A stretch of DNA of 64,000 nucleotides from Pedobacter ureilyticus (GTDB taxonomy: Bacteria > Bacteroidota > Bacteroidia > Sphingobacteriales > Sphingobacteriaceae), in the NCBI RefSeq assembly GCF_005925345.1, contig NZ_SSHJ01000004.1:124001-188000 (forward strand), in the 5' to 3' direction. This document shows, one piece after another, positions 1 through 64,000 of the stretch. Below the pieces are notes generated by a model that was given only the letters and a program-made list of their open reading frames with translations, was not told where the DNA came from and did not search any database. Every line of letters begins with the position of its first letter. The stretch's first letter is position 1. A program made the position numbers and the translations under genes.

Positions 1-777
1 TTGTGATATAAACGCACAGCCGTTTCTACTTTGTTCACGTTTTGCCCACCAGCACCGCCAGCTCTAAAAGTCTCAAATTCTATATCCGCAGGGTTAACTT
101 CAATATTGATAGTATCATCTACTAGCGGATACACATACACCGAAGCAAATGAAGTATGACGACGGGCATTTGAATCGAATGGGGAAATCCTAACCAAACG
201 ATGTACTCCATTTTCGCCTTTTAAGTAGCCATAAGCAAACTCGCCAGTAATTTCTAAGGTTACTGTTTTTACGCCAGCAACCTCACCTTCTTGATAATCT
301 TGCTCGCTAACTTTATAGCCATTTTTTTCTGCCCACATCAAGTACATCCGCATTAACATACTTGCCCAATCGCAGCTTTCGGTGCCTCCAGCGCCAGCCG
401 TAATCTGTAAAACGGCATTCAACTGGTCTTCTTTGCTACTCAGCATATTTTTCAGCTCTAGCTCTTCCACAGCCTTTAACGCCAACTGAAACTGTTCTTC
501 CACTTCCTCTTCTGTAGCATCGCCACTTTGCTGAAAATCATAGAGCACAGCAGTATCTTCGTAAGCGGCATTAGCTTGTGCAAAACCTTCTGTCCATTTC
601 TTCTTACTGCTAATTTGAGCCAAAACTTGTTCTGCTCTTTTCGGATTATCCCAAAAATTTGGGTCGAGTGTAATTTTCTCCTCCTCGCTTATTTGGTATA
701 AAAGTTCATCAACGTCAAAGATACCCCCTCAGAGACGCTAATCTATCTCTTAAATCTTGCAACTGTTCTTTAGTCAT
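1..777 (-). CDS. prfB: Peptide chain release factor 2, +1 programmed frameshift, C-terminus beyond window
   Basis: Release factor 2 recognises UGA and UAA stop codons and triggers peptide release on the ribosome. The reading starts at ATG 777-775 and gives 20 codons ([20 protein letters not shown]), then meets an in-frame TGA at 717-715. Skipping one base lets the frame run on as [13 protein letters not shown] and continue to the window edge. Downstream I read a TAGAGGTES segment (GIDH-class N-domain junction) and the catalytic-domain [16 protein letters not shown] with the GGQ peptidyl-hydrolysis motif. The end of the protein lies to the left of position 1. The interruption is the classical autoregulatory recoding site, not a pseudogene. 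Confidence is high from GGQ and the frameshift signal together. Confidence 0.95.
714..729 (-). promoter_or_regulatory. prfB +1 programmed frameshift site
   Basis: On the minus strand the bases read AGGGGG TAT CTT TGA C. This is an internal Shine-Dalgarno-like hexamer (729-724), a three-base spacer, a slippery CTT in the P site (720-718) and a TGA followed by C in the A site (717-714). It is the canonical arrangement in which low RF2 activity lets the ribosome slip by +1 and finish RF2. The strong SD is notable because most genes here lack an obvious SD. Confidence 0.95.
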
Positions 778-1016
778 AAAGGCAAATATACGTTAATAAG
801 GTGTAAGGGAAAAGGGTTAAGACGTGTAGGCTAAAATCCACCGTAAGTTAGTTTAGCAGTAGATGATATTGTTTTATTTTGATGACAAAAAAAAACAAAA
901 CTCTATATTCGATAATTTCAAGTAGACCGGAAAACGTAATTAAGCTAGTTTATAAACTTTTATGGATTTTGTTCGTTCTAATCATCATAGCTTTAAATTG
1001 ATAAAACAACAGAGAT

Positions 1017-1547
1017 ATGAATAGGTTAAAAATAATATACACCGCAGCATTGGCCCTAATTTCAATTCAGGCTATTGCCCAAACCGATAAAGCCACTACA
1101 GCTAAAATTGTGGAAGCTAAAACTTATACCTTTGTGGCCAGAAGCGCCACACCTTTAAACATACAAGATATTAGCGCTGTAATGAGCCGCATGCCTGGAG
1201 CTATGCAAGGCGGCACCATAAACCTTAACGAAAGCTACTACGAAATAAAAGTTACGCCCGACAGCGTAGTTGCGTTTTTACCCTATTACGGCAGGTCTTT
1301 TACAGCGCCAATTGGCCAAAACGAGGGTGGCGTAAAGTTCACTTCAAAGAAATTTGAGTACAAGAGTAAAAAGGGCAAAAAACGTGGATGGGATATCCTT
1401 ATCCAAACTATTGATGCCAAAGAAAATTATCGTTTGGCTTTAAACATTGGCGATGAAGGCTATGCCACTTTATCGTTAAACAGCAATGCAAAGCAATCTA
1501 TTACCTACCAAGGCTACTTAAAAGAAAATGAAGTGAAAAAAGATTAG
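1017..1547 (+). CDS. DUF4251 family secreted protein
   Basis: A 176-residue protein with an N-terminal signal peptide (about residues 1-21, ending AIAQ). The core, with ESYYEIKVTPDSVVAFLPYYGR followed by an F-x-A-P-I-G segment and GGVKFTSKKFEY, is typical of DUF4251, a Bacteroidota family of unknown function that is probably periplasmic or surface-exposed. It stands alone: prfB is divergent to the left and a repeat-rich gap follows. No catalytic motif is visible. The family call is good; no function can be assigned. Confidence 0.8.
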   Translation: MNRLKIIYTAALALISIQAIAQTDKATTAKIVEAKTYTFVARSATPLNIQDISAVMSRMPGAMQGGTINLNESYYEIKVTPDSVVAFLPYYGRSFTAPIGQNEGGVKFTSKKFEYKSKKGKKRGWDILIQTIDAKENYRLALNIGDEGYATLSLNSNAKQSITYQGYLKENEVKKD

Positions 1548-1636
1548 TTGGCCCAACAACAAGTTTAGCTAAGCCGCTTACTTTTTAAGTAGCTTTTCCT
1601 TTTTAGAAGAGCAACATTTTTTCTTCGTGGCAATTA

Positions 1637-1704
1637 CAGTCCCGCTTTCCCTCCAAGTCCGCACTCGTTCTACTCGCTTGCGGGCTTTACGTTCAATCGG
1701 GTCT
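1637..1704 (-). repeat. Dispersed CCCGAT...GCGGGACT intergenic repeat, copy 1
   Basis: Read on the minus strand it starts ACCCGATTGAACG and ends AGCGGGACTGT. Two related copies lie at 33473-33527 and 40537-40612 on the plus strand. Only the two end motifs and the overall layout are shared; the middles differ. Such elements occur between genes in many Bacteroidota genomes (recollection, not checked). Confidence 0.55.
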
Positions 1705-1728
1705 AATTAACAAAAGCCTATGCTAAAG

Positions 1729-1772
1729 CTTTGTCAATCTTATCAGCATATCTCATATTAAGATTGACAAAG
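1729..1772. repeat. 14-bp perfect inverted repeat
   Basis: CTTTGTCAATCTTA (1729-1742) pairs exactly with TAAGATTGACAAAG (1759-1772) around a 16-base loop. It lies just upstream of the 124-bp multi-hairpin copy but has no counterpart beside the second copy. There is no T-tract, so it is not an obvious terminator. Confidence 0.7.
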
Positions 1773-1797
1773 TTAATTAGGGCAGTCCGCTGTTCCC

Positions 1798-1921
1798 CTC
1801 TTCGAAGTTTGCAACTCCGAAGTCTTATCTTCGGGTCTGTGATCCGAGCATACATCAAATCATCAAACGGATTAAAAATCCGATGATACGGGTTCGACAT
1901 TACAAATGTCGAACAGCAAAA
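1798..1921. repeat. 124-bp multi-hairpin element, copy 1
   Basis: This copy contains four small palindromes in series: one around TTTGCAACTCCGAAG, CGGGTCTGTGATCCGAG, CGGATTAAAAATCCG and GTTCGACATTACAAATGTCGAAC in two arms. A nearly identical copy of the same length lies at 2652-2775, in the same orientation. The layout resembles REP-type elements that are mobilised by IS200-like (RAYT) transposases, but no such transposase is in the window. Confidence 0.75.
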
Positions 1922-1979
1922 AACTGTGGCGTTGGATGACATATAGTAAGCCTACCAACAAAAATATTACCTTTAACAA

Positions 1980-2510
1980 ATGCCAAAAATAATCTATTTA
2001 TATTCTGTTTTACTCTTATTTATCAGCTGTGATTTCAGCAAACAACACGTTCCTCCCAGAAAATTTAAATGGGAAAAGGTTAATCATGAAAACTATTCAT
2101 TTCAATACCCTAACGACTGGAATCTAATTATTTACAACAGAAACGTAACAGTAAATACTCGTAAGTGGGCAAGTTTTCAAGTTATAGCAATGACACTGCC
2201 AGACTCATTAGATGCCAGAAAGGTAATTCTGAACTCAATAGTTCAAATAAAGAATAATTCAGAATTAAAAAATCGTGGATGGGAATTTCACGGAAGTAAG
2301 GAGATTTTTAAAAACGATAGAAAATATGTCTCATTTAATTATGGTCTGCTGGACCCTATGGACACTCAAATAGAGCAGATTGCTTTTGCCGATGGCAAGG
2401 AAAAATATGAAGCATTCATCTCATATTGTAAAAATACACCAGCAGCAACTGTTAAGGAATTAAGAAAAACGCTAAGTTCTTTTACAGTAGATACTAGCAC
2501 TACATATTAG
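1980..2510 (+). CDS. Hypothetical lipoprotein, PsbP-like in part
   Basis: A 176-residue protein whose N-terminus has a hydrophobic stretch ending in the lipobox LFISC (Cys about residue 17), so it is probably a lipoprotein. The segment YSFQYPNDWNLIIYN followed by regular beta-rich sequence resembles the opening of small PsbP/Mog1-like folds that begin with F-x-x-P-x-x-W; that is only a resemblance. It is flanked by the two copies of the 124-bp element, so it is an isolated single-gene unit. Function unknown. Confidence 0.6.
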   Translation: MPKIIYLYSVLLLFISCDFSKQHVPPRKFKWEKVNHENYSFQYPNDWNLIIYNRNVTVNTRKWASFQVIAMTLPDSLDARKVILNSIVQIKNNSELKNRGWEFHGSKEIFKNDRKYVSFNYGLLDPMDTQIEQIAFADGKEKYEAFISYCKNTPAATVKELRKTLSSFTVDTSTTY

Positions 2511-2855
2511 TAAGTAAATCTCGAGCTAAGTAATACAACTAACAGATTTCTCAATCGTGCCTCTTTCGAAATGACGCAAGCAACGTCTACTTCTTCTTCA
2601 TCCCCATATAATCCAGCGTTAAATTACACAATGCCTTCACACGCAAATTCGCTCTTCGGAGTTTGCAACTCCGAAGTCTTATCGTCGGGTCTGTGACCCG
2701 AGCATACATCAAATTATAAAACGGATTAAAAATCCGATGATACGGGTTCGACATTACAAATGTCGAACAGCAAAAGTTTAAAGCATTAGACTTTACTACA
2801 AAAAAATCAAAAATTGTAATTACAGAGGCGTGGATTACCTCAAAACATGTCGCTT
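2511..2855. other. Gene-free gap with repeats
   Basis: No gene is visible in these 345 bases. They contain half of a GTCATTTCGA-type element (about 2543-2577, read as AGATTTCTC...TCGAAATGACG) and the second 124-bp multi-hairpin copy. Confidence 0.7.
2652..2775. repeat. 124-bp multi-hairpin element, copy 2
   Basis: Same length and order of palindromes as the copy at 1798-1921, with scattered substitutions. Some restore pairing: TCGGAGTTTGCAACTCCGA and CGGGTCTGTGACCCG are better palindromes here than in copy 1. Stem-restoring differences suggest selection for, or replication through, folded DNA or RNA. Confidence 0.75.
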
Positions 2856-3914
2856 TTACTTCTCGCTTAATTTAATCTCGAACAAATTAGGCCATTTCTT
2901 ACCGGTTACAAACAAACGCTTTCCTGCGGCATCATAAGCAATGCCATTTAATACGTTGTTACTGATCTCGTAATCGTCCTTAAAAAAGTTTTTAGGCACT
3001 AATTTGCCCAAATCTACTTCTGCTTCCACAGCGCCGGTTTTAAGATCAATCACTACAATTCTATTGGCACCGTACACATTGGCGTATAATTTTCCATCAA
3101 TATATTCTAGTTCATTCAGTTGCTCTACGGCACCTTTGTGATCATACACTTCAATAAAACCTTCTTCCTTAAAAGTGGTTGCATTCATGAACCAGATTTT
3201 GTTGCTACCATCACTACGTAGCAATTGCTTACCGTTATAAGTTAGGCCCCAACCTTCTCTACTACTTTGGTACGGAAAAGTTGCTTTCTCTTCCAATGTA
3301 GCCGCATCGTAAACCAAGCCTACATTTTCTTGCCAAGTAAGCACAACAATTTGATTCCCCACTTTTGTCGAGCCTTCGCCAAAATACTCAGGTTTTAAGG
3401 GAACAGATTTTATCGCTTTACCAGTTTGAATAGCTACATATTTCAACTGCGATTGTCCTTTCCTGCCTGTACTTTCTAATAATTTACCTTCTACAAAACT
3501 TAGGCCCTGCGTATAAGAAGAAGTATCATGCGGAAAAGTATTGACCAAAGTGTATTTCAACTTCAAAGGCTTCTTATCTGTTGTAAGAATAATGTTATTG
3601 GTAATGGTATCTATTTGATCTCCACTTTTTACAATTGCGGTAAGCATTCTGTAGCCCAAAGGGAGGTTTTGTGTATCTAAGGTCACAAAATCTCTACTCG
3701 TTTTTTCGGCAAACTGTTTTCCATCTATTAAATAGCTGATGGCTTGTACCTCAGTTTTCTCTGGAATATCTAGTTCTATTTTTACCGGTTTACCACTATT
3801 AAAACTTTGGCCCTGCAAAGGATCTTTAAATGTAATGTAGCTACCAACCTTGTTATTACAAGCGAATTGAAATAACGTGGCAGACAATAAAATGAAAGCA
3901 ATAATTTTACGCAT
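2856..3914 (-). CDS. Glutamine cyclotransferase family lipoprotein
   Basis: Glutaminyl-peptide cyclotransferases of this beta-propeller type turn N-terminal glutamine into pyroglutamate. The protein has a lipobox (LFQFAC) after MRKIIAF, an N-terminal Ig-like stretch (about residues 20-110) and then the family core: FPHDTSSYTQGLSF, STGRKGQSQL, FGEGSTKV, SREGWGLTY, LNELEYIDGKLYANVYG and NGIAYD. I start at 3914 (MRKII) because this gives a clean lipoprotein signal and overlaps the preceding yraN stop by 8 bases; an in-frame ATG at 3929 would add five residues. It is probably co-transcribed with yraN and anchored in the periplasm. Confidence 0.85.
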   Translation of the reverse strand: MRKIIAFILLSATLFQFACNNKVGSYITFKDPLQGQSFNSGKPVKIELDIPEKTEVQAISYLIDGKQFAEKTSRDFVTLDTQNLPLGYRMLTAIVKSGDQIDTITNNIILTTDKKPLKLKYTLVNTFPHDTSSYTQGLSFVEGKLLESTGRKGQSQLKYVAIQTGKAIKSVPLKPEYFGEGSTKVGNQIVVLTWQENVGLVYDAATLEEKATFPYQSSREGWGLTYNGKQLLRSDGSNKIWFMNATTFKEEGFIEVYDHKGAVEQLNELEYIDGKLYANVYGANRIVVIDLKTGAVEAEVDLGKLVPKNFFKDDYEISNNVLNGIAYDAAGKRLFVTGKKWPNLFEIKLSEK

Positions 3915-4272
3915 AAGGCCAAAAAGCATCCTCTATATGATTGATTTTAAATTGTTTATCTTTAGTAACCAACACAGCTACAATATCAAACCTAATTTCT
4001 CCTTGGTAATCCATAATCTCGATATAGGCGCTTGCAGCCAGTTCTAATTGGCGTTGCTTAGCGGCACTTACAAAGTCTTGCGGCATACCAAAAGCCACCG
4101 AGCTGCGTGTTTTAACTTCTATAAAGATAATGGTATTTGATTGAAGCGCAACAATATCAACCTCAGATTTACCATAAGTCCAGTTTTCATCTAAAATCTC
4201 GTAGCCTTTTTGCTCCAAAAAGCGAACCGCGGCTTTTTCTCCAGCCTTGCCTGTATCGTTATGAATAGCCAT
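3907..4272 (-). CDS. YraN / UPF0102 family endonuclease-like protein
   Basis: A 121-residue protein of the UPF0102 family with a restriction-endonuclease-like fold. Visible are GEKAAVRFLEQKGYEIL at the N-terminus, then NWTYGKSEVDIVAL and IIFIEVKTRSS, giving the E...D...ExK signature, followed by FDIVAVLV. Length is normal for the family. A role in DNA processing is inferred from fold, not proven. Its stop overlaps the start of the cyclotransferase gene. Confidence 0.85.
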   Translation of the reverse strand: MAIHNDTGKAGEKAAVRFLEQKGYEILDENWTYGKSEVDIVALQSNTIIFIEVKTRSSVAFGMPQDFVSAAKQRQLELAASAYIEIMDYQGEIRFDIVAVLVTKDKQFKINHIEDAFWPYA

Positions 4273-4375
4273 ATTTTGAAATGATTGAATGAGAAAATTT
4301 TGAATGATTTAATAAGCAAAAAGCAAATTAAATCTAATCTAGGTATTTAATCATTTACTCGTTCAAATTCAATCA

Positions 4376-6334
4376 TTATTTCACAATCACCGAACCTAAA
4401 AATTTAGATATGGTACGTTCTACGTTTTTAACTTGTACGTAGCGCCCCATTAAAATATCTTGATTTGTTGCGTCCTTTTCGTCTTTCATCTGGTTCATCA
4501 AATCGGTAAGCATCCTATCTACTTTGCGTTTTTTAAGGTGATAAAGTCCGCCAAGTACTGCGCCTTTTATATTTTGGCTTTCGTCTTTTACGTAAATCTG
4601 GTGCTTGTTTAGCCAATTCTCGCTTAAACTATATGGCGAAGTGCTTAACGTAATGGCCAAGGTGGCAATTTCGCCATCCTCACTCATCAAAAACTGATTA
4701 ATAGTTGGCAACTGTCCGTTTTCAACTTCCACACTGTAATAGTCGACTATACGCTTGCATAACGCGTTTTCAAAAGTCACGTCGCCTAAATTTTGAATAA
4801 TAAATGAACCCACGTGCATTTCACCAACCTGCTCAAAAGTTACCAGCTCGTGCCCGAAAGTAAGTAGCAAACGTACAATTTCTTGCTCTTGCAAAATATC
4901 GGTACTGATTTGTTGGGTAGCAGTCTCTACCGGCTCTGCTGGCCCACCTTCGGCAAACAAATCATCAGGCGGCATGTCTGGGTAACTAGGGCTACTGCTA
5001 GCTCGCTGCGGAGCCGCCGCTTTTTTGCTCTTGGCAACCTTTATAGCATTCAATTCGGTAAGCAGTACTCGCTCTTCTATTTCGAGCAAATGACTACATT
5101 CCTTAATAAATACAGAGGCCTTGATATTATCTGGAATTTTAGCGATACTCTCTACAATATCCCTAATGATCCCTGCTTTTTTGATGGGATCTTTTCCGGC
5201 CTCGGCCAGTAAAATATTGGCTTTATAGAGGATAAAATCTTGACGCTGCTCTTCAATGTAGGTTTTAAAAGCTCCTGCACCCACTTTGTGCATGTAAGAG
5301 TCAGGATCATCTCCATCTGGAAAAGAAACCACTTTTACGTTCAGACCCTCTTCCAAAATCATGTCTAAACCACGTAAAGAGGCTTTGATACCTGCAGCAT
5401 CGCCATCATACAAAATGGTTACATTTTGCGTAAAACGGGCAATGAGCTTGATCTGTTCTATGGTTAACGAGGTCCCTGATGAGGCAACTACATTTTCAAC
5501 GTAAGCTTGGTGTACCGCTAAAACATCGGCGTAGCCTTCTACCAAGTAACAGTTGTCTTGATCACGAATGGCCTTTTTTGCATGGAACAAGCCATACAGC
5601 ACGTTCGATTTGTGGTAAATATCACTCTCTGGCGAGTTGACGTATTTAGGTACGTTTTTATCCGTCTTTAAGGTACGACCACCAAAACCAATTACCCTAC
5701 CCGTAAAATTATGGATGGGAAACATGACCCTCCCACGAAACCTATCATATAACTTTCCTTTATCATTCCTGATGGAAAGCCCAGTTTTTTCTAGGTACTC
5801 TACCGCATGACCATTTTTTTCGGCCTCTAACGTTAAGGCATCCCAAACATCTGGTGAATAGCCTAGGTTAAATTTTTTGATGATATCTTCCCTAAAACCG
5901 CGTTCTTTAAAATAGCTTAAACCAATGGCTTTACCGTCGGCACTATTCCAAAGTTGGTCTTCAAAAAAGTTAGCGGCAAACTGCGAAACGATGTAAAGAC
6001 TTTCACGAGCACTGTTTAGCTCAATATTTTCTTTACTTTCTACGGTTTCCTCTACCTCGATATTGTATTTAGCGGCCAAAAATTTAAGTGCTTCTGGGTA
6101 CGAGTATTTCTCGTGCTCCATCACAAAACGCACCGAATCGCCGGCAACGCCGCAGCCAAAGCATTTATAGATGCCTTTGTTTACCGAAACGTGAAAAGAA
6201 GGCGTTTTTTCGCCATGAAAAGGGCAATTACCAATTAAGCTCGAACCTCGCTTTTTAAGGTGCACAAAATCGCCAACAACCTCTTCAATTCGGGCCGTTT
6301 CCTTAATTTTTTCTATGGTTTCCGCTGTAATCAT
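4376..6334 (-). CDS. dnaG: DNA primase
   Basis: DnaG synthesises RNA primers at the replication fork. The 652-residue product shows the N-terminal zinc ribbon (C37, H40, C58, C61), the RNA-polymerase core with YLKFxxER-like and FPIHNFTGRVIGFGGR segments, and the TOPRIM domain with LVEGYADVLAVHQ and ILYDGDAAGIKAS, which carry the metal-binding Glu and DGD acidic residues. The less conserved C-terminal third is the helicase-interaction domain. Length is usual. It appears monocistronic, with a 200-base gap upstream. Confidence 0.97.
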   Translation of the reverse strand: MITAETIEKIKETARIEEVVGDFVHLKKRGSSLIGNCPFHGEKTPSFHVSVNKGIYKCFGCGVAGDSVRFVMEHEKYSYPEALKFLAAKYNIEVEETVESKENIELNSARESLYIVSQFAANFFEDQLWNSADGKAIGLSYFKERGFREDIIKKFNLGYSPDVWDALTLEAEKNGHAVEYLEKTGLSIRNDKGKLYDRFRGRVMFPIHNFTGRVIGFGGRTLKTDKNVPKYVNSPESDIYHKSNVLYGLFHAKKAIRDQDNCYLVEGYADVLAVHQAYVENVVASSGTSLTIEQIKLIARFTQNVTILYDGDAAGIKASLRGLDMILEEGLNVKVVSFPDGDDPDSYMHKVGAGAFKTYIEEQRQDFILYKANILLAEAGKDPIKKAGIIRDIVESIAKIPDNIKASVFIKECSHLLEIEERVLLTELNAIKVAKSKKAAAPQRASSSPSYPDMPPDDLFAEGGPAEPVETATQQISTDILQEQEIVRLLLTFGHELVTFEQVGEMHVGSFIIQNLGDVTFENALCKRIVDYYSVEVENGQLPTINQFLMSEDGEIATLAITLSTSPYSLSENWLNKHQIYVKDESQNIKGAVLGGLYHLKKRKVDRMLTDLMNQMKDEKDATNQDILMGRYVQVKNVERTISKFLGSVIVK

Positions 6335-6535
6335 TTGCTGCTAATCTCGTTCTAAATGGGATTTCAAATTTAGCAAATATTTTACCACCTAAGCTATTTT
6401 AGAGCACCTTAGCTTATTTACTTTAAAAAATACAGATACTTTTTTCGGCCTATTTAATTTAAGCTGAACTTGTTTGTCTAAAGTTTGGGCAACTTACCTC
6501 ATGTAAACCAAGGTGTTGTAGGTGTTTAAATGCGG

Positions 6536-7192
6536 TTACTTGATAAAAGGCAACATTTGCTCTGCTACAAACTGATTTCCTTTATCGTTCAAATGCACCC
6601 TATCTCTGGTTAAGATATCTTTCTCTAAATCTTGTGTATTGTTCTTTTCTTCGTAAGCTTGAAACGCCTTTCTTAAATCGCATAGCGGAAGGTTGTTTTT
6701 AGCTGCCAACTCCCTTATGCCTTCGGCATATTTGTCCAAATCTGCATCTAGCTCGTTAGCTCCACCTTTTTTCTCACCAACTACCGAAGGCGTGCACAAA
6801 ACCACTGCACTGCCGCTTGCTTTGATTTTATTGATCAAAGCCTGATAAAACTTTAAATATTTTGGATAATCTGTTCCTGTTTTCGAAGTTTGTTTATGCC
6901 AAACATCATTGATACCTACATAGATAAAAACCAAGTCGGGTTTTTTAGCTAACACATCTTCTTCTAAGCGCAAGTATAGGTCGTATACTTTATTGCCACC
7001 AATGCCTGCACCAAACAATTCAAACTTAGTACTATCTACCTGCTTTTTAAGTAAATTGATATAGCCGTTTCCCTGCACGCCCGCTTGGGTAATCGAGTCG
7101 CCAAAGAATATTACTTTTTTTGTTTTAGGTTTCATAGCAGATAGCAGAATAAGGGCGCAAGCCACAACTGATAGTTTTAAAATGTTTTTCAT
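6536..7192 (-). CDS. SGNH/GDSL-type hydrolase, secreted
   Basis: A 218-residue serine esterase or lipase-like enzyme of the SGNH superfamily. After a signal sequence (about residues 1-20) come block I FFGDSIT (S33), block II around GAGIGGNKVYD, block III YVGINDVW (N95) and block V DRVHLND (D197, H200), so all four family blocks and the catalytic triad are present. The natural substrate cannot be read from sequence; relatives include acyl-hydrolases and carbohydrate deacetylases. No partner gene is adjacent in the same direction. Confidence 0.88.
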   Translation of the reverse strand: MKNILKLSVVACALILLSAMKPKTKKVIFFGDSITQAGVQGNGYINLLKKQVDSTKFELFGAGIGGNKVYDLYLRLEEDVLAKKPDLVFIYVGINDVWHKQTSKTGTDYPKYLKFYQALINKIKASGSAVVLCTPSVVGEKKGGANELDADLDKYAEGIRELAAKNNLPLCDLRKAFQAYEEKNNTQDLEKDILTRDRVHLNDKGNQFVAEQMLPFIK

Positions 7193-7257
7193 CCTTGTAC
7201 TTTTATACAGCTAATTTAATTGTTTACTCTTAAATATCAACATGGTTAATTATTTTC

Positions 7258-7265
7258 TATCTTTG
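7258..7265 (+). promoter_or_regulatory. Candidate -7 promoter box (TATCTTTG)
   Basis: TATCTTTG fits the Bacteroidota -7 consensus TAnnTTTG and lies 23 bases before the ATG at 7289. No convincing -33 TTG/TTTG at about 19-21 bases is present, so this is a partial match. Confidence 0.4.
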
Positions 7266-7288
7266 ATACAAATTATCGAACAATACTA

Positions 7289-7792
7289 ATGAAATTACTC
7301 GCTAAATCTTCATTTATCGTCATCCTATCGCTTTTTATTTTTAATATCAGCCATGCTCAAGAGAAAAAAAGAGCACCTTACACGGCTTTATTGGTTACAG
7401 ATGCCAAACAAAAGGTACATGGCAAAATTATAGCGATTAACGATACGGCCTTGGTATTGGTTGATAAGAAAGAAATGACAAGAGCCATTGCCTACCAAAA
7501 AATAAAGAAAATTAAAATTTTGAAACATCATAGTGATGTGGGTTACGCTATAGTTACTGGTGCTTTAGTGGGCGGCGCTATTGTAGCAGCTCAATCTGTA
7601 GATGATGGTGCCGTAGCTGTATTGGTTGGCGCTGGGGGTACTGCTGCCGTAGCTGGGCTAAGTATTGCCTTACACAATGTGATACACGGTGCCGAGCTTA
7701 AGATTGATGCCGATAAAGAAAAGATCGACTACCAAAATATGTCGCAAAAGCTGAGCAAATACATTTTTAACGATATTGCGCTAAAACCTTAA
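7289..7792 (+). CDS. Hypothetical secreted protein with glycine-rich hydrophobic segment
   Basis: A 167-residue protein with a clear signal peptide (residues 1-23, ending SHAQ). Residues about 35-70 form a small beta-rich unit (KVHGKIIAINDTALVLVDKK), like the short modules that sense or bind at the membrane. Residues about 80-125 are glycine- and alanine-rich and could span or insert in a membrane. It is convergent with the next gene, and the two stop codons abut at 7792/7793. No known family recognised. Confidence 0.6.
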   Translation: MKLLAKSSFIVILSLFIFNISHAQEKKRAPYTALLVTDAKQKVHGKIIAINDTALVLVDKKEMTRAIAYQKIKKIKILKHHSDVGYAIVTGALVGGAIVAAQSVDDGAVAVLVGAGGTAAVAGLSIALHNVIHGAELKIDADKEKIDYQNMSQKLSKYIFNDIALKP

Positions 7793-8734
7793 CTACTTAC
7801 TATTTCCTAAGCGGTAATCTTTGTGCAAGACCAAAAAACTTGCCCTTTCTTCTTTCTTTAATGGATAATCCCAATTACCCTGATAAGTAATTTTGGTAGG
7901 CAGCTTTACTTCATTAAAGTAGCTCATTTCGATGTTCATCTGCACATCAAAATCAAAGAGCATGTTGCTGTACTTCATATCCACGTAGCGTCCTAAAATT
8001 TCAAAATTACGCTTATCGAAAATCGTGACCAACTCTTTGATCATGATGCCGTCTTTTGTCCATTTAGAAAGATCTGGCTTTACCGATACTTTGAAACGAT
8101 AGACCGGAATGGAATCTAAATAAGTACCACTGTAGAACGTATAATCGTAATATTGGCGCATATTGGCAGTAAATATTTCTGTTTTACTACCAATAAACGG
8201 AATGCCTTTAATAGGCCGCCCCGGATTAAAGATTAAAGTTTTAAGCTTGTCTTTATAACCTTCGTTTCCGCCTTTTTTTCCTGTACTTGGTGCCGCAGCC
8301 GGAGCAAAATCAGTATTATAGGCATTCATAAAGATATAATCGAACATCTCTACGGTATACAACTGATATTTCCCGTTTTTTTTATAAATCTTGCCAGCAT
8401 CCTCTTTTACCAAATACTCCATTTTATAAGGACCATCGTTGTTGTGCCTTATCTTGCGATAAATTTTTCCATCAACCTTGTTTTTTTTATCGTAAGTAAA
8501 CACCCTATTTTCGGCAATGAAAGTATATTTCTTCATATTTCTGAATGCCTCATAAAAGCTAGTATCATTAATAATAGCATCGATAAAAGTTTCGATATTT
8601 AATCGCTTTGCCTTGATATTGACTACAGAATCTAGTGTAATGGTTTTTATCGTATCTGGATTAAAACGAGGAATTTGCTGAGCGCTAGCACCAACAAAAA
8701 ACAACAAAAGTATTATAAAGCAAAGTTTTTTCAT
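7793..8734 (-). CDS. Hypothetical secreted protein
   Basis: A 313-residue protein with a signal peptide (residues 1-18, ending ASAQ). It is rich in aromatic and charged residues and alternates short beta strands, e.g. YYDYTFYSGTYLDSIPVYRF and ITYQGNWDYPLKKEERASF. This pattern resembles the C-terminal half of Bacteroidota DUF5686/carboxypeptidase-regulatory surface proteins without their beta-barrel, but I cannot assign a family. It is convergent with the preceding gene, with no intergenic base between the stops. Confidence 0.6.
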   Translation of the reverse strand: MKKLCFIILLLFFVGASAQQIPRFNPDTIKTITLDSVVNIKAKRLNIETFIDAIINDTSFYEAFRNMKKYTFIAENRVFTYDKKNKVDGKIYRKIRHNNDGPYKMEYLVKEDAGKIYKKNGKYQLYTVEMFDYIFMNAYNTDFAPAAAPSTGKKGGNEGYKDKLKTLIFNPGRPIKGIPFIGSKTEIFTANMRQYYDYTFYSGTYLDSIPVYRFKVSVKPDLSKWTKDGIMIKELVTIFDKRNFEILGRYVDMKYSNMLFDFDVQMNIEMSYFNEVKLPTKITYQGNWDYPLKKEERASFLVLHKDYRLGNSK

Positions 8735-8952
8735 TTATTCCAATTTTGAACCACAAAGGCACAAAGAACACAAAGCCGTTATTCAGTTTACAGTTGGCAA
8801 TTTACAGTAGCAATAGTGGTTCAAGGAACTAGCTATCTAGCTATTATTAACCAACAATACTGCAATTCAACAATAAAACAATTCTTCACGATAGAAGTTA
8901 TAAGTTTCACGTTGGCAGCATAAAAAAACGACAAACCAACTAAACAACCGAT

Positions 8953-10134
8953 TTAATTCCCTAATTGTTTCAATGCAATATAAGCCATTAAACCTGTAGA
9001 AGTTTTTAAAGCATCCTCATCGATATCAAAATTTGGCGTATGCACCGAGTGGCAAGTATCTTTAGCAGCATTACCCGTACCCAAACGGTAAAAGCAAGCA
9101 TCGGTTACTTGAGAGTAGTACGCAAAATCTTCAGCTGCCATCCAGATATCTAAGTCTAAAACGTTTTCTTTTCCTAAATATTCTTCGGCACAGGCTCGAG
9201 CATTGTTCGTTAATTTTTCTTCATTAATTAAAAATGGATAACCTCTGTGGATATCGAAATGACAACTTCCCCCCATGCTTTCTGCAATACCCTCGGCCAT
9301 TTTCTTCATTAAACGGTGAGCTTCGTTTCTCCAGTCCTCGTTTAGCGTCCTAAAAGTACCTTCCAATTTTACTTCATTAGGAATTACATTAGTTGCGCCG
9401 TTAGCGATTACCTTACCGAAAGAAAGCACCGAAGGCAAACGTGGATCGGCATTACGACTTACAATTTGCTGCAAGGCAACAATAATATGTGAAGTAATTA
9501 AAACCGGATCGATATTTTGATGAGGTTGCGCACCATGGCCACCTTTGCCCGTTACGGTTACGTAAATTTCGTCGGTAGAAGCCATGTAAATACCCGAACG
9601 AAAACCAACTTTACCCGCATCAATTAACGGCATTACGTGCTGACCAACAATAGCTTGTGGCTTAGGATTTTCTAATACACCTTCTTTAATCATGATACTA
9701 GCGCCACCAGGTAAAATTTCCTCTGCCGGCTGAAAAACAAGTTTCACCGTCCCTGCAAACTCTTCTTTTAATTGGTTAAGGATGTATGCCGTACCTAATA
9801 ACGAAGAAGTATGCACATCGTGTCCACAAGCATGCATTACACCCGGATTTTTAGAGGTATAAGGTTTATCATTCGCTTCTGTAATTGGCAGTGCATCCAT
9901 ATCGCCACGCAAAGCGATGACCTGATCTGATGGCAAAGCGCCAGTAATTAAGCCTACCACACCTGTGTTGGCCATCTCTGTAAACGGAATACCCCAAGCA
10001 GCCAACTTATCTTTCACAAACTTAGCCGTTTCAAACTCTTTAAAAGATAATTCTGGGTTAGCGTGTAAATGTTGACGAAAAGCTACTACTTCGTTAAAAA
10101 TTTGAGTGGCTAGTTCTTGTATTTTTTGTTTCAT
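8953..10134 (-). CDS. M20 family amidohydrolase
   Basis: A 393-residue zinc-dependent amidohydrolase of the IAA-amino acid/hippurate hydrolase group (M20D), which removes acyl groups from N-acyl amino acids. Metal-site motifs are visible in order: MHACGHDVHTSSLLGTA, FQPAEEILPGGA with the catalytic and metal-bridging Glu pair, GQHVMP, the dimerisation-domain GGHGAQPH, and the C-terminal CHSVHTPNFDID with the last metal ligand. No signal peptide, so it is cytoplasmic. Exact substrate unknown. It is followed downstream, after a repeat-poor gap, by an unrelated secreted protein gene. Confidence 0.9.
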   Translation of the reverse strand: MKQKIQELATQIFNEVVAFRQHLHANPELSFKEFETAKFVKDKLAAWGIPFTEMANTGVVGLITGALPSDQVIALRGDMDALPITEANDKPYTSKNPGVMHACGHDVHTSSLLGTAYILNQLKEEFAGTVKLVFQPAEEILPGGASIMIKEGVLENPKPQAIVGQHVMPLIDAGKVGFRSGIYMASTDEIYVTVTGKGGHGAQPHQNIDPVLITSHIIVALQQIVSRNADPRLPSVLSFGKVIANGATNVIPNEVKLEGTFRTLNEDWRNEAHRLMKKMAEGIAESMGGSCHFDIHRGYPFLINEEKLTNNARACAEEYLGKENVLDLDIWMAAEDFAYYSQVTDACFYRLGTGNAAKDTCHSVHTPNFDIDEDALKTSTGLMAYIALKQLGN

Positions 10135-10224
10135 GTTTAGTTTGGGTTAACTGTTGATTTGGTTGACTGGTAAACTGTAACCTGCCATAGCGATTAACCG
10201 ATGAACCAGTTCTACGATTAAACT

Positions 10225-10650
10225 TTATTCTAAAATTGGTGCGTTTATCTTTTCTCTAAAAATAAACAGTGTGGGGTAGCTTGGCCGTAGTTCGTTCAAA
10301 AACTTTTGGGCCTCTAGCTTAGTACGGTAATCACCAACTCTTAAATAATAGTTTGGTTCTTTGTAAGTGATATAGGTGTTTAATTTAGGGTATTCTGATT
10401 TAAACTGTGCTTGTTGCGCAAACACCTCACGCCTATCTGATCCGTAATAAATCTGCACTCTGTAACCCATTGAAGAAACGATAGCCGACCCTGTTGGATT
10501 TGTAGCGGTTGGCCTTGCTTTGTTTAACTCAATTCGTTTGGCAATGAGACTGTCTATCAAAGGATCTTTTACCACAATTACCTCTCCCTTGGTTTGGGCA
10601 AAGGAGGTAACGCTTAACAAAACAGAAATTATAACTAATGGTATTTTCAT
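10225..10650 (-). CDS. SPOR domain protein
   Basis: A 141-residue secreted protein: signal peptide (about 1-18, ending SFAQ), a short linker, then a SPOR domain (about residues 60-135) with GYRVQIYYGSDRREVFAQQ, PNYYLRVGDYRTKLEAQKFLNELR and a closing beta-alpha element. SPOR domains bind denuded glycan strands of peptidoglycan, often at division sites. It lies 90 bases upstream of the M20 gene in the same direction, so the two may share a transcript, though their functions do not obviously match. Confidence 0.85.
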   Translation of the reverse strand: MKIPLVIISVLLSVTSFAQTKGEVIVVKDPLIDSLIAKRIELNKARPTATNPTGSAIVSSMGYRVQIYYGSDRREVFAQQAQFKSEYPKLNTYITYKEPNYYLRVGDYRTKLEAQKFLNELRPSYPTLFIFREKINAPILE

Positions 10651-10943
10651 TTACTTCAAATTGTGCCTCGGTAGTTAAATAAACATCTCTTAATATAACG
10701 AGAACAATTACGTTGGGTTTGCAAAAATCGATATTCTAATCTGCTAAAACAAATCTCTTTTAAGGGAAACCATACAATATTTCAAAAACTTACATAGCGT
10801 AGTTTAGAGTTTGGGAGGCATGGAAAGCTTAAACCTTAATATTAGTTAAATTACCTTAAGGTAGATGCATTTAGCAACCCTAAATCATAAAAAATTATAT
10901 CCGTTTAAAAAAAATAAATAAATTTACTCCTAATACGAATATT

Positions 10944-12290
10944 ATGAAATATAAACCTCTCTGTTCATTTCTATTTTGCGCATTATTATTGAATACTGTC
11001 GCCAACGCACAAATGAAAATCTCTAACGGTGCAGCTGTAGTTGTTGGCTCGGGTGCTAATATTAACTTAGCAAATATTTCTCTAGATTACGGTAATGGTA
11101 CGTTATCAGGAGATGGAAAATTCATTTTTTCAGGCAGTGCTGATAACACCATCAGCGGAAACACAACGATAAAGCACATTTACTTGGCAAAAAGTACAGG
11201 TAGTAAACTCGCATTAGCGAACAACTTACTTCTTAGCGGTTCGTTTGATTTTGGTTCGGGTATTTTAGATCTTAACGGCTACAACCTTAACCTTGGTAAT
11301 ACCGGAACATTATTGAACGAAAATAACAACAGTTTTGCGACTGGAAACTCTGGATATGTGGTAAGAGAAGCTAGCTTGAATGCACCTGCGGCGGTTAATG
11401 CCGGCAACCTAGGTGTAGCAATAACAACCGCAAGTAATTTGGGTAACACCATCATAAGACGAGGTAACTACGCAATTTCTGATGGCAGCAATCAGTCTAT
11501 TAAACGTTTTTTTGAGATTGAACCAACCAACAATACAAATTTAAACGCCACTTTAAGATTTCTTTATCTTGATGGAGAATTAAATAGCTTGCAAGAAAAC
11601 CAGCTGAGGTTCATGCAATCGGAAGACAATGGCGCAACCTGGTCTGGATTAACTAGCACCATAAACGCAGCCCAAAATTATGTAGAAGTTAGCGGAGTTA
11701 ACAGCTTCGGCCGCATGTCGTTGGTAAATGACTTTACGTTGCCGCTTTCTTTACTAAAACTGTCTGGAAAAATACAGAAGGTAGGTGTTACCTTAAACTG
11801 GCTAACATTAAATGAGGTAGACGTAAGCCATTTCCTTACAGAAAAAAGTTACGATGGCAAAAGATTTGTTTCTTTTTCGGAAGTAAGATCTAAAAGCGAG
11901 ACCTCAAAAGACAATAATTATACAGTAAACGATATCAATCCGCTTTTGGGCATCAATTATTATCGCATTACTGCCGTAGATAAAGATGGAAAAACTAATT
12001 TTTCTAATATTATACCCATTAATTTTTCTTTAACGAAAGAAGAGCAGGCAAATATTTATCCAAACCCAACAGCTAAAAATATCAATGGCACATTTTACCT
12101 GCCACTTGCGCAACAGGTAAAACTCGCTGTAATTTCTAGCATAGGAAAAGTGGAGCTGAACAAAAGTGTAAATGCTGTACCTGGCTTAAATCATTTTTCT
12201 TTCGATGTTTCCGCACTACCTATTGGTGTTTATTTTATACAAATAGTTACTGCTAATTCAAATCAACAACTAAAATTCATCAAAAATTAA
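10944..12290 (+). CDS. T9SS-sorted surface protein
   Basis: A 448-residue secreted protein. It has a signal peptide (about 1-22, ending ANAQ), a repetitive beta-rich N-terminal half with runs of Gly, Asn and Ser (about 25-260) that looks like a parallel beta-helix or autotransporter passenger, and a C-terminal type A T9SS sorting domain (about 370-448) starting IYPNPTAKN and ending in a short basic tail (FIKN). T9SS substrates are exported across the outer membrane and attached to the cell surface. The next gene starts 7 bases after the stop, so they are probably co-expressed. Precise role unknown. Confidence 0.8.
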   Translation: MKYKPLCSFLFCALLLNTVANAQMKISNGAAVVVGSGANINLANISLDYGNGTLSGDGKFIFSGSADNTISGNTTIKHIYLAKSTGSKLALANNLLLSGSFDFGSGILDLNGYNLNLGNTGTLLNENNNSFATGNSGYVVREASLNAPAAVNAGNLGVAITTASNLGNTIIRRGNYAISDGSNQSIKRFFEIEPTNNTNLNATLRFLYLDGELNSLQENQLRFMQSEDNGATWSGLTSTINAAQNYVEVSGVNSFGRMSLVNDFTLPLSLLKLSGKIQKVGVTLNWLTLNEVDVSHFLTEKSYDGKRFVSFSEVRSKSETSKDNNYTVNDINPLLGINYYRITAVDKDGKTNFSNIIPINFSLTKEEQANIYPNPTAKNINGTFYLPLAQQVKLAVISSIGKVELNKSVNAVPGLNHFSFDVSALPIGVYFIQIVTANSNQQLKFIKN

Positions 12291-12297
12291 TTGCTAT

Positions 12298-13284
12298 ATG
12301 AAGGCTAAATTTTTACCCTTACTATTTATTTTCCCTATTTCATTCTATGCCAACGCACAGAATGTAGGTATCAATACCGATGCATCGGCAGCAGACAACA
12401 GTGCCATGCTAGATGTTAAAAGTACCGACAAAGGTATGCTGATACCAAGAATGACGGCGGCCCAGCGCAACCTCATTGCTTCGCCGGCAACCGGGCTACT
12501 GGTTTACCAAACTGATGGCACCAGCGGATTTTACTTTAACCAAGGCACGCCAACCGTTAAAAACTGGATATTACTGGGTGCTAAAGGCGATACTGGTGTT
12601 GCTGGTCCACAGGGACCACAAGGTGTAGCAGGACCTACCGGAGCCACTGGAGCTTCGGGGCTACAAGGAGCCATTGGACCAGCAGGGCCACAGGGACCAC
12701 AAGGCACAGGTTTTAGCAATGGCACGGCGGCAGGACAAATCTATTTAACAGGTTCAACTCCCTTTGCTCCACAAACACCAGTAACGTTAAGTGGAAATGC
12801 TACAGTAAGTTCTTCGGGTGTACTTTCTATTACCTCGCTACCAGCAATTAGCGGTGCAAATTTAACCAGCTTAAACGCAAGCAACGTTAGTTCGGGTACT
12901 GTTGCCACGGCTCGGTTGGGCTCGGGAACTGCAAGCGCATCCACTTATTTAAGAGGCGATGGCACTTGGGCTACCCCTAGTGGCGGTGGTGGCGGAGGTT
13001 TGCTAGCAGTGACACCCGTTACAGCTAATGGCACTACTTTAACAAACACTTCTCAAGTTGTTTTCATTAAAGGTAATTACGGTGTAACGTTACCTTCTGC
13101 ACCTAGCACGGGCTTAGTTATCTACATATTTACAGACAATGTAAACTCAACGGTAAATCCAAACGGCAAAAAATTCCGCCAAAATAACAATGATTACGAC
13201 ACATCAAATTTTACAAATTTTGGTAAAACTAACCAATTAGGGTTAACCTTAATCTACGATGGTACAGTTTGGCTCTGCTTTTAA
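12298..13284 (+). CDS. Secreted collagen-like (Gly-X-Y) protein
   Basis: A 328-residue protein with a signal peptide (1-20, ending NAQ), an N-terminal segment with VGINTDASAADNSAMLDV and KGMLIPRMT that is common at the start of Bacteroidota tail-fibre-like and surface proteins, and about 14 Gly-X-Y triplets (residues about 97-140, e.g. GPQGPQGVAGPTGATGASG) predicted to form a collagen-like triple helix. A beta-rich C-terminal part follows, with a run of glycines (GGGGGG) as a hinge. It is likely a trimeric fibrous surface protein. No T9SS domain is visible in it, although its upstream neighbour has one. Confidence 0.78.
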   Translation: MKAKFLPLLFIFPISFYANAQNVGINTDASAADNSAMLDVKSTDKGMLIPRMTAAQRNLIASPATGLLVYQTDGTSGFYFNQGTPTVKNWILLGAKGDTGVAGPQGPQGVAGPTGATGASGLQGAIGPAGPQGPQGTGFSNGTAAGQIYLTGSTPFAPQTPVTLSGNATVSSSGVLSITSLPAISGANLTSLNASNVSSGTVATARLGSGTASASTYLRGDGTWATPSGGGGGGLLAVTPVTANGTTLTNTSQVVFIKGNYGVTLPSAPSTGLVIYIFTDNVNSTVNPNGKKFRQNNNDYDTSNFTNFGKTNQLGLTLIYDGTVWLCF

Positions 13285-13311
13285 TCCGCTCGTTCACGGC
13301 AGACAATTTAG

Positions 13312-13343
13312 AAATCCCTTACTAGCAAGTATAGGGATTTTAT
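13312..13343 (+). terminator. Terminator of the collagen-like gene
   Basis: AAATCCCT (13312-13319) pairs with AGGGATTT (13332-13339), followed by a T-rich tail TTATTTTG. It starts 28 bases after the stop at 13284. Confidence 0.7.
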
Positions 13344-13554
13344 TTTGCCCCAATAGCTAGCTTCTTTAGTCTTTTCTTTTATATAGCATAAGCGAATTTT
13401 CATCCAGCACAAGTATTGGCATAGCGGCTCCTGGTGCTTTTCTTTAATCTATCAATCCGAATCTCAAATTAGGGGCGGGTAAAAGCGGAATGTAGCCAAG
13501 CATCTACAACTGACTTTTAATTGGTTAACTTTTTTCAGGACGGGACAAACTAAC

Positions 13555-13586
13555 AAAAAAGCCCCGAAGAAAATTCGAGGCTTGAA
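13555..13586 (-). terminator. Terminator of secA
   Basis: On the minus strand AAGCCTCGAATTTTCTTCGG closes into a hairpin whose 3' arm ends GGGGCTTTTTT. It sits about 55 bases past the secA stop, beyond the CTCCCCT-type repeat. Confidence 0.75.
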
Positions 13587-13606
13587 AATTATATTTTAAA
13601 CTCATA

Positions 13607-13638
13607 AAGTCTCCCCTTAGGGGAGATTTAGAGGGGCA
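13607..13638 (-). repeat. CTCCCCT-type palindromic repeat after secA
   Basis: On the minus strand it reads GCCCCTCTAAATCTCCCC followed by TAAGGGGAGACT, with a perfect CTCCCC/GGGGAG hairpin. The same sequence, in the same orientation relative to the gene, follows groEL at 42834-42866. It begins a few bases after the stop codon in both cases. Confidence 0.8.
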
Positions 13639-13639
13639 G

Positions 13640-16600
13640 TTAAGCATTCACACCATGGCAATTTTTAAACTTCTTACCACTTCCGCAAGGGCAAGGTTCG
13701 TTTCTGCCCACCGTTGCTTCTTTTCTAATCGGTTGCAAAGGTTGCGGCTCACGAGTATCGCCTACTAAATCTAAATCAGACTCATCGCCGTATTCTTTTT
13801 TAGTTGCATTTAGTTTGGGCTGAGGTTTTGGAGCTACTGCTTCTCTTACCTGTTCTGCTTCCTGCTGCATCGGGATACCACCTTTAAACAAGAAACTCAC
13901 TACTTCCTTGTTCACGATATTTAACATGCCTTTGAACAAATTAAAGGCCTCCATCTTATAGATAATCAATGGATCTTTTTGTTCGTAGACTGCATTTTGT
14001 ACAGATTGCTTCAACTCATCCATTTCACGTAAATGCTCTTTCCAACTGTCATCTATTAAAGCCAAGATGATAGTTTTCTCAAACGCTTTAGTGATTTCTC
14101 TTCCGTTGTTCTCAATAGCTTTTTTCAATTCTACCGGAACCTGAATTTGACGCATGCCATCAGTAAAAGGCACCACAATCTGCTCAATCATATCGCCTCT
14201 ATCTGCAAAAACTTCTTTTAGTACAGGCATAGCTTGATTAACGATACCTTCCGATTTGCGATGGTAAAAAGCTGTAACTTCTTCGAATAATTTCTCAGAT
14301 AGATCTGGAATTTTCTTGCTGCTAAATTCTTGTTCAGAAATCTCCGTATCTACCGAGAAGTTCTTAATTACTTCTAGTTTAAAACCTTCGTAGTTGCTGC
14401 TTTCTTTGTATTCTGTAATTACGTCTTCAACAACATCAAAAATCATGTTGCTCATGTCTACATCTAAACGATCGCCAAATAAAGCGTTTCTACGTTTTGC
14501 ATAAATTACGGTACGTTGCGAGTTCATTACATCATCGTACTCTAGCAAACGCTTACGTACCCCAAAGTTGTTTTCTTCTACTTTTTTCTGTGCTCTTTCT
14601 ATAGAGTTGGTAATCATAGAGTGTTGGATTACCTCGCCATCTTCGATACCCATACGCACCATGATGTTAGAGATACGCTCTGATCCGAATAAACGCATCA
14701 AGTTATCTTCTAGTGACACGAAGAACTGCGAAGTTCCAGGATCTCCTTGACGACCAGCACGACCACGCAACTGTCTGTCTACACGACGAGACTCGTGGCG
14801 CTCGGTACCTATAATGGCCAAACCACCAGCATCTTTTACACCTGGCCCTAATTTAATATCCGTACCACGACCAGCCATGTTGGTAGCAATAGTTACCTGA
14901 CCTGGTTGTCCAGCTTCTGCCACAATATCAGCCTCTCTTTGGTGCATTTTGGCATTTAACACATTGTGCTTAATACCACGCAACTTCAACATACGGCTTA
15001 ACAACTCAGATATTTCTACCGAGGTGGTACCTACCAATACCGGACGACCAGCTTCGGTTAATTTTACAATCTCTTCTGCTACTGCGTTATATTTTTCTCT
15101 TACGGTACGATAAACGTAATCTTGCTCATCTTTTCTAGAAATTACTCTATTGGTAGGAATTTCTACCACATCTAATTTATAGATAGACCAAAACTCGCCA
15201 GCCTCTGTAGTTGCTGTACCGGTCATACCGCAAAGTTTGTGGTACATACGGAAATAGTTTTGTAAAGTAACAGTAGCATAAGTTTGTGAAGCATCTTCTA
15301 CTTTTACATTCTCTTTTGCCTCAATGGCTTGGTGCAAACCATCAGAATAACGGCGACCTTCCATGATACGACCGGTTTGCTCATCTACAATCTTGATCTT
15401 ACCTTCATCAACAATATACTCTACATCATTTTCGAATAAAGTATAAGCTTTTAACAATTGGTTGATAGAGTGGATACGCTCTGCCTTTACAGCGTAATCA
15501 CGCATTAAAGCATCCTTATTAGCAATTTTCTCTTCATTGCTTAAGTTAGATTTTTCAATTTCGGCAATTTCTGTACCTACATCTGGTAACACGAAAAAGC
15601 CCGGATCTTCGCCCTGTTGGGTAATCATTTCGATACCTTTTTCAGTCAACTCTACTTGATTGTTTTTCTCATCGATATAGAAGAACAACTCAGCATCTAC
15701 CTTAGGCATATTCTTAGACTGATCTGCCATGTAGTAGTTCTCTGTTTTAAGCAAGGTTTGCCTGTTGCTGCCTTCACTTAAAAACTTAATTAACGCTTTA
15801 TTTTTTGGCAAACCTCTATGGGCACGTAACAAAGCCAAACCGCCTTCGCCTTCTTCTGTACCAGCATTACCGCTATTGATTAAAGTTTTAGCCGAGTTTA
15901 ACGCAGACTGCACGTAAGCTTTTTGAGCGTTTACCAAACGTTCAATTCGTGGTTTCAGTTCGTGAAACTCGTGCTGATCGCCGAAAGGAACTGGACCAGA
16001 AATGATCAATGGTGTACGAGCATCATCAATTAATACTGAATCGACCTCATCTACCATTGCAAAATGCAATTTACGTTGCACCAATTGATCTGGTGTTTGC
16101 GACATATTGTCACGCAGGTAATCGAAACCGAATTCGTTATTAGTTCCGTACGTGATATCTGCTAAGTAAGCTTTTCTACGTTCTTCAGAGTTGGGTTGGT
16201 GTTTATCGATACAATCTACACTTAAACCATGGAATTCAAATAATGGCCCGTTCCATTCACTATCACGACGAGCAAGGTAATCGTTCACCGTTACAATGTG
16301 TACACCTTGACCAGCCAACGCATTTAAATAAGCAGGCAAGGTACTCACTAAGGTTTTACCCTCACCAGTAGCCATCTCTGCTATTTTACCACTGTTTAGC
16401 ACCATACCACCTATCAACTGCACATCGTAATGCACCATGTTCCAAAGTACTTCTGTACCCGAAGCATCCCACTTGTTAGCCCATAACGCTTTATCGCCAA
16501 CAATTTTTACGTTGCTTTTTCTAGTGGCAATTTCTCTGTCGAATGCTGTGGCAGTTACCTCTAACTGCTCATTTTCGCTTAAACGACGTGATGTTTCTTT

Positions 16601-16942
16601 TACTACAGCAAAAGCTTGAGGTAAAATCTGCTGCAGCACCTTCTCCAACTCTACATTACGCTCTTTGCCTAGCGCATCAACCTCATCGTAAAGATTTGTT
16701 TTTTCGTTTAATGAAAGTTCTGGGCTTTCTGCTTGTGCCTTTAAAGCTGCAATTTTATCATCTATAGTAGCCAAAGCCGAGGCAATGGTTGCCTTAAATT
16801 CGATGGTTTTATTTCTAAGTTCATCATTAGTTAACGATGATAATTTTGCATATTCTTCGTTGATTTGTGCAACGATTGGCTGTAACGCCTTGATATCTCT
16901 TTCTGATTTGCTTCCAAATATCTTGGCTAAAAATCCTAACAT
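13640..16942 (-). CDS. secA: Preprotein translocase ATPase SecA
   Basis: SecA is the motor that drives unfolded proteins through SecYEG. The 1100-residue product shows Walker A in [10 protein letters not shown], the [16 protein letters not shown] segment, the DEAD-like [21 protein letters not shown] region (split here), preprotein cross-linking domain, [18 protein letters not shown], and [14 protein letters not shown] of the second RecA-like domain. The C-terminus has a SEC-C zinc motif with [14 protein letters not shown]. It is about 200 residues longer than the E. coli protein, mostly from an insertion at about residues 335-420, which is usual for Bacteroidota SecA. Monocistronic, with its own terminator. 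Confidence 0.98.
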
Positions 16943-17173
16943 GTTTTTATTGTTTTATTGATTAATTGTCCGAAGTCGGATGCCCGAAGTCGGATGATAA
17001 TATATAGTTTTATAGTGCAATGGATATTATTGCTTCTTGTCTTCAAACACAGTCCAATAGACGTTCGACGTTACACAACAACCAAGCCATTAAATTGTGT
17101 TATGACAACTTGACTTTGTAGCGCTTTAACGGTAAACTCTCGAACTTCCGACATCGAACATCGGACTTTTAAG

Positions 17174-17476
17174 CTAGGGGCTATTGTTTCTAGGATTTTC
17201 CAATTCGGCAGCATAAAGTAGCGGCTGATTGGTAATATTGTATTTTGAGCAGTTTTTATTGGAGATTACACCAATGGCGCTCAACTGATTATTAGACAAG
17301 ATAAAATGAGGAAGATCTTGTAAATCTTGAACCGAACGTACAGCAGATTGCTCTACGGTTGTTTGTGTTTTGGCACAGTACCTTTCGGTTAAATAGCGTA
17401 GTCCGTCCATACGCTCGGCTTTGGCCAAGTGCGAAAGACTAAAAAACACTAAAGAAATGGTTACGAGATGCCTCAT
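17174..17476 (-). CDS. Small secreted hypothetical protein
   Basis: I choose the ATG at 17476 (MRHLVTISLVFFSLSHLAKA) because it puts a typical signal peptide at the N-terminus; an in-frame ATG at 17515 would add 13 residues before it. The mature part is about 80 residues, with two Cys residues (CAKTQ and NKNCSK) and no recognised domain. Codon use is like its neighbours, and there is no homology I can name. It may be a real small secreted protein, but support is moderate. Confidence 0.45.
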   Translation of the reverse strand: MRHLVTISLVFFSLSHLAKAERMDGLRYLTERYCAKTQTTVEQSAVRSVQDLQDLPHFILSNNQLSAIGVISNKNCSKYNITNQPLLYAAELENPRNNSP

Positions 17477-17575
17477 TACTGCAAGCAAATCTAGTTTTAA
17501 TCTTTTATATACCAAAATTTGATTGCAGTTTTAACCGAATACTAACATAGGTTTGGCAAATACCTATATCCAATT

Positions 17576-18010
17576 TTATTTATGTTTTGTATAAGTAGAA
17601 GTAAGTATTTGATACTCCTTTTTGCTTACAGAGATATCATATTTATTAGTAATAACGAACTGCGTATCCCCTTTCCATTTTATTGGGAATGACATAGTTA
17701 AATTATGGTTTTTAACGGATAAGACATCTCCTTCCAAAGTAAAAGTTCCTTGTTCTTCAATTTCCTCATCTTTGTCATAAATAATATATGTATTTCCCTT
17801 AAAAACGATATAATCTGTAGTAGTCCCATATGAGGTTCCTGGACTTGGTGGAATTAACTTTCCATCGATATAATTTTCCCAAACAAACTCCGTCAAGTCC
17901 CATCTTCCTTGTAAACGATTAGAGTTCGAGGAGTTATCGTCCTTTTTACATCCTGTAAAAGCAAAAATTACCCCGAAGAGCAATATAAATAAGAGACGTA
18001 ATTTTTTCAT
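17576..18010 (-). CDS. Lipocalin-like lipoprotein (paralogue of the 37.4 kb gene)
   Basis: A 144-residue lipoprotein: MKKLRLLFILL followed by the lipobox FTGC at about residue 20 and a KKDDNSS linker. The core begins LQGRWDLTEF and continues as an antiparallel beta pattern ending in ILTSTYTKHK. It resembles lipocalin-like families of Bacteroidota (N-x-L-x-G-x-W-x-L-x-x start). A paralogue at 37354-37770 shares the KKDE linker, the GRWDF start, and the FxGN-Y/F-x and TFTLE/TFSTT steps. Divergent from purD, with a shared 170-base upstream region. Ligand unknown. Confidence 0.65.
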   Translation of the reverse strand: MKKLRLLFILLFGVIFAFTGCKKDDNSSNSNRLQGRWDLTEFVWENYIDGKLIPPSPGTSYGTTTDYIVFKGNTYIIYDKDEEIEEQGTFTLEGDVLSVKNHNLTMSFPIKWKGDTQFVITNKYDISVSKKEYQILTSTYTKHK

Positions 18011-18168
18011 GTACTGTATATATTTCGTACTAAATAAGTGATTTAATTTTAGTTTATCAACATTCCAATTAAAAATATTCCTAACTATCTAAAATAGCTT
18101 AGCAGAGTAAACTACTCACTACTAAAGCATTCTTTTTACATTTTATATTCCTAATAAGCATAAACACA

Positions 18169-18176
18169 TATCTTTG
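18169..18176 (+). promoter_or_regulatory. Candidate -7 box directly before purD
   Basis: TATCTTTG matches TAnnTTTG and ends only 4 bases before the purD ATG (18181). Transcription from it would begin at or just past the start codon, which suggests a leaderless or nearly leaderless mRNA. No good -33 element is visible, so this is a hypothesis. Confidence 0.4.
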
Positions 18177-18180
18177 TGGT

Positions 18181-19452
18181 ATGAATATCTTAATAATAGG
18201 TTCTGGCGGAAGAGAATGTGCTTTTGCTTGGAAATTAAGCCAATCGGAGCAATGTACTAATCTTTTTATAGCTCCTGGTAATGCTGGCACCGCCAATTAC
18301 GGCAAAAATGTAAACATCAATCCAAATGATTTTGAAGCCGTGAAAGGACTTGCTTTAAAAGAAAAGATTGAACTACTAGTGGTTGGCCCCGAAGAGCCTT
18401 TGGTATTGGGTATTCACGATTTTTTTGTTAACGATGAAGAATTAAAACACATCCCGGTAATTGGCCCTAAAAAAGAAGGCGCCATTTTAGAAGGAAGTAA
18501 AGATTTTTCTAAGCAGTTTATGGAGCGCCATCACATCCCAACGGCAAAGTCTAAATCGTTTACCAATGAGAATTTAGCCGAAGGATTAGAATATCTCTCT
18601 ACCCATGCTACACCAATTGTGCTAAAAGCAGATGGTTTAGCAGCTGGTAAAGGTGTTTTGATTTTAGATAGCATTGCCGAAGCGCAAGAGGAATTGAAGC
18701 TAATGTTGGGTGGCAAATTTGGAAACGCCGGATCTACCGTTGTGATAGAAGAATTTTTAACCGGCATTGAGCTTTCTGTATTTATCTTAACCGATGGAAA
18801 AAACTACGTGATTTTACCAGAAGCAAAAGACTACAAACGTATTGGCCAAGGCGATACAGGCTTAAACACTGGCGGCATGGGCTCGGTGTCTCCAGTTCCG
18901 TTTGCTAACGAAGAGTTTCTAAATAAAATAGAAGAGCGTATCATTAAGCCAACGGTAAATGGTTTGGCCAGCGAGGGTATAGATTACACGGGTTTCATTT
19001 TCTTTGGCTTGATCAAAGTTGGCGAAGAGCCTTACGTAATTGAATACAATGCTCGCATGGGCGATCCGGAAACGGAAAGTGTGATCCCAAGAATTGAAAA
19101 TGATTTGGTGGAACTTTTCTTGGCGAGTGCCAACAAAGAATTAGGTAATTACGAAATCAAAATTAGCCCTAAAAATGCGGCAACCGTTGTAATTGTTGCT
19201 GGTGGATATCCTGGCGATTACGAAAAAGGAAAAGCCATTTCTGGGCTAGACAATGTGAGAGATTCATACGTTTTTCATGCTGGCACTGCTTCAGAAGGCG
19301 GGGTAGTAAAAACCAATGGCGGCAGAGTTTTGGCAGTTAGCAGCGTTAAAGACACCCAATTTGAAGCTTTGCAGTGTGCTACAGCAGATGCAGCAAGAAT
19401 ATATTTTGACGGAAAATATTTCCGTGAAGACATTGGCTTTGATTTGATGTAA
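18181..19452 (+). CDS. purD: Phosphoribosylamine-glycine ligase (GARS)
   Basis: PurD joins 5-phosphoribosylamine and glycine with ATP hydrolysis, the second step of purine synthesis. The 423-residue protein has the N-terminal GSGGRECAFAWKL, VVGPEEPLVLGI, and the ATP-grasp segments KADGLAAGKGVLIL, EEFLTGIELSVFIL, GLNTGGMGSVSPVPF, NARMGDPETESVIPRI, in the order usual for the family. Length is normal. The start ATG follows directly on a -7-like box. It is a single gene here, not in a pur cluster. Confidence 0.97.
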   Translation: MNILIIGSGGRECAFAWKLSQSEQCTNLFIAPGNAGTANYGKNVNINPNDFEAVKGLALKEKIELLVVGPEEPLVLGIHDFFVNDEELKHIPVIGPKKEGAILEGSKDFSKQFMERHHIPTAKSKSFTNENLAEGLEYLSTHATPIVLKADGLAAGKGVLILDSIAEAQEELKLMLGGKFGNAGSTVVIEEFLTGIELSVFILTDGKNYVILPEAKDYKRIGQGDTGLNTGGMGSVSPVPFANEEFLNKIEERIIKPTVNGLASEGIDYTGFIFFGLIKVGEEPYVIEYNARMGDPETESVIPRIENDLVELFLASANKELGNYEIKISPKNAATVVIVAGGYPGDYEKGKAISGLDNVRDSYVFHAGTASEGGVVKTNGGRVLAVSSVKDTQFEALQCATADAARIYFDGKYFREDIGFDLM

Positions 19453-19528
19453 CCTCAAACTGAGGCAAAGTTTTCTCATTTATCAGCATTTATTCGTAAA
19501 CTTGTATTTACGAGATGCAATTACCCAC

Positions 19529-19573
19529 ATCCCGTCTAGGCCTAAAGCATGGCACTAGTCGGGATTTTTATCA
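19529..19573 (+). terminator. Candidate purD terminator
   Basis: ATCCCGTCTAGGCC pairs imperfectly with GGCACTAGTCGGGAT across a short loop, followed by TTTTTAT. About 80 bases after the purD stop. Confidence 0.55.
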
Positions 19574-19639
19574 TCACAGCTACCTGCAGGGGTTAATTGG
19601 CATGTTTTTAATTGTTAGTATGAACTCAACAATTGTAAC

Positions 19640-20305
19640 TTGATCAGTAATTTAAATAAATCAATTTTTAATGTGATCCTTTTTTGGGGGTTAATGTTAC
19701 TGCCTGCATTAGGTTTTTCGCAACAAGAACAACCAAAACGAGTAAGCGTAGTAATTACCGCCAAAGAAATTGTTCCCGAAAAAGAAATTGTACAACTACC
19801 GGCAGATAACACTCCCGTTGCTACAAATACGGTACACAGGGGCAAAACGGCACCCACTAAAACCCCAAGCTCGGTTAAAACTGCAACCAACCAACAAAAA
19901 CAGTCGGCTAAAAAACCATTAAACACAAAAGCTGCCACTAAGCCTGTTGTGGCAACCTCTAGTACAAAAGCACAAATTGGAACAAAACAAAAAACTGTAG
20001 AGGAAACCCCTGCGCCAAAAAAAGTGAGTAGTGTTAGACCCAGCATTGTAGATACAACTACGGGCAAAACAAACCAAACATCAAATCAACTTAACAATAA
20101 AGACAGTAGCACAGTTAAATCTGAAAGTATCCAACGCCAAAATGCGTCAGTTACAAACGGCACTAAAGCCAGTTCTTTTAGCTATATCTGGATTGGATCT
20201 TTCCTAATTATTGCGGGCTTAGTTTTAGGACTACTGTTTGGCAAACCTGCATTTCTAATCTCGTTTGTAGGGGTAGTTTTTGTGGTTTTAGGAATATTGA
20301 TTTAG
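19640..20305 (+). CDS. Hypothetical secreted/membrane protein, Thr/Lys-rich
   Basis: The open frame begins at a TTG (19640), giving MISNLNKSIFNVILFWGLMLLPALGFSQ, a plausible signal peptide; no ATG lies upstream in frame, and the next ATG (19694) would cut into the signal. The middle (about 30-165) is low-complexity, rich in Thr, Lys, Ser, Gln and Pro, and probably disordered. Two hydrophobic helices close the protein (about 173-195 and 200-221), so it is likely anchored in the inner membrane with a periplasmic spacer. No family recognised. Confidence 0.55.
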   Translation: MISNLNKSIFNVILFWGLMLLPALGFSQQEQPKRVSVVITAKEIVPEKEIVQLPADNTPVATNTVHRGKTAPTKTPSSVKTATNQQKQSAKKPLNTKAATKPVVATSSTKAQIGTKQKTVEETPAPKKVSSVRPSIVDTTTGKTNQTSNQLNNKDSSTVKSESIQRQNASVTNGTKASSFSYIWIGSFLIIAGLVLGLLFGKPAFLISFVGVVFVVLGILI

Positions 20306-20422
20306 CAGGAAGTCCTTCACTTGCTTTGTAAGTAATTTCAATCTTCCGAACACTGGCTAATAAAATAAATTGCTTAAAATACTATTGCACTGTTTTAATT
20401 GGAGCAAAAATTTACACAAGCA

Positions 20423-20456
20423 AAAAGCCCCAATTAAGTTAATAATTGAGGCTTTT
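20423..20456 (-). terminator. Terminator after the TlpA-like gene
   Basis: AAAAGCCCCAATTA pairs with TAATTGAGGCTTTT; on the minus strand this is a hairpin ending in GGGGCTTTTTGC. About 20 bases past the stop at 20476. Confidence 0.75.
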
Positions 20457-20475
20457 AAAGCTTCTTAAACGAAGA

Positions 20476-21627
20476 CTACTTTGTTTTTTTATCTAAAACT
20501 TCAGCAAGCTTGTTATGTAATGCATTACCTCTTAAATCTTTTGCTACAATTTTACCGCTAGGATCAATTAAAAAGTTTGCAGGGATACTTCTAATTCCCC
20601 AAGCAGTAGAAACTGCATTACTCCAACCCTGTAAATCAGAAACATGAGTCCAAGTTAATTTATCATCTTCAACGGCTTTTAACCATTGCTCTTTTGTTGT
20701 TCTAGTACTGCCTCCATCTAAAGAAACGCCTAAAACGGTAAAGTTTTTATCTTTAAACTTAGCGAAAGCTTCAACCACATTAGGATTTTCTTGTCTACAA
20801 GGGCCACACCATGCTGCCCAAAAATCTACCAAAACGTATTTACCTTTAAAATCAGATAGTTTTACTGGCTTGCCATCCGGGTCGTTTTGTGTAAAATCCA
20901 TTGCCATTACACCTACGGCTGTTTTTTTAGTCGCTTCGATAGTAGCAGGAATAGATTGCCCCACTTTAGTTGCTTTTAACTCTGGCGAAAGTGCAGCATA
21001 TAATTTTTCTACCTCGCCTACCACTTTATCATTACTAGCTAAAGCGCCTAGCTGCATTAAGCTAATGTAAGATTTTGGATTTTCTCTAACGAACTTCAAA
21101 TAAACTGGAGTTTTTTGAGCTTTAATAGCATCGAACTTAGCAATTAGTACATCCATTACCTTACTATCTTCTTTTTGCTCTTTCGTATACGTTGCGTACT
21201 CTTCATTAAGTGCTTTTTCTTGATCTGTAAAAGACTTTAATGAGGCGCTTAACTTGGCATTATCAATATTTGCTTGAGTACCACCCGCAACAGCAGATTT
21301 TAAACTATCCTTACTATTTAAAGTAATGTTTCCTGGCTCTATATATAAAGCTGTATAGTCCATGTTCTTGGTATTTGCACCTTTTTTGTAAGGGTTAACG
21401 TTATTGAAAACATTACCCATTACCGGATTGGTTACTTTACCTTTAAACTCGAAAGCACCGTTGCTAACGATAGCAGAGTCGGTTAGTCTTTGGCCGTTTT
21501 CTGCATAAACCAAATATACTTTATTGCCATTAGCCACAGTTTTTGTAGCGCCTTTTAAAGTAAAATCTGATTGAGCCATTAATGCTACCGGAGATAACAA
21601 GATGGCCGAAAGAATTATTTTTTTCAT
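20476..21627 (-). CDS. TlpA-like thiol-disulfide protein with DUF4369 N-terminus
   Basis: A 383-residue periplasmic redox protein: signal peptide (1-18, ending LMAQ), an N-terminal DUF4369 beta domain (about 20-125), a helical linker, and a C-terminal AhpC/TSA-thioredoxin domain (about 245-383) with the active site FWAAWCGPCRQENP and cis-Pro region IRSIPANFLIDPSG. Such proteins reduce or isomerise disulfides in exported proteins or in cytochrome c biogenesis. The 5' region carries a 27-bp direct repeat that includes the start codon. It runs in the same direction as the ureohydrolase-like gene, after a 220-base gap. Confidence 0.88.
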   Translation of the reverse strand: MKKIILSAILLSPVALMAQSDFTLKGATKTVANGNKVYLVYAENGQRLTDSAIVSNGAFEFKGKVTNPVMGNVFNNVNPYKKGANTKNMDYTALYIEPGNITLNSKDSLKSAVAGGTQANIDNAKLSASLKSFTDQEKALNEEYATYTKEQKEDSKVMDVLIAKFDAIKAQKTPVYLKFVRENPKSYISLMQLGALASNDKVVGEVEKLYAALSPELKATKVGQSIPATIEATKKTAVGVMAMDFTQNDPDGKPVKLSDFKGKYVLVDFWAAWCGPCRQENPNVVEAFAKFKDKNFTVLGVSLDGGSTRTTKEQWLKAVEDDKLTWTHVSDLQGWSNAVSTAWGIRSIPANFLIDPSGKIVAKDLRGNALHNKLAEVLDKKTK

Positions 21628-21648
21628 CTTTTTAAATTTGTTTTCATT
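21622..21648. repeat. 27-bp direct repeat over the TlpA-like start, copy 1
   Basis: This 27-base stretch includes the start codon of the TlpA-like gene (complement of CAT at 21625-21627) and recurs exactly at 21680-21706, 58 bases upstream of the gene on its own strand. See findings. Confidence 0.85.
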
Positions 21649-21679
21649 TATGATGAAGCTATCCGATAAATCGGGATGG

Positions 21680-21706
21680 TTTCATCTTTTTAAATTTGTT
21701 TTCATT
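21680..21706. repeat. 27-bp direct repeat upstream of the TlpA-like gene, copy 2
   Basis: Exact copy of 21622-21648. On the coding strand this upstream copy carries a decoy ATG that opens MKPSRFIG and stops at TAG, over a CCGATTTATCGG palindrome. Confidence 0.85.
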
Positions 21707-21851
21707 AGTAATAAACTGCCAAGACCAACTCATGACGGCTTATTTAAGTTTAATTTGTTTTACTTGCCGAGCTGTATTAAACGGCCTTATTGTTTATAGC
21801 GATATACGTTGTTAGTCAAATATACGAATATCTCGTACCACTTTTGTAAAA

Positions 21852-23033
21852 TTAGGTTAGTTTTTGGTAGGTGCGCCACCATAAATCGGGCATTTCTCCT
21901 TTAACGGCAGTATTGTAATCTTCGTACTTGCAAGGCACTAAATGAAAACGCTCATTTTTAGAACCATTAGCAGGGTAAGGCACCTGCATCCACCATCTGT
22001 CAGATTTTTTACTCTTTACAAAATTCACTTCAGTGGCCCCATCGTTTACACTTGCTCTGTAAATGATATATTGAGACTTTGGAGTTAACGGAAAATCTTT
22101 TTTGCGGCTGTAATAACCATCTACAAAGTACCAAACCATTTGCGAAAGCAACATTGCCGTTTGTCCGCCTTTATCAAAAGCAGGATTAAACTCATAGAAA
22201 CCAATGGAAGTGAGCTTATCGCTCATACCGGCGTAGCGGGCAATACGACAAGCATCTTCGCCATAAAATCCGTTGGGAACCATGTTGGAATTACCACAAG
22301 CATCACTAGAACGAATGGCGCCCATATCAAAGCTCACCATATTCGCATTGCGAATTACAGGCTCCGAAACCGATAAATCAGAAACAAATTCGCCCAAGCG
22401 GTGTACATCAAAATATAACTTATCCATTACCCGTAAACTATCCTGACTAACAAAATAAGTTTGATAGCCCATGTTGCTAAAATTAAATAGGTAATTAGGT
22501 TGGTGAAAGAAAATCTTGGTTAAATAACTCTGTGAAGTAGTAGCAACATCTTCAATTTCATCTTGCTCCAAATCAAAACGATTATCAACCACCAGCAAAT
22601 CTACTTTTTGCTCCAAATTTTCATAGCCCATGTACTGCGCATAGGTTAAATCCTGTCCGCCACCAATAATGATGGGCACAATATCCAACTTTACCAATTC
22701 GGTCACTACAGTTTTAAGTGCAAAATAGGTATCAGAGACTGCTTGCCCAGCAATAATATTTCCTAGATCGATAATTTTTGCAGAAAAATTTCCTTCATTA
22801 AGCAAGTAAAATTGTTCACGAAAATAATCTGGCGCTAAAGAGCAACCATTGTTATTCACTGCTCCCCTGTCATCTTTTACACCAATAATGGCCAAATCAT
22901 ATTTTTTTTCTTCCAAATCCGGAAAGGTATCAGTATAAAATTCTACCTTAACACCCAACTGGCTAGTTAAGAAACCATGTTTAGGCGTAAACTTTTCGGT
23001 ATCAATCGGAGAAAAAAAATCTGACAAAGTCAT
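21852..23033 (-). CDS. Ureohydrolase-fold protein with degraded metal site
   Basis: A 393-residue protein with the layout of the arginase/agmatinase/formimidoylglutamase family. The signature positions can be aligned but three metal ligands are changed: GGxHD reads GGGQD (H to Q127), DAHxD reads D150-N-R-F-D154 (H to R152), and SxDxDxxDP reads S234-F-D-M-G-A-I-R (second D to G238). D150, D154 and D236 remain. With half of the binuclear manganese site gone, hydrolase activity is doubtful; a binding or regulatory role, or an altered metal use, is more likely. Genome pipelines often call such proteins formimidoylglutamase; I would not. Divergent from the SDR gene. Confidence 0.75.
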   Translation of the reverse strand: MTLSDFFSPIDTEKFTPKHGFLTSQLGVKVEFYTDTFPDLEEKKYDLAIIGVKDDRGAVNNNGCSLAPDYFREQFYLLNEGNFSAKIIDLGNIIAGQAVSDTYFALKTVVTELVKLDIVPIIIGGGQDLTYAQYMGYENLEQKVDLLVVDNRFDLEQDEIEDVATTSQSYLTKIFFHQPNYLFNFSNMGYQTYFVSQDSLRVMDKLYFDVHRLGEFVSDLSVSEPVIRNANMVSFDMGAIRSSDACGNSNMVPNGFYGEDACRIARYAGMSDKLTSIGFYEFNPAFDKGGQTAMLLSQMVWYFVDGYYSRKKDFPLTPKSQYIIYRASVNDGATEVNFVKSKKSDRWWMQVPYPANGSKNERFHLVPCKYEDYNTAVKGEMPDLWWRTYQKLT

Positions 23034-23135
23034 AAAGCTATTAAAATGTTTGCCCCCAAATATCTATTTTTGAAAGCACATATTAAGCGCATTTTTAAAT
23101 TTTGTGCTTAAACTGGTAATCTATAAACAGATGAA

Positions 23136-24098
23136 ATGATACTTGTTACAGGTGCTACAGGTTTTTTAGGGGCAGAATTGGTAAAACAACTTACGGACCA
23201 AAATCTACTGGTGCGGGCCCTTAGGCGAAGCAGCTCAAAAATTCCGGCTTTACTACAAAACAATACCTTAGTTACTTGGCATATTGCAGACATCAACGAG
23301 CCAGAAAATTTGGCCGATGCTTTTGAAGGCGTTACCAAAGTTTACCACTGTGCCGCTACCGTATCATTTGATCCGAAAGACAAGGCCAAACTTTTAAAAA
23401 TTAACATAGAAGGTACTGCCAACATTGTAAATCTTTGCTTAGAGAACAATATTCGTTTGTTGCATGTAAGTTCAATTGCCGCATTAGGTTTTCCCAAAAA
23501 GGATGAGCTAATCTCTGAAAAACATTTCTGGGATTACGACCCTAAAGCACATAATTATGCCATTTCTAAATATCAAGGCGAAATGGAAGTGTGGCGTGGC
23601 ATTGCCGAAGGATTGGATGCTGTGATTGTAAACCCAGCGGTAATTATTGGCAAAAATGCTGGCTTTACTGGCAGCGGTGCCATTTTTAAATTGGTAAAGG
23701 AAGGTTTAAAATTCTATACAGATGGTGCTACTGGCATTGTAGATGTAGAAGATGTGGCCAAATGCATGATTTTACTGATGGAAAGCGGTATTAGCGAAGA
23801 ACGATACACCTTGAGCGCCGACAATTTGCACTATAGAGATTTTTTTGCAGAGATTGCCAAAGGTTTCGGCATTAAGCCGCCCACCAAAGAAGCCAAACGC
23901 TGGATGTTAGGCATTGCTTGGCGTGCTGCAAAATTTGCCTCTTTATTTACCGGAAAGGCGGCGGCATTAACTAAAGATGCTGCCCGCAGTAGCTTTAACT
24001 TAAGTTATTACACCAACCAAAAAATAACAGATACCCTAAACTTTAAATTTAAACCCTTAAACCAGAGCATTGCCGAAGTTTGCAATGCACTTAAATAA
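23136..24098 (+). CDS. NAD-dependent epimerase/dehydratase family (extended SDR)
   Basis: A 320-residue extended short-chain dehydrogenase. It opens with the Rossmann NAD(P) motif in ILVTGATGFLGAELVKQL (TGxxGxxG), followed by HIADINEPENLADAFEGVTKVYHCAA, the N-x-x-G-T segment NIEGTANIVNLCL, catalytic S/Y-x-x-x-K as HVSSIAALG...YAISKYQGE, and NPAVIIG. It resembles dihydroflavonol 4-reductase-like and cinnamoyl-CoA-reductase-like members. Substrate unknown. It precedes the SerB fusion gene by 78 bases. Confidence 0.85.
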   Translation: MILVTGATGFLGAELVKQLTDQNLLVRALRRSSSKIPALLQNNTLVTWHIADINEPENLADAFEGVTKVYHCAATVSFDPKDKAKLLKINIEGTANIVNLCLENNIRLLHVSSIAALGFPKKDELISEKHFWDYDPKAHNYAISKYQGEMEVWRGIAEGLDAVIVNPAVIIGKNAGFTGSGAIFKLVKEGLKFYTDGATGIVDVEDVAKCMILLMESGISEERYTLSADNLHYRDFFAEIAKGFGIKPPTKEAKRWMLGIAWRAAKFASLFTGKAAALTKDAARSSFNLSYYTNQKITDTLNFKFKPLNQSIAEVCNALK

Positions 24099-24176
24099 TG
24101 ATAATCCCACTGATGAATACCGATTAATGTGAAAACAAAATCTGCGGGAAAATCAACCTGAAATCCTAAATAAATA

Positions 24177-25475
24177 ATGAAACAACAGAACTTTTACATC
24201 ATCGATTTTGATAGCACCTTTACCCAAGTAGAAGCCTTAGACGAGTTAGCTCGAATTTCTTTGGCAAAACATCCAGATCGCGAAGCCATTTATCAGAAGA
24301 TAGAAGACTACACCAATTTAGCGATGGAGGGCAAATTATCATTTTCGGAGAGCTTGGCGCAGCGTGTAAAATTGCTCGAAGCGAGTGAAGAAGATCTACA
24401 AAAACTCATCAAGCATTTAAAGAAAAAAGTGTCTAAATCTTTTTCTCGCAATGCGGAATTTTTTAAAAAACATGCCGATGAAGTTTTAATTGTTTCTGGT
24501 GGATTTAAGGAGTTTATTACGCCAGTGGTTAGCCAATACCACATTAAAAAAGAGAATATTTACGCCAATACTTTTGTAACCACAGGCGATGGAAAAATCA
24601 TTGATTACGACCATGCTAACCCGTTAAGTGAAGAAGGCGGAAAAGTAAAACTGATGCACCAATTACAATTACAAGGCAATTTATATGGCATTGGCGATGG
24701 TTATTCTGATTACCAATTACGTGAAAGTGGCTTGATTAAAAAGTTCTATGCTTTTACCGAAAACATCGCCAGAGAAAGCATTGTTACCAAAGCAGACCAC
24801 GTAACGCCAAGTTTCGATGAGTTCTTATACGTAAACAATCTGCCACAGTCAATCTCTTATCCTAAAAATAGGATTTTATGTTTGGTAATTGGCGATGTTC
24901 CAGAAGAAACAATTGCGTTCCTAAAAAAAGATGGATTTTCTATCAGACACAAAACAGAGTTTGAGGAGAAGTACGTAGCCGATGTTGGGATGTTATTTCT
25001 AGCTAATGGCGAAAAAATAGAAGAGGATAAATTGAAGCGAGCCGTAAAACTGAAAACAATCGGTTATTTGGGCAATGCCAAGAACAAATTCTCTCTACAT
25101 ATTTGCAACGAAATGGGTATTGTAGTTTTCGATGATCCGAAAGGCAATCCGAGAAATTCGCTATTTATACCTAAGCGTGTGGCAGATTTCATGAACAAAG
25201 GTGCTACGTATTTGAGTAGCAATTTCCCTAATTTGCAGTTGCCAGCTATTGCTAAATCACACCGTTTAATTCATATCCATAAAAACGTGCCCGGCATTAT
25301 GGCACAAATCAATACCATTTTCGCCAAGCATAATATCAACATTGTCGGCCAGTTTTTAATGACCAACAGCACCATCGGCTATGCCATTACAGATATCAAT
25401 GCTGAGTACGACAAGCAGCTGTTTAAATCCTTAAAAAAGATTGAGCATACGATTAAGTTTAGGGTTTTATACTAA
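24177..25475 (+). CDS. SerB-type phosphatase fused to a SerA remnant and ACT domain
   Basis: A 432-residue fusion. Residues 1-215 form a HAD phosphatase like phosphoserine phosphatase: DFDST (D10, D12), IVSGGF (S107), GGKVKLM (K156) and GDGYSD (D174, D178). Residues about 231-332 match the first substrate-binding half of D-3-phosphoglycerate dehydrogenase (NRILCLVIGDVPEE, KLKTIGYLGNAKNK, GIVVFDDPKGNPRNS). The NAD-binding Rossmann domain with its GxGxxG and catalytic Arg/Glu/His is absent. About 333-356 (VADFMNKGATYLSSNFPNLQLP, two blocks) matches the stretch just before the SerA ACT domain, and 362-432 is a SerA-type ACT domain (HRLIHIHKNVPGIMAQIN). Likely a serine-sensitive phosphoserine phosphatase, with SerA catalysis elsewhere. 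Confidence 0.8.
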   Translation: MKQQNFYIIDFDSTFTQVEALDELARISLAKHPDREAIYQKIEDYTNLAMEGKLSFSESLAQRVKLLEASEEDLQKLIKHLKKKVSKSFSRNAEFFKKHADEVLIVSGGFKEFITPVVSQYHIKKENIYANTFVTTGDGKIIDYDHANPLSEEGGKVKLMHQLQLQGNLYGIGDGYSDYQLRESGLIKKFYAFTENIARESIVTKADHVTPSFDEFLYVNNLPQSISYPKNRILCLVIGDVPEETIAFLKKDGFSIRHKTEFEEKYVADVGMLFLANGEKIEEDKLKRAVKLKTIGYLGNAKNKFSLHICNEMGIVVFDDPKGNPRNSLFIPKRVADFMNKGATYLSSNFPNLQLPAIAKSHRLIHIHKNVPGIMAQINTIFAKHNINIVGQFLMTNSTIGYAITDINAEYDKQLFKSLKKIEHTIKFRVLY

Positions 25476-25510
25476 CTTTAAAGCTAAACATATTATCGGG
25501 CTAAGCACCC

Positions 25511-25588
25511 TGTCATTCTGAGCGCAGCGAAGAATCCGTTTCTTTACAGCGACTATCTTATAGATTCTTCGCTGCGCTCAGAATGACA
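25511..25588. repeat. 26-bp perfect inverted repeat, TGTCATTCTGAGC type
   Basis: The left arm 25511-25536 begins TGTCATTCTGAGCGCAGC and its exact reverse complement is 25563-25588, with a 26-base loop. Such GTCATTCTGAGC...GCTCAGAATGAC palindromes are recalled as widespread between Bacteroidota genes. The arms would fold into a long hairpin in RNA from either strand. Confidence 0.9.
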
Positions 25589-25693
25589 AAACGACTATAA
25601 AAAAGTTTCCAATGACTTTAGCATCTCGGGTACAAACTTCCAGTTTTACGCTTATTATCGATAGGCCAAGCTAGTTATTGTCTTTCTAACAGA

Positions 25694-25750
25694 TGCTGAA
25701 ATAAATTCAGCATGACGAAAATAGTACGTCACCCTGAATTTATTTCAGGG
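25694..25750. repeat. Nested palindrome pair
   Basis: TGCTGAAATAAATTCAGCA (25694-25712) and CCCTGAATTTATTTCAGGG (25732-25750) are each palindromic, and the two are also inverted copies of one another, with flanking ATGACG/CGTCAC. A cloverleaf-like fold is possible. Confidence 0.8.
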
Positions 25751-25802
25751 TCGGTTTAAATATAAACAAACACGACCAAACCGTGTGAAAGACAAGAACA
25801 AT

Positions 25803-26768
25803 ATGGAACTTACGCCACAAATCAAAGAAAAATTAACCCTGCTTCAAGAGAAATACGAAGCTATGGGACAAGATATGGTCTCTTACTTAGACGGCCTTTT
25901 ATACGCAGATTTCCTTACCTACTGGGATTATATCCACTTGGATACTTTGCTGAGTTTGCAAAGTCCGAAAACGCCATTCCCCGACGAGGAAATATTTATC
26001 ATGTACCATCAAATTACAGAGCTTTATTTTAAGCTTTCGTTACATGAGTGCAAGCAAATTGCCGAACACGAAAACCTAACTGCAAAATTCTTTACCGATC
26101 GTGTGAAAAGAATCAATGCTTATTTCAACGCCTTAACCACCTCTTTTGAAGTAATGGTAAACGGCATGGAGAAAGAGCAATTTTTGAAATTCCGCATGTC
26201 GTTGTTGCCAGCAAGTGGTTTCCAAAGCGGGCAATACAGGATGATTGAAATATCGGCAACTAATTTCACTCAACTGGTAGATAAAAGCAAAAGAGAAGCG
26301 CTAGCGAATGCGAGCATTGAAGAAAAATTTGAGCATATTTATTGGAAATTCGGCGCTACAGAATTGGCCAGTGGCAAACAAACTTTAACCTTAAAACAGT
26401 TTATCAGCAAATATGCAACGCAGTTTTTAGCCTTGGCAAAAGAGCGTGAGCATAGCAACTTCGCATCGCTCTATAAAAAACTAGAAGCCAAGGGCGATGA
26501 CGTTACAGCCCTAGCAGAAGAATTACGGAAGCTAGATTTATACGTGAATGTGGAATGGCCTTTATCGCATTACAAATCCGCTGTGCGTTATTTAGAGAAA
26601 GACCCAGTAGATATTGCCGCAACCGGCGGAACCAATTGGCAGAAATACTTGCCTCCGCGTTTCCAAAAAAGAATTTTCTATCCATTTTTGTGGACTGAAG
26701 AACAGACCAATGAATGGGGAAAAGGCTGGGTACTTAGTGTGCTTCAAACACTTAAAAACAAAGATTAA
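25803..26768 (+). CDS. Tryptophan 2,3-dioxygenase family protein
   Basis: A 321-residue heme protein of the TDO family, which opens the indole ring of L-tryptophan to N-formylkynurenine. Seen are the distal active-site segment LTYWDYIHLDTLLSLQ (His equivalent to H55 of the Xanthomonas enzyme), MYHQITELYFKLSLHE, FRMSLLPASGFQSGQYRMIE (substrate Arg in QYR), and the proximal heme-ligand region LSHYKSAVRYL, followed by GGTNWQKYLPPRFQKR. I use the ATG at 25803; a GTG at 25785 would add six residues. No other kynurenine-pathway gene is adjacent. Activity is likely but the substrate is unproven for this divergent branch. Confidence 0.88.
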   Translation: MELTPQIKEKLTLLQEKYEAMGQDMVSYLDGLLYADFLTYWDYIHLDTLLSLQSPKTPFPDEEIFIMYHQITELYFKLSLHECKQIAEHENLTAKFFTDRVKRINAYFNALTTSFEVMVNGMEKEQFLKFRMSLLPASGFQSGQYRMIEISATNFTQLVDKSKREALANASIEEKFEHIYWKFGATELASGKQTLTLKQFISKYATQFLALAKEREHSNFASLYKKLEAKGDDVTALAEELRKLDLYVNVEWPLSHYKSAVRYLEKDPVDIAATGGTNWQKYLPPRFQKRIFYPFLWTEEQTNEWGKGWVLSVLQTLKNKD

Positions 26769-26803
26769 TTATTGGCAAAAGCTTAAAAAACAATGATTTT
26801 TAG

Positions 26804-26811
26804 TACTTTTG
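26804..26811 (+). promoter_or_regulatory. Candidate -7 box for ilvE
   Basis: TACTTTTG followed by CAGC matches the Bacteroidota -7 box and lies 60 bases before the ilvE ATG. It also suggests that ilvE has its own promoter in the gap after the dioxygenase gene. Confidence 0.45.
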
Positions 26812-26871
26812 CAGCAAATAAAAAAGGCGTTTACATCAAAAGTGTAAGCGTTCTTGCTAAAATTCTATAAA

Positions 26872-27939
26872 ATGACCGAAACATTAGACATCAAAGTAAC
26901 CAAGGCTGAGCAAACTCGTCTTACTGTTACTGATTTTTCAGAGTTACCATTCGGTAAAGTATTTACCGACCACATGTTTTTGTGTGACTATGAGGATGGT
27001 GTATGGAAAAACCCTAGAGTAGTTCCTTATGGCCCAATCCCGATGAGCCCAGCAATTTCTGCGCTGCATTACGGACAAGCCATTTTTGAAGGTATCAAAG
27101 CCTACAGGTTACCCGACGGCAAAATCAGCATCTTCAGAGCTGACAAAAACTTCCTGCGTTTTAATAAATCGGCAAGAAGAATGGCCATGGCCGAAGTTCC
27201 TGAAGAAATTTTTATGCAAGGTATGGCTGCCCTAATCAATGTTGATGAAAAATGGGTGCCTAACCAAGAAGACTACGCATTATATATCAGACCGGTAATG
27301 TATGCTACCGATCCTTATTTGGGCGTTAGACCATCAGACAGTTATACTTTCGCGGTTTTAACTACGCCAACTGGTAAATATTATAACAAAGCGTTAAGAG
27401 TAAAGGTAGAAACTGAATTCACCAGAGCTGATGATGGTGGTGTTGGTTACGCAAAAACTGCAGGCAACTACGCTCGTTCGTTATATCCATTTGAGGTGGC
27501 TAGAAAAGAAGGCTTTGACCAATTGATTTGGACAGATGCGCAAACACATGAGTTTATTGAAGAAGCAGGAACTGCCAACTTAATGTTTGTAATTGATGGC
27601 AAATTAGTTACTCCAGCGATTAGAACTACCGTTTTAGATGGCGTAACTAGAGATACAATCATTCAATTGGCAAAAGCTGCTGGCGTTGAAGTAGAAGAAA
27701 GAAGATTATCTGTAAAAGAAATCATCGAAGGTATTGAGAATGGCAAGTTAACCGAAGCTTTTGCCGCTGGTACGGCTGCTACCGTTACTCATATTGGCGA
27801 GATTGGCTACGAAGGTAAAACTTACACCTTAACCGACGTATCTACCAGAACCGTTTCTAATGGTATCGCTAAAAAGTTAAACGATATAAAATACGGTTTA
27901 GCGCCAGATACTTTTGGCTGGAACTGGGTAATTTCTTAA
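26872..27939 (+). CDS. ilvE: Branched-chain amino acid aminotransferase
   Basis: IlvE moves the amino group between glutamate and branched-chain keto acids, using PLP. The 355-residue protein from ATG 26872 is of the longer type (BCAT group II, as in many Bacteroidota): LHYGQAIFEGIKAYR, FRADKNFLRFNKSARRM, the PLP lysine in YAKTAGNYARSL, and LIWTDAQTHEFIEEAGTANLMFV followed by LDGVTRDTIIQL. Upstream TTG 26854 would extend the frame by six residues and is unlikely. It converges with the AsmA-like gene across a terminator-like transposable element. Confidence 0.93.
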   Translation: MTETLDIKVTKAEQTRLTVTDFSELPFGKVFTDHMFLCDYEDGVWKNPRVVPYGPIPMSPAISALHYGQAIFEGIKAYRLPDGKISIFRADKNFLRFNKSARRMAMAEVPEEIFMQGMAALINVDEKWVPNQEDYALYIRPVMYATDPYLGVRPSDSYTFAVLTTPTGKYYNKALRVKVETEFTRADDGGVGYAKTAGNYARSLYPFEVARKEGFDQLIWTDAQTHEFIEEAGTANLMFVIDGKLVTPAIRTTVLDGVTRDTIIQLAKAAGVEVEERRLSVKEIIEGIENGKLTEAFAAGTAATVTHIGEIGYEGKTYTLTDVSTRTVSNGIAKKLNDIKYGLAPDTFGWNWVIS

Positions 27940-27960
27940 TCGTTCAGCGAAATAAATAGA

Positions 27961-28100
27961 AAAAGGAGGCTGTCTCAAAAGTCGCCCGTCATCTCGAACG
28001 TTAGAGAGAGATCTGCTTCAGAAGTGCTTCTGAAAGAGATTTCTCCTCCTTTGATCGTCGAAATGACGGCATTATTTTACTTTTGAGACAGCCTCTTTTT
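27961..28100. mobile_element. MITE-like element with GAGGCTGTCTCAAAAGT termini
   Basis: The inverted termini AGGAGGCTGTCTCAAAAGT (left) and ACTTTTGAGACAGCCTC (right, extending to 28100) match except for one base near the outer end. Inside is a second palindrome starting CGTCATCTCGAACG and ending GTCGAAATGACGG. A diverged copy lies at 62196-62315. The ends look like transposase-recognised termini; no transposase is present, so this would be a non-autonomous element. It also acts as a plausible terminator between the convergent ilvE and AsmA-like genes. Confidence 0.75.
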
Positions 28101-28103
28101 TAT

Positions 28104-29909
28104 TTACCGATCTTTCTCTCTCAGCGTCCTCCTTAATTCTCGTCGTGACCTGCGTTTTTCCCGATCATCTTTCATATCTTCAAAACGCTTTACATAGCTC
28201 TTAATTTCGGCCTCTTTTTGTGGCGTAAAACCAATACTATATTTTACTCCCTGAAACAGTGTTTTCCAAACAAAATTAAAGAAAGAACCTGTGGGCTTGC
28301 GCTTGTAGTAAACTGGAGCCACCGTAAACTTTCCATTTGCCGACGGATTATCAGAATAAATAACCATGGCATTAGCCAATAGCGATAAAATGCCCAAACG
28401 TTTTAAACGCTGCCCGTTTTCATGCTGTTTCATTAAACCCACCGACAGATCATTGTAAACAAATTCCACGTTCCCCTTGGCCAGCTCATCATTTGCTTTA
28501 ATATCAAAAGTCAAGCTACGCACTAAACAGCTCTTAATTTGCAGCATAGCCAAAGGTCTGGTTACATAGTTCAGTTGTCTTGCATCCATATTTAACAGCT
28601 GTCCCTGATAAGAAAAATCTGCTTTGGGAGCCATTACGTTAAACTTAAAGCCCACGTTGAGCTTCCCCTGTTCCATTAAATAACTTTGCAAGTTGGCCTC
28701 TATTATTGGGTTTTTCTTTTTGTATTTAAGCTGGTTAGTTACATTGGTAATTACACCAGAGGTGCTATTAAAGCTAATCCTGCCTCGCTGTCTGCTCTCC
28801 TTATCAAACTCAGCGTAGCTGATATCTAATTCGTTAAGATTTATTTTTTTAATGGTAATTGGGATATTTATTTTTTGGAAAAGCTGATGTGGAAATTTTC
28901 CTGTTTTATCTTTCAATAGCTTAGGATACGAGTTATCGTTAAAAACGGATAGTGTACCATTAGCGATCTTCATTTCATCAGCCAATACTTCTCTATTTTT
29001 AATGTACGCAAACAAATTTATACCCTGAAAATCAATGTTATTGAGTTGCAACGAATAGCGATCTCTAGCGTAGCCGTTTACTTTGGCAAATTCTTGTTCC
29101 GAATAACGGGGCTCTAGTGCAAATTCTTTAATATTCAATTTTTTTGCGGAGGCGCTAAACTCAAACTCACTAGCTTTAATGTAATACATGCTATCTGGCG
29201 TAGCGTATGTATAATTGTTAAGGTAAACGTAAGCATCTTTAAGCAAATAAAACCTGCTTTTGTCTTTTGCAGAAACAGAATCGATTAGCCAATCTTTTAA
29301 GGAAATGGTTAGGTTAGAAATGGTATCAATATCTGGCGTAGCCTTATTATTGTTCACATACTTGAAACTGGCATTTTTAAAATCGATGGTTTTGATATGC
29401 AGGGCACTAAAAATATTTTTGATATAATCATAAGGTGATTTTTCTGGTTGCGGCAAATCATCTTCGTTAAAAGCAAACGATTTGTTTACCATGGTAATGT
29501 GTGGCCTATCAAATAGCAACAGATCTATTTCTAGTTTCCTGTCAAAATAAATTTTAAACGGATGAAAATTTTTAATACTAAGTTTTTGGAGTTTAATAAT
29601 ATACAGGTTATTCGGCGCTTTTTTTTGTGACACCAATTTTTGATATACGATGGTATCAGGCACCAGACTCACGGTTGTTAACGAAGCGTTACCCGTTAGT
29701 GGGTTAACTGCTACTTTTTCGAAACTGATGTCGTATAGCCCATTGGTAGCCTTTTTAACTATGGCGCCCAGCTCGCTTTGTACAATGGGCTTTATTTGAT
29801 TAGAAATATACCAAGAAGCGCCAACAACTACCAAAATCACAAACAGCAACACACCTAAAATCCATTTTAATCTTTTTCTACTTTTGGATATTGCTTTGGG
29901 CATTGGCAA
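28104..29909 (-). CDS. AsmA/TamB-like membrane-anchored protein
   Basis: A 601-residue protein with a short basic N-terminus, one transmembrane segment (about 14-35) and a long beta-rich periplasmic part, as in AsmA-like proteins (bridge-like lipid transport or envelope assembly). The motif YISNQIKPIVQSELGAIV, then NGLYDISFEKVAVNPLTGNASLTTVSLVPD, is repeated in its upstream neighbour. A basic C-terminus (RRSRRELRRTLREKDR) follows. The last 80 residues (FNFVWKTLFQGVKYSIGF) also match the neighbour. No enzymatic motif. The AsmA call is by architecture only. Confidence 0.6.
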   Translation of the reverse strand: MPMPKAISKSRKRLKWILGVLLFVILVVVGASWYISNQIKPIVQSELGAIVKKATNGLYDISFEKVAVNPLTGNASLTTVSLVPDTIVYQKLVSQKKAPNNLYIIKLQKLSIKNFHPFKIYFDRKLEIDLLLFDRPHITMVNKSFAFNEDDLPQPEKSPYDYIKNIFSALHIKTIDFKNASFKYVNNNKATPDIDTISNLTISLKDWLIDSVSAKDKSRFYLLKDAYVYLNNYTYATPDSMYYIKASEFEFSASAKKLNIKEFALEPRYSEQEFAKVNGYARDRYSLQLNNIDFQGINLFAYIKNREVLADEMKIANGTLSVFNDNSYPKLLKDKTGKFPHQLFQKINIPITIKKINLNELDISYAEFDKESRQRGRISFNSTSGVITNVTNQLKYKKKNPIIEANLQSYLMEQGKLNVGFKFNVMAPKADFSYQGQLLNMDARQLNYVTRPLAMLQIKSCLVRSLTFDIKANDELAKGNVEFVYNDLSVGLMKQHENGQRLKRLGILSLLANAMVIYSDNPSANGKFTVAPVYYKRKPTGSFFNFVWKTLFQGVKYSIGFTPQKEAEIKSYVKRFEDMKDDREKRRSRRELRRTLREKDR

Positions 29910-29998
29910 GTTAGCGCTAGTTATTTAATCACAAGATACAGATTTTAGAGAAATTTTAAATGCGTAAGTTTAGAATGATGAAACATAAATAGGTAAGC

Positions 29999-31705
29999 TT
30001 ATTTTTTCTTCGGCTTTTCTGCTTTTTTCATCGGCACAATGCCAATACCCACAATTTCTCTCATTCCTTTAAACACAGATTTCCACATAATGTTAAAGAA
30101 AGAAGCCTGCGGTGCACGCTCGTGGGTAACATTGGCAAACCTTCCCTTTTCGCCGGGAATATTATCATCTTTAATTAAAATGGTATTTGCCAGAAATGAC
30201 AACAGGCCTTTTTTCTTCTCTTTTCCATCCGCATCTTCGCCAAGCATTTTAATTTTTAAATCTTTGTAGTAAAAATATACTACACCTTTAGAACCAGCAG
30301 CATTGGCAGAAACATCAAAACTTGCCGAAGTAACCTGTCCGCTTTCTAATTCAATTTGTCCCAAAGGTTTTGAAATCGCATTAAGCGCTTTCAAATCAAA
30401 GCCGTTAACTTTTCCTTTATAGCTAAATGCACCATTATTTGAGGTTAAGTTAAAGTCTATCTTAACGTTCAATTTAGCTTTGCCCATTACGTAAGTAGTT
30501 AAATCGGCATAAGCATGGCTTTGTTTTGCCAGTCGGCTGCTATCGTTAGTTATATTACGAATCGTCCCATTTAGGCCATCTAATTTAACCGTTCCAATTT
30601 CTTTGGTTTTAGGATTATACTCGCCATAAGCTACGTTTACTTTTGCAATTTTTAACTGCTCTACAATGGTTGGGATGGGCAGACGTTTAAGTGCCATGTG
30701 CGGAAAATTTCCAGATTTATTAAGGCTTGACGGAGGCAATTCTCTATTCATAAAAACGTTTACTTGAGCAGGACCAAGATCAACCTGTTTAACTAAAAGT
30801 TCACCGTTATTGTTTAAGCTTACATAGTCAATTCCAGACAAACTTATTTTCTTGAAATCTAAATCGTATCGGTCTTTTTGCACATCGTATTTTCTACTAA
30901 ACTCGATCTTTGGGTACTTAGGAATCATTTTGAAACCTCTGATTTCTAAATCTCGCCCTGTAATCGATCCGCGTAAGGTATCCAATTTTAAGGTGTACAG
31001 TTTATCTTTTGTATCTGACTGGTACCCTAAAAGTTCGAAACCAATGTTTTTACTATGAAAAACTCTTGTGGTATCAAATTGAGCCGCAGAATCAATCAGA
31101 ATATCTTTTACATTAACAGAAAGATGCTTAACCTGATTGAGCTTGCGATTTCCATTGTAATAATCAAAATCAGCATCTACTATTTTGATTTGCCCAACGG
31201 CGATAGATTTTAGGCTTTTAGAAATTTGTTGATACAGTGTTTTTTCATTTGTTGCGGTATCTGCTCGTTTCGGCACTTTGTGATAAACCATGTCCATTGA
31301 TGGATGATCTACAATAATTGCGCTTAAATCAATTCTCTTCTTAAAATAAGCCTTTAAAATCCCTACTCTTGATATTTTTAAGTGAGCCAATTTAATTCTA
31401 AAGAGGTGTGTTGGCGCTTGCTTTTGAACTTTTAACTGGTTAAAAACATTGCTATCTGGCATTAAGCTGATGCTATCCAAAACAGCAGTTCCGGTTAGTA
31501 AATTAAGATGAATATCTTTAAAATTGATTTGGTACAAGCCGTTAGAAGCGTTACTTACGCCTTCTTTAATTTTTGTAGTTAATGTTGGTTTCCACTTGGC
31601 GCTTAAAATGATTGCGCCAATACCTAAAATTAAGATAAGTACGCCAAAGATGCCGGCAAGCCAATACCAAAATTTACGTTTGCGGTAGAATGTATTTTTA
31701 CTCAT
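29999..31705 (-). CDS. AsmA/TamB-like membrane-anchored protein, paralogue
   Basis: A 568-residue protein from the ATG at 31705 (MSKNTFYRKRKFWYWLAG), preferred because it gives a clean N-terminal anchor; an upstream ATG at 31789 adds 28 residues. Single transmembrane helix (about 12-35), then AKWKPTLTTKIKEGVSNASNGLYQINFKDIHLNLLTGTAVLDSI in two blocks, which matches its downstream neighbour over the same positions. The C-terminus carries FNIMWKSVFKGMREIVG, again like FNFVWKTLFQGVKYSIG in the neighbour. A tandem duplication with a 90-base gap; both are probably one operon. Confidence 0.6.
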   Translation of the reverse strand: MSKNTFYRKRKFWYWLAGIFGVLILILGIGAIILSAKWKPTLTTKIKEGVSNASNGLYQINFKDIHLNLLTGTAVLDSISLMPDSNVFNQLKVQKQAPTHLFRIKLAHLKISRVGILKAYFKKRIDLSAIIVDHPSMDMVYHKVPKRADTATNEKTLYQQISKSLKSIAVGQIKIVDADFDYYNGNRKLNQVKHLSVNVKDILIDSAAQFDTTRVFHSKNIGFELLGYQSDTKDKLYTLKLDTLRGSITGRDLEIRGFKMIPKYPKIEFSRKYDVQKDRYDLDFKKISLSGIDYVSLNNNGELLVKQVDLGPAQVNVFMNRELPPSSLNKSGNFPHMALKRLPIPTIVEQLKIAKVNVAYGEYNPKTKEIGTVKLDGLNGTIRNITNDSSRLAKQSHAYADLTTYVMGKAKLNVKIDFNLTSNNGAFSYKGKVNGFDLKALNAISKPLGQIELESGQVTSASFDVSANAAGSKGVVYFYYKDLKIKMLGEDADGKEKKKGLLSFLANTILIKDDNIPGEKGRFANVTHERAPQASFFNIMWKSVFKGMREIVGIGIVPMKKAEKPKKK

Positions 31706-31814
31706 GTGGTTTGCTATTCGTATCCCTAAAAGACAAAAACAAAGCTTGATTGTTTTACAAGCATAAAGGAAATGTAAAATTACTGCCATTCTGTCATTTT
31801 TGATTTAATTTTAG

Positions 31815-31822
31815 TACTTTTG
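31815..31822 (+). promoter_or_regulatory. Candidate -7 box upstream of miaB
   Basis: TACTTTTG, the same octamer as before ilvE, 88 bases before the miaB ATG at 31911. Confidence 0.4.
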
Positions 31823-31910
31823 AAGCCCAATTAAAATTGGGTTAAATGTGGCGAGCTATAAGTTGTAGGTCTAAGCTCAAAACAGATAACTGATAATCCA
31901 CAACTCAAAT

Positions 31911-33443
31911 ATGATTGATTTTAAGCTTCAGGATAAAACACACGACGAAACCCGCCAAGGGGAAGCTCTGTTGTTGGAAGGAAAAAGTGGCGATGGCAAA
32001 AAGCTTTACATAGAAAGCTACGGTTGCCAAATGAATTTTGCAGATAGCGAAATTGTAGCGTCTATACTTTCGGAAACTGGTTTTGAAACCACTGGCGACT
32101 ACCAAAGTGCGGATGTGATTTTCATCAATACTTGTTCTATTAGAGAAAATGCGGAACAACGTGTACGAAACCGCTTATCACAATTTGGGGTAGAGAAACG
32201 TAGAAACCCGAAATTGGTAGTGGGTGTATTAGGCTGCATGGCCGAACGTTTAAAGGCTAAATTTTTAGAAGAAGAAAAGTTGGTAGATGTGGTAGTTGGC
32301 CCAGATGCTTACCGTGATTTACCGAAACTAATTAGCCAAGTAGAAGATGGCCATAAAGCGGTTAACGTAATTCTATCTCGCGAAGAAACTTACGCTGATG
32401 TAAGTCCGGTGCGTTTAAATACCAACGGCATTACTGCTTTTGTGACCATTATGCGTGGTTGCGACAACATGTGTTCGTTCTGCGTGGTTCCGTTTACAAG
32501 AGGTAGAGAGCGCAGCAGAGATCCGTTTTCGATCATCAACGAGGCGAAAGAGCTTTTTGAAAATGGTTATCGTGAAGTTACCCTTTTGGGGCAGAACGTG
32601 GATTCTTACTTGTGGAGTCCGGAAAAAGCACCAAAAAAAGTTACTGACGATGCTGCCGATGACATGAACACCTTAACTGGCGACGCTCTGTTAGAGGCAT
32701 TAAGCAATAAAACAGATTTACCTTCTGCTTTAATTAAAGAACATGCTGAAGGTTCGGTAAACTTTGCCCAATTGTTGGCAATGGTAGCAGAAATCCATCC
32801 AGATTTAAGGGTTCGTTTTTCTACTTCGCACCCTAAAGACATTACCGATGAGGTATTGTATACCATTGCAAAATACGATAACATTTGTAACTACATACAC
32901 TTACCTGTTCAGTCTGGCAATAGCAGAATTTTAGCGTTAATGAACAGAACTTATACCAGAGAATGGTACATGAACAGAATTGACGCGATTCGCCGAATTA
33001 TTCCCGGCTGCGCAATTTCTTCTGATATTATTGCTGGTTTTTGTACAGAAACCGAAGAAGAACACCAAGATACTTTAAGCATTATGGATTATGCGAAGTA
33101 CAATTTTGCGTACACCTTTTCTTACTCTGAGCGACCAGGAACTTTAGCCGCACGTAAGTACAAAGACGATGTGCCTGAAGAGGTAAAAGCCCGCCGTTTG
33201 GCAGAAATTTTCAAAAAACAACAGGAAGATTCTTTAGCTTGCTTAGAGGAATTTGTAGGCAAAACGGTGAAGGTATTAATAGAAGGTTTTTCGAAAAAAT
33301 CTGACAAGGAATATAGAGGAAGGAATGACGAGAATGCCATGGTGGTTTTTCCGGTTACAGATGCGGTTAAACCTGGTGAATACGCAAACGTTTATATTGA
33401 ACGTTGTACATCGGCCACGTTGATTGGAAGAGTGGTTAGTTAG
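31911..33443 (+). CDS. miaB: tRNA-2-methylthio-N6-dimethylallyladenosine synthase
   Basis: MiaB adds a methylthio group to i6A37 of tRNAs with radical SAM chemistry. The 510-residue product shows the MTTase N-terminal domain with three cluster cysteines ([21 protein letters not shown]), the radical SAM CxxxCxxC in [21 protein letters not shown], and a C-terminal TRAM domain. Between LLGQNVDSY and [10 protein letters not shown] there is an extra segment of about 45 residues (about 235-280) that many homologues lack. Length is slightly above usual. No frame interruption. Confidence 0.96.
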
Positions 33444-33472
33444 TTGTTTGGAACACTGAGTTTTGTGAACTA

Positions 33473-33527
33473 AACCCGATAGCAGTGGGCACGAGCGTAG
33501 CGAAGTAAAACGGATAGCGGGACTATC
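33473..33527 (+). repeat. Dispersed CCCGAT...GCGGGACT repeat, copy 2
   Basis: ACCCGATAGCAGTGGGCACG followed by a GCGTAGCGAAG segment and GGATAGCGGGACTATC. Lies between miaB and the sigma-54-type regulator. Compare 1637-1704 and 40537-40612. Confidence 0.6.
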
Positions 33528-33615
33528 TGAAACGATGGAAAACTGAAACTGCTTTTCGTAATAAAATAATACATTTCAAGTCTTAATACTTGATACTAAG
33601 TACTAGATACTAAAA

Positions 33616-34851
33616 ATGGATACACAAAGTATAAAACAACGTTTCGGGATTATTGGCAATTCGCCTTTATTGAACCGAGCGATAGATACGGCAAGTCAGG
33701 TAGCGCCTACTGATATGTCTGTTTTAATTACTGGGGAAAGTGGTAGTGGTAAAGAGGTTTTTTCGCACATCATCCACCAGTTAAGTGCCCGTAAACATGG
33801 TGCTTTTATTGCCGTAAATTGTGGTGCCATACCTGAAGGAACTATAGATTCTGAATTATTCGGTCACGAAAAAGGCTCTTTTACTGGTGCTCACGAGGCC
33901 CGTAAAGGTTATTTTGAGGTAGCTAACGGAGGAACTATTTTCTTGGATGAAGTTGCAGAACTTCCACTAGGCACGCAAGCTCGTTTGCTACGTATCTTAG
34001 AAAGCGGCGAATATTTGCGTGTAGGATCATCTAAAGTGCAAAAGACCGACGTAAGAATTATCGCCGCCACCAATGTTGATGTTTACGACAGCGTAAAAAA
34101 AGGCAAATTTCGTGAAGACTTGTACTATCGTTTAAATACCGTTCCATTACGCATCCCCCCGTTGAGAGAGCGTAAAGACGATGTGTATTTGTTGTTCAGG
34201 AAATTTGTTTCCGATTTTAGCAACAAGTACCGATCGCCAGGCATACAGTTAGAAAACGATGCGGTGCAAATGCTGAGCAATTACAGTTGGCCAGGTAATG
34301 TACGTCAGTTAAAAAACATTGCCGAGCAAGTTTGCGTGCTAGAGAAAGACCGCAATGTTACCGCACAAGCTTTGTTAAATTATATTCCCAACGAACAGAA
34401 TAGCAATTTACCAATGGCGGTTAATGCTGCTAGTAAAGATGATTTTTCTGAGCGTGACATCCTTTACAAAGTATTATTCGACATGAAAAAGGATATGGTG
34501 GAATTGAAGAAATTGGTGGCAGAAATTATCCAAAGTGGAGGCGGAAATATGGCTCATGTAATAGCGGATAACCCCCAGTTCATCAACCAGCTTTACCGAG
34601 AGGTAGATTCGAACAATCATCCATCGGAACCAACGTTAACAATCAAACATCCTTCACAAAATACGCCAAACGATTTTAATTATGCGCATGATGCCGAAGA
34701 GGTGGAAGAATCTTTATCATTAGTAGACAAAGAATCTGACCTGATAAAAAAAGCGTTGAAAAAACATAAAGGCAAACGTAAATTTGCCGCTCAAGAGTTG
34801 GGTATTTCAGAACGTACACTGTACAGAAAAATAAAGGAGTTAAATCTTTAA
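33616..34851 (+). CDS. Sigma-54-dependent activator-like AAA+ protein, no receiver domain
   Basis: A 411-residue bacterial enhancer-binding-type protein. The AAA+ domain (about 10-245) has Walker A GESGSGKE (40-47), the sigma-54 contact loop GSFTGA (87-92, in place of GAFTGA), Walker B GGTIFLDE (105-112) and WPGNVRQLKNI. There is no N-terminal receiver or GAF domain; the protein starts straight with the AAA+ part. The C-terminus carries a Fis-type helix-turn-helix (KFAAQELGISERTLYRKIKEL). It is followed after 6 bases by lptE, so control of envelope genes or simple co-transcription is possible. Confidence 0.9.
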   Translation: MDTQSIKQRFGIIGNSPLLNRAIDTASQVAPTDMSVLITGESGSGKEVFSHIIHQLSARKHGAFIAVNCGAIPEGTIDSELFGHEKGSFTGAHEARKGYFEVANGGTIFLDEVAELPLGTQARLLRILESGEYLRVGSSKVQKTDVRIIAATNVDVYDSVKKGKFREDLYYRLNTVPLRIPPLRERKDDVYLLFRKFVSDFSNKYRSPGIQLENDAVQMLSNYSWPGNVRQLKNIAEQVCVLEKDRNVTAQALLNYIPNEQNSNLPMAVNAASKDDFSERDILYKVLFDMKKDMVELKKLVAEIIQSGGGNMAHVIADNPQFINQLYREVDSNNHPSEPTLTIKHPSQNTPNDFNYAHDAEEVEESLSLVDKESDLIKKALKKHKGKRKFAAQELGISERTLYRKIKELNL

Positions 34852-34857
34852 TTAGAA

Positions 34858-35367
34858 ATGAAGAAAATATTTTTGTTCTTAGCTGTAATTCTAGCATTTG
34901 CTGGCTGTAGCTATAATTTCAAAGGAGCTTCTATTCCTGCAAACATGAAAACCATTAACATCAGGTTTTTCGAAAACCGTGCACCCCTGGTAGTTCCCAC
35001 TTTGGCACAAACTTTTACCGAAGCTTTGAAAGAACGTATTCGTACACAAAGTAGGTTAAGCATTACTCAAAATGAAGCCGATGCAAGTATGGAAGGAACA
35101 ATTACGGGTTATTCCATTACACCAATTGCTTTTGGAGACAATACCCAACCTACCGCTGGGGGTAATAGACTTACGATCACGGTTCAAGTGAAATATGTAA
35201 ACAACCTAGATACTGGAAAAGTCAAAACTAGTTTCGATGAGAGCTTTACTGCTTTTCAGGATTTTAAGCTAACAGGCAACCTACAAAGCCAAGAACAAGC
35301 TTTAATTCGAGAAGTAAACATGAAGCTTACTGAGAACATTTTTAACCGTGCTTTTGCACAATGGTAA
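34858..35367 (+). CDS. lptE: LptE-family LPS assembly lipoprotein
   Basis: LptE plugs and stabilises LptD, the outer-membrane LPS translocon. The 169-residue protein has a lipoprotein signal (lipobox LAFAGC) and the short core of the Bacteroidota LptE family: YNFKGASIPANMKTINIRFFENRA, VVPTLAQTFTEALKERI, and a C-terminal helix LIREVNMKLTENIFNRAFAQW in pieces. Placed between the AAA+ regulator and a TPR-like protein before secG, an order that I recall as conserved in Bacteroidota. The family assignment is good; partner identity is inferred. Confidence 0.8.
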   Translation: MKKIFLFLAVILAFAGCSYNFKGASIPANMKTINIRFFENRAPLVVPTLAQTFTEALKERIRTQSRLSITQNEADASMEGTITGYSITPIAFGDNTQPTAGGNRLTITVQVKYVNNLDTGKVKTSFDESFTAFQDFKLTGNLQSQEQALIREVNMKLTENIFNRAFAQW

Positions 35368-35400
35368 GTATTTATCTATTTCAATTATTAACTTAGCGCA

Positions 35401-36765
35401 ATGGAGTTGAATATAGAGATGAAGCAACAATTGGGACATTTACTTGCCAAACCGCAGTTGGTTACGCAAGAACACATCCCTTTTTTGCAACAACTCATCA
35501 AAGCTTTTCCATATTACCAACCTTTACATTTATTGTTGGCAAAAGCCAGCAACGAAAGTGAAAACAGACAAACTGCGTTAACCAAAGCTGCATTATACAC
35601 TAACGGGAGCATCCTGCATCGTATAATTCACCAACCGCAAGAACTTAATAGTGTTGAAGATATTCATGTAATTACTTACCAACCTTTTACCAATAGCTAC
35701 AAAGTTGAAATTGCGAAGGATGAAGCAATTATAAAAACTGAACAACCTGTTATCAACCCTATTGAAGTTCCTCAAATTGAAACCCTGAAGCCTTTAGAAA
35801 ATGAGGTAATCTCGGCAGAAGCTCCAGAAATTGCTGAGGCGGCTCAAGAAGAACTTATTTCGGTTAGTCCATCTTCTTCAAGTCAAGACTTGGCAGCTCC
35901 AGAAATTGAGAACCTAGAGCCTTTACAGCGTGAAATCATTAAGATTTACGAACCTAAAGAGGTAATTGAAGTTACGCCAGAAGCTGATGAACAGGAAGTC
36001 TTTGAAGAAATTAGTGAACTTGTTGTTCCAACCGATAGCTTTTTAAAAGAGGAAATCCCAGCAAATAACCAGGAAGACCTTAACGAAGCGAAGGAAGACA
36101 TTGCTGAAAAACAAACTGAAGACGCAGAGGAAGAGCTTATTCCAGAATCGGTTGCCGCTATAGATTTCTTTGCTTTTGATGGTAATTTTAGTTCTGAAAA
36201 TGCTGTTGAAGAAGAACCAGCAGCGGATGAAGCCCTAGAAATTAAGGAAGAGCCAATTGTTAATCCTGAATTTGCGCAAGAAAATGTAGTTAGTAAATAC
36301 GATGATGATAAATTGCCTTATACTTTTTTATGGTGGTTAGCAAAAACCCGTAAAGATCATGAACAGATTTTTAGGCCTTTTGCATCGCCGGCAAAATCGA
36401 GCTCGCAACCACTACAGCAACAATACGTAGAAAACATCTTTCACATCCAATCTCCTTTAGAACCATTAAAAGAAGACCAAGCCACTAACCTGCCAAGCAC
36501 CAAAGAAAGCTCGATCATTGATAACTTCATCAAGAACGATCCGCAAATTAAGGCGCTTAAACCAGAACAGATCAATACCGAAAACAAAGCAAAAAAAAGT
36601 GCAGAAGATCCTAATGATTTAGTTTCCGAAACTTTAGCACAAATTTATATCGAGCAAATGCTTTATCACAAGGCGATAGACACTTATCAAAAATTAAGTT
36701 TGAAATTTCCAGAAAAAAGTGGTTACTTTGCCGACCTTATACAATCTTTAGAAAAGAAAATTTAA
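35401..36765 (+). CDS. Hypothetical acidic protein with TPR-like C-terminus
   Basis: A 454-residue cytoplasmic protein without a signal peptide. Residues about 1-75 are helical (QLGHLLAKPQLVTQEHIPFLQQLIK), about 100-300 are very acidic and low-complexity (many Glu, Pro and Ala) and probably disordered, and the last 40 residues form one TPR-like helix pair (ETLAQIYIEQMLYHKAIDTY then LSLKFPEKSGYFADLI). It is 34 bases after lptE and 14 bases before secG. Function unknown; a scaffolding role near the envelope export genes is possible. Confidence 0.6.
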   Translation: MELNIEMKQQLGHLLAKPQLVTQEHIPFLQQLIKAFPYYQPLHLLLAKASNESENRQTALTKAALYTNGSILHRIIHQPQELNSVEDIHVITYQPFTNSYKVEIAKDEAIIKTEQPVINPIEVPQIETLKPLENEVISAEAPEIAEAAQEELISVSPSSSSQDLAAPEIENLEPLQREIIKIYEPKEVIEVTPEADEQEVFEEISELVVPTDSFLKEEIPANNQEDLNEAKEDIAEKQTEDAEEELIPESVAAIDFFAFDGNFSSENAVEEEPAADEALEIKEEPIVNPEFAQENVVSKYDDDKLPYTFLWWLAKTRKDHEQIFRPFASPAKSSSQPLQQQYVENIFHIQSPLEPLKEDQATNLPSTKESSIIDNFIKNDPQIKALKPEQINTENKAKKSAEDPNDLVSETLAQIYIEQMLYHKAIDTYQKLSLKFPEKSGYFADLIQSLEKKI

Positions 36766-36779
36766 AATTATTATATCAA

Positions 36780-37130
36780 ATGGCGACTACCCTACTTATT
36801 GTTTTATTAGTAATTGCATGTATTGCATTAGGCCTTTTTATCTTAATCCAAAACCCTAAAGGCGGTGGCTTAGCTACCGGTGGTGCTAGTAGCAACATGT
36901 TTGGCGTGCAACGTACTGGCGATGTTTTAGAAAAAGGAACTTGGGTTTTATTAGCTCTAATCGTAGTGTTTTCATTGGCCATTACGGCAATGAGCAAATC
37001 TGGTACTGGCGCAGTAGCTGGTTCTAAAATTGACGACCACATTAACAAAACGGCTGCTCCTTCTCCAATTGGAAGTGGTTTGCCTACAAAACCTGCAACG
37101 CCAGCACCTGCTGATAGCACAAAAAAATAA
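36780..37130 (+). CDS. secG: Preprotein translocase subunit SecG
   Basis: SecG assists the SecYE channel. The 116-residue protein has two transmembrane helices (about 3-22 and 55-75) separated by the conserved cytosolic loop QNPKGGGLATGGASSNMFG and followed by a short Pro/Ala-rich tail. It closes a four-gene run of AAA+ regulator, lptE, TPR-like protein and secG, and ends before a rho-independent terminator. Confidence 0.93.
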   Translation: MATTLLIVLLVIACIALGLFILIQNPKGGGLATGGASSNMFGVQRTGDVLEKGTWVLLALIVVFSLAITAMSKSGTGAVAGSKIDDHINKTAAPSPIGSGLPTKPATPAPADSTKK

Positions 37131-37157
37131 GCTTTAATTAAAGCGAATATAAATGTA

Positions 37158-37195
37158 AACTCTTTGGTTAACCGCCAAGGAGTTTTTTGTTTTTT
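37158..37195 (+). terminator. Terminator after secG
   Basis: AACTCTTTGGTTAACCGCCAAGGAGTT hairpin (two arms around TTAACC) followed by TTTTTTG. It resembles the terminator at 37788-37824 at all but about three positions. Confidence 0.85.
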
Positions 37196-37326
37196 AGCCT
37201 CAGAAGCCCCAACCGCCTTAGCACTAAATCAGAAAAAAACAACTAATAATCAACCAGTTAAACCACAATACAACCTATACTTCTAGGAAACGTGGATCCT
37301 TTTACCCCATCAAAAAAATCATTGCC

Positions 37327-37334
37327 TACCTTTG
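37327..37334 (+). promoter_or_regulatory. Candidate -7 box of the lipocalin-like gene
   Basis: TACCTTTG matches TAnnTTTG and sits 19 bases before the ATG at 37354. Confidence 0.4.
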
Positions 37335-37353
37335 CGGCACAAATACAATACTT

Positions 37354-37770
37354 ATGAAAAAAACATTATTGATTTTATTTTTAGCAGTTGCTTCGTTAAC
37401 TGCATGTAAAAAAGATGAAGAATCTTCAAACAAATTAGAAGGTCGATGGGATTTTGTTAGCGGATACGCAGTCGTAAAAGAAAACGGTGTAATCATTAGC
37501 GAAAAAACAAAAGAACCAGAAGAAGGAGGTGAAGCGTTAATATTTGAAGGAAACAAATTTAGATTGCTTGAGGCAGAGAAGACTGAAAGTACTGGCACTT
37601 TTAGCACTACAGAAAACACTATTAATTTTAAGTTTGATGATGATAGTGATGTGACTTTACCTTTAAAATGGAATTCTTCGACTGAAATTGTAATCACTAC
37701 CGAAGAAACCTATACACAAGAAGGCAAAAATTATCAGGATAAAGAAGAACGAACTTATAAAAAGCGTTAA
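37354..37770 (+). CDS. Lipocalin-like lipoprotein
   Basis: A 138-residue lipoprotein: lipobox LTAC (Cys about residue 18) then KKDEESS, and a beta-rich core LEGRWDFVSGY, then ALIFEGNKFRLLEAE, TGTFSTTENTINF, and VTLPLKWNSSTEIVIT. It is a paralogue of the gene at 17576-18010. It stands as a single-gene unit between two nearly identical terminators, in the space between secG and the outer-membrane barrel gene. Ligand unknown. Confidence 0.65.
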   Translation: MKKTLLILFLAVASLTACKKDEESSNKLEGRWDFVSGYAVVKENGVIISEKTKEPEEGGEALIFEGNKFRLLEAEKTESTGTFSTTENTINFKFDDDSDVTLPLKWNSSTEIVITTEETYTQEGKNYQDKEERTYKKR

Positions 37771-37787
37771 TTATAGCTCTTAAAATA

Positions 37788-37824
37788 AAAACTCCTTGGT
37801 TAAGCGCCAAGGAGTTTTTTGCTT
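37788..37824 (+). terminator. Terminator after the lipocalin-like gene
   Basis: AACTCCTTGGTTAAGCGCCAAGGAGTT hairpin (in two arms) followed by TTTTTTGC. Nearly the same sequence as the secG terminator about 630 bases upstream. Confidence 0.85.
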
Positions 37825-37904
37825 TAGAAAATCTGGGTTCTACTCATTTTTGCACTTCTTAAAACCAAACTCACGTTATATTTATTTAAATTGCATAAAA
37901 AAAC

Positions 37905-40511
37905 TTGTCGTTGGTAAAAACTTCTTTTTTCATCTTTTTATTTGTCTGCTTAATAGGCAATTTCAGCTACTCGCAACGTACTATAACAGATAGCATTAAA
38001 ATAGCAGTAGCTCCACAATACAATGAAGTAGGCAAACTTCACCGATTTTTCTTTGGAGAAAATTATAGAGAAACTTGGGCAACATCTGTTAAAATACGTG
38101 TATTCAATATACTACAAGAAAAAGGAGGATTAAAGATTGTAAAACTTGGTGGCGGTATGCAGACACGTTCGCTGCGCCTCGAAGATAATAAGGGCCGGCA
38201 ATATGTGTTGCGTACATTGCAAAAGTATCCTGACCGGGCACTACCACAAAACCTAAAAGAAACCATTGCGAAAGACATCCTACAAGATCAGGTTTCTACC
38301 GCCAATCCGTTTGCCGCATTAACAGTACCGCCGCTTGCCGAAGCCTTGCAAATTCCGCACATGAACCCCGAAGTGGTTTACGTGGCAGATAGCGAAGGCC
38401 TTGGCGAATACAGAAAAGATTTTGCTAACCAGGTTTTTCTGTTCGAAGAACGAATGCCAGACGATAGCGAGAAAAGCGTAAATACAGAAAAGCTAATTCA
38501 AAGCCTACAAAAAGACAACGATGTTTTTGTAGATCAAAAATTGGTTTTAAGAGCTCGCTTATTAGATATGCTTTTGAGCGATTGGGATAGGCATGAAGAC
38601 CAGTGGCGTTGGGACAAAAGCAAAAGCAATAAAATAGACGTTTACACACCCATACCTCGAGACCGTGATCAGGTATATTATAAAACCTCTGGGGTTTTCC
38701 CTTGGATTGTAGCTCATCAATGGCTAAAATCAAAATTTCAACCTTTTAAAAATGAAATTAGAGACATTAACGGATGGAATTTTAATGCTCGATATTTTGA
38801 TAGGACCTTTTTAAATTCTTTAGACCAAAAAGACTGGGAAGAACAAATTGAATATGTACAGCAACACTTAACGGATTCGGTAATTACTGAGGCGATGAAA
38901 CAAATGCCACCAGAAATTTATCAGATCTCGGGGAAAGATTTAGCCAAAACATTTATCGAAAGAAGAAATCATCTCAAAAAACAAGCGTTAACCTACTACC
39001 AATTTATTGCTATTTATGTGGAAATTCCGGCTAGTGATAAACATGAAAAGTTTTCGATTAATTATTTAGCGGACGGCAAAATTGACCTAACCATTAACAA
39101 AACCAAGAAAGATGGCGTATTAGAGCAAGTTATTTATCAACGTACATTCGATCCATCGGTTACTAAAGAAATAAGACTTTACGGATTTGAGGGCAACAAT
39201 GTTTTTGAGGTAGATGGAAATAATAAATCTGATATTAAAGTACGCTTAGTTGGCGGCAAAAACGATGACACTTTTAAGGTAAACCCAAATTTTGCTAACA
39301 AAAACAAACTTTTCATCTACGATAGAAAAGACGGCAGCAACAAGCTACCTCCAAAAAAACTGGCTAAACTTAAATTAGCAAAAGATACACTGGTTAACAG
39401 TTACAACCGGAAAAGCTTTGTATATGATCGTTTTGAAATAGTGATTTTGCCAGAATACAATAATGATAATGGCGTATCCTTAAATTTTGGATTTAGAGAT
39501 ACCAAACAAGGTTTTAGGAAAGAACCTTACGCTTTTAAGCATGAGCTGATTGCCAATTATTCTATCCCCAGAAAGTCTTTCTTTATCCACTACGAAGCCG
39601 ATTGGAAAAAACTGATTGGCAACTACGATTTGAATATCAAAGCCAGCTCGCAAGGGCCAAATAACGTAGGCAACTTTTTTGGCCTAGGCAACAATTCGCA
39701 ATTTATTGCTTACCTACCCGACGAGGACGGGGAGTTTGATGATGATCAAGATGATAAAATACCCTTTTTTAGAAACCGATATGATTTAGTGGATGCTGAC
39801 ATTAGTTTGCAACGAAACATAGGAAATTTAGAATTAAGCGCTGGCATTACCAACCAATTTTACAACAGTTCCATCAGTAACAATGGCAACAAGTTTTTAG
39901 GTTTCTACGATGCTGCTTTTCCTGAGGAAAATGTTTTTGGCACCAAATGGTACACTGGGCTAAAACTCTCGGCCATTTACGATACCAGAAATAATAAGCT
40001 TGCCCCTACTAAAGGTGTTTATTGGCAAACTTCATTAAGGGGGCTTCAGCAATTAAATGACGACCATCAAAAATCTGGCTTGTTTAATACAGATTTAAGC
40101 GCCTACTTTAATCCAGATGAACATGGCAATTTGGTAATTGCCAACCGTAGTGGATATGGAAAAAGCTTTGGCAACCCAGCTTTTTTTCAAAGGGTGAGAT
40201 TAGGAGGCTCTATCAATTTACGAGGATTTTATCGCGGTCGTTTTACTGGCGACGCCATGGCGTTTAACAACTTAGAGTTACGATTAAAAGTACTCGACTT
40301 CAATTCTTACCTCTTCCCTGGTAAAGTTGGATTGATTGGGTTCCATGATATTGGTAGAGTTTGGTCAAGAGGAGTATCGTCGAGCACTTGGCATAACGGT
40401 TATGGAGGTGGCGTTTTCTTTTCTCCGGCTGATTTAATTTTGTTGCAAGCCGTGGTAGGCACTTCTAAAGAAAGTACAATGACCTACATAGGGATGGGCT
40501 TTAGGTTTTAA
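37905..40511 (+). CDS. Omp85/BamA-type barrel with kinase-like N-terminal half
   Basis: An 868-residue outer-membrane protein. After a signal peptide (about 1-23, ending SYSQ), residues about 70-340 lack POTRA domains. They look instead like a minimal kinase fold: a Gly-rich strand (KLGGGMQTRSLRL), a basic strand with YVLRTLQKYP (about 100-109), LFEERM, then SDWDRHEDQW (D226-W-D-R-H230-E-D) and IPRDRDQ (D253, D255), like DRH...D in HipA/Fam20C-type kinases. Residues about 470-868 are an Omp85/surface-antigen beta-barrel (GVYWQTSLRG, RVRLGGSINLRGFYRGRF, ending in MGFRF). The start is a TTG (37905 or 37911); I see no ATG. The kinase reading is inference. Confidence 0.7.
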   Translation: MSLVKTSFFIFLFVCLIGNFSYSQRTITDSIKIAVAPQYNEVGKLHRFFFGENYRETWATSVKIRVFNILQEKGGLKIVKLGGGMQTRSLRLEDNKGRQYVLRTLQKYPDRALPQNLKETIAKDILQDQVSTANPFAALTVPPLAEALQIPHMNPEVVYVADSEGLGEYRKDFANQVFLFEERMPDDSEKSVNTEKLIQSLQKDNDVFVDQKLVLRARLLDMLLSDWDRHEDQWRWDKSKSNKIDVYTPIPRDRDQVYYKTSGVFPWIVAHQWLKSKFQPFKNEIRDINGWNFNARYFDRTFLNSLDQKDWEEQIEYVQQHLTDSVITEAMKQMPPEIYQISGKDLAKTFIERRNHLKKQALTYYQFIAIYVEIPASDKHEKFSINYLADGKIDLTINKTKKDGVLEQVIYQRTFDPSVTKEIRLYGFEGNNVFEVDGNNKSDIKVRLVGGKNDDTFKVNPNFANKNKLFIYDRKDGSNKLPPKKLAKLKLAKDTLVNSYNRKSFVYDRFEIVILPEYNNDNGVSLNFGFRDTKQGFRKEPYAFKHELIANYSIPRKSFFIHYEADWKKLIGNYDLNIKASSQGPNNVGNFFGLGNNSQFIAYLPDEDGEFDDDQDDKIPFFRNRYDLVDADISLQRNIGNLELSAGITNQFYNSSISNNGNKFLGFYDAAFPEENVFGTKWYTGLKLSAIYDTRNNKLAPTKGVYWQTSLRGLQQLNDDHQKSGLFNTDLSAYFNPDEHGNLVIANRSGYGKSFGNPAFFQRVRLGGSINLRGFYRGRFTGDAMAFNNLELRLKVLDFNSYLFPGKVGLIGFHDIGRVWSRGVSSSTWHNGYGGGVFFSPADLILLQAVVGTSKESTMTYIGMGFRF

Positions 40512-40536
40512 ACCCAAGCACGGGTTTAAATTAACT

Positions 40537-40612
40537 AGCCCCGACAGTAGCGGACACGTAGTGGCAAACCTATGTGTTTGCCAACGTAGTAAAGCGAATG
40601 GCGGGACTATCC
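40537..40612 (+). repeat. Dispersed CCCGAC...GCGGGACT repeat, copy 3
   Basis: CCCCGACAGTAGCGGACACG and then AGCGAATGGCGGGACTATC with an internal GGCAAACCTATGTGTTTGCC palindrome (20 bases). Compare 1637-1704 and 33473-33527. Confidence 0.55.
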
Positions 40613-40684
40613 GTAAATAAATGCCACTACATTTTCGCTCCTAAAAAAATCTGAAATTTCTACAGCTATTTTGCTACATCACTC

Positions 40685-40730
40685 TGTCAGTCTGGCACCA
40701 AAAAACATCGTGTTTTTGACCCAACTGACA
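40685..40730. promoter_or_regulatory. Palindrome upstream of groES
   Basis: TGTCAGT (40685-40691) pairs with ACTGACA (40724-40730), and an inner AAAAACA/TGTTTTT pair continues the stem around TCG. It is about 100 bases before groES. It is not a CIRCE element (TTAGCACTC-N9-GAGTGCTAA), which I do not find. Candidate operator or mRNA control element for the chaperonin operon. Confidence 0.5.
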
Positions 40731-40831
40731 AAGCCGTGAAAATTTGGCAAGCTAAAACCTATTGGCATAATAACTGATGAAGTGTTTATGTTAAATTAAA
40801 AATTTTAAATCAAAATAATATTATTAGAGTT

Positions 40832-41110
40832 ATGGCTTTAAATTTAAAACCAATTGGAGACAGGATTGTGGTAGAAGCTGCACCTGCTGAAGAAAAAACG
40901 GCTTCTGGTATCTATATCCCTGATACTGCAAAAGAAAAACCTCAACAAGGAACTATAGTTGCTGTTGGCGCTGGTAAAAAAGATGAACCAATGACTGTAA
41001 AAGTTGGCGACACAGTGCTTTATGGCAAATTCGCTGGTACTGAAGTATCTCACGAAGGAAAAGAGTATTTAATTATGCGTGAAGCAGATATTTACGCGGT
41101 AATAGGATAA
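40832..41110 (+). CDS. groES: Co-chaperonin GroES
   Basis: GroES caps GroEL during ATP-driven folding. The 92-residue protein has the full family layout: [29 protein letters not shown], with the mobile loop TASGIYI, then [27 protein letters not shown] and the closing [14 protein letters not shown]. It leads the groES-groEL operon. Confidence 0.97.
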
Positions 41111-41188
41111 CATTAACAATTAGCAGATGCGATGATTGGTGAATTAGCTAATTATCAAATCCTCAAATTATCAAATTTCATTTTAACA

Positions 41189-42829
41189 ATGGCAAAACAA
41201 GTAAGATATAACGTTGAAGCTCGCGACGCACTTAAAAAAGGTGTAGACACTTTAGCAAATGCAGTAAAAGTAACTTTAGGTCCAAAAGGACGTAACGTAA
41301 TTATCGATAAAAAATTTGGCTCACCAGCAATCACTAAAGATGGTGTTACGGTAGCTAAAGAAATCGATCTGAAAGACCCAATTGAAAACATGGGTGCACA
41401 AATGGTAAAGGAAGTAGCTTCTAAAACTGCTGATATTGCAGGTGATGGAACTACTACTGCGACCGTTTTAGCGCAGGCAATTGTAACTGCTGGTATTAAA
41501 AACGTAGCTGCTGGTGCAAACCCAATGGATTTGAAACGTGGTATCGATAAAGCGGTTGCTGCTGTAGTAGAGAACTTGAAAACTCAATCTCAAACTGTAG
41601 GCGAAGACAACAACAAAATCAAGCAAGTTGCTTCAATTTCTGCAAACAATGACGAGGTAATCGGTTCGTTAATTGCTGAGGCAATGCAAAAAGTAGGTAA
41701 AGATGGTGTAATTACTGTAGAAGAAGCAAAAGGTACTGAAACAGAAGTAAAAACTGTAGAAGGTATGCAATTCGACAGAGGTTACCTTTCTCCGTACTTC
41801 GTAACTAACGCGGATAAAATGGAAGCTGATTTAGACTCGCCTTTCATCTTAATCTACGACAAAAAAATCAGCAACATGAAAGAGTTGTTGCCAGTATTGG
41901 AAAAAACGGTACAAACTGGTAAACCGCTTTTAATCATCGCTGAAGATTTAGACGGTGAAGCATTAGCTACTTTGGTAGTTAACAAAATCCGTGGCTCGCT
42001 GAAAGTGGCTGCTGTTAAAGCTCCAGGTTTTGGTGATAGAAGAAAAGCAATGTTAGAAGACATCGCTATCTTAACTGGCGGTACTGTAATTTCTGAAGAA
42101 AGAGGTTACAAATTAGAAAATGCTGATCTTTCTTACTTAGGTACTGCAGAGAAAGTAGTAGTTGATAAAGACAATACTACTGTAATCAATGGTGCTGGTA
42201 AAACTGAAGATATCAAAGCTCGTGTTGGTCAAATCAAAGCTCAAATCGAAACTACAACTTCAGATTACGATAAAGAAAAATTACAAGAGCGTTTAGCTAA
42301 ACTTTCTGGCGGTGTTGCCGTACTTTACGTAGGTGCTGCTTCGGAAGTTGAAATGAAAGAGAAAAAAGACCGTGTTGATGATGCTTTACATGCCACTCGT
42401 GCAGCGGTAGAAGAAGGTATTGTTGCTGGTGGTGGTGTTGCTTTCATTCGTGCGGTAGAAGCTTTAGCAGACTTAAAAGGATCTAACGAAGACGAAACTA
42501 CCGGTATAGCTATCGTTAAACGTGCTATCGAAGAACCATTACGTCAAATTTGTGAAAACGCAGGTATCGAAGGTTCTATCGTTGTACAAAAAGTAAAAGA
42601 AGGCACTGCAGATTATGGCTACAATGCTCGTACTGATGTTTACGAAAACTTAATCGGCGCTGGTGTAATCGACCCAACTAAAGTATCTCGTGTGGCATTA
42701 GAAAACGCAGCTTCAATTGCGGCAATGTTGTTAACTACTGAAGTAGTTTTAGCAGATGAGCCAGAAGCAGCAGACGCTGGTCACTCGCACCCACCAATGG
42801 GCGGCGGCGGCATGGGCGGCATGATGTAA
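41189..42829 (+). CDS. groEL: Chaperonin GroEL
   Basis: The 60-kDa folding chamber. From the ATG at 41189 ([18 protein letters not shown]) the 546-residue protein has [24 protein letters not shown], the apical domain, [18 protein letters not shown], and the Gly/Met-rich tail GGGGMGGMM. An in-frame start at 41132 would add 19 residues and disagrees with the family. It lies 78 bases after groES. Confidence 0.98.
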
Positions 42830-42833
42830 AAGC

Positions 42834-42866
42834 CCCTCTAAATCTCCCCTTAGGGGAGACTGTATA
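42834..42866 (+). repeat. CTCCCCT-type palindromic repeat after groEL
   Basis: GCCCCTCTAAATCTCCCC followed by TTAGGGGAGACTGTA, about 4 bases after the groEL stop. Same sequence and orientation relative to its gene as after secA (13607-13638). Confidence 0.8.
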
Positions 42867-42904
42867 GCGACTAGTCAGGAGTAACCTTGGGCTTGTCGAA
42901 GTAT

Positions 42905-42943
42905 AAAAAATCCCTCAAGGCGCAAGTTTTGAGGGATTTTTTG
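42905..42943 (+). terminator. Terminator of groES-groEL
   Basis: AAAAAATCCCTCAA (42905-42918) pairs with TTGAGGGATTTTTT across GGCGCAAGT-like loop bases, then T-rich. Strong rho-independent terminator. Confidence 0.9.
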
Positions 42944-43416
42944 TCTATTCTTCTCGTCATTTTGACCGCAGCGTAACTTGTACCGATTTATCGGTAGCGA
43001 GTGGAGAAATCTATTAACTTTATAGTATAACTATAAAAGTATCTCTGTAATTTGAAGCGCAATTTCTCTGCTGTTATCTTCCGAAATTCTGCCTGTCCCG
43101 AATTTACTTCGGGTGCTTTCCGCTAAAATCTTTTTTGCAATCCGTCTGTCGTCATTTCGAACGTATGTGAGAACTGAAAAAAAGCGAGGCTAAATCTCAA
43201 GCCATTGCTATCAACCAACAGATTTCTCTTCGTTCCTCATCGAAATGACGTAAAAAAAAAGTATTTCCGCTTCTACCGATAGCTATCGGTACCGGGCTAG
43301 TTAACAATACCAATAAAACCACAACCAATTCTTTGCAACCCAGTCTTTATTCTTTGTTCCTTATTCTTTGCTCATCCTAACTTGCGGACTACCGAAAAAC
43401 TTTCTACTTTTAATCC
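42944..43416. other. Gene-free repeat-rich gap
   Basis: Between groEL and the MgtC gene there is no gene. I see a half element GTCATTTTGACCGCAGCG (42958-42975), a TACCGATTTATCGGTA palindrome (42981-42996), a full GTCATTTCGA...TCGAAATGAC element (43151-43250) and an 18-bp perfect palindrome TACCGATAGCTATCGGTA (43274-43291). Confidence 0.7.
43151..43250. repeat. GTCATTTCGA palindromic element
   Basis: GTCATTTCGAACG at the left and CGTTCCTCATCGAAATGAC at the right form an imperfect inverted repeat with a lopsided middle. Half or whole relatives lie at 2543-2577, 42958-43013 and inside the 28-kb element. Confidence 0.7.
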
Positions 43417-44076
43417 ATGTGGGAAATATTAGGCGATAGAAATCAATTCCTTACCATTGCAGAAGTAAACAAGTTTTTGCTGGCCATTTTTTTGTGCGGT
43501 TTAATTGGCGCAGAACGCGAATACCGCAGCAAATCTGCCGGTTTAAAAACCATGATCATGATTGGTTTAGGCTCAGCGTTATTTACTGTACTCTCCGTAA
43601 AAATTGGCGACGTTAGTCATGACCGTATTGCCTCTAATATTGTAACGGGGATAGGTTTTTTAGGTGCTGGCGTAATATTTAAAGAAGAAAACCGTGTAAA
43701 AGGTTTAACCACTGCCTGCGTAATCTGGATTGTAGCTGCTATTGGTATGGCTGTGGGTTCTGGCTATTTTATACAGGCCATTGGCGTAACGGCAGTGGTG
43801 TTGTTATCGCTATTGGTTTTTCCTTATGTAGAAAACATCGCCGATCGTCGCTTTACCAGACGTACTTATCGAATTGTAAAAAAATACCAGAACAAAGATT
43901 TAGACAATTACGAATTGATCTTCAAAAAGTACAAGCTTAAAGCTAGCCGCGGCAAACATCAATTGGCTAACGGCATCATTACCGGCACTTGGGACGCCAT
44001 TGGCAGCCCACAAAAGCACCACGAATTTGTAGAAGCCATGTTGCAAGATGATGGTATTTTAGAGTTTGATTTTTAA
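43417..44076 (+). CDS. MgtC/SapB family membrane protein
   Basis: A 219-residue inner-membrane protein with the MgtC core: FLLAIFLCGLIGAEREYRSKSAGLKTMIMIGLG (in two parts), then SNIVTGIGFLGAGVIF and KGLTTACVIWIVAAIGMAVGSG, making about four transmembrane helices, and a soluble C-terminal tail of about 75 residues. The family is tied to Mg2+ homeostasis and intracellular survival, although many members are of unknown role. Single gene. Confidence 0.88.
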   Translation: MWEILGDRNQFLTIAEVNKFLLAIFLCGLIGAEREYRSKSAGLKTMIMIGLGSALFTVLSVKIGDVSHDRIASNIVTGIGFLGAGVIFKEENRVKGLTTACVIWIVAAIGMAVGSGYFIQAIGVTAVVLLSLLVFPYVENIADRRFTRRTYRIVKKYQNKDLDNYELIFKKYKLKASRGKHQLANGIITGTWDAIGSPQKHHEFVEAMLQDDGILEFDF

Positions 44077-44081
44077 TAGGC

Positions 44082-44597
44082 TCATTGCGAAGCCATGTCT
44101 GCTGCTCCATTTTGATTGCTAAGCTCAGAAAAGAAAACGTCTTTTCGAAGCTGTAGATCTAATTTTTTCTCATCAATTACCATCGTATTAGACCATGCGT
44201 CATGCCACGGATTACAAGGCGTGCCAAACGCACTAAGCGCATTAAATGGAATGCAACGAATGATATTACGAATAAATGCTTTTTGAAAGCTCATCTCACT
44301 ACCATCCGAATTGATTGCTTTGGTACCAGTAATTACTTTCCCTAAAGTTTTACCACCACATGCAGCTTCAATAATGAACATTAACATCCCGTAACAGATT
44401 AAGGAAACAATTCGACTTAAAATGCCACTATCTTCATCTGGTAATAGCTCTGGCTTAAAAAATCCGACTACAATACCCAATAAAAATGCTACAACGTAAA
44501 ATAGCAAAGCATCTATCAAATAATTAGCAAATCTCTTTCCTGTACTTGCCCTACTGTAATCTAAATCTAACTCTTCGTGAAGGTGTATTTGTTGCAT
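44082..44597 (-). CDS. RDD family membrane protein
   Basis: A 171-residue protein with the RDD architecture: an N-terminal basic/acidic piece ending in KRFANYLIDALLFYVVAF (Arg and Asp at the first helix), a second hydrophobic helix (about 66-88), and CGGKTLGKVITGTKAINSDG, with a closing helix-rich part. RDD proteins are often transporters or membrane-anchored partners; function unknown. Convergent with mgtC, 5 bases between stops. Confidence 0.8.
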   Translation of the reverse strand: MQQIHLHEELDLDYSRASTGKRFANYLIDALLFYVVAFLLGIVVGFFKPELLPDEDSGILSRIVSLICYGMLMFIIEAACGGKTLGKVITGTKAINSDGSEMSFQKAFIRNIIRCIPFNALSAFGTPCNPWHDAWSNTMVIDEKKLDLQLRKDVFFSELSNQNGAADMASQ

Positions 44598-44685
44598 AGC
44601 GTTAATTAATTAAGCGTTTATTTTATTGAGCATGAAGATAATAAATTGCTGATATATTCCTAGCTATTAAATCCCAAAACAATCG

Positions 44686-44693
44686 TAGCTTTG
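44686..44693 (+). promoter_or_regulatory. Candidate -7 box directly before the serine dehydratase
   Basis: TAGCTTTG ends 5 bases before the ATG at 44699, so transcription from it would begin at or just before the start codon. Same arrangement as purD. No clear -33 element. Confidence 0.4.
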
Positions 44694-44698
44694 CGCTT

Positions 44699-46126
44699 AT
44701 GCCAAATGAACAAATTTCAGTTTTCGATATATTTAAGATAGGAATTGGTCCATCTAGTTCACATACACTTGGTCCTTGGAGAGCAGCGCAGCAATTTACC
44801 AATAGCTTGGCGGCACAAAGCGTGCTTGCAGATGTAGAGCAAGTAAAAATCTTACTCTACGGATCTTTAGCTAAAACTGGCAAAGGCCACGGAACTGATG
44901 TTGCTATTTTATTAGGTTTGGCCGGCGGCGACCCAGTTACTTTTGATGTAAATGCCATTGACAGTACCGTTGCTGAAATTAAGGAAACTCAACAGCTTAA
45001 TTTGGCAGGCCAACAAAACATCAGCTTTGCTTATAATGACGATTTGATTTTCTTATTTGCCGAAAGCTTACCTTTCCATCCCAACGCCGTTACTTTTCAG
45101 GCATTTTTGGCTACCGGCAAAGCAATTTCCGAAACATATTACAGCGTAGGCGGTGGCTTTGTAGTTAAAGAAGGTCAAGATAGTTCAGAAAAAGAACTGG
45201 TAGATCTACCATTTCCAGTTGAAAAAGCCAGCGAGCTTTTACATTGGTGTTTATCTACCGGCTTAAAAGTAAGCGAAGTGGTAATGGAAAACGAAACTGC
45301 TTGGCGGACAGAAGCAGAAACAAAAAAAGGGATTTTACAACATTACAAGGTAATTAAGGAATGTATTTATAGAGGTTGCCATACTGCTGGTTTTTTACCT
45401 GGCGGATTGGATGTTGCCCGTAGAGCAGCAAAACTGAACCAGCGCTTAATAGGCGAACAAACCTATACCGATTATGATAGCTGGATGATGGCTATTCGAA
45501 ATGGCGGAATGGGTTTTAATTATATTTTAGATTGGGTAAGCTGTTTTGCTTTGGCAGTAAATGAGGAAAATGCCGCCTTTGGCCGAGTGGTAACGGCACC
45601 AACCAACGGCGCAGCTGGGGTAATTCCAGCGGTACTACAATATTTTATCACTTTTTGCAATGGTTATACGGAAGATAAAATCATCCAGTTTATCGCTTGT
45701 GCTAGCGAGATAGGCAGCATTTTCAAAAAAGGCGCTACCATTTCTGCAGCCATGGGTGGTTGTCAAGCAGAAATCGGGGTATCGTCGGCAATGGCAGCGG
45801 CAGCTTTAACAGAATGTTTAGGTGGCTCGCAACGCCAGGTATTAATGGCAGCAGAGATAGCCATGGAACATCACTTAGGTTTAACCTGCGACCCAATTGG
45901 TGGTTTGGTACAAATCCCTTGCATCGAACGCAATACCATGGGTGCTATTAAAGCCATTACGGCTAGCCAGTTGGCACTACAAAGCAATCCTGATAAGGCA
46001 AAAGTGAGCTTAGATGCCGTGGTAAATACCATGTGGGAAACCGCTTTGGATATGAACTCTAAATACAAAGAAACTTCTGACGGTGGCTTGGCTACAAATA
46101 TTCCTATTAGCTTGCCAGAGTGCTAG
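44699..46126 (+). CDS. sdaA: L-serine ammonia-lyase, iron-sulfur dependent, single chain
   Basis: L-serine dehydratase converts serine to pyruvate and ammonia with a [4Fe-4S] cluster. The 475-residue protein has both the N-terminal beta domain ([20 protein letters not shown]) and the C-terminal alpha domain in one chain. Cluster cysteines lie in the segments [18 protein letters not shown] and [18 protein letters not shown]. Length and motif order match bacterial one-subunit SdaA. Single gene, no serine biosynthetic partner nearby (the SerB fusion is 20 kb away). Confidence 0.95.
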
Positions 46127-46222
46127 ATTAAGTTAAAAGTCGAAAGTAAAAAGTTTGTCTGTAGAATCAGCGAATATCTGCGGTAAAAATCTGCGCAATC
46201 AGCGAGGTATTTAAAAAGTGAT

Positions 46223-46834
46223 CTAACAATTCTCTTTCATCTGCTTCGCTACTTCCTTCGCTTGCAAATCATCGCTCTGCGACAAATACTTAACAATATT
46301 TTCTTGATTAACCTGCGGATGATTTTGACTCAATTTAAAAACTCCTTCCAAAGAAGTTACCGAAATTTCAAAACCCGCAATAGCTTTCAAATGATGATCA
46401 ATGTACTCGTTAGTCATTTGATGAAAAGCCGCCCGACTGTCACTCGCCTCATATTGATCAGTAAGTTCCTTAATTACAGCTCTAGTTTCTTCATTATCCA
46501 ATAACCTGATTTTGCCTTTGGCCTGTACCGAACTGTAATTCCAAGTAGAGGCCGAAGCTGGATTTTCATACACCGATGCACTGATATAGGCGTGTGCTCC
46601 ATGAAACAATACCAACACATTTTCATTAGCAACAAAAGCCTCATGATGGTCGGTTTTTCTCATCACATGGCCTATAAGCTTAACCACATTGACTTCTCTT
46701 TTTATTTGCACAGGCACTTGTGTAGCAGACGGAATATGTTGGTTTGCGCCTATTACCACCGCAAACGGATGAGCCTGCATAAACGGAATTAGCTTATCGA
46801 GATCCGTCTCCAGAAATTTACCAACTTTGTACAT
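46223..46834 (-). CDS. PaiB-like FMN-binding negative transcriptional regulator family
   Basis: A 203-residue protein with the PaiB/flavin-reductase-like fold: MYKVGKFLE, then HPFAVVIGA, IPSATQVPVQ, LIGHVMRKTDHHE, VLVLFHGAHAYISASVYENP, YSSVQAKGKIRLLD, and IAGFEISVTSLEGVFKLSQNH. Relatives were named as transcriptional regulators but several bind flavin. Its gene is followed directly (no spacing) by the TonB-like protein gene on the same strand, with the stop/start boundary at 46834/46835. Confidence 0.85.
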   Translation of the reverse strand: MYKVGKFLETDLDKLIPFMQAHPFAVVIGANQHIPSATQVPVQIKREVNVVKLIGHVMRKTDHHEAFVANENVLVLFHGAHAYISASVYENPASASTWNYSSVQAKGKIRLLDNEETRAVIKELTDQYEASDSRAAFHQMTNEYIDHHLKAIAGFEISVTSLEGVFKLSQNHPQVNQENIVKYLSQSDDLQAKEVAKQMKENC

Positions 46835-48103
46835 TTAGAATTTAATAGCAATAGAAGCATTCTTTTTTACACCAGCAGGATAGTTCCACTTACCTCCATC
46901 TTTCAATAACCTAATAGCTTCCTCATCAAGCGCCTTACTCTCAGATTTTTCTACTTTAATATCACTTGGTGTGCCGTTAGGCAAAATAACGAAGCTTAGC
47001 GATACTGTTTTAGTGCCGTTTACGTAAAGCTTATTTTCTTTAGCTAAATATTCGCTATAAGCTTTCCATCCAATGGCGGGTATACCAATAACCACTTCAT
47101 CTTTAGCAGCCTTTTTTTTAGCGGCATTTTTAGCACTAACCACTACCACTTCATTTAACGCCGAAGCATTTTCACTCAAGCGTACGTTTACCTCCTGATT
47201 TACCTTAGCTTCAACATTCTTGCTAGCAAAGCCTAATGAAGTCACTTCTAACGTTACTTTTTCTTTTTCTACAGGCAGCGTAAACTCGCCACTTTTATTA
47301 GTTATCGCTCTAATATCATCACCTACCATTTTCACATCGGCACCAGACAAAGGCCTTCCATACACATCATAAACTGTTCCTTTTACCGATTTGGCATAAG
47401 GATCTGTTTTCACTTGAATACCCTCTACCCTACTTTCCAGAGCTTGTACTGGTGCAACTGGTGCAGCTATTCTTGCGCCAACCATTTTCGCCTGGTTTTC
47501 TCTATTTTCTTTAGTTAACCGAGCTTTTACTGCCTCTTTATTGGCTAAAGATGCACTTTCTATCATGGTTTCTTTGGGTGTATTATTCTTCGCAATGGCT
47601 TGATTTCCTTTAGACAAAGTTTGATCTAGCGTTTGTTCCACTTTTTGTTGATCTACCAAGCTCGAGACTTTTGCCGGTAGGGTGTCTGCAGGCGCTACCG
47701 CCGCAACTTGTGGTTTAATGTTTACCTCTATTTGTTTGGGTTGGTTGTTGGCCATTTCTAACTGTTGGCGACGGTTACTTTCACGCATCCAAAACAATAC
47801 GCCAGCGGTAATAAAAAGCACGGCAGCGGTTGCGGCAATGCTTAAACGATGTGAGGTAGTTCGCCACATTTTTCGCTCTACCGGCTTTTGCGCAACACGT
47901 TCTTGCAGTTGTTTCTGTAATAAAGAAAAAGTTTGTGTGCGTTTTTTAGCTGCTGATAAGCCCTCCAAAGCTTGGGCAACAAAAGGGTCTTCGAGCGAAA
48001 TTCGCTCTACCTTATGCATCATACCAGAATCTAACTTCCCTTCTAGGTAGTCATCTAGTACATCAATATCTAACCATTCTTTATTGCCCACTGTTCTTTT
48101 CAA
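46835..48103 (-). CDS. Anti-sigma-like inner-membrane protein with CarboxypepD_reg and TonB_C domains
   Basis: A 422-residue protein with three parts. Residues about 1-85 resemble the cytoplasmic part of anti-sigma factors (DVLDDYLEGKLDSGMMHKVE). One transmembrane helix follows (about 88-108). Periplasmic residues about 212-310 form a carboxypeptidase-regulatory-like beta domain (VKGTVYDVYGRPLSGADV), and about 335-422 resemble a TonB C-terminal domain (LYVNGTKTVSLSFVILPNGTP). The gene starts inside the end of the ECF sigma gene (23-base overlap), so the pair is probably translationally coupled and forms a sigma/anti-sigma pair. Confidence 0.75.
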   Translation of the reverse strand: MKRTVGNKEWLDIDVLDDYLEGKLDSGMMHKVERISLEDPFVAQALEGLSAAKKRTQTFSLLQKQLQERVAQKPVERKMWRTTSHRLSIAATAAVLFITAGVLFWMRESNRRQQLEMANNQPKQIEVNIKPQVAAVAPADTLPAKVSSLVDQQKVEQTLDQTLSKGNQAIAKNNTPKETMIESASLANKEAVKARLTKENRENQAKMVGARIAAPVAPVQALESRVEGIQVKTDPYAKSVKGTVYDVYGRPLSGADVKMVGDDIRAITNKSGEFTLPVEKEKVTLEVTSLGFASKNVEAKVNQEVNVRLSENASALNEVVVVSAKNAAKKKAAKDEVVIGIPAIGWKAYSEYLAKENKLYVNGTKTVSLSFVILPNGTPSDIKVEKSESKALDEEAIRLLKDGGKWNYPAGVKKNASIAIKF

Positions 48104-48659
48104 TACAAATTTTCAAATTGCGTTTTCCATTTTGGATATAGCTTTTCACTTTAAGCATATCGTATCCCGTAATATCGGCAACTTCTTTATAGCATTTTTC
48201 TTGTAGATAGAATAAATCTACGCTTTTTCGCTGTTCTTCCGAAAGGGTTTCCATGCACTTTTCCATGATGGTTAACTGTGTCTCTTTTGTGTCGTCGATA
48301 TCAAGATGCACAAAGTCATCATTTTCCACAAAATTTTCTTCGAGCGTTACCATTGGATTTTTTGAAGACTTACGTAGCGCCATTAAACAATGGTTACGGG
48401 TAAGTACGTGCAGCCAACTTTTAAAATTCTGTACCTGGTGGATGCGCAATTTCTTAACCAACTCTTCAAAAATTTGCATTACGGCATCTTTACTTTGCTC
48501 CTCATCTTTAAAGTAGTTAAAACAAACCCCATATACCAAGTGCATATATCGGTTATAAAGTTCACCCAACACTTCTAAATCGCCGCTTTCTTGATAAGCT
48601 GCAACTAGCGAAAGGTCGTCTGTCTCTCTATTGCCAGATGTATTCTTTATAAACTTCAA
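48081..48659 (-). CDS. ECF-type RNA polymerase sigma factor
   Basis: A 192-residue sigma-70 family protein. Region 2 is visible in LYNRYMHLVYGVCFNYFKDEEQSKDAVMQIFEEL, and region 4 in LSEEQRKSVDLFYLQEKCYKEVADITGYDMLKVKSYIQNGKRNLK (in separate pieces), with the short linker typical of ECF factors. It leads a two-gene unit with the anti-sigma-like protein and is divergent from the DUF4349 gene. Confidence 0.93.
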   Translation of the reverse strand: MKFIKNTSGNRETDDLSLVAAYQESGDLEVLGELYNRYMHLVYGVCFNYFKDEEQSKDAVMQIFEELVKKLRIHQVQNFKSWLHVLTRNHCLMALRKSSKNPMVTLEENFVENDDFVHLDIDDTKETQLTIMEKCMETLSEEQRKSVDLFYLQEKCYKEVADITGYDMLKVKSYIQNGKRNLKICIEKNSGQ

Positions 48660-48825
48660 ATTACTTCGGAATGCCTAAAATTTCTTCAAGTATAAAAATA
48701 TTTTTCGAGACGAGTGTGGAAAATAAGGATTAGCTACATCTACCCTTTAGAAAGTCGGGAAATCTTGAAGCTATTCGTCCGAAAGACAAGCATCGATAAT
48801 TTAATAATCCACAAAAACTGATGAC

Positions 48826-49737
48826 ATGAAGAACAACATTTTAACGCTATTAGTCGCACTTACCATTTTATGTTCGTGTAGTAGTAACCAAGAAAAAGAA
48901 ACTGCAACAGAAAATATAAAAGTGGTAGCGGATGAAGTTGTAGTCACTGAGGAAAATAGAGTTTACGAGGCTGCTGCTGCTCCAGCGGCTCAATTTGCTC
49001 TGCCAGATAAACCGACTACGACCAAGTTATCGACAACCGACAACCAATTAATTATCAACAAACAGAAAATCATTAAAGATGGCAGTATGACGGTGAAGAG
49101 CCGGAACATCAGCGATAGCAAAAAGAGAATTGACCAATTGCTGAAAAAACTTAACGCTTACTATGAAAGTGAAGATTTGCAGAATAACGAACAAAGCGTT
49201 GCCTATAATTTGAAAATACGCATACCATCGGCAAGTTTTGAGCAGTTAATAGCCGCCTTGGAAAACGGAGAAGATAAAATAGAAGCCAAAAACTTACAAG
49301 CTAGAGACGTTACAGAAGAGTACGTTGATATCGAAACTCGCCTAACAACCAAACGCCAATATTTACAGCGATACAAACAGATACTGGCCAAAGCCGCCAC
49401 CGTAAAAGATATTCTCGCCATAGAAGAAAATATCAGAACGCTTGAAGAAGAGATAGACAGCCAACAAGGACGATTAAAATATTTAGCAGACCAAGTGGCG
49501 TTTAGCACCTTGAACATCAACCTTTACCAAGAAAAAGAATATCTCCAACAACCACAAAGTGGCTTTTTAACCAGAACAAAAGTAGCACTTAACAACGGCT
49601 GGCAATCTATAGTTGATTTTGTGCTTTGGATGTTAAGCATCTGGCCATACCTCATTATTCTTTTTATAAGTTATTTAACCATTAAACGCATCATCAAAAT
49701 CCGTAGACAACGCATAAAATCTAAAGAGACAAACTAA
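48826..49737 (+). CDS. DUF4349 lipoprotein
   Basis: A 303-residue lipoprotein: lipobox ILCSC (Cys about residue 17), a Glu/Thr/Ala linker, then the DUF4349 core (about 80-240) with MTVKSRNISDSKKRIDQLLKK, ENGEDKIEAKNLQARDVTEEYVDIETRL (in parts), and a coiled coil, and a C-terminal transmembrane helix (about 270-290, WPYLIILFISYLTI). Function unknown; members often sit near stress-responsive genes. It is followed after 34 bases by the VWA gene. Confidence 0.85.
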   Translation: MKNNILTLLVALTILCSCSSNQEKETATENIKVVADEVVVTEENRVYEAAAAPAAQFALPDKPTTTKLSTTDNQLIINKQKIIKDGSMTVKSRNISDSKKRIDQLLKKLNAYYESEDLQNNEQSVAYNLKIRIPSASFEQLIAALENGEDKIEAKNLQARDVTEEYVDIETRLTTKRQYLQRYKQILAKAATVKDILAIEENIRTLEEEIDSQQGRLKYLADQVAFSTLNINLYQEKEYLQQPQSGFLTRTKVALNNGWQSIVDFVLWMLSIWPYLIILFISYLTIKRIIKIRRQRIKSKETN

Positions 49738-49771
49738 TTATTCAAAATTTACTCATTTAAAATTCTAAAAA

Positions 49772-51694
49772 ATGAAAATATTACTCACCCCCATTATTGC
49801 CTTGTTTCTAATGTTTGGTTACAAAGCAACGCCAACTAAAGAAATTTCTGGCACCATTACCAGTACCGCCGATGGTTTAGCTTTACCTGGCGTGCTCATT
49901 AAAAGTTTGCCCAGTAAAACTACTACCAAAACCGATGCTAATGGCAAATATCTTATTAAAGCACCCAATACCGACACCCATTTGCAAGTGAGCTTCTTAG
50001 GCTTTCAAACCAAGAAAGTGGCTATTGGAAAATCTGACATTATAAATATAAGCTTAGCCGAAGACACAAAAGCCTTAAGTGAAATTGTAGTTGTTGGTTA
50101 TGGTAAGCAGCAGAAAAAGGAGCTAAAATCAGCCAGAGCAGATATGATGATGGCTCCACCGGTAGTTAATGCCCTTCATGGCAGAGTGGCTGGTATGCAA
50201 GTTCAAAAGAACTTAATGCAAATGCCGCAGCAAAACACCGAAAACTATGCCCACATTACCGAAAATGCTTTCAAGAAAGCAACCGACAACCCGCTTTCTA
50301 CCTTCTCGGTAGATGTAGATGCGGCTTCATACAGCAATATGCGCAGATTTGTGAACGGTGGAAACTTACCACCAAAAGATGCGGTGCGTATCGAAGAAAT
50401 GATCAACTATTTTGACTACAACTATGAACAACCTAAAGGCAATGCCCCTGTAAACATCGTAACAGAAATAGGCACTGCACCCTGGAACAGCCAACACCGT
50501 TTGGTGCACATTGGCTTAAAGGCCAAAAATATTCCTACAGAAAAACTACCACCGTCTAACTTGGTTTTCCTGATCGATGTATCCGGATCAATGAACTCGC
50601 ACAACAAATTACCTTTATTAGTTAGCTCCCTACGTTTACTTACCGATAATTTACGCGACCAAGACAAAGTTGCCATTGTAGTTTACGCCGGTAACTCTGG
50701 CTTGGTTTTACCTTCCACATCGGGAGATAATAAACAAGCGATTAAAGAAGCTTTGAGCAAGTTGAGTGCGGGAGGCTCTACCGCGGGAGGCGCAGGTATC
50801 CAACTCGCCTACAAAGTAGCTACCGAAAACTTCATTAAAGGCGGTAATAACCGAATTATTTTGGCAACCGATGGCGATTTTAATGTTGGCGCCAATAGCG
50901 ACGCCGATATGCAAACACTGATTGAAGAAAAACGTAAAAGCGGTGTGTTCCTTACCGTGCTAGGTTTTGGCATGGGCAATTACAAAGACAGTAAAATGGA
51001 GATTTTAGCGAACAAAGGAAATGGAAACTACGCCTATATTGATGACATTAACGAAGCAAGAAAAGTGTTGATTAATGAATTTGGCGGTACGCTTTTCACG
51101 GTGGCTAAAGATGTGAAGTTACAGATTGAATTTAATCCGGCTAAAGTGCAGGCCTACCGCTTGATTGGTTACGAAAACCGTTTGCTCAACAATGAAGACT
51201 TTAACGATGACCAAAAAGATGCCGGCGAAATGGGCGCTGGCCATACTGTTACAGCGCTTTATGAAATCATTCCGGTTGGCGTAGAAAGTAAGTTTCTAAA
51301 AAGTGTTGATGCGCTCAAATATCAAAACGTTCCTAAGACAACTCCATCATCTAAAAACACAAACGAAATGCTAACGGTTAAAATACGCTACAAACAACCA
51401 GATGGCAACCAAAGTAAACTATTGGAGCAGCCTGTTGTAGATCGCTATCACGAGAAGTTAAGTAATACCAGCGATAACTTTAGGTTTTCTGCTTCGGTGG
51501 CGATGCTGGGCATGTTGTTGCGCCAATCAGAATTTGTACAAGAAAGCAGTTTCGATAAAGCCATTACAATAGCCGAAGGAGCTAAAGGCACCGACAAAGA
51601 AGGTTACCGTGCCGAATATGTTAAATTAGCTAAATCGGCACAGCTATTGGCGAAAGATTTACGTAATTTTGCGATCACGGGTAGAGAGAAATAA
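49772..51694 (+). CDS. VWA-domain protein (YfbK-like) with CarboxypepD_reg-like N-terminus
   Basis: A 640-residue secreted protein. After an N-terminal signal sequence, residues about 22-95 form a carboxypeptidase-regulatory-like beta domain (ISGTITSTADGLALPGVLIK), ending in VVGYGKQQKKE, and then LHGRVAGMQVQ, both like SusC-type receptors. A von Willebrand factor A domain follows with the metal site VFLIDVSGSMNSHN (D-x-S-x-S), then AGGSTAGGAGIQLAY and ATDGDFNVG. The C-terminal part is DUF3520-like. Such proteins are adhesion or chaperone-like; part of a three-gene run with DUF4349 and DUF4197. Confidence 0.85.
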   Translation: MKILLTPIIALFLMFGYKATPTKEISGTITSTADGLALPGVLIKSLPSKTTTKTDANGKYLIKAPNTDTHLQVSFLGFQTKKVAIGKSDIINISLAEDTKALSEIVVVGYGKQQKKELKSARADMMMAPPVVNALHGRVAGMQVQKNLMQMPQQNTENYAHITENAFKKATDNPLSTFSVDVDAASYSNMRRFVNGGNLPPKDAVRIEEMINYFDYNYEQPKGNAPVNIVTEIGTAPWNSQHRLVHIGLKAKNIPTEKLPPSNLVFLIDVSGSMNSHNKLPLLVSSLRLLTDNLRDQDKVAIVVYAGNSGLVLPSTSGDNKQAIKEALSKLSAGGSTAGGAGIQLAYKVATENFIKGGNNRIILATDGDFNVGANSDADMQTLIEEKRKSGVFLTVLGFGMGNYKDSKMEILANKGNGNYAYIDDINEARKVLINEFGGTLFTVAKDVKLQIEFNPAKVQAYRLIGYENRLLNNEDFNDDQKDAGEMGAGHTVTALYEIIPVGVESKFLKSVDALKYQNVPKTTPSSKNTNEMLTVKIRYKQPDGNQSKLLEQPVVDRYHEKLSNTSDNFRFSASVAMLGMLLRQSEFVQESSFDKAITIAEGAKGTDKEGYRAEYVKLAKSAQLLAKDLRNFAITGREK

Positions 51695-51721
51695 CGCTGC
51701 CTTTGCTTAATTACATACTTT

Positions 51722-52462
51722 ATGAAGAGAACAGGATTATTCTTATTAACGGCATCAGCTTTATGCTTTAGCGGCTGCGATGCGCAAAGCCAAAGCAAAC
51801 TGGGCAATATTTTAGGTCAGGTGGCTACTGGCGCAACCGGCACTCCAAGCAGTTTAGAAATTAGCAACGGCTTAAAACAGGCTTTAGAAATTGGAACTTC
51901 GGCAGGTGCTGATAGGCTTTCTGCAAAGGATGGTTTTTTTGGCAACATGGCTATTAAAATTTTGTTCCCAACAGAAGCGCAAAAAGTTGAAAAAACCTTG
52001 CGTAGTGTGGGGTTAAATTCTTTGGCAGATAATGTGATTTTAAGCCTAAACCGTGCAGCAGAAGATGCCGCTAAAGAAGCAAAGCCGATTTTTGTAAATG
52101 CCATTAAACAAATGACTATTGCCGACGCTACTAACATCCTTTTAGGAAATAAAGATGCAGCAACTACTTATTTTAAAAGAGTAACTACAGCACAGCTCAT
52201 GGAAAAATTTTCTCCGGTAATAAGTAATAGCTTAAGTAAAGTTGGCGCTACCAAATACTGGACTGACGCCGCAGCTGCTTACAATAAGATCCCTTTGGTA
52301 AAGCCTGTTAATACAAACTTAACCCAATATGTAGCCGAAAAAGCAATAGACGGAATGTTTGTACAAGTAGCACAAGAGGAATTGAAAATTAGGGACAACA
52401 TTGGCGCCCGTTCAACAGGTTTGCTGCAAAAAGTTTTCGGATATGCCGATACTAAAAAGTAA
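51722..52462 (+). CDS. DUF4197 lipoprotein
   Basis: A 246-residue lipoprotein, signal ending in the lipobox FSGC (Cys about residue 19), then DAQSQSKLGNILGQVATGA and the DUF4197 core (about 45-240): SNGLKQALEIGTSAGADRL, GNMAIKILFPTEAQKVEKTLRSVG in parts, EDAAKEAKPIFVNAIKQMTIADATNILLG, and FYFKR-like helices ending KVFGYADTKK. Function unknown; a helical envelope protein. Last gene of the three-gene run. Confidence 0.85.
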   Translation: MKRTGLFLLTASALCFSGCDAQSQSKLGNILGQVATGATGTPSSLEISNGLKQALEIGTSAGADRLSAKDGFFGNMAIKILFPTEAQKVEKTLRSVGLNSLADNVILSLNRAAEDAAKEAKPIFVNAIKQMTIADATNILLGNKDAATTYFKRVTTAQLMEKFSPVISNSLSKVGATKYWTDAAAAYNKIPLVKPVNTNLTQYVAEKAIDGMFVQVAQEELKIRDNIGARSTGLLQKVFGYADTKK

Positions 52463-52613
52463 TTCACAAAATTGTTGATTTGTTAATAAAAATTTAAAGG
52501 AACCAAACCAATTTTTTGCTAGCTTGTTATCACAAAACAAGAAGATAAAAAAGTCCTGTGAGTGGGCTATCCGCGGAGGGCAGGCACAGCATAAATAGGT
52601 TTACTATTAAAAG

Positions 52614-52643
52614 AAAAGCATCCAAAATTTGGGTGCTTTTTTT
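52614..52643. terminator. Bidirectional terminator
   Basis: AAAGCATCCAAA pairs with TTTGGGTGCTTT, with A-tract before and T-tract after, so it works for both the DUF4197 gene (rightward) and the methyltransferase gene (leftward) that converge here. Confidence 0.85.
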
Positions 52644-52650
52644 ATCATCA

Positions 52651-53619
52651 TTAGTCCAAAAACTGGCATCTAAAACCTGGAATATCGATGCTAGTATAAT
52701 GGATTTTAAGTACTTTTCTACCTATTAGATCTTTCGTCTTTAGCTTTTCAGGAAAATTTAAGGAGCAATCCGATGATTTTAAAAAATCACTCTGATAAAC
52801 TTTAATCTCAGTTTCATAATGCAGCACTGTAGATGGCAACAAATCAACAGTCAACTTTTTCTCTTCAAATAACCATTCGCTATTTTTGCATTTTTCTATC
52901 AATTCAAACATAAATTTTTTATCGAACACCATTAAATCGTCCAATTTATGGCCCATCTTATCATTGGTATCGTGCTGGTACAAGCTTACTTTAATTTCCT
53001 CTGGAATAAAAATTGTTTTTTGCGAAAGCTGGCTTGCTAAATTCAGCATAATACTTACTTGTGGTTCTTTTATCAAAGCCCTATTCATTGTTTCACTTAG
53101 TACAATATCAACATCATCATTGCGCAATTTGTAAGTGGCAGCATCGGTAATTGTAAAATGCCTAACAAAAGAATTTAACCCCAAAGTGTTTAAAATATAT
53201 TGAAGCATTTTATAACTTTTTGGGTTAATTTCAAGCATTGTAAATTGGACATCTTTAGGCGTTAATAAAGCCATTGCCGGCAACGCTAATGTAGCAAAAG
53301 GGCCTGTGCCAGCATAAAGAACGTGGGCAGGCCTACCTGTATGCTTCTGCCTCACGTGCTGTATGGCCTTAAAAAGCCCTCGTGCAAAACGCTGTGTTCT
53401 AAATATTTCTTTAATGCATTGTGCAGCCCAAAATGTACCAATGGCACTACCACTCTCTGTACTAATATGCTTTCTTTCAAGTTCGGTATTGCCATTAACT
53501 TCTGCTAATTTGTACAACATATCAGCAAGACCCGTAATGGCAGGTGCCAATCCTTCATGAAAATCTCCATCCCTGATTATCGCCTCACAATATTCCTTAA
53601 ATAAGGTTAATTTAGACAT
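52651..53619 (-). CDS. PRMT-like SAM-dependent methyltransferase
   Basis: A 322-residue class I methyltransferase. Motif I is VLYAGTGPFAT (100-110), the acidic end of strand 2 is TMLEINPKS (E130), and motif II/III contains VRHFTITDAATYKL. The loop SETMNRALIKE has two Glu (E176 and E185) nine residues apart, like the double-E loop that binds the guanidinium in protein arginine methyltransferases (for example SEPMGYMLFNE of CARM1). The usual THW loop is not apparent. The gene overlaps the PhyH gene upstream by 8 bases. Predicted protein or peptide methylation; the substrate is unknown. Confidence 0.7.
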   Translation of the reverse strand: MSKLTLFKEYCEAIIRDGDFHEGLAPAITGLADMLYKLAEVNGNTELERKHISTESGSAIGTFWAAQCIKEIFRTQRFARGLFKAIQHVRQKHTGRPAHVLYAGTGPFATLALPAMALLTPKDVQFTMLEINPKSYKMLQYILNTLGLNSFVRHFTITDAATYKLRNDDVDIVLSETMNRALIKEPQVSIMLNLASQLSQKTIFIPEEIKVSLYQHDTNDKMGHKLDDLMVFDKKFMFELIEKCKNSEWLFEEKKLTVDLLPSTVLHYETEIKVYQSDFLKSSDCSLNFPEKLKTKDLIGRKVLKIHYTSIDIPGFRCQFLD

Positions 53620-54574
53620 CCCTATTCGTTTTTTGGAAACTCACATACTGTACAAATCTAGGCAGGTTCGAGTTGTTTGGCGAGGCTGCATGAGGCAAAG
53701 ATTCGAGCCAAATAATTAAATCGCCCTTTTTACCATCTAAATACTTAATCTTTTCAGTTTTTTTAATTTCATCAAGAGCATCTTCAGGATTATGCCTTTT
53801 TAGCAACTCTTCCGCTTTACGATGAAAACCTGGCACTAACGTAAACGCTCCCCTATTTATGGGCACATCATTCAAATACACCAAACCTTGTATATAATAT
53901 TGTGGCCCTAAATTAAAATCAATATCCCAATGCAAATCGCTTCCCTTAAATTTATAGTTAGCCGTTTCTGGTGGATTATAACTCACTTTCTCGCAATTGG
54001 CAATTAAATCTTGGCTCTGATACAGTTGCGAAAATATTTGAAATACCTTCTCGTTTTTTCTAATTTTTTCGATAGCCGCACCCTGATACAGCTGTAACAT
54101 CAATCCTTGAAGCTTATCATGCTGAGGATACCAAGTTGAAGGAAAGCTAATATCAACACCTAACGTTTCACAAATTAGAGCAACTACGTTATCGCAATCT
54201 TCCTCAGAAAAAACGCTACTCAACTGTAAATAACCATTTGCTTCCCAAAAAGCAAGTTCCAAATCGGTGAGCGCATGTACACCTAAAAAATCATCCACAT
54301 TCAGTTTATGCTCATACCACTTGTTAAAGGCAATGCACTTTTGTTGATAAAACTCTTCGCCTTTCAATGTAATCAGCCAGTTTTCAAATTGCAAATCACT
54401 TTTACAATACTGGTACAAAAACTCATAAACTTCGAACAAACCAATCTCAAAAATATTTAAGAAATATCGCTCTGCATTCTGAAAATCTTGATCTAACAAA
54501 ACATTAGCCTCTTGCGGATTTCTTTGCGAACGATAAATACTTAAAAATGGAAAATCGTTAATTAACTCACTCAT
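53612..54574 (-). CDS. PhyH-like Fe(II)/2-oxoglutarate dioxygenase
   Basis: A 320-residue phytanoyl-CoA dioxygenase-type oxygenase. The C-terminal double-stranded beta-helix shows the iron triad H215-x-D217 (LHWDIDF) and H295 (HAASPNNS), with R306 placed to bind 2-oxoglutarate (LPRFVQYVSF). Before it are GYLQLSSVFSEEDCDNVVAL (about 114-133) and NRGAFTLVPGFHRKAEELL; the first 100 residues are extra and helical. Likely hydroxylates a small molecule or peptide side chain. First gene of a leftward two-gene unit with the methyltransferase, divergent from the AspH-type hydroxylase. Confidence 0.8.
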   Translation of the reverse strand: MSELINDFPFLSIYRSQRNPQEANVLLDQDFQNAERYFLNIFEIGLFEVYEFLYQYCKSDLQFENWLITLKGEEFYQQKCIAFNKWYEHKLNVDDFLGVHALTDLELAFWEANGYLQLSSVFSEEDCDNVVALICETLGVDISFPSTWYPQHDKLQGLMLQLYQGAAIEKIRKNEKVFQIFSQLYQSQDLIANCEKVSYNPPETANYKFKGSDLHWDIDFNLGPQYYIQGLVYLNDVPINRGAFTLVPGFHRKAEELLKRHNPEDALDEIKKTEKIKYLDGKKGDLIIWLESLPHAASPNNSNLPRFVQYVSFQKTNRDV

Positions 54575-54676
54575 AAAAAGCTACTTAAAACAAAACAATA
54601 GGTTTACTTTTACATTGTGAAAAGACTTTTCTAATTTAGTTGTAATTACCCATTATTTCTCATAAAAAACACCTCC

Positions 54677-55354
54677 TTGACCGCAATTCAGTTTAACACC
54701 ACTTATGATATCCTTGCGTTAGAAAAAGAACTAGGTATCGCTTTAGCCAGCACCTGGGCAAACCATTACAATATAAAAGACTATAGTGGAGAATGGAAAA
54801 GCATTTCATTAAGATCCGCATCCGGATCATCTTCAGATATTTATGCCAACTATACAGACCAACCCTTTAAAGATACGCCTCTTTTAGCAGAACTTCCTTA
54901 CCTACAATCTGTTTTAGCCGCTTGGAAATGTGAAAAGGAAAGCGTGAGATTTTTAGCCCTTTACCCCGGCAGCGAAATTAAACCGCACAAAGACAAGGGC
55001 TGTAGTTATCAAGATGGCAATTTTAGGTTACACATTCCTGTTGTAACCAATAACAAAGTTGATTTTATTGTAGAGAACCAAAACTATTTCTTAGCACCCG
55101 GAACTTGTTGGTACATGGATTTCTCAAAAGAGCACAGTGTTAGAAATAACGGAGATACAGTAAGAATACATTTAGTAATAGATTGCCTAAGAAACGAATG
55201 GACCGATAAAATTTTCGAAGCCCATGGCTATCAAGATTGCGAAGCTAAAATGTCGATTGATGAAGTTAAACAAGTTATAGCGCAACTGGAAACCCACCAA
55301 ACAGAAGTTGCAAACAACCTCATTAAACAATTAAAAGCAGATTATGGGCTTTAA
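54677..55354 (+). CDS. Aspartyl/asparaginyl beta-hydroxylase family protein
   Basis: A 225-residue 2-oxoglutarate oxygenase of the Asp/Asn beta-hydroxylase type. Active-site segments: FLALYPGSEIKPHKDKG (H104, D106), FRLHIPVVTN (R117), and EHSVRNNGDTVRIHLVIDC (H153, R163, H165). The frame begins with a TTG at 54677; I see no ATG upstream before an in-frame stop at 54632-54634, so the start is uncertain. Its stop overlaps the sulfotransferase start by 11 bases. These enzymes hydroxylate Asp/Asn side chains of proteins or small peptides. Confidence 0.82.
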   Translation: MTAIQFNTTYDILALEKELGIALASTWANHYNIKDYSGEWKSISLRSASGSSSDIYANYTDQPFKDTPLLAELPYLQSVLAAWKCEKESVRFLALYPGSEIKPHKDKGCSYQDGNFRLHIPVVTNNKVDFIVENQNYFLAPGTCWYMDFSKEHSVRNNGDTVRIHLVIDCLRNEWTDKIFEAHGYQDCEAKMSIDEVKQVIAQLETHQTEVANNLIKQLKADYGL

Positions 55355-56297
55355 TCTGAAATATTGGGTACCCTACGAGCTAAAATTTGAGAACGGTGCT
55401 TGGCAATGCTTATGGATTTTTGTGGGCGATCATCATTTTAACGAGCCATTTTTTGATGAAACCATTACTTTATTAAAGGCAAAAAAAGGATCAAATAGGT
55501 TTATTTCTTGTACCAGCTTATCCCTTTTATTGTCTTTAGACACCCCACTAAAAGCTCTTACGCCCCAATCTTTTATTTTTCATGTATCTAGGTGCGGCTC
55601 TACTTTGCTTTCACAAGCTTTATCAACAGAAAAATCTCACATTGTAGTTCCCGAAGCTCCAATTTTTGATCAAATATTAAGGATGCAGGAGCTAGATAAA
55701 AACCTTTCGGAAATTGAGGTAGAAAAAATTTTTAAAAAAGTGGTAGAATGGTACGGGCAAATTAGAACCAATGTCTATCTGCGTTATTTTATCAAGCTAG
55801 ATAGTTGGCACATTCATTTTTACGAGCGGTTACGCAATTGGTATCCAGAAACACCTTTTTATTTTTTGAGCAGAGAACCGGATGCTGTTTTAACCTCGCA
55901 TATTAAAAGAAGAGGTATTCATGCCATACCTGGCTACGTTAACTCAACCTTACTAAAAATCAAATTGACAGAACAACATTATCAAGATTTCAACTACTAT
56001 ACAGAAATAGTGCTTGATAATTTTTACAAAGGATATCTTAATGTTTTAGCAGAACACCACCCATTAAATTACTTTTACGATTACGGCTTCGGAACAAATG
56101 AAATGCTCTATCATTTCTATCAAGAGATACTTGGACAAAACTCAGTGCCAGAAGAAAATTTGCAAAGACTTACCAAGCACAGCAAAGATGCATCAATGAC
56201 ATTTAACGGCGATGAAAGAGTAAGCTATCAAATAAAGCACATCGATGTAACACTTAATTACAATTTATTGTTAGAAAAAATCAGGAATTTATCATGA
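55344..56297 (+). CDS. Sulfotransferase family protein
   Basis: A 317-residue PAPS-dependent sulfotransferase-like protein. The PAPS 5'-phosphosulfate loop is HVSRCGSTLLSQAL (S82 to T87), followed by VVPEAPIFDQILR, and the 3'-phosphate-binding strand is FLSREPDAVLTSHIKRRG (R177, S185). An N-terminal domain of about 75 residues is extra. No signal peptide, so the reaction is cytoplasmic. It overlaps the hydroxylase by 11 bases and the APS kinase by 4 bases (ATGA), so the trio is one operon. Confidence 0.8.
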   Translation: MGFNLKYWVPYELKFENGAWQCLWIFVGDHHFNEPFFDETITLLKAKKGSNRFISCTSLSLLLSLDTPLKALTPQSFIFHVSRCGSTLLSQALSTEKSHIVVPEAPIFDQILRMQELDKNLSEIEVEKIFKKVVEWYGQIRTNVYLRYFIKLDSWHIHFYERLRNWYPETPFYFLSREPDAVLTSHIKRRGIHAIPGYVNSTLLKIKLTEQHYQDFNYYTEIVLDNFYKGYLNVLAEHHPLNYFYDYGFGTNEMLYHFYQEILGQNSVPEENLQRLTKHSKDASMTFNGDERVSYQIKHIDVTLNYNLLLEKIRNLS

Positions 56298-56812
56298 GCA
56301 AGGTAATTCAATTTACGGGCTTATCTGGCGCAGGTAAAACAACTATAGCCACAGCACTTGCTAAAGAACTTATAGTTACAGGTTTAAAAACATTAATTGT
56401 TGATGGCGACGAATTTAGAAGCAAATACGCCCCAGATTTAGGCTTTTCTAATGCCGACAGGTTAGAGAACATCAATCGTATGGCTAATTTTGTTAATGCC
56501 AATAAAGATAGTTACAGTTTAGTTATCATTTCTGCCATTAATCCTTTTAATGAAACCAGAGCAATATTTACTGAAAAATGCCAAGCCCAATTAATTTACA
56601 TAAAATGTAACCTAGATACACTTGTAGAACGAGATACCAAGGGTCTGTACCGTAGGGCCATGCTGCCTCCTAATCATCCAGAGCATTTAGCAAATCTTAC
56701 TGGTGTTAACCAAAATTTTGATGAACCGGCTCCCCATACATTTACCATAGATACGAGTGAAATTTCACTTCAAAATGCAGTAGAAAAAATCAAAAACAGT
56801 ATTTTTAACTGA
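56294..56812 (+). CDS. cysC: Adenylylsulfate (APS) kinase
   Basis: APS kinase makes PAPS, the donor for sulfotransferases. The 172-residue protein has Walker A GLSGAGKTT (9-17), LIVDGDEFR (35-42), LGFSNADRLENINRMA, RDTKGLYRRAM, and LTGVNQNFDEPAPHTFTIDT, matching the family. The segment equivalent to ISPF/ISPY with the phosphorylated Ser of E. coli CysC reads INPF (N82), so that Ser is absent. No ATP sulfurylase or PAPS phosphatase is beside it, so APS must come from elsewhere. Last gene of the hydroxylase-sulfotransferase unit. Confidence 0.85.
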   Translation: MSKVIQFTGLSGAGKTTIATALAKELIVTGLKTLIVDGDEFRSKYAPDLGFSNADRLENINRMANFVNANKDSYSLVIISAINPFNETRAIFTEKCQAQLIYIKCNLDTLVERDTKGLYRRAMLPPNHPEHLANLTGVNQNFDEPAPHTFTIDTSEISLQNAVEKIKNSIFN

Positions 56813-57026
56813 AATATCCGAAATTAGCTCGGAGCCAAGCCAAAATTTTTCGAATTATTTAAAACCTTAAAAAACTCATAAACAGTTACTTAAAAAAAGA
56901 AAATCACATTTGTCCGCTTTTTGTCCTCCCAAAAGTGCTTCGCTATTGTTTTTTGTTAGTAACTTTAATTAAGAATATAACCGAACGCTTAAAACCAAAA
57001 TAAATTTACATTTCACCTCTAAAATA

Positions 57027-57851
57027 ATGACGACACGAAGATCTTTTCTAAAGAAACAGCTCTTGTTGGGTAGTTCCGTATTATTTGCAACGGGTATTGA
57101 CAATACTGCTAAAGCTGCAAAATATATTTATGCGAAAGGTAATCCAAATGCGCTAAACTTATTATGCTCTTCTAAGGTTGAGCATCTTAACAAATGTAGG
57201 CAAACCATCAATAATTTTGAGATGGGAAGTGTAAACCTGTTTGCTGGCAGCATTAGCAATACCAACCAGTTTAACGATTTAACTTACGATTTAAGTAAGG
57301 CCAATTACCACGCCGTTAACTTTAGCTGGCAAAACAGCAAAATTACATCACAAGAAATTGCCAAAATACTTAAAGCAAGCTCCTCTAGTTTTGTAAACTG
57401 TAACTATGCTTTCGAAAATAAGCAATTACAACAAACCATACTCCCTTACCTTATTATTTACAGTGGTAATACAAAAATTGGCATAACGGGCATTGGCGCA
57501 AAAACTACTCACAAAGAAATTGTGTACAAAGATCCTATTGCGGCACTAAACAAGGTTGCCAAGATATTAAAACTAGAACAACACTGCGATAAAGTAATTT
57601 GCTTGGCAGATTTAGGTTTCGATAAAACAGAAGAGCTGAACAACCTTGTACTGGCTCAATCTTCTGCTAACGTAGATATTATAGTTGGTGCAGGCAAAAA
57701 CCCCAGCCAAGCTACAGCCTGGAGCTACAGAAACACCGAAAAACAAGAGGTTTTAATTAGCGCAAATAAAAGCGAACAGCGCCATACCAATCTTTTACAA
57801 CTTAACTTTAATTATAACCAAACTTTAAACTTTAACACTAAAAACATATAA
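57027..57851 (+). CDS. Tat-exported metallophosphatase-like protein lacking metal ligands
   Basis: A 274-residue protein with a twin-arginine signal (MTTRRSFLKKQLLLG). The body follows the N-terminal domain of UshA-type 5'-nucleotidases segment by segment: FVNCNYAFENKQLQQTILPYLIIY (in parts), KIGITGIG, DPIAALNKVAKILK, and VICLADLGFD...DIIVGAGKNPS. But every metal motif is changed: GD to GS (about 73-75), GNHEFD to NFSWQN (about 98-103), SHLG to ADLG (194-197), GGHSHT to GAGKNP (221-226), and the N-terminal DxH is absent. It is probably a binding or structural pseudoenzyme. First gene of a packed four-gene unit. Confidence 0.7.
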   Translation: MTTRRSFLKKQLLLGSSVLFATGIDNTAKAAKYIYAKGNPNALNLLCSSKVEHLNKCRQTINNFEMGSVNLFAGSISNTNQFNDLTYDLSKANYHAVNFSWQNSKITSQEIAKILKASSSSFVNCNYAFENKQLQQTILPYLIIYSGNTKIGITGIGAKTTHKEIVYKDPIAALNKVAKILKLEQHCDKVICLADLGFDKTEELNNLVLAQSSANVDIIVGAGKNPSQATAWSYRNTEKQEVLISANKSEQRHTNLLQLNFNYNQTLNFNTKNI

Positions 57852-57853
57852 TT

Positions 57854-58453
57854 ATGGACGCATTCATCTCATCAATAATCTTATTTGCGGGCAATTTCAA
57901 CCCCAGAAATTGGGCTTTTTGCAGTGGTCAAGTATTAGCTATCGCCCAAAACACCGCTTTATTTTCCCTTTTAGGAACTAATTATGGCGGTAATGGATCA
58001 ACGACGTATGCGTTACCAGATTTACGCGGCAGAACACCAATTGCACCGGGGCAAGGGCCAGGTCTTCCTGCCTATAATTTGGGCGAAATGGCAGGCACAC
58101 CTACTGTAACGTTACTAAGCAACAATATGCCTTTTCATACCCACACCGCTAGTTTGTCTAATTTATCTTCTATCCCGCAAGCGGCAACTGTAGCAGGAGA
58201 CGCCATTACGCCAGAAAATAACTACTTGGCACTTAGCCCTAAAATTGGCTCTGGACCAAATGCTACTCAACTAAAAACTTACGCCACACCAACTACCGCT
58301 ACTGGAAATGTGAAACCAATGGTAGGCAATACCGTTTCAGGCTCGGCAACAAATAGTGCTGTAGGTGGCAATGCGCCCTTTAGCATCATGCAACCTTATT
58401 TAGCTATAAACTACATTATTTGCCAGTTCGGAATTTTCCCTTCTAGAAACTAA
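57854..58453 (+). CDS. Phage tail collar domain protein
   Basis: A 199-residue protein of the tail collar (Mdp-like) family: MDAFISSIILFAGNFNPRNWAFCSGQ (in two parts), LFSLLGTNYGGNGSTTYALPDLRGRTPIAPGQGPGL (in parts), and a C-terminal FSIMQPYLAINYIICQFGIFPS. These motifs match short tail-fibre or collar proteins of phages and their chromosomal relatives in Bacteroidota and other phyla. No signal peptide. It starts 2 bases after the preceding stop, and no other phage genes are nearby. Trimeric fibre function is assumed by analogy. Confidence 0.85.
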   Translation: MDAFISSIILFAGNFNPRNWAFCSGQVLAIAQNTALFSLLGTNYGGNGSTTYALPDLRGRTPIAPGQGPGLPAYNLGEMAGTPTVTLLSNNMPFHTHTASLSNLSSIPQAATVAGDAITPENNYLALSPKIGSGPNATQLKTYATPTTATGNVKPMVGNTVSGSATNSAVGGNAPFSIMQPYLAINYIICQFGIFPSRN

Positions 58454-58460
58454 AATATAA

Positions 58461-59615
58461 ATGAACAAGGCTTTAAAAGTTGGCTTTTTGCTACCCTACT
58501 CTGGTATGTATCCCTTTTATGGGCAACACACCATGGCGGGTATTGCTTGCGCTTTAAATAAAAATAACATCCCTGCTAGTCAATTTAATTTTATGCCTAC
58601 TTATGTGGGAAATGGCGAGCATACTAAGTGCGTTGAAGAAGCAAAAAGACTGATCTTTTTTGAGGGTGTGGACGTATTAATGGGGATGGTAAATATCCAA
58701 GTGATAGAAGAATTAAAGCCTATGCTTCAAAACTTTAACAAATTAGGTTTCTTCTTAGATTTTGGCGAATACATTCCCTCGGCAGCAACTACTGGAGACA
58801 ATGTTTACAGCCTTTCTATGAATTTGTGGCAAAGCCAGTACGCTTTGGGCAAATGGGCGGTAAATGAATTTGGTCCGGCAGGGCAATTAGTGATGCCAAT
58901 TTACGAGGCGGGTTTTAATTTAAATAGCTCTTTTACGGAAGGTGCAGCCGCAGCCGGCTCTACCGGCTTAAATAGTTTCGTGTTGCCTCAAGCTTATGCC
59001 AATAACGAACAGTTAAATTTAGCTCCATTTTTTGAGGCCTTAGAAAAAGAAACACCAAACTTTGTACATGCCATATTTTCGGGCAAAATGGCCAACCAGT
59101 TTTTATGGCAATGGAGGCAATCTAGGTTTTATGATACCGTACCCTTAATTGTGGTAGAAAACATGGCCTATAATGAAGCTCTATTTGAGGTAGAAGACAT
59201 GAACATTAAAATGTACAGTGCTAGATCTTGGCATAGAGATATGCAAAGTAAAGCCAACAAAGATTTTGTAAAAAAATTTGAAGATTTCGGCAAGCAAGAT
59301 GCGAATGTTTTTGCCATGATGGGCTACGAAGCAGGTTTAGCGCTAGCTCACATGTTACCACAATTATTAAAAGGAGATGCCGCAGAAGCTGTTTACCAAT
59401 TGAATAAAAAAGGCATAGAAGGGCCACGAGGTTTAATAGGCCATCAAACTATGGGCATCAATGCTTATCATCCAATTGATATTGTTAAAATACAAACTAC
59501 CAAACCAAGAACACTACAAACCATCCTAGCATCAGAAACCGCATTTGGCTTTGATACTACAGACGTGATCGAAAACACACAAAGCGGATGGCTTAACCCG
59601 TATATTTCTGTTTAA
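58461..59615 (+). CDS. Periplasmic-binding-protein-like fold without signal peptide
   Basis: A 384-residue protein of the type I periplasmic-binding fold, like ABC transporter substrate-binding proteins for amino acids: KVGFLLPYSGMYPFYGQHTMAGIACAL, FFEGVDVLMGMVNIQVIEELKP, and FYDTVPLIVVENMAYNEALFE (parts). The first residues MNKALKVGFLLPYSG have no signal sequence, so the binding domain starts right at the N-terminus, unlike exported relatives. There are no permease or ATPase genes beside it. It may be a cytosolic sensor or be exported with its partners. Gap of 7 bases to the collar gene. Confidence 0.8.
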   Translation: MNKALKVGFLLPYSGMYPFYGQHTMAGIACALNKNNIPASQFNFMPTYVGNGEHTKCVEEAKRLIFFEGVDVLMGMVNIQVIEELKPMLQNFNKLGFFLDFGEYIPSAATTGDNVYSLSMNLWQSQYALGKWAVNEFGPAGQLVMPIYEAGFNLNSSFTEGAAAAGSTGLNSFVLPQAYANNEQLNLAPFFEALEKETPNFVHAIFSGKMANQFLWQWRQSRFYDTVPLIVVENMAYNEALFEVEDMNIKMYSARSWHRDMQSKANKDFVKKFEDFGKQDANVFAMMGYEAGLALAHMLPQLLKGDAAEAVYQLNKKGIEGPRGLIGHQTMGINAYHPIDIVKIQTTKPRTLQTILASETAFGFDTTDVIENTQSGWLNPYISV

Positions 59616-59625
59616 CAAGAAGATT

Positions 59626-62139
59626 ATGAAAAAACTTTACACAAAAATAGTTTTTATTGCTTTCCTTATTCTTTCTAGTACTTTGTCTTATGCACAGTAT
59701 ACTGCAAGCAATTTAGAAACCGGAAATCAAAATGTGGCTTTAGCTAAAGATGCTATTGGGAATATATACACTACTCGTTTTCAGGCTGCAGGTTTATATA
59801 AAGTGGTAAAGTATACCAACGGCACAGGCACCCCTACTGATATTTACACGGGCCTCGTAGCCGATGGCGGAGATTTTCCATTGGGCTTAGCTATTGCAGG
59901 AAATGGAGATATTTATATAGCTACCAGCTTTTCTGATGGCAATGGAAAAATTATTAGATTAAACGCTAGCAGTAGTTACGCAGCCACCACTGTTCAAACT
60001 GGCAGGTATTTTACGGGTTTGGCCTTTGATAATCAAGATAGGTTATATGCGCTAGAGTACAATGCTGGCGCCGGCAAATATGCTGTAGTAAGATATAGCA
60101 CCCCAGCCACAGCAAATAGCGCAGGCGCTTCGCTATATGCGGATATCGCTAGTGATTTAGGCCTGTCTTACCCAACCAGCATATCAGTAGCTACAGACGG
60201 CACTGTTTATTTTAACAATATTTTTAACACTGATGGCGGCACCACTTACAAAGGTGGAATTGTAAAGTTAACTACCACCAATGGCACCAGCTATACCAAA
60301 TCTGACTTGAATAACACCAATTATACATCTGCGTTATTTGTTGACGAATTTAACAATCTGTACGCCATAGAAGCGCCAGCATCAACCTATAAATTGTATA
60401 AATATACTAACGGAACAGGTACAGGTGTTGAATTTTATTCTGCAGCTTTTGCTGCCAGCTATCCATACTTAGCTTATGGCGTAACGGCACATAACAACAC
60501 GGTTTTTGCTATTGATGGCGATAATGGAAGTAGCGGCAGCCGCTTGCTGAAACTTACGCCTACCGATGTTACGCCACCCTCGGTACCTACAGGTTTAACT
60601 GCAACCCCTTTAGGTGGCGCAAAAATAGTGCTCAATTGGACTGCGAACAATGCGTCAGAAGGCATATCGGGCTATCGCATTTATGGTGGTACAACAGCCA
60701 ACCCTACTACGCTTATTGCTTCGGTAGCTAACGGAACTACCACTTATACACATACGGGTTTAGTTAATGCACAACAATACTTTTATAAAGTTTCTGCGGT
60801 GGATATCTACTTTAACGAAGGCGGAAAATCAGCTGATCAAACTGCTACCACAGCAAAACCTGTAATAAACAATGCCTCTTATAACGCCAATACCAAAGTA
60901 CTTACAGTAACTGGCACAAATTTCTTGGCACTAACGGGTGCAAACAACGATATAAGCGTAGCTAAGCTTACCATAACTGGCGAAGGGGGAACCACAAGAG
61001 TACTGAGCACTAGCGATGTAGAAATTACCAACGCAACTACTTTTAGCTTAACTTTAAACGCAGCAGATCTGTTAGTTCTAAATCCAATTATCAATAGAAA
61101 TGGAAATTTTTCTACGGGCAACACAACGTATAATTTGGCTGTAGCTAACGGCTGGGCAGCTGGAGAAGATGTAAGCATAAACACAGCGCAGGCTACCATT
61201 GCCTTAGCAGTAAGCAACGTACCTAAACCCACAATTACCGACGTTGCCTACAACGGGCAAACGGCTGTTATGGTGGTAACTGGCTCTAATTTTTACAGGC
61301 TTAATGGCAACACCAATGATATCGACGCTACTAAACTTACTTTCACAGGCGAAAATGGTATGACCTATACGCTACAGTCTACTCCGAACGTAGAAATTAC
61401 AAGCAATACCTCGTTTACTTTAACTTTAAGCAATACCGATAAGTACAATCTATCAAGCGTACTTAATAAAAATGGAGCAAGCTCTGTAAGTAACCACACG
61501 TACAATGTTGCCGCTGCTGATCGCTGGAATGCTGGTGCTGATCCATCCTCATCAATAGCAGATTTGACTAACAATACGGTTATAGTTTCTAATTATGTTG
61601 ACTACGTATTACCAATTGAATTGGTTAATTTTTCTTACCAAATAGGTAATAACGAGATCGTGTTGAATTGGAGTACAAGTACTGAAGTTAACAACAAAGA
61701 GTTTAGGTTAGCTAGGTCTGTTAACGGAACAACGTTTACACCTCTGGCCACTGTAAATGGAATTGGCAATAGCAATACCCTACAAAATTACACTTACACA
61801 GATAAAAACCCAATTTTAGGCACATCATACTACAAGCTAACTCAAATAGATAATGATAATATAGTTAAACTAGAAAGAATTATACCTGTTAGTTATAGCG
61901 TTTCCTCTACAGAGGTTACCATTTATCCAAATCCGGTTTCCGAAACGCTTAACATACAAAACAGTACTAACAGATATAATAAAGCAACATTGTCTGATAT
62001 AAGTGGTAAAGTTTTGGGCCGTTATAACCTAAGCGCCGATGTTACTCAAATCAATGTCAGCAAACTTGCAAAAGGTGTATATATACTAAGCCTAAGCGGC
62101 GACAATAATAACACCGTTAAGAAAATAATAAAAAACTAA
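59626..62139 (+). CDS. T9SS-sorted surface protein with propeller-like and Ig-like repeats
   Basis: An 837-residue exported protein. Signal peptide (1-23, ending SYAQ); about 25-310 are NHL/propeller-like repeats (e.g. GDIYIATSFSDGNGKIIRLN); about 320-405 a fibronectin type III-like domain (PPSVPTGLTATPLGGAKIVLNW); then two tandem copies of a 115-residue domain (about 411-525 and 526-645), each with a GTNF-x-x-L/GSNF-x-x-L start, NDI-x-x-x-KLT, VEIT, and TYN-x-A elements; and a type A T9SS sorting domain (about 750-837, VTIYPNPVSETLNI). Last gene of the packed unit (10-base gap). Likely the surface-displayed product. Confidence 0.85.
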   Translation: MKKLYTKIVFIAFLILSSTLSYAQYTASNLETGNQNVALAKDAIGNIYTTRFQAAGLYKVVKYTNGTGTPTDIYTGLVADGGDFPLGLAIAGNGDIYIATSFSDGNGKIIRLNASSSYAATTVQTGRYFTGLAFDNQDRLYALEYNAGAGKYAVVRYSTPATANSAGASLYADIASDLGLSYPTSISVATDGTVYFNNIFNTDGGTTYKGGIVKLTTTNGTSYTKSDLNNTNYTSALFVDEFNNLYAIEAPASTYKLYKYTNGTGTGVEFYSAAFAASYPYLAYGVTAHNNTVFAIDGDNGSSGSRLLKLTPTDVTPPSVPTGLTATPLGGAKIVLNWTANNASEGISGYRIYGGTTANPTTLIASVANGTTTYTHTGLVNAQQYFYKVSAVDIYFNEGGKSADQTATTAKPVINNASYNANTKVLTVTGTNFLALTGANNDISVAKLTITGEGGTTRVLSTSDVEITNATTFSLTLNAADLLVLNPIINRNGNFSTGNTTYNLAVANGWAAGEDVSINTAQATIALAVSNVPKPTITDVAYNGQTAVMVVTGSNFYRLNGNTNDIDATKLTFTGENGMTYTLQSTPNVEITSNTSFTLTLSNTDKYNLSSVLNKNGASSVSNHTYNVAAADRWNAGADPSSSIADLTNNTVIVSNYVDYVLPIELVNFSYQIGNNEIVLNWSTSTEVNNKEFRLARSVNGTTFTPLATVNGIGNSNTLQNYTYTDKNPILGTSYYKLTQIDNDNIVKLERIIPVSYSVSSTEVTIYPNPVSETLNIQNSTNRYNKATLSDISGKVLGRYNLSADVTQINVSKLAKGVYILSLSGDNNNTVKKIIKN

Positions 62140-62195
62140 ATTGAATTGTTTAATAGCTTGAATGATGGTTATTTAATCAACCTCTTTCTAAAAAA

Positions 62196-62315
62196 CACAC
62201 AAAAGAGGCTGCCTCAAAAGTTGCTCATCATATCGAAGGGTAGAAAGGGATTTCTTCTCCCTCGATTGTTGAAATGATGGTATTACCTTACCTTTGAGGC
62301 AGCTTCTGTTGTGTT
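62196..62315. mobile_element. MITE-like element, diverged copy
   Basis: ACACAAAAGAGGCTGCCTC and CTTTGAGGCAGCTTCTGTTG form near-perfect inverted termini, with a TCATATCGAAGG...TTGTTGAAATGATGG inner palindrome, as in 27961-28100. The two copies share ends and interior layout but differ throughout. Confidence 0.65.
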
Positions 62316-62581
62316 TACTAACGTTCCGAGCGAGTATCATAATCCGAAAGTATTCTAATTTCCCTGAAGTGGAATACCAGATTAATTTCATAGGAACTAA
62401 CTCATTTAAGCAAGATCTTTTCCGGGATGATAGACTTAGTAGCCATATTTATCTCTGAATCTAATCGGTTGCTACCCAATCGTTGAACTGTTTCTTTCAA
62501 AGACTAATCCTGTAGCCCTTATTAACTGATCTGATAATTGCATATCTACGCAGCTCAAAAACCGTACTTCTTAAAAAACAA

Positions 62582-62612
62582 AAAAGGACACCCGCAACGA
62601 GTGTCCTTTATA
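62582..62612 (-). terminator. Terminator of the DegP/HtrA gene
   Basis: AAAGGACAC pairs with GTGTCCTTT around CCGCAACGA; on the minus strand it is followed by a T-rich tract. 18 bases past the stop at 62629. Confidence 0.85.
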
Positions 62613-62628
62613 ATCTGTGTGTGTTTAA

Positions 62629-64000
62629 TTAATTTCCGTTAAATGAGAACGTAAATGCACCTTCGTCGCTTACACCGGCAATGGTTGTTCTTCCGTCTCT
62701 CGACGTTGGCAATGCTTTTTCGATATCTGCTGCGCTATTTACCTCTGAGCCATTCACCTTAGTGATGATCAGTCCTTTTTTCACACCCCAATAATCGAAC
62801 ATTTGGCCAGGAACCACGTTGGTTACCACTACGCCATTTTTAACACCATACTTTGTTTTTTGAGCTGCCGTTGCAGGGGCAAAGCTAGCACCTAGTTTAC
62901 TAATACTCGCACCGGTAGATTTTTCGCTTTCTTTTTTAGCTGCTAAAGTTACAGAGCTCTCACCTTTTAAGGTTACGTTAATGTTTTTGGTAGAACCATC
63001 GGCTTTTAACACGGTTAAAGCAACTTTATCACCAGGGCTCATACGGCCAATACGTTCTTGTAAATCTGGCGAATCGTAAATAGCAACACCTTCCACTTTT
63101 TTAATGATGTCACCTTCTTTGATACCTGCAGCCGCAGCCGCTCCACCTGGCAATACATCCCTAACGTATAAACCAGAATTATCTTTGATTTTTAATTCTT
63201 CAGCAACATCAGCATCTAATGCGGTAAAGGTTACGCCAATGTAACCACGTTTAACCGAACCATATTTTTTAAAATCTTCCAGGATCTTTTTCGCCAAATT
63301 TACCGGAATAGCAAAACCGTAACCTTCGTTTCTACCACTTTGTGAAGCAATAGCTGCATTGATCCCTACCAACTCACCCGCAGCATTTACCAAAGCACCA
63401 CCACTGTTACCAGGATTAATGGCAGCATCTGTTTGGATAAAAGACTCAATAGAATTATTAGTTCTTGAAGGCTGTTTACCAGTTCTTCTGTACTCATCAT
63501 ATTCCTCTTCGGTCATCATGCCATTGTCGCGGTTTAAAATACCAATGTTACGAGCCTTGGCGCTTACAATACCTGCAGTAACTGTAGTTTGTAAATCTAG
63601 CGGGAAACCTACCGCTAAAACCCACTCACCCACTTGTACATTATCTGAATTGCCCATTTTAACGAATGGCAATCCATCTACCTCAACCTTAATTAAAGCC
63701 AAATCTGTGTTTGGATCTTTACCAATTACTTTTGCAGTTGCTTTGCGTCGGTTAGATAAAATCACTTCGATTTTGTCTGCTTTATCTACCACATGGTTAT
63801 TGGTTACGATATAACCATCTGAAGTTAAAATTACGCCAGAACCTGACGCTGCCTGTGGTTGGCGCTGAACTCTACCTCCGCCACCAAAACCAAAGAACTG
63901 CTCAAACATATCTTCCATACCACCGCCACCTCTGCTAGATTTGCCTTGGTATGTAGTTTTAATGTGAACTACTGCTGGCGATACCACCGCTGCTGCTTGT
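62629..64000 (-). CDS. degP: Periplasmic serine protease DegP/HtrA family, N-terminus beyond window
   Basis: A trypsin-like quality-control protease of the envelope. The frame has no stop up to position 64000 (I read QAAAVVSPAVVHIKTTYQG there), so the start and signal peptide lie outside the window; a GTG at 63987 is not a real start. Catalytic triad: His in GYIVTNNHVVDKADK, Asp in DPNTDLALIKVE, Ser in INPGNSGGALVNAAGELVGIN. Two PDZ domains follow (RGYIGVTFTALDADVAEEL, and the C-terminal one with NGVVVTNVVPGQM). It ends before its own terminator. Confidence 0.95.
   Translation of the reverse strand, partial: QAAAVVSPAVVHIKTTYQGKSSRGGGGMEDMFEQFFGFGGGGRVQRQPQAASGSGVILTSDGYIVTNNHVVDKADKIEVILSNRRKATAKVIGKDPNTDLALIKVEVDGLPFVKMGNSDNVQVGEWVLAVGFPLDLQTTVTAGIVSAKARNIGILNRDNGMMTEEEYDEYRRTGKQPSRTNNSIESFIQTDAAINPGNSGGALVNAAGELVGINAAIASQSGRNEGYGFAIPVNLAKKILEDFKKYGSVKRGYIGVTFTALDADVAEELKIKDNSGLYVRDVLPGGAAAAAGIKEGDIIKKVEGVAIYDSPDLQERIGRMSPGDKVALTVLKADGSTKNINVTLKGESSVTLAAKKESEKSTGASISKLGASFAPATAAQKTKYGVKNGVVVTNVVPGQMFDYWGVKKGLIITKVNGSEVNSAADIEKALPTSRDGRTTIAGVSDEGAFTFSFNGN

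Follow-up and report, generated by a model that had tools for sequence, protein, structure and literature searches.

We propose that the locus described here forms a protein-tailoring cassette acting on a protein with a phage tail collar domain (hereafter the collar), which would be hydroxylated and sulfated at its C-terminus and would receive further marks from a PhyH-like oxygenase and a PRMT-like methyltransferase; judging from the sequences, we give this reading a probability of roughly 0.56. The nine-gene arrangement reported by an earlier, sequence-only reading of the window (the whole stretch of 64,000 nucleotides analysed, in which open reading frames from about 70-80 aa upward were considered) was confirmed, with a leftward pair overlapping by 8 bases, a rightward trio with overlaps of 11 and 4 bases and, 214 bases past the trio, a four-gene unit with gaps of 2, 7 and 10 bases. 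Promoter-like sites at the locus did not exceed shuffled controls, and terminator-like sites were fewer than in the shuffles. The features are as follows.

52651..53619, minus strand: PRMT-like methyltransferase; no Pfam match, predicted fold PRMT
53612..54574, minus strand: PhyH-like 2OG-Fe(II) oxygenase (PF05721, 1e-12)
54677..55354, plus strand: ASPH, a PF05118 2OG-Fe(II) hydroxylase with a TTG start (PF05118, 5e-20)
55344..56297, plus strand: sulfotransferase-like protein, SULT (Sulfotransfer_3, 0.004, below cut-off)
56294..56812, plus strand: APS kinase, APSK (PF01583, 2e-32)
57027..57851, plus strand: metallophosphatase-like protein (UshA-like NCBIfam, 1.5e-6)
57854..58453, plus strand: collar protein, 199 aa, C-terminus FPSRN (PF07484, 3e-26, from residue 7)
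58439..58450, plus strand: codons for the final four collar residues Pro-Ser-Arg-Asn, the modification site predicted from sequence
58461..59615, plus strand: Peripla_BP_6-like protein (Peripla_BP_6, 2e-20)
59626..62139, plus strand: T9SS-type protein, exported, 837 aa (Por_Secre_tail, 1.5e-13; fn3; sorting domain)

The sequence-only reading had proposed the modification of a secreted or fibre-like protein, with either the collar or the T9SS protein as substrate. Linkage, co-occurrence in trans, gene fusions and a match between ASPH and the C-terminal Asn of the collar favour the former and strongly support the conclusion that the enzymes serve this fibre-like protein. Recurrence of the enzymes beside collar genes was indeed found in relatives: ASPH is present in 42 of the 251 host-family genomes and lies within 10 kb of a collar gene in 39 of these 42, and a collar gene is carried by 42/42 ASPH-positive genomes against 44/209 of the others. 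The same tendency is seen in a sample of 247 Bacteroidota genomes, about a quarter of which (63/247) have collar-domain matches, with a collar in 14/15 ASPH-positive genomes against 49/232 others, counts inflated by kinship since 8 of the 15 belong to one genus; the exception is a weak ASPH match (86 bits) in the collar-negative genome G294. All 35 genomes of the chosen ASPH loci are likewise collar-positive, 33 of them without a collar gene in the fetched flank. Full-length matches to the cassette-type PhyH fall in collar-positive genomes in 42/42 cases, as do strong matches to the PRMT-like protein in 25/25, both often unlinked to the collar gene, and the figure for the other PhyH subfamily is 12/25. 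Exceptions are a 64-residue PhyH fragment in the collar-negative G242 (78.5 bits, with a per-residue score like the cassette type, counted in neither PhyH group) and a 26th PRMT-like match, weak and broken, in the collar-negative G113. Fusions join ASPH to SULT in 4 genomes, APSK to PhyH at 5 loci and ASPH to an HExxH partner in 3 genomes; an ASPH of G475 within an 809-aa open frame was discarded as a fusion, being by its look just a long frame in GC-rich DNA. That the genes simply travel as an island, their association carrying no functional meaning, would fit the usual proximity of the enzymes to the collar gene and the inflation of counts by kinship, but we regard it as very improbable, given that PhyH, the PRMT-like protein and sometimes SULT lie far from the collar and yet full-length matches are never seen without it, and given the several fusions and the correlation with the collar tail.

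The presence of ASPH predicts the last residue of the collar, which is a new observation. Among collar genes scored above a floor of 60 bits, an -Arg-Asn end is found in 42/42 ASPH-positive host-family genomes, whereas any Asn end occurs in 6 of the 29 ASPH-negative genomes examined (from 44 with a collar, short forms of 87-97 aa and some long collar genes being left out); four of these six end in -RN, and none of the six has an ASPH-like gene at E 0.1. Of the 86 collar genes retrieved for the ASPH-positive genomes, 7 have an end other than Asn. In a residue scan with a floor of 130 bits, the terminal Asn is the top column (78/85 vs 12/48, p 2e-15); no other column of the collar alignment tracks ASPH nearly so well, the next (2e-5) being ten orders of magnitude weaker. 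Outside the host family, among collar genes of 150-262 aa not cut by contig ends, the -RN end is present in 12/12 and 26/26 ASPH-positive genomes (26 of the 35 genomes of chosen ASPH loci having been fetched) against 4/24 ASPH-negative ones (24 of 48 collar genomes being usable), and any Asn end in 9/24 ASPH-negative genomes of the phylum sample. With the same 130-bit floor, nine well-supported independent pairs on the tree gave 6 changes in the same direction, 0 in the opposite one and 3 without difference (median p 0.03). It can be envisaged that ASPH and SULT modify the collar at another residue, the C-terminal Asn serving as a recognition handle or being selected by the same assembly partner. 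The tail Pro is conserved at 100% with and without ASPH, and the Arg largely so (96% vs 78%; Ser 82% vs 39%, in a comparison with just 18 ASPH-negative sequences), and the closest solved relatives of ASPH act, by name, on proline; since the last residue alone tracks ASPH at such strength, we consider this variant rather unlikely.

The assignment of ASPH to PF05118 is clear (72.5 bits, cut-off 22.6), and H104xD106, H153 and R163, which we take to be the iron ligands and the 2OG-binding Arg, are invariant in 27 aligned rows and aligned with 4p7w. This L-proline cis-4-hydroxylase is the best PDB match (2e-18), and the nearest solved structures carry the names proline hydroxylase or oxidase, enzymes that use a free amino acid; it is on account of these relatives that a grip of ASPH on a C-terminal carboxylate is plausible, and from the sequence comparisons its predicted site of action is the C-terminal Asn of the collar or a residue next to it. 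A phage origin of ASPH was not retained, the matches in 3 phage records being merely partial (34-35% identity over less than half of the protein). The kinship with proline hydroxylases, weak NCBIfam matches to a non-proteinogenic amino acid hydroxylase and to LpxO, and the relation of the collar's neighbour to amino-acid-binding proteins would also suit a hydroxylated, sulfated small molecule or lipid carried by the collar or the binding protein, with the collar itself unmodified. Such a product would give no reason for the last collar residue to track ASPH, and no biosynthetic core gene was recognised among the recurrent clusters (many of them unannotated; one, at 8 loci, ABC ATPase-like), which makes this alternative decidedly unlikely.

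For the second step, SULT carries an SRCGSTL motif, invariant in 12 rows, which we take to be the 5' PAPS-binding loop; it has no curated family match (PF13469, 17.8 bits against a cut-off of 27) and is therefore named sulfotransferase-like. It is found in 38/251 host-family genomes, all 38 of which are ASPH-positive, a nesting that is partly linkage since SULT mostly adjoins ASPH. The predicted role of SULT is sulfation of the collar tail once this has been hydroxylated. The APS kinase, the sole PF01583 match in the whole Pedobacter genome, would supply the PAPS, a prediction with which the distribution of such kinases is consistent: counted by hand, one is present anywhere in the genome in 23/24 SULT-positive genomes against 22/177 others.

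The PhyH-like oxygenase retains H215xD217, H295 and R306 as invariant residues of its alignment and is a predicted second collar hydroxylase. The residue scan for PhyH placed the terminal collar residue in its top column, as for ASPH, a result that the overlap of the two enzymes would yield anyway. The PRMT-like protein has a structure model of pLDDT 87, with PRMT7/5/9 as nearest folds, and an invariant E176 and E185 at a spacing that we take to be that of the PRMT1 double-Glu loop. Methylation of the collar is its predicted role, the tail Arg being one candidate site; the scan of the collar alignment gave no convincing column for it. As for the HExxH partner fused to some ASPH proteins, its profile found no credible relative in the PDB (one match, E 2) and one member gave nothing in Pfam; a peptidase and an oxygenase are equally possible, since alphaKG-HExxH hydroxylases are known.

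The collar itself is homologous to T4 gp12 in the PDB (1e-4) and has an invariant HxH (H95/H97); its monomer model was poor (pLDDT 57, pTM 0.29) and was set aside. By hydropathy and eye, neither the collar nor the locus enzymes have a recognisable signal peptide. The first 12 residues of the collar score 1.94, slightly above the metallophosphatase-like protein (1.80), whose N-terminus is by eye twin-arginine-like and whose gene is present at 18/80 ASPH loci; the collar is called leaderless because its Pfam domain begins at residue 7 and a basic start is absent. The Peripla_BP_6-like protein, found in 26/100 collar-centred regions, also has no recognisable signal peptide and carries a conserved W-x-N-x-Y-like motif at its C-terminus. 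The T9SS protein combines a Por_Secre_tail sorting domain with an N-terminus that is, by hydropathy, hydrophobic and signal-like (Sec-type), both features of T9SS cargo, and is a possible surface partner of the collar. That it is itself the substrate could be argued from its gene closing the collar unit and from the recurrence of large proteins downstream of collar genes (a same-strand open reading frame of at least 700 aa within 4 kb downstream in 51/85 regions, upstream in 12/85). PAPS and 2OG chemistry is nevertheless cytoplasmic, the Sec-type N-terminus has no counterpart on the enzymes, and the large proteins split into several separate clusters, so that on grounds of compartment this part of the sequence-only reading was given up as highly unlikely. 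Two other identities found no support and were rejected: a prophage, tailocin or contractile injection system (of 15 window proteins compared with PHROGs, just the collar and the T9SS protein, the latter in its fn3 region, gave tail matches) and an anti-phage defence system (PADLOC on 9 proteins matched the APS kinase alone, weakly; mad8 2e-6, VakA 1e-5).

From gene order, protein families, co-inheritance, fusions and the tail correlation, we infer the reactions of the cassette, their order and site, and its surface role. The collar would fold in the cytoplasm, as the want of a recognisable signal peptide suggests, probably as a trimer by analogy with phage tail fibres. ASPH, a 2-oxoglutarate/iron oxygenase, would hydroxylate its tail, most likely at the terminal Asn or a neighbour in Phe/Tyr-Pro-Ser-Arg-Asn, after which SULT would move sulfate onto the new hydroxyl from PAPS that the APS kinase of the cassette provides. 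Further marks may come from the PhyH-like oxygenase and the PRMT-like methyltransferase, and the decorated collar would then work with the adjoining large exported protein. More tentatively, it can be surmised that this is a widespread bacterial pathway in which the C-terminal Asn becomes a sulfated hydroxy-asparagine beside a methylated Arg, giving cellular fibre tips a defined sulfated end, with ASPH as gatekeeper, and in which lineages lacking ASPH use other end residues (often Pro), maybe with enzymes of their own. The proposal thereby names a substrate, singles out a candidate residue in it and predicts the order of the reactions; if it is true, a C-terminal hydroxylation-sulfation step would be added to bacterial protein chemistry, a bacterial PRMT-like family would gain a function and there would be a way into the role of fibre-like collar proteins.

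Among the matches listed for the open-access literature, there was no description of an association of these enzymes with collar genes or of tailoring of the collar end, and no mechanism for cellular collar-domain proteins. Known PF05118 enzymes have free amino acid or others as substrates; the ASPH of the locus shares fold family and metal and 2OG ligands with L-proline cis-4-hydroxylase (4p7w) and other members, from which it differs in that its family tracks a protein C-terminus. With eukaryotic PRMT5/7/9 the PRMT-like protein has in common the predicted fold and the double-Glu loop, but it is bacterial and only ~10-15% identical. The collar shares its domain with the short tail fibre gp12 of phage T4 and matches PHROGs tail families, whereas it is bacterial and has no recognisable phage structural genes adjoining. 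A cellular operon with such a domain is RhiABCD of Rhizobium, whose RhiB has a phage tail collar domain and may act in plant interaction; modification enzymes are not mentioned for it in the part of the source consulted (PMC13133039). In Xanthomonas, RaxX is a 60-residue precursor, Tyr-sulfated by the RaxX/RaxST system and predicted to leave by type I export, and RaxQ is named an APS kinase in the title of a paper cited there (PMC6637879, in part). Judged on those portions, the locus resembles RaxX/RaxST/RaxP/RaxQ in its bacterial sulfotransferase, PAPS and ribosomal product (here predicted), and differs in that no RaxAB-like type I exporter was recognised among its nine open reading frames, that the predicted substrate is the 199-aa collar and that sulfation is predicted to depend on the hydroxylase. 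The pathway of the RiPP nitrilobacillin, described in a preprint (PMC13060819, again in part), requires beta-hydroxylation near a C-terminal Asp-Asn before the next enzyme can act, and its accessory hydroxylase is partly conserved; its pes cluster has, in the passages available, a short precursor peptide, an MNIO, an alphaKG-HExxH enzyme and a nitrile synthetase, with no mention of sulfation. Compared with RiPP pathways, the predicted substrate of the locus is a domain protein of 199 aa.

The nine open reading frames at 52651..62139 of the window, their overlaps of 8, 11 and 4 bases, the 214-base interval and the gaps of 2, 7 and 10 bases agree with the sequence-only reading. The rightward genes are a trio, the PF05118 2OG-Fe(II) hydroxylase (ASPH), a sulfotransferase-like protein (SULT) and an APS kinase, and a four-gene unit, comprising a metallophosphatase-like protein (MPP), the 199-residue PF07484 tail collar protein (57854..58453, ending in FPSRN with Asn199 last), a Peripla_BP_6-like protein (PBP) and the exported T9SS protein; a PhyH-like oxygenase and a PRMT-like methyltransferase are leftward. 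The flanking genes of the locus in the window, a sigma factor, a vWA-domain-like protein, DUF4197 and a DegQ-like protease (the vWA and DegQ names being our reading), look ordinary, and a search of PHROGs returned no phage structural match for them. Downstream of the T9SS gene, an imperfect inverted repeat (arms of 25 nt, 68 nt apart; 62197-62314) looks like a small, MITE-like mobile element.

Among the genomes sampled, one per species, ASPH is found in 42 of 251 Sphingobacteriaceae (7 of 25 genera) and the collar in 86, the collar being present in all 42 ASPH-positive genomes as against 44 of the 209 ASPH-negative ones (Fisher 6e-24, kinship ignored). The recurrence beside collar genes that the sequence-only reading had proposed as a check is borne out for the hydroxylase, which lies within 10 kb of a collar gene in 39 of the 42 genomes (a hand count from two tables); of the remaining three pairs, two are split between contigs (G218, G004) and one, in G121, is genuinely separated. 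Of the 247 genomes in a phylum sample, 15 carry ASPH (8 of them from one genus); 14 of the 15 also have a collar, as against 49 of the 232 others, and the single exception is G294, whose ASPH match, at 86 bits, is much the weakest. A collar match was also present somewhere in each of 35 genomes that we chose from those of the fetched ASPH loci, 33 without a collar in the fetched flank and 2 with one. On the strength of these counts in family, phylum and chosen genomes, ASPH tracks the collar both in trans and in cis. Partial ASPH matches (34-35% identity, less than half of the protein) were seen in Limnohabitans phage DC33 (PQ492659.1) and Mycobacterium phage LilMcDreamy (NC_051582.1).

The wider neighbourhood was counted as ORF clusters in the best 80 of the 232 ASPH loci found, from named genomes, the window excluded and with flanks up to 10 kb; the counts are lower bounds, many flanks ending with the contig and fused ORFs being counted once. 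SULT recurs in at least 57 loci, APS kinase in at least 35, PhyH in at least 30, the collar in at least 30 (often as two or three tandem copies), a HExxH protein in at least 29, a formyltransferase-like protein in at least 20, MPP in at least 18, PBP in at least 17, and PRMT-like and PKHD-type oxygenase genes in at least 5 each. Loci with a collar come from Pedobacter, Sphingobacterium, Emticicia, Pseudarcicella and a number of unnamed Bacteroidetes. Beyond the phylum, they come from two Collimonas (L083, L090); there, in place of a T9SS protein, a giant gene, filamentous-haemagglutinin-like in our reading of its N terminus, is close to the ASPH-SULT pair and the -RN collar. The HExxH protein (HEAGH, 160-170 residues, e.g. 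L056:10692-11222; 29 of the 80 loci) was not seen at the window's locus and yielded no Pfam or credible PDB relatives; it is a candidate metallopeptidase or alphaKG-HExxH-type oxygenase. The formyltransferase protein (PF00551/PF02911; L044:14634-15575), near collar genes in 25 of 100 collar-centred regions, ASPH-positive and ASPH-negative, is possibly another collar-modifying enzyme. A same-strand ORF of at least 700 residues lies within 4 kb downstream of the collar in 51 of 85 regions and upstream in 12. PBP (58461-59615) and its homologues look cytoplasmic and mostly end, with or without ASPH, in a W-x-N-x-Y-like motif, a candidate docking or sorting signal.

All 38 SULT-positive family genomes carry ASPH, one SULT call (G165) resting on a weak 98-bit match; the SULT genes of G192 and G231 are far from ASPH and adjoin an APS kinase. 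An APS kinase was counted in 23 of the 24 SULT-positive genomes as against 22 of 177 others (hand count in a 201-genome sample, which we take to be G000-G200); in several SULT-positive genomes it does not adjoin SULT and may serve other needs. Matches to the cassette PhyH subfamily (from about 303 bits upwards) come from 42 family genomes, all collar-positive and 37 ASPH-positive, and a second group of PhyH genes (at most 132 bits), as internal control, is collar-positive in 12 of 25 (p 0.18). A 64-residue PhyH match in collar-negative G242 (78.5 bits, G242:C62:397-588), per residue like the cassette type and left out of both groups, counts against this association; a remnant, a contig-end fragment and a real counter-example are the candidate explanations. 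The 25 family genomes with a PRMT-like gene (about 253 bits or more) are all collar-positive; one further match, the 26th, has an inner stop and comes from collar-negative G113 (113 bits). PhyH and PRMT-like genes often show no linkage to the collar, and the pair that they form in the window recurs elsewhere (G170). Single ORFs join ASPH with SULT (L073, L081, L106, G100), ASPH with the HExxH protein (G061, G212, G453) and APS kinase with PhyH (L068-L071, L075); the hydroxylase-sulfotransferase fusion is consistent with consecutive steps on one substrate.

The collar tail differs with ASPH. Every ASPH-positive family genome (42/42) has at least one collar ending in -Arg-Asn, and 79 of the 86 collars fetched from them end in Asn, as against 7 of 52 from ASPH-negative genomes (29 of the 44 collar-positive ones were covered), these 7 coming from six genomes, four with -RN. 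The commonest end in the ASPH-negative set is Pro (24/52), which may have its own enzymes; -Arg-Pro collars at L203, L206 and L207, ASPH-negative loci, have their own recurrent layout with the formyltransferase, a giant protein and two other recurrent genes. In a residue scan of 133 aligned collars the terminal position is the best column for ASPH (78/85 against 12/48, p 2e-15; next column p 2e-5; kinship ignored); these counts differ from the 79 of 86 and 7 of 52 above because the scan reads a column of the alignment and sets its score limit higher. Beyond the family, all 12 ASPH-positive phylum genomes have the -RN end, as against 4 of 24 ASPH-negative ones (24 of 48 had usable collar genes), 9 of these 24 having some Asn end; the 26 genomes of ASPH loci that were fetched all have it too, and at least two of them (G518, G525) coincide with G332 and G004 of the other sets. 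A collar tree computed with the tail left out shows 25 changes of ASPH status, 9 of them required by well-supported branches; across nine independent well-supported pairs the tail changes the same way in six, the opposite way in none and shows no difference in three (medians over pairings), a modest result (sign test, median p 0.03). A search at E 0.1 gave no ASPH-like gene in the six family genomes that have an Asn end without ASPH, and these stand as exceptions; among them, G057 is closely related to the ASPH-positive G078, and one of the three G057 tails has been altered to Asp, consistent with recent loss. In at least one genome two collar clusters (L172, L173) differ in that only one has the -RN end.

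PAPS and 2OG chemistry is cytoplasmic, as the cassette enzymes and the collar are predicted to be, so the collar would be within reach and the Sec-exported T9SS protein would not. Of the two substrates that the sequence-only reading had put forward, the collar, whose tail tracks ASPH, is retained and the T9SS protein is judged unlikely. We propose the most economical chain as the probable mechanism, inferring each reaction, the order and the site: ASPH would hydroxylate the collar tail at or beside Asn199, SULT, fed by APS kinase, would place a sulfate on the new hydroxyl, and PhyH and the PRMT-like protein would add other marks. An oxygenase akin to free-amino-acid hydroxylases could hold the terminal residue of a protein via its carboxylate. 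A terminal hydroxy-Asn sulfate, if confirmed, would to our knowledge be a new modification.

Three known systems bear comparison, as far as the available parts of their descriptions go. Bacterial protein sulfation with PAPS supply is described for RaxX-RaxST (PMC6637879); in the nitrilobacillin pathway hydroxylation is a gatekeeper beside a C-terminal Asn, and its enzymes, too, co-occur some strictly and some loosely (PMC13060819); and the cellular collar protein RhiB may take part in plant interaction (PMC13133039). None of the three brings together, in those parts of the open-access literature, a collar substrate with hydroxylation, sulfation and a PRMT, and the proposed collar cassette can therefore be regarded as a new form of ribosomal-product tailoring: dedicated tailoring of such a product is already known in kind, and the combination predicted here is, among the open-access papers listed, new.
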